Shown here in pieces: positions 1 through 7,625 of a stretch of DNA of 7,625 nt (position 1 is the stretch's first letter; every line of letters starts with the position of its first letter). This stretch comes from Candidatus Pacearchaeota archaeon (GTDB lineage Archaea; Nanoarchaeota; Nanoarchaeia; Pacearchaeales; GW2011-AR1). The stretch covers positions 1 to 7,625 of the forward strand of contig NZER01000073.1 in assembly GCA_002690445.1 (NCBI GenBank). The letters are read 5' to 3'. The notes below the pieces were generated by a model. It was not told the DNA's origin and did not search any database. It saw only the letters and a list, made by a program, of their open reading frames with translations. A program made the translations under genes and the position numbers.

Positions 1-3000
1 CAGGGTGCAAATGTACTTGGGCCGGAACTCAGTCAGGCAGGTCAGGCATTTATAGGTTTGCCCGCAACGATTTTGAACCTGTTGGATGATGGAGCAGTTC
101 AGCTCGGAACTGGCCTAGCAGACGCCGCCAAAGGAATAGGCTCTATAGACAATATAATGATAGAAGCCCTTACGGCATCATTAGCCCCTCTCACAGCAGC
201 TATGGCAGATGCTTCCAAGGGAATTAGCGCTGTTGACAACATAATGAACACCACTATGACAGGAGCGATGACACCACTCAAAACATCACTGACAGTGCTT
301 GATGGAGAATTTAAGAAGTTTGGTAAAGAGCTAATGCTTAAGCTCAAATATTTTGATGTTTTAAAGAAAGCCAATACTGATCTAGTTACCGTTATGGAGA
401 ATCTCGGCAAGCGGCTTACGGAAAAGGGTGATGATTTTGACATATTGAAACCACCTATTGCCGCTGTCGAGCAGGCACTTTTTAGGGTTTCTAATTACCT
501 GAACAACTTTTATCAGATCTTTACGCCACTTGCGGGGGCTGTGAAACAACTTGCTCTCTCCATGCAGAGGCAGGCGGGAGCCGCCGGTGTTGGCATAAAC
601 GCCGCAGCATTACAGGGGCCCATGACCCAGATGGCCGCAAATATGGCTAGGGCAGCCAAAGTTATGAGCAATATTGCAGTTATCGGCACCAATCTTCAGC
701 AGGCGATGGCTAATATGGTTGCGTCCCTTAATTCGGGTAAAGGTAGTATAAATAATATAACTATTAATTCCGCAGCCACAGCTCAGGAATTGGCCGAGCT
801 AAAGGCTGAACTAGCAAAGGCTCAAGCTAGAATATTAGAGCTGGAAAATGCCACAGCGCAAGCCTCCACTCAGATGAAAAAGACTGGTGCCGGAGCTGGT
901 GCCGGTGGGGGCATGATGATGATGGGTGGTGGTGGTGGTGCTGGCCAAATGGGGAACAACCTAATGATGGCGGGCATGGCGGCGGGAATGGTTGCCCAGA
1001 GTATGGACGGACTGAACGACAAAACAAAAACTTTCGTGACAGATATTACTATGATTGGTATGATGTTGGGAATGGTTGCAATGTCCTTTGCTCCTATGTT
1101 AAAGGGCCTGTTTCTGATGGCTGGAGCTTCGACTATGGCCGCTGCGGCAGATTCCGCAAAGGCCGCTGCTAGTGCCAAAGAAGTTCTGACGACCGAAATG
1201 GCGATTTTGGCAGATCTGGAGAAGGCAGCTGCTGGCCAAGCATGTTCGTTGGTAGATGCACAGAAAACGGTTGTCGGTGGTGCTGCTGCCCAAGCCGACA
1301 AATTGAAAACTCTTGCTGCCACGGAGGCTGCTGCGGCAGATAAAATGAAAAAAGGGGCGGCATTAATGGCAGCCGGAATTATGATAGGTCTTGCGGTAGC
1401 CGCTACTTATGTTATAATGAGAAGTAAGGCGCTTGGTGAACAGGCGAAAAAGCTAACCGAGGAATATCAAGATTCTATAAAACTGCTACAGGGCGGTGGT
1501 GGAGATATGAATGTCGCAGATGCTCAGGCTAAAGTTAGAGCTGCTCTTCAGAAAGAGGCAGAAGCTGCTGGGGCTACATTTGGTGGCTGGATGGCTGCGA
1601 TTGCTACAGCTATTGTAATTGCGATAGCTGCGGTAGCCCTGTTTGCTGCGAGCATTGCCACAGGTGGCATGGCGGCGGTTGCAGCAGCTGCGCTCATTGC
1701 GGGGGCTGGAGTTGCTGGAGCGGAAGCCGGGGCAGCATTTGCAACAGCAGAGGAGGCAATAACAGGGTCATCGGATTTGCTGGTACAGGCCACGGTGATG
1801 TCAGCCAAGGCTCTAGGGGAACATGCAAACGCAACAAAAGCTATGGAAATCGAGCAGCTTGAGGGTGTTGCTTTATTGGAACGTCAAAACCAAGCGTTTA
1901 CTGGTTTGGCGACGGGAGCAATCGGTGCATCAGCCGCTTTTGCTGCCTTTAGAGGGTCTATGGCCGGGATGGCCCCTGAGTTTAGAGGGGAGGTAATGGA
2001 TAGCGAGACCTTTGAGGCTGTAAAAGATACTGGCGTAGAGGCTATGAAGGCTATGTCGGATGCTCTTTATGCTGAAGCCCAAAAATTACAAACCAATATG
2101 GGTGGCGCTATAGACGAACTAGTAAAGGGCGGAATGGATGCCGGTGCCGCCTTCAATAGTGCCCAAATCCAGCAGGGGCTGAGAAACTATGAGGTGGCAA
2201 TTTTGGAGGCAACCAGAATAGCCATGATGCAATCAGGCCAAATGACGGGAGAGGCTAAGTTAAGGCTTGGTTTACAGGGCGTATTAGAAGAGAACATGTC
2301 AACCGAACAGAAGGCTGCTATTCAAGAAAAAGAAAATCAGTTAATACAAAAAGCATCAGCGGAACAAGCCAAAAAGGCTCGTGAAGCCCAAGAAAAGGCT
2401 ATGAAGGCCAAAATAGATGCGGATAAAAAAGCAGAAAAAGCCGCAGCGCAAAAACTAGCTGCCGATAAGGCAATGGCGGTACAGGCGTATGCGGCGCAAG
2501 TTGCCCTAGCTGAGTTTTCTGTAGGCCTTATCCAGCTAAAAATGACAACACAGACCGTCATGATGGAATTCGGCGCTCTTACGGGAACGATAAAACAGTT
2601 TAAGAGCAATACAGCGGACCTAATAAAATCGTTAGGCTCTGGTGTTATTACTCCGGAAGCAGAGCAGGCGGTAACAGGCCTTGGGGCTACCCTTGGAATC
2701 GAAAGAGAAGTAAAAGGCATTGTAGACTCAATGAAAGAAAATGAGCGTATACGTGAAATCTTAACCAAAAAGGGGTTAAAAGAGTTTACTGGCACACTCA
2801 GTGAGTCTGCGGCAAATCTTCGGTTTGATGATTTCCTGAAAAGAAATAATATTGATCTCTCGGGTCTTGATGCAGACGTGAGGGGTGAAATTATGGACAT
2901 GCTTAAGGATGGTCTTGACCCTTCAGAAATCACTAAGATTATGGGATATCTTGCGGATGCCAACAAGGAACAACTCAAGGCGCTCGGAGATTTAGCTAAA

Positions 3001-6000
3001 GCGCAAGACGCTTATTTAAATAGCCTTTCTAAATTTGCTGACGGGATTATAAAAGCGCAAAAGACTTATAGGGACTCGCTGGTTTTCCTTGCAGAAACTC
3101 AAATAAAGGGTGCAGAGCGTATAGCCAAGGCTACGGGTAGAGATCTAACAGTAAGAGAGGTTAGAGGTCAGGAACAGCAGGTAAGAAACGCGGGATTGGG
3201 GCTAAACTTGCGGGCCGGAGGGCCAAACGTTATTGGGGGGCAGATAGAGCAAAAAAGAAACCGATCTTCTCAAATATCAGGGGAAATTTCTGCACTGTCT
3301 AATATTGCGGGTAGTGGGGAGCAGATAGTAAAACTGCAAAATGAACAAAAACAACTCGCTGATGAAACTAAACAGCTAACAGCAAACCTTAAAAGTCTAG
3401 CAGACCAATCAAAATTAGCTGCCGCCATTATGGGCGAGATAGATAAAGAAAAGAGCAAACGAGAATCAATACAGGGGCTGATATCTGAGTTTACTTTTGC
3501 TAGTAATAAGGGTCGGCAGGAGATGGATAGGAATTTCATGGCTCTTCAGAGAGTGATGCAGACGGGGAACTTAAATAGTATTCCGGATGAAATGCGAGGA
3601 GCTGTTGGGGGATTGTTAGATTCGCTTAAGGATATAGCGATTGGACCTCAAGGTCAGACGGGCGGAGAGGTTAAGAAGATGTTAGAGATGCAGATGGCCA
3701 ATCAGCTAAAAATTAGAGCTACTGGTAAGCCTCTTACTGCGGAAGAGATGAACAAGATATTTAATCAGACAACAAAAGAAGAGCAACTTATAAATGACCT
3801 AAGAGCCTTAGGTGCGGAAGAGGTGGCGGCGGCGACTCAATTGGCCAACCAAGAAGCCGGAAAAATGGATCAGCTGATTCAAAGAATCGGTGAACTTATC
3901 ATGGTGCTTAAAAACGAGAGAAACGATGCGGCACAAAATTTAGCGATGGGTGGTGTGGTCTATGCTTCGGAGGGTCAGAGTATATTTAAACCTAAAGGCA
4001 CAGATACTGTTCCGGCTATGTTGACTCCGGGAGAATTTGTAGTAAATAAAACTGCGGCGAAGAAAAACTCCGGTGCCCTTCAGGCTATTAATAGTGGAAA
4101 AACTCAGTACTTGGCTGGTGGTGGGCCTGCGGGAGTGGGGCTTGGATCTTATACCGCTTCTGGCATTGGAGATGAAATAAAGTATGCGGCGGTGACTGAG
4201 GGCGTAGGGATAGCTGGACGGAGTATTGGGGATTGGATGAAGACGGCGTTTGACAACTATAATACGAGTGCTGATGGTGGATATCCGAGTAGATATCTAA
4301 TTAGAGATGCTGTCAAGGCGGGAGCAAATTCCATAGACTTGGCTGGGCTCCCTTCCAATGTCCCTCTGGAGGGGTTGTCGGGGCTGGCTTCTATGAAAAA
4401 TAAAGAGCTGAAATTCAATACACCCCGAGCAATGACTATAAGGGATATTGCTCCATTTGGATGGCTAGCCAAGCAAGGGCTACCCAGCGGTACTGAAACT
4501 AGCGCTCCAAACATTGAAGAAGTGGCAGTGCCCGGCGGATATACTTCTAGAATACCTAGCATAAATAAAGGGTTTTCTTACTTTTGGGCGGGTGGCCAAT
4601 CCGGATCAACTCCAGCGGGGTGGACGAGCAGAACAGCGGAGCCGGTAACAAGGAACGTAGCCAGTGGCGGTGTTGGTTCTGGTGGCGGTGGTATGCATAC
4701 GGTAACGCAAGACGAAGATGTAACGAGAAATTCGGATGACTTGGCTGAGTTTATTGATGAAACCAATGCAGGTCGAGCCGATCTCCCTAAATTCAAAACA
4801 TGGAGCGCTTGGGCTGATGCAGCAAGAACGGAGGTTGATGCTTTTGCAAAATTTCCACTATTGGACGCTTTGAGACTTACTTGGCTTGGCAGGGGTTACG
4901 GTGACGGTTTTAGCAAACTTGCCCGAAATGGTGCTTTAAACCCTGTAATAGAATCGTGGAATGGTGATAATCTTATGGCTCTAGCTGGCGGTCAATATGA
5001 CCCTCCTATTGATCCAAACGCCTCGTATTTTTCAGGCGCAAATATTAATAAGGAAGTTTTTCCTCGGGCGAAATTACAAAGAAACGATATGTTCTCCGGT
5101 AACGATAACGCTCAGTTTGGCATGCTGCAAAAAGATTTTCCAGATAAAGTAGAGGGACTCTTAAAGGTATATAATGACAATAGAGAAAATTTAGCAACAG
5201 CCGTCGCTAGTCGTTATTCGTATTGGCTTAGTAAGAAGATGCCCGAAATGCAAGAGGGGATTGACTCCTATCTGAAGGGGGAAACACACTGGGATGAAAA
5301 ATTCGGCGCTCAACTTCCGGCTGGAGGGGGCGGAATCGGGGGGCCCGGAGGGGCTTTGGTTCTTGATCCTGCGGCAGGTCCCGGATTCAGTGATGATTTT
5401 ATCAAACTTTCACCTCAAGCGTGGTGGGCTGAAGAAGGTCAGAAAATAGCCAAGTTTCAAGAAGCTTTAACGAAGGGCTCGAATGTAGAAGTGCTCGATA
5501 GAGAGGCAATCCACCAAGAATCCGGCAATAATGGAGGTTGGTTGAAAGTAGAGAGCATGGCAGCGGCTCTCAGTACCGCCGGAAAACCCGGAACCTACCC
5601 CCTCTATTCTAGACCCGGTGGAGTTCCTTTCCCTCTCTTCGATCAGCAGCAAGGTATACTTCAGGCTGGGTTTTTAGATATGTATAATAACCTCGGTCTC
5701 GTCGGTGTTAAAGATGGTCCCGACAAAGAACGAGACGCTTTTGCGATATACCTGACACAACTACAAAACCTGACTGGAATTAAGGGTAATTTTAAGGGAC
5801 AGTTAGAGGCTGTTAGGGAACAGAAGGCCGCAGATGAAGCTGCCGGAATAGCAGCGGCTGCCGCTGATGCTCAGGCCTTTGCCCAAGAAAATATGCGATT
5901 AAATATGGGTCTAGATTTTGGTGTGTTTAATGATCCCGTTGGGTTTATGACAGCAGCTCAGAAAAAAATGAAGGAGCTTAAAGCCTTTATGCCAACGCCG

Positions 6001-7625
6001 GGATATGCCCATCAGCTGGGTGTTTCAAGAAATGCCCAAAGACTCAACAAGGTGAAACCTAGCGCAAAGAATTTTGCTGCACTGTTTCCGTTTGCATCGT
6101 TCCTTATTCATGACATGAATTCACTATCCAAGGGGAATGCCCTTCAGTCTTTTGGTGTAGAGGGAATGAAATACAACTATAAGGCAATAAGAGACTCTTT
6201 AGGAGATATTGTTGAAAATCCTCGGCAGCCCGGAGATTTTACGTTTGAAAACCTCTTGGGCGGAGGTCAGGGGAATTTAAGAAGTCTAGTCGGTGGAAAA
6301 TTTGAAGCCGTTAAATTCTTGGGTGGTCGAGGCCTGTTTGGGCAGGCGGGAAAGTTGGCTCAGGAAGGGGGACTAATAACAACCCTTGCCACGACCGCCC
6401 CCAAAGGATGGTATAAAGGGCTCAATCGATATAAGGGCATAACGGACCCTGAAAAGAGCGTATCAGAGTTTTACTTTGGTGACGGTAGCATATTTAAAGG
6501 TAACATATTAGGTAGCATTATTGATGAATCGGTGGGTGTTATAAAAGCGCTTAGCGCGGAACTTGCTGCGGCAAAACAGAACGCGGCCGCTGCCCCGGTA
6601 GCAGGGGGAGCTATAGGTGCGGGGGTACAACTGCCCGGCTTCAATGCGACAGGTGGTCCTATTGACTGGTCTCCAAGAGGAACTGACACCGTTCCCACGA
6701 TGTTAACACCCGGCGAGTTTGTTATGAGAAAATCCGCCGTAGACAAGTACGGCGTGGGCTTTATGACTGCTATTAATGAAGGCAGAGGAACCTCTGGGAG
6801 ATATAAGCACGCTGGTGGTGTTGCTAGCGGTAGTGTTTCACAGTTTGGCCCACAAGAAGACTTGCGTATCGATAGAGTGTTAAGCAACACGCAAACAACC
6901 TCCAAAACCGTTAAGAAGATAGCGGGCATGATAACCAATGTGGACAGTAAAACCACTAATCAGGAAGACCTATTAAATAGTTTTAACACAATGAGTGAAG
7001 CTGATTCGGCACTTTCCGCCCAAATCCAGTCGGGACTCTCCGCCATATTCAATCAGCGAATAGAACTCCCCGCAGATCTTGGTGCGGGTATTGTTGGTGA
7101 TATAACAGGTGTATTTTTGGCTCAGCTTGGCACCCTCAGGCAGTTGCTCGATGGAGACCATGACTTCTTGAAACGGCAGTCGCAGACTAATTTCTGGCGC
7201 TTGGCAAACGCCATACCAGCAATGATGAGACCTTTTAATCCGGCGCCACCCCCTCAGTTTATGGCCACGGGAGGTATGGCTAGAGGAACCGACACTGTTC
7301 CCGCAATGTTAACTCCCGGCGAATTTGTAATGAAGAAAAGCGCTGTTGATAAGTATGGCGTAGGCTTTATGAGAAGTCTTAATAATGGCGCCTCTCCTAC
7401 ATCAAGGTCAAGAGGTGTACAATACCTTCAAAATGGAGACTTAGCAACATCGGGTGGCGGAAACCTCTTTGCAGGGGTCGGAGATATTGTTTCTTCAATT
7501 AGTGACTCTTTATCCGCCTTTACGCAAGCTTTTAGCTTATTTAGTGGGCTTTCTAACCTGCTAAGCAATACAATTAATAGTATGGCAGACATGAATATAA
7601 CCCATACAATTAACATTAATGGAAG
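1..7625 (+). CDS. Giant phage tail tape measure-like protein, internal fragment (both ends open)
   Basis: Frame 1 is open for all 2,541 codons; start and stop lie outside the window, so no start can be chosen. A tape measure protein fills the tail tube, sets tail length during assembly and leaves the virion at DNA ejection. Support: a long helical Ala/Met/Lys/Glu/Gln-rich region (residues 1-1315) with a heptad coiled coil (about 259-295), hydrophobic segments (about 349-574), and three Gly-flanked modules with core GTDTVPxMLTPGEFV (residues 1333, 2227 and 2429 onward), a motif I recall from the C-terminal parts of phage tape measure proteins. A beta-like NITHTINING motif closes the window. 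The only Cys is residue 416. No peptidase or lysozyme motif was recognised. Many tape measure proteins have several hundred to about 2,000 residues, so this one is unusually long. Another giant virion protein, for example an ejected internal protein, is the main alternative. The phage origin is more certain than the exact role. Confidence 0.85.
115..288 (+). repeat. Tandem 29-residue protein repeat (two units)
   Basis: Two adjacent 29-codon units, 115-201 and 202-288, align without gaps. They share 13 of 29 residues, including the patterns ADAxKGI and DNIM followed by T(5)PL; most other differences are conservative (I/V, L/M, A/S). The DNA of the units has diverged, so this is an old protein-level duplication. 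Both units look amphipathic and helical. Short helical repeats are common in the rod of tape measure proteins, where gain or loss of units alters length. Further, more degenerate units may lie upstream of the window. Confidence 0.7.
289..744 (+). other. Helical N-terminal segment of the rod
   Basis: Residues 97-248 of the fragment are predicted by eye to be mainly helical. A charged part (LDGEFKKFGKEL onward, about 289-480) is followed by a Met/Ala/Gln-rich part (about 547-735) with regularly spaced Met, Leu and Ala. Pro is rare, and there is no Trp, His or Cys. I recognise no domain family. The composition suits the packed helical rod of a tape measure protein but is not specific for it. Confidence 0.5.
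745..885 (+). other. Beta-like motif followed by heptad coiled coil
   Basis: A short alternating motif (SINNITINSA, 745-774) leads directly into a regular coiled coil. Core residues at nucleotides 790 (L), 799 (L), 811 (L), 820 (A), 832 (I) and 841 (L) follow strict 3-4 spacing, with Glu, Lys, Gln and Arg between them. The coil spans roughly five heptads and ends at the Gly-rich hinge. Such a coil is a likely self-association site; tape measure proteins are present in several copies per tail. The oligomeric state cannot be read from the sequence. Confidence 0.7.
886..960 (+). repeat. Gly/Met-rich low-complexity hinge with ATG and GGT triplet runs
   Basis: The encoded stretch alternates Gly and Ala, then has four Met in a row (ATG x4, 913-924) and five Gly in a row (GGT x5, 925-939). 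It separates the coiled coil from the hydrophobic cluster and is probably a flexible linker. Pure triplet runs can gain or lose units by replication slippage without shifting the frame, so the length here may vary between relatives. Confidence 0.8.
961..1149 (+). other. Hydrophobic segment 1 (Met/Ala/Gly-rich)
   Basis: After a Met/Ala/Gly-rich lead (961-1000) and a short polar stretch (about 1003-1038), two hydrophobic runs occur: 1045-1101, rich in Met, Leu, Gly and Ile, and 1105-1149. They are separated by a Lys-Gly turn and followed by an Ala-rich helix. Hydrophobic segments of this type occur in many tape measure proteins and are thought to contact or enter the host inner membrane during DNA ejection. 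The Met/Gly bias makes this a weaker transmembrane candidate than the segment at 1354. Confidence 0.55.
1354..1419 (+). other. Hydrophobic segment 2, candidate transmembrane helix
   Basis: Twenty-two uncharged, mostly hydrophobic residues (from GAALMAAG to TYVIM) are bounded by Lys-Lys before and Arg-Ser-Lys after. Length and flanking charges match a single membrane-spanning helix. In a tape measure protein this would be a candidate for membrane insertion at ejection, not a resident membrane anchor. Packing inside the tail tube is also possible. Confidence 0.6.
1588..1740 (+). other. Hydrophobic segments 3 and 4, candidate transmembrane hairpin
   Basis: The first run, about 24 residues at 1588-1659, starts at the only Trp of the N-terminal 1,400 residues and is rich in Ala, Ile and Val. 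After a Thr-Gly-Gly turn, a second Ala/Gly/Val-rich run spans 1663-1722. There is no charged residue between 1588 and 1722; the first is Glu at 1723. The turn between two uncharged helices suggests a helical hairpin. This is the most hydrophobic part of the window. Confidence 0.6.
1741..2280 (+). other. Mixed helical region without recognised domain
   Basis: Residues 581-760 are Ala-, Glu- and Met-rich with a second, weaker hydrophobic patch (about 1900-1960, TGLATGAIGASAAFAAF). This patch is followed by acidic amphipathic sequence. Spacing of Leu, Met and Ala suggests helices. I cannot assign a family. Confidence 0.45.
2281..2520 (+). other. Ala/Lys/Glu/Gln-rich long charged helix
   Basis: About 80 residues are dominated by Ala, Lys, Glu and Gln, with no Pro or Gly. 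Repeated patterns such as EQAKKAREAQEK and ADKKAEKAAAQK resemble the long solvent-exposed helix of TolA-type proteins. That is a likeness of composition and not evidence of homology. It most likely forms an extended single helix or a weak coiled coil in the rod. Confidence 0.7.
2521..3240 (+). other. Helical rod region, no recognised domain
   Basis: Residues 841-1080 are amphipathic and charged, with Leu/Ile spacing typical of helices and little Pro. There is no Trp, His or Cys. The last part (3181-3240) becomes Gly- and Asn-rich (NAGLGLNLRAGGPN) and may be a loop before the next coiled coil. No catalytic or binding motif was seen. Confidence 0.45.
3241..3480 (+). other. Coiled-coil-prone helix
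   Basis: A Gln/Lys/Glu/Leu/Ser-rich stretch with hydrophobic spacing runs from about 3250 to 3480 (for example KLQNEQKQLADETKQLTANL). A short Gly-Ser-Gly break lies near 3310-3320. It resembles a segmented coiled coil of about 70 residues. Confidence 0.6.
3481..3945 (+). other. Helical segment leading into module 1
   Basis: Residues 1161-1315 are helical in character. A Gly-containing middle (3600-3665) is followed by an acidic amphipathic helix (3778-3936, with Glu-Glu pairs, ATQLANQEAGK and IQRIGELIMVLKNE). This last helix runs directly into module 1. A helix ahead of the Gly-Gly and TDTVP region fits the arrangement I recall for tape measure proteins. Confidence 0.5.
3946..4125 (+). repeat. 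TDTVP module, copy 1
   Basis: The module starts with Met-Gly-Gly and continues through a 13-residue spacer to the core GTDTVPAMLTPGEFV (3997-4041). It then reads VNKTAAKKN, an Asn-Ser-Gly turn and YLAGGG (4108-4125). The core is identical to that of copy 3, but the part after it lacks the KSAVDKYGVGFM sequence shared by copies 2 and 3, so copy 1 is a separate subtype. I recall similar modules in phage tape measure proteins; their function is not known to me. Gly-rich edges suggest a small folded unit between flexible linkers. Confidence 0.85.
4666..4692 (+). other. Gly-rich linker A
   Basis: The encoded sequence SGGVGSGGGG is flexible and lies between a Trp-, Pro- and Gly-containing part and an acidic helical part. 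It probably marks a domain boundary inside the block between modules 1 and 2. Confidence 0.6.
5323..5355 (+). other. Gly-rich linker B
   Basis: The encoded sequence AGGGGIGGPGG separates a helical Tyr/Trp-containing part from the following part with a Trp-Trp pair (5422-5427). It is a likely domain boundary. The DNA here contains G runs of five and six bases, where sequencing or assembly errors are plausible, but the frame stays open on both sides. Confidence 0.6.
6646..6819 (+). repeat. TDTVP module, copy 2
   Basis: The unit begins Ala-Thr-Gly-Gly, has a short Pro/Trp spacer, then GTDTVPTMLTPGEFV (6679-6723), MRKSAVDKYGVGFM and a Gly-rich tail ending YKHAGG. From 6679 to 6765 it matches copy 3 at 27 of 29 residues, the changes being Thr for Ala and Arg for Lys. 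The single Thr in place of Ala after VP is the only change in the 15-residue core among the three copies. Confidence 0.87.
6820..7260 (+). other. Helical spacer between modules 2 and 3
   Basis: About 147 residues begin with a Ser/Gly-rich and acidic piece, continue through a polar Thr/Asn/Lys-rich helix (6880-6970) and Leu/Gln-rich amphipathic helices (6990-7150), and end in a Pro-rich stretch (NPAPPPQF, 7240-7260) next to module 3. No family was recognised. Confidence 0.45.
7261..7437 (+). repeat. TDTVP module, copy 3
   Basis: The unit begins Met-Ala-Thr-Gly-Gly, with a very short spacer (MAR) before GTDTVPAMLTPGEFV (7285-7329). It continues MKKSAVDKYGVGFM, an Asn-Asn-Gly turn, a Ser/Arg-rich stretch and VQYLQNG. 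It shares with copy 1 the core and the final Tyr-Leu plus Gly ending, and with copy 2 the middle section, so the three together define the module borders. Confidence 0.87.
7438..7625 (+). other. Hydrophobic helix and beta-like motif near the protein C-terminus
   Basis: After module 3 comes a Gly/Ser-rich linker, then a Phe/Leu/Ser-rich amphipathic helix (7465-7580) and the alternating motif MNITHTINING (7591-7623) at the window edge. I recall a similar strand followed by a final helix at the end of tape measure proteins, so the stop codon may lie a short distance downstream. That distance is an inference, since no stop is in the window. Confidence 0.55.

Follow-up and report, generated by a model that had tools for sequence, protein, structure and literature searches.

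Three copies of one module in a long open reading frame

The window, herein the whole stretch of 7,625 nucleotides analysed, is taken up by a single open reading frame, of which the features are listed in Table 1. As described previously from the sequence, three copies of one module (designated M1, M2, and M3) were found in frame 1, with GTDTVP starting at nucleotides 3997, 6679, and 7285. The common plan of the preliminary description also held for all three: Gly-Gly, a spacer, Lys or Arg, GTDTVP(A/T)MLTPGEFV, K-(T/S)-A, Asn-x-Gly, and an end containing Gly as well as Tyr. Within the 15-residue common core, 14–15 residues were identical among the copies. When copies of 64–65 residues were compared by BLASTP with the window protein with filters off, the E values were 4e-21 to 9e-21 for M2/M3, 1e-12 for M1/M2, and 9e-12 to 2e-11 for M1/M3, M1 being the copy least similar to the other two. 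The next-best local matches in the self-comparison of the window protein, beyond the modules, gave E values of only 0.17 or worse, and a chance repeat was therefore ruled out. Among the common core residues with degenerate codons, the codons differed at 11 of 13 for M1/M2, 8 of 14 for M1/M3, and 5 of 13 for M2/M3, indicating that the protein sequence is what has been kept. On the same divergence of codons, an origin of the likeness by gene conversion or recent duplication was rejected, the argument being weakest for M2/M3.

No Pfam match was obtained at E<=1 for the whole window protein, and no NCBIfam match at E<=1 for the window protein and its three module-bearing pieces. Two PHROGs of unknown function matched the window protein in three stretches each, the best of which lay at module regions. 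Search of PDB with the piece from M2 to the end gave no match at E<=10.

Table 1. Features along the window protein; positions are nucleotides of the window, and L001 and L002 are the full-length relatives described in the text
Feature	Position	Strand	Basis or remark
Single open reading frame, 2541 aa, open at both ends	1..7623	+	aligns to L001 932-3529 (3575-aa TMP)
Hydrophobic, potentially membrane-spanning segments (within aa 349-574)	1045..1722	+	Kyte-Doolittle, 19-residue window
M1 upstream GG box, MGGV	3946..3957	+	motif reading
M1 module core, 35-residue profile; copy 3/5 of L001/L002	3994..4098	+	profile and alignment
M1 downstream Tyr/GG box, QYLAGGG	4105..4125	+	motif reading
M1-M2 exchangeable cassette, aa 1381-2220	4141..6660	+	identity to L001/L002; no Pfam match
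M2 upstream GG box, ATGG	6646..6657	+	motif reading
M2 module core, copy 4/5	6676..6780	+	profile and alignment
M2 downstream box, YKHAGG	6802..6819	+	motif reading
M2-M3 second exchangeable segment	6841..7200	+	identity to L001/L002
M3 upstream box, MATGG	7261..7275	+	motif reading
M3 module core, copy 5/5, last copy	7282..7386	+	profile; model with two short helices, moderate confidence
M3 downstream Tyr/Gly end, VQYLQNG	7417..7437	+	motif reading
Start of C-terminal segment, strongly conserved	7453..7623	+	last 46 residues (by L001) beyond the window

Identification of the window protein as a tape-measure protein

Full-length relatives of 3575 and 3555 residues were found on two IMG/VR contigs, L001 and L002, with best segments 64% and 63% identical to the window protein and with five modules each. 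In the alignment, window residue 1 corresponds to L001 residue 932 and the last window residue to L001 residue 3529, indicating that the window copies are numbers 3, 4, and 5. The earlier count of three modules in one protein was thus correct for the window but an undercount for the protein, owing to the window edges; as both relatives carry five, two further copies are probable upstream in the complete protein. The M2 and M3 cores were 90% and 100% identical between the window and L001/L002; the M1 core was 60% identical, at the 59th percentile of 35-residue stretches and typical for the protein.

The PF10145 domain (PhageMin_Tail) was detected at residues 138–342 of L001 (E 9e-24), and was also listed for P0001, which shares 85% identity with the query region across 96% of it. 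The window starts downstream of the position of this domain. PF10145 in the full-length relative identifies the window protein, by homology, as belonging to a giant tape-measure protein (TMP) of a phage tail, of which the window codes for the middle and the C-terminal portion. A very long open reading frame with hydrophobic segments, a feature of TMPs, is present in the window, and like hydrophobic segments fall between module copies 2 and 3 in both L001 and L002. For the neighbour genes of L001, none of 10 proteins matched in PHROGs and none of 9 in Pfam. In the module-bearing siphophages examined, the annotated TMP gene comes after tail genes, with the exception of L009, which has no annotated tail gene before it.

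Anatomy of the module

The consensus of the module is KGTDTVPAMLTPGEFVINKSAVQKIGLGNLKAINK. The unit consists of a core of about 35 residues, usually bracketed by two GG boxes. After duplicate modules were merged, 735 distinct modules were left for the statistics of the boxes. GG was present upstream within 26 residues in 704 of these (background, 19%) and downstream within 47 residues in 667 (background, 31%). The third residue before the downstream GG was Tyr or Phe in 56%, as against 5.6% in the background, and basic residues just before this GG were found in 37% versus 12%. From the enrichment of GG and Tyr/Phe around the core, we conclude that each unit has its core flanked by two boxes with the pattern (F/Y)-A-x-GG.

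Most core positions were conserved at more than 95% in the 123-protein set of the window, and among 24 diverse modules, D and E were the sole invariant core residues. For 200 of 596 modules, sampled with near-identical neighbours left out, the nearest relative in another protein agreed with the copy in being the first, a middle, or the last one in 169 tests, compared with about 43% expected from class sizes. This keeping of place points to copies that are old and position-specific.

Spread and copy number

Homologues of the M2-M3 region were searched among proteins of comparable length, and 4599 were obtained at E<=1e-3. The best 120 of these 4599 all held at least two modules, ranging from two to seven per protein (two in 1, three in 4, four in 37, five in 46, six in 30, and seven in 2), and the copy number correlated with TMP length (Spearman 0.63, 120 proteins). 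PF10145 was carried by 98 of the same 120 (table count). Module matches with a domain E value of 1e-3 or higher were dropped in counts for the 120- and 123-protein sets, the cyanophage-type proteins, and the seam test, and those of 0.01 or higher in counts for viral loci. Under the rules of the count, 82 viral-contig loci gave 81 module-bearing open reading frames with one to six copies each, L087 being the locus with none.

In INPHARED, a query of 45 residues matched 732 of 50,697 records at the loose E limit of 10, including 388 with 80% of the query covered. When 60 rows were sampled along this ranking, 56 were named tape measure. The other four were named lysozyme, transmembrane protein, and hypothetical protein (two rows), and three of the four came from Synechococcus phages; in the two Synechococcus phage genomes examined among the rows with non-TMP names, the gene lies inside the baseplate-hub gene cluster. 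TMPs whose N-terminal Pfam domains are of other types, among them those of phages lambda (gpH) and JBD30, also have the module.

A model covering the module alone was absent from the scans of Pfam (whole proteins) and NCBIfam. For 12 other module-bearing proteins scanned with Pfam or NCBIfam, the matches lay outside the module, except for TIGR01541 in lambda, and the Pfam matches lay outside the module in all nine cyanophage-type proteins scanned. Titles and abstracts in the literature, a coverage with subscription papers mostly outside it, gave no description of the module as a repeated unit, and none of the listed matches to motif strings was recognisably on TMPs. As judged from these searches, the module is a common TMP element that is uncatalogued in the Pfam and NCBIfam scans made.

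Module copies at the borders of exchangeable cassettes

Identity between the window protein and L001/L002 was 0.49–0.53 around M1, fell within the M1-M2 cassette to 0.10–0.32 per 60 residues against the same interval of both relatives, and climbed to 0.86 at M2. The M2-M3 segment was like that of L002 (identity 0.68–0.95) and was replaced in L001 (0.25–0.35). For a systematic comparison, an unmasked breakpoint test was discarded as evidence because a conserved island itself makes breaks, and a masked test with controls was used instead. Each protein was used at most twice, and pairs whose mean identity exceeded 0.9 or fell short of 0.2 were left out, as were sites too near an end. A difference in flank identity of at least 0.4 was observed at 138 of 519 module sites, but at only 4.5% of the 12,974 control sites, for which an equal gap was masked. 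The module sites exceeded the controls in 92 of 100 TMP pairs (p 2e-17, for pairs that share proteins and are thus non-independent). Identity was low on both sides at 246 of the 519 module sites and high on both sides at 87. These identity profiles support the conclusion that the module copies mark the borders of exchangeable TMP cassettes.

Position of the module relative to the C-terminus and the hub

The place of the last copy was determined for 78 closed viral open reading frames (stop codon inside the contig; 268–4009 aa; some N-terminally cut; not dereplicated; three open-ended frames left out). The last copy started 78–95 aa before the C-terminus in 58, 100–125 aa in 8, 130–170 aa in 8, and farther in 4, and thus within 78–170 aa in 74 of the 78. 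In the 123-protein set of the window, this distance had a median of 169 aa (5–95%, 150–352). This distance was kept whatever the protein length. The first copy was located at median residue 481 (quartiles 473–536; 123 proteins), and copies 1–3 of giant TMPs lie more than 1000 residues away from the C-terminus. In most of 15 tails read by eye, the last copy was followed by a strand and then a helix-like stretch. A second viral scan with the C-terminus gave five loci and led nowhere, and PDB search with the LukeCage C-terminus gave no matches.

That the C-terminus of TMP binds the hub is known for other phages only. According to the available parts of the sources, TMP is a trimer in Douge, JBD30, and lambda, and the hub-bound residues resolved in closed virions are 1658–1699 for Douge, 818–842 of gpH for lambda, and the last 33 residues for JBD30 (PMC11445458). 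All modules of these TMPs, at 976–1010 and 1424–1457 for Douge (in PDB 8zdo, taken as Douge from its length of 1699), 732–794 for lambda, and 1031–1063 for JBD30, are located upstream of the resolved segments. Docking of the module at the tail tip, as had been considered for the repeated core, is thus not seen in closed virions, as judged from these segments as reported. The idea that three copies match a trimeric hub was also dropped because the relatives carry two to seven; copy numbers range overall from one to seven, while the trimeric TMPs of Douge, JBD30, and lambda carry two, one, and one. Docking after opening of the tube is given as a prediction for JBD30 in the accessible part of the source (PMC11445458), and this is the reading preferred herein.

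Cyanophage-type proteins and cell-wall enzymes

With a Synechococcus protein as the query, 2728 relatives were obtained at E<=1e-3. Among the best 120 of these 2728, neither PF10145 nor a listed tape-measure name was found. One module was present in 66 and two in 54, located in the middle of the protein (median relative position, 0.48). These proteins may be the TMPs of T4-like cyanophages, for which they are candidates. The test proposed at the outset, a survey for the motif at random positions in unrelated proteins, thus gave a divided answer: most named matches are tape-measure proteins, but these 120 listed cyanophage-type proteins have neither PF10145 nor a TMP name and hold the module mid-protein.

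A cell-wall enzyme was detected among the Pfam domains of 14 of the 120 listed cyanophage-type proteins (table count). In all nine tested of these 14, the enzyme (Hydrolase_2, GH19, M15 with SLT, or phage lysozyme) starts 33–149 aa past the last module. The glucosaminidase of S-SCSM1 and the M23 peptidase of LukeCage also come after a module; in Gordonia phage Dolores, the transglycosylase (SLT domain) comes before a module, not after. No cell-wall enzyme was found in the Pfam domains of the 120 giant TMPs (best of 4599).

Structure prediction

The structure model of M3 (110 rows) gave a mean pLDDT of 64 and a pTM of 0.31. Two short helices were predicted where the 10-residue means of pLDDT were 79–82, the rest being lower, and a beta-hairpin, which is part of the hook predicted for JBD30, was not seen. 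Foldseek search with this model gave no fold match in PDB at E<=10; in BFVD it gave 23 matches, none at E<=0.001, including six named tape measure and one of Pandoravirus at E 9.2. For 386 aa modelled with three sequences, the mean pLDDT was 32.5.

Possible roles of the module

The expectation that the near-invariant core has a specific binding or structural job gained support from the presence of at least two copies in each of the best 120 of 4599 homologues, the prevalence of tape-measure names in INPHARED, the set place of the last copy, and the position-specific subtypes. The role that we favour, tentatively and at chances just short of even, is that of a turn-and-helix element at the segment seams of TMP, the last copy of which serves as an anchoring hook, the anchoring being the inferred part. 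In the closed virion, a short C-terminal segment would hold the TMP trimer in the hub. Upon opening of the hub, this segment, together with any murein enzyme, would leave, and the hook formed by the last module copy would catch in the opened baseplate, so that TMP, with its hydrophobic segments outside, would stay in register with the tail and form the channel for DNA. The extra copies in giant TMPs could be further hooks, or joints flanking the exchangeable cassettes. In favour of the hook are the profile match to JBD30, the two short helices modelled for M3, the set distance of the last copy from the C-terminus, the enzymes located past the last module, the cassette borders, and T5 as a working precedent. 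Copies 1–3, at their distance from the C-terminus, are hard to picture as hub hooks. The weak model of M3, the remoteness of JBD30 in two of the profile tests, the mid-protein module in the cyanophage-type proteins, the order of enzyme and module in Dolores, and the open-state account of lambda given below also stand against the hook.

A different role would be that of a processing seam, at which a maturation protease recognises the module with its AxGG boxes and cuts, leaving several TMP pieces in the tail. The sequence R|AEGG at the T5 cut site has the same form as the boxes flanking the modules, a cut at R1066, just past the module, has been proposed by the authors for JBD30 (PMC11445458), and both GG downstream of the core and basic residues just before it exceed the background. 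However, the region of the T5 cut site has no significant module match, the site in JBD30, itself predicted, is not at its GG box, and the top enrichment before the downstream GG is that of Tyr/Phe rather than of basic residues. In the literature as far as accessible, a mapped cleavage site in a module-bearing TMP was not found, and we regard processing at the module as unlikely. Somewhat lower still is the probability that we give to docking during assembly, in which the module would bind a hub protein, the wall of the tail tube, or a tail assembly chaperone in the growing tail but would have no role in ejection. The spread of copies along the protein, the rise of their number with TMP length, and the preferred place of the first copy agree with such docking, but the copies are few and unevenly spaced for repeated contact with the wall, the position of the last copy is constant with respect to the C-terminus and not to length, and the module lies outside the TMP stretches resolved at the hub in the closed virions of three phages, as reported in the available parts of the sources.

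The excess of identity borders at modules, the Gly-containing boxes on both sides, and the looseness of the core across diverse phages, in which only D and E are invariant, would also fit a passive joint, that is, a compact linker stringing bulky cassettes on the tape with no specific partner. The conservation of most core positions among the 123 relatives is, however, more than a passive linker needs, and the position-specific subtypes argue for specific partners; we consider this joint just as improbable as docking during assembly. Returning to the hook, an extension that we hold for quite improbable, slightly more so than the joint, is that giant TMPs are segmented delivery devices, in which each of four to seven modules ends a segment with a hook and a release seam. 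If so, the segments would catch in the hub one after another, each as its predecessor departs, and one tail would deliver several exchangeable cargo domains in order, the cargo being murein enzymes together with unknown domains, of which the 840-aa M1-M2 cassette is an example.

In virion structures, as far as the accessible parts of the sources describe them, the resolution of TMPs is poor. The signature is shared by lambda gpH, JBD30, and the TMPs of several actinophages and vibriophages, and has no curated family in the scans made. It offers a handle, in genetically tractable phages, on the passage of TMP through the envelope with the tail attached. For annotators, the module could mark TMPs and the borders of cargo domains, which would help to find new murein-cutting enzymes in giant TMPs that have no recognised domains. 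The finding is thus partly ordinary, the module being a frequent TMP element, and partly useful, as an uncatalogued element with a testable role.

Comparison with known systems

Profile A1, made from 24 modules, matched four PDB sequences at E<=10, each with a tape-measure name: that of Douge (3.5e-18), JBD30 at 1031–1063 (2.5e-4), and, weakly, lambda gpH (0.45) and 8vjh (1). Profile A5 matched lambda gpH 732–794 at E 1e-4, JBD30 not being listed at E<=10; four of its six PDB rows were fructose-bisphosphatase at E 0.6–0.7, which were taken as chance. The profile of the window's set scored 17.7 bits with gpH and 0.5 bits with JBD30. In profile-profile comparison with A5, the E values were 3e-7 for lambda and 5.8e-6 for JBD30, as against 0.39 and 0.79 for the negative controls. 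The match of JBD30 was weaker in two of the four profile tests, and JBD30 is taken as a distant member. These profile matches indicate that the module is homologous to the stretches in lambda gpH and JBD30.

Lambda gpH shares both boxes (FATGG and YATGG) and the location about 80 residues before the C-terminus. It differs in the DTVP half of the core, which is degenerate, in the presence of a single copy, and in its TMP_2 N-terminus (PF06791). The NCBIfam model TIGR01541 (gpH 472–813) is a lambda-family model of 332 positions, not a model of the module. In the open state of lambda, gpH passes out of the tube, and the available part of the source makes no mention of a gpH hook. For gp46 of JBD30, the likeness consists of the sequence match at 1031–1063 and the predicted helices. 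Its authors, in the part of the paper available, predict for residues 1022–1066 a T5-like hook, composed of a short hairpin and two helices, which is itself a prediction and would hold TMP in the baseplate after the C-terminus has left (PMC11445458). This hook precedes the coiled coil that is bound to the hub and is situated 95 residues from the C-terminus (PMC11445458). JBD30 gp46 has an N-terminal TMP_3 (PF20155) in place of the PF10145 of the window's relative, and a single copy, unlike the 120 listed relatives of the window with two to seven copies and cassettes between them.

In T5, as described in the available part of the source, 42–43 residues of the cleaved TMP, the pb2 hook at 1085–1127, sit in the opened hub; the hook is upstream of the released C-terminal domain, the muralytic part being split off by a cut after R1127 that was located by mass spectrometry (PMC10038345). 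This hook works like the role proposed for the module, but has no significant sequence relation to it. Residues 1085–1127 of pb2 gave no HMM match with the module, the profile-profile E value of 0.34 was no better than those of the negative controls and touched only the R|AEGG region, and the pb2 pattern GExGxE..V.P was found in none of the 123 proteins of the window's set. A search for T5 homologues led nowhere, the best 120 of 445 being close T5 relatives, and the relatives of pb2 belong to other Pfam families (PF24164/PF24165). That no relation in sequence between the module and this working precedent was detected stands against the hook.

TMPs of the PF10145 type have the same N-terminal domain as the full-length relative of the window. 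The tandem 11-residue repeats of TMPs are, in the accessible part of the source, short tandem units with spaced aromatic residues (PMC3271669), whereas the window module is dispersed and longer. Motifs 1–3 of mycobacteriophage TMPs (PMC1796659, available in part) are likewise inserts in TMP; they would be cargo, and the module the element at the seam. Motif 3 is peptidoglycan-hydrolysing and dispensable for viability, like an optional cassette (PMC1796659).

Module-bearing proteins and surrounding regions

PHROGs families 35029 and 35723, both labelled as unknown function, each match the window protein over three stretches, the best of which lie at TDTVP module regions, and the two families may represent tape-measure proteins (TMPs). 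In the cyanophages S-SM2 and S-SCSM1, the module-bearing genes are preceded by the baseplate hub subunit gene, and their products are candidates for the TMPs of these phages.

Coordinates of the features analyzed
Feature	Location	Remark
Module-bearing cyanophage proteins	L011 6678-8978; L007 8177-11029	Annotated transmembrane protein (S-SM2) or lysozyme (S-SCSM1)
Best stretches, PHROGs 35029 / 35723	Window 6625-6780 and 7237-7461	At module regions
Strongly hydrophobic segment cluster	Window 1045-1722	aa 349-574
M1-M2 cassette, about 840 aa	Window 4141-6660	No Pfam match; low identity to L001 and L002
Gene directly after TMP	L001 19447-28551; L002 19390-28653	Product 3034-3087 aa
T5 pb2 gene, region around residue 1127	L095 122-3781	Minus strand

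In L001 and L002, two viral contigs with full-length TMP relatives, module copies 2 and 3 lie on either side of the hydrophobic cluster, a position that would be expected of a membrane-channel part of a TMP. Pfam scan of the window protein gave no match over the cassette between its first two module copies (M1 and M2). Identity of this cassette to the equivalent interval was 0.10-0.32, both relatives being closer elsewhere, and the cassette is an unknown domain and possibly cargo. For the L001 protein encoded directly after TMP, neither PHROGs nor Pfam scan gave a match.

Comparison with the T5 cleavage site

Profile match between the module and the cleavage-site region of pb2, the T5 TMP, was not significant. 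Cleavage of this protein was measured around residue 1127 (PMC10038345), and the sequence at the cut is R|AEGG. The site shares its form with the AxGG boxes beside modules in other TMPs.
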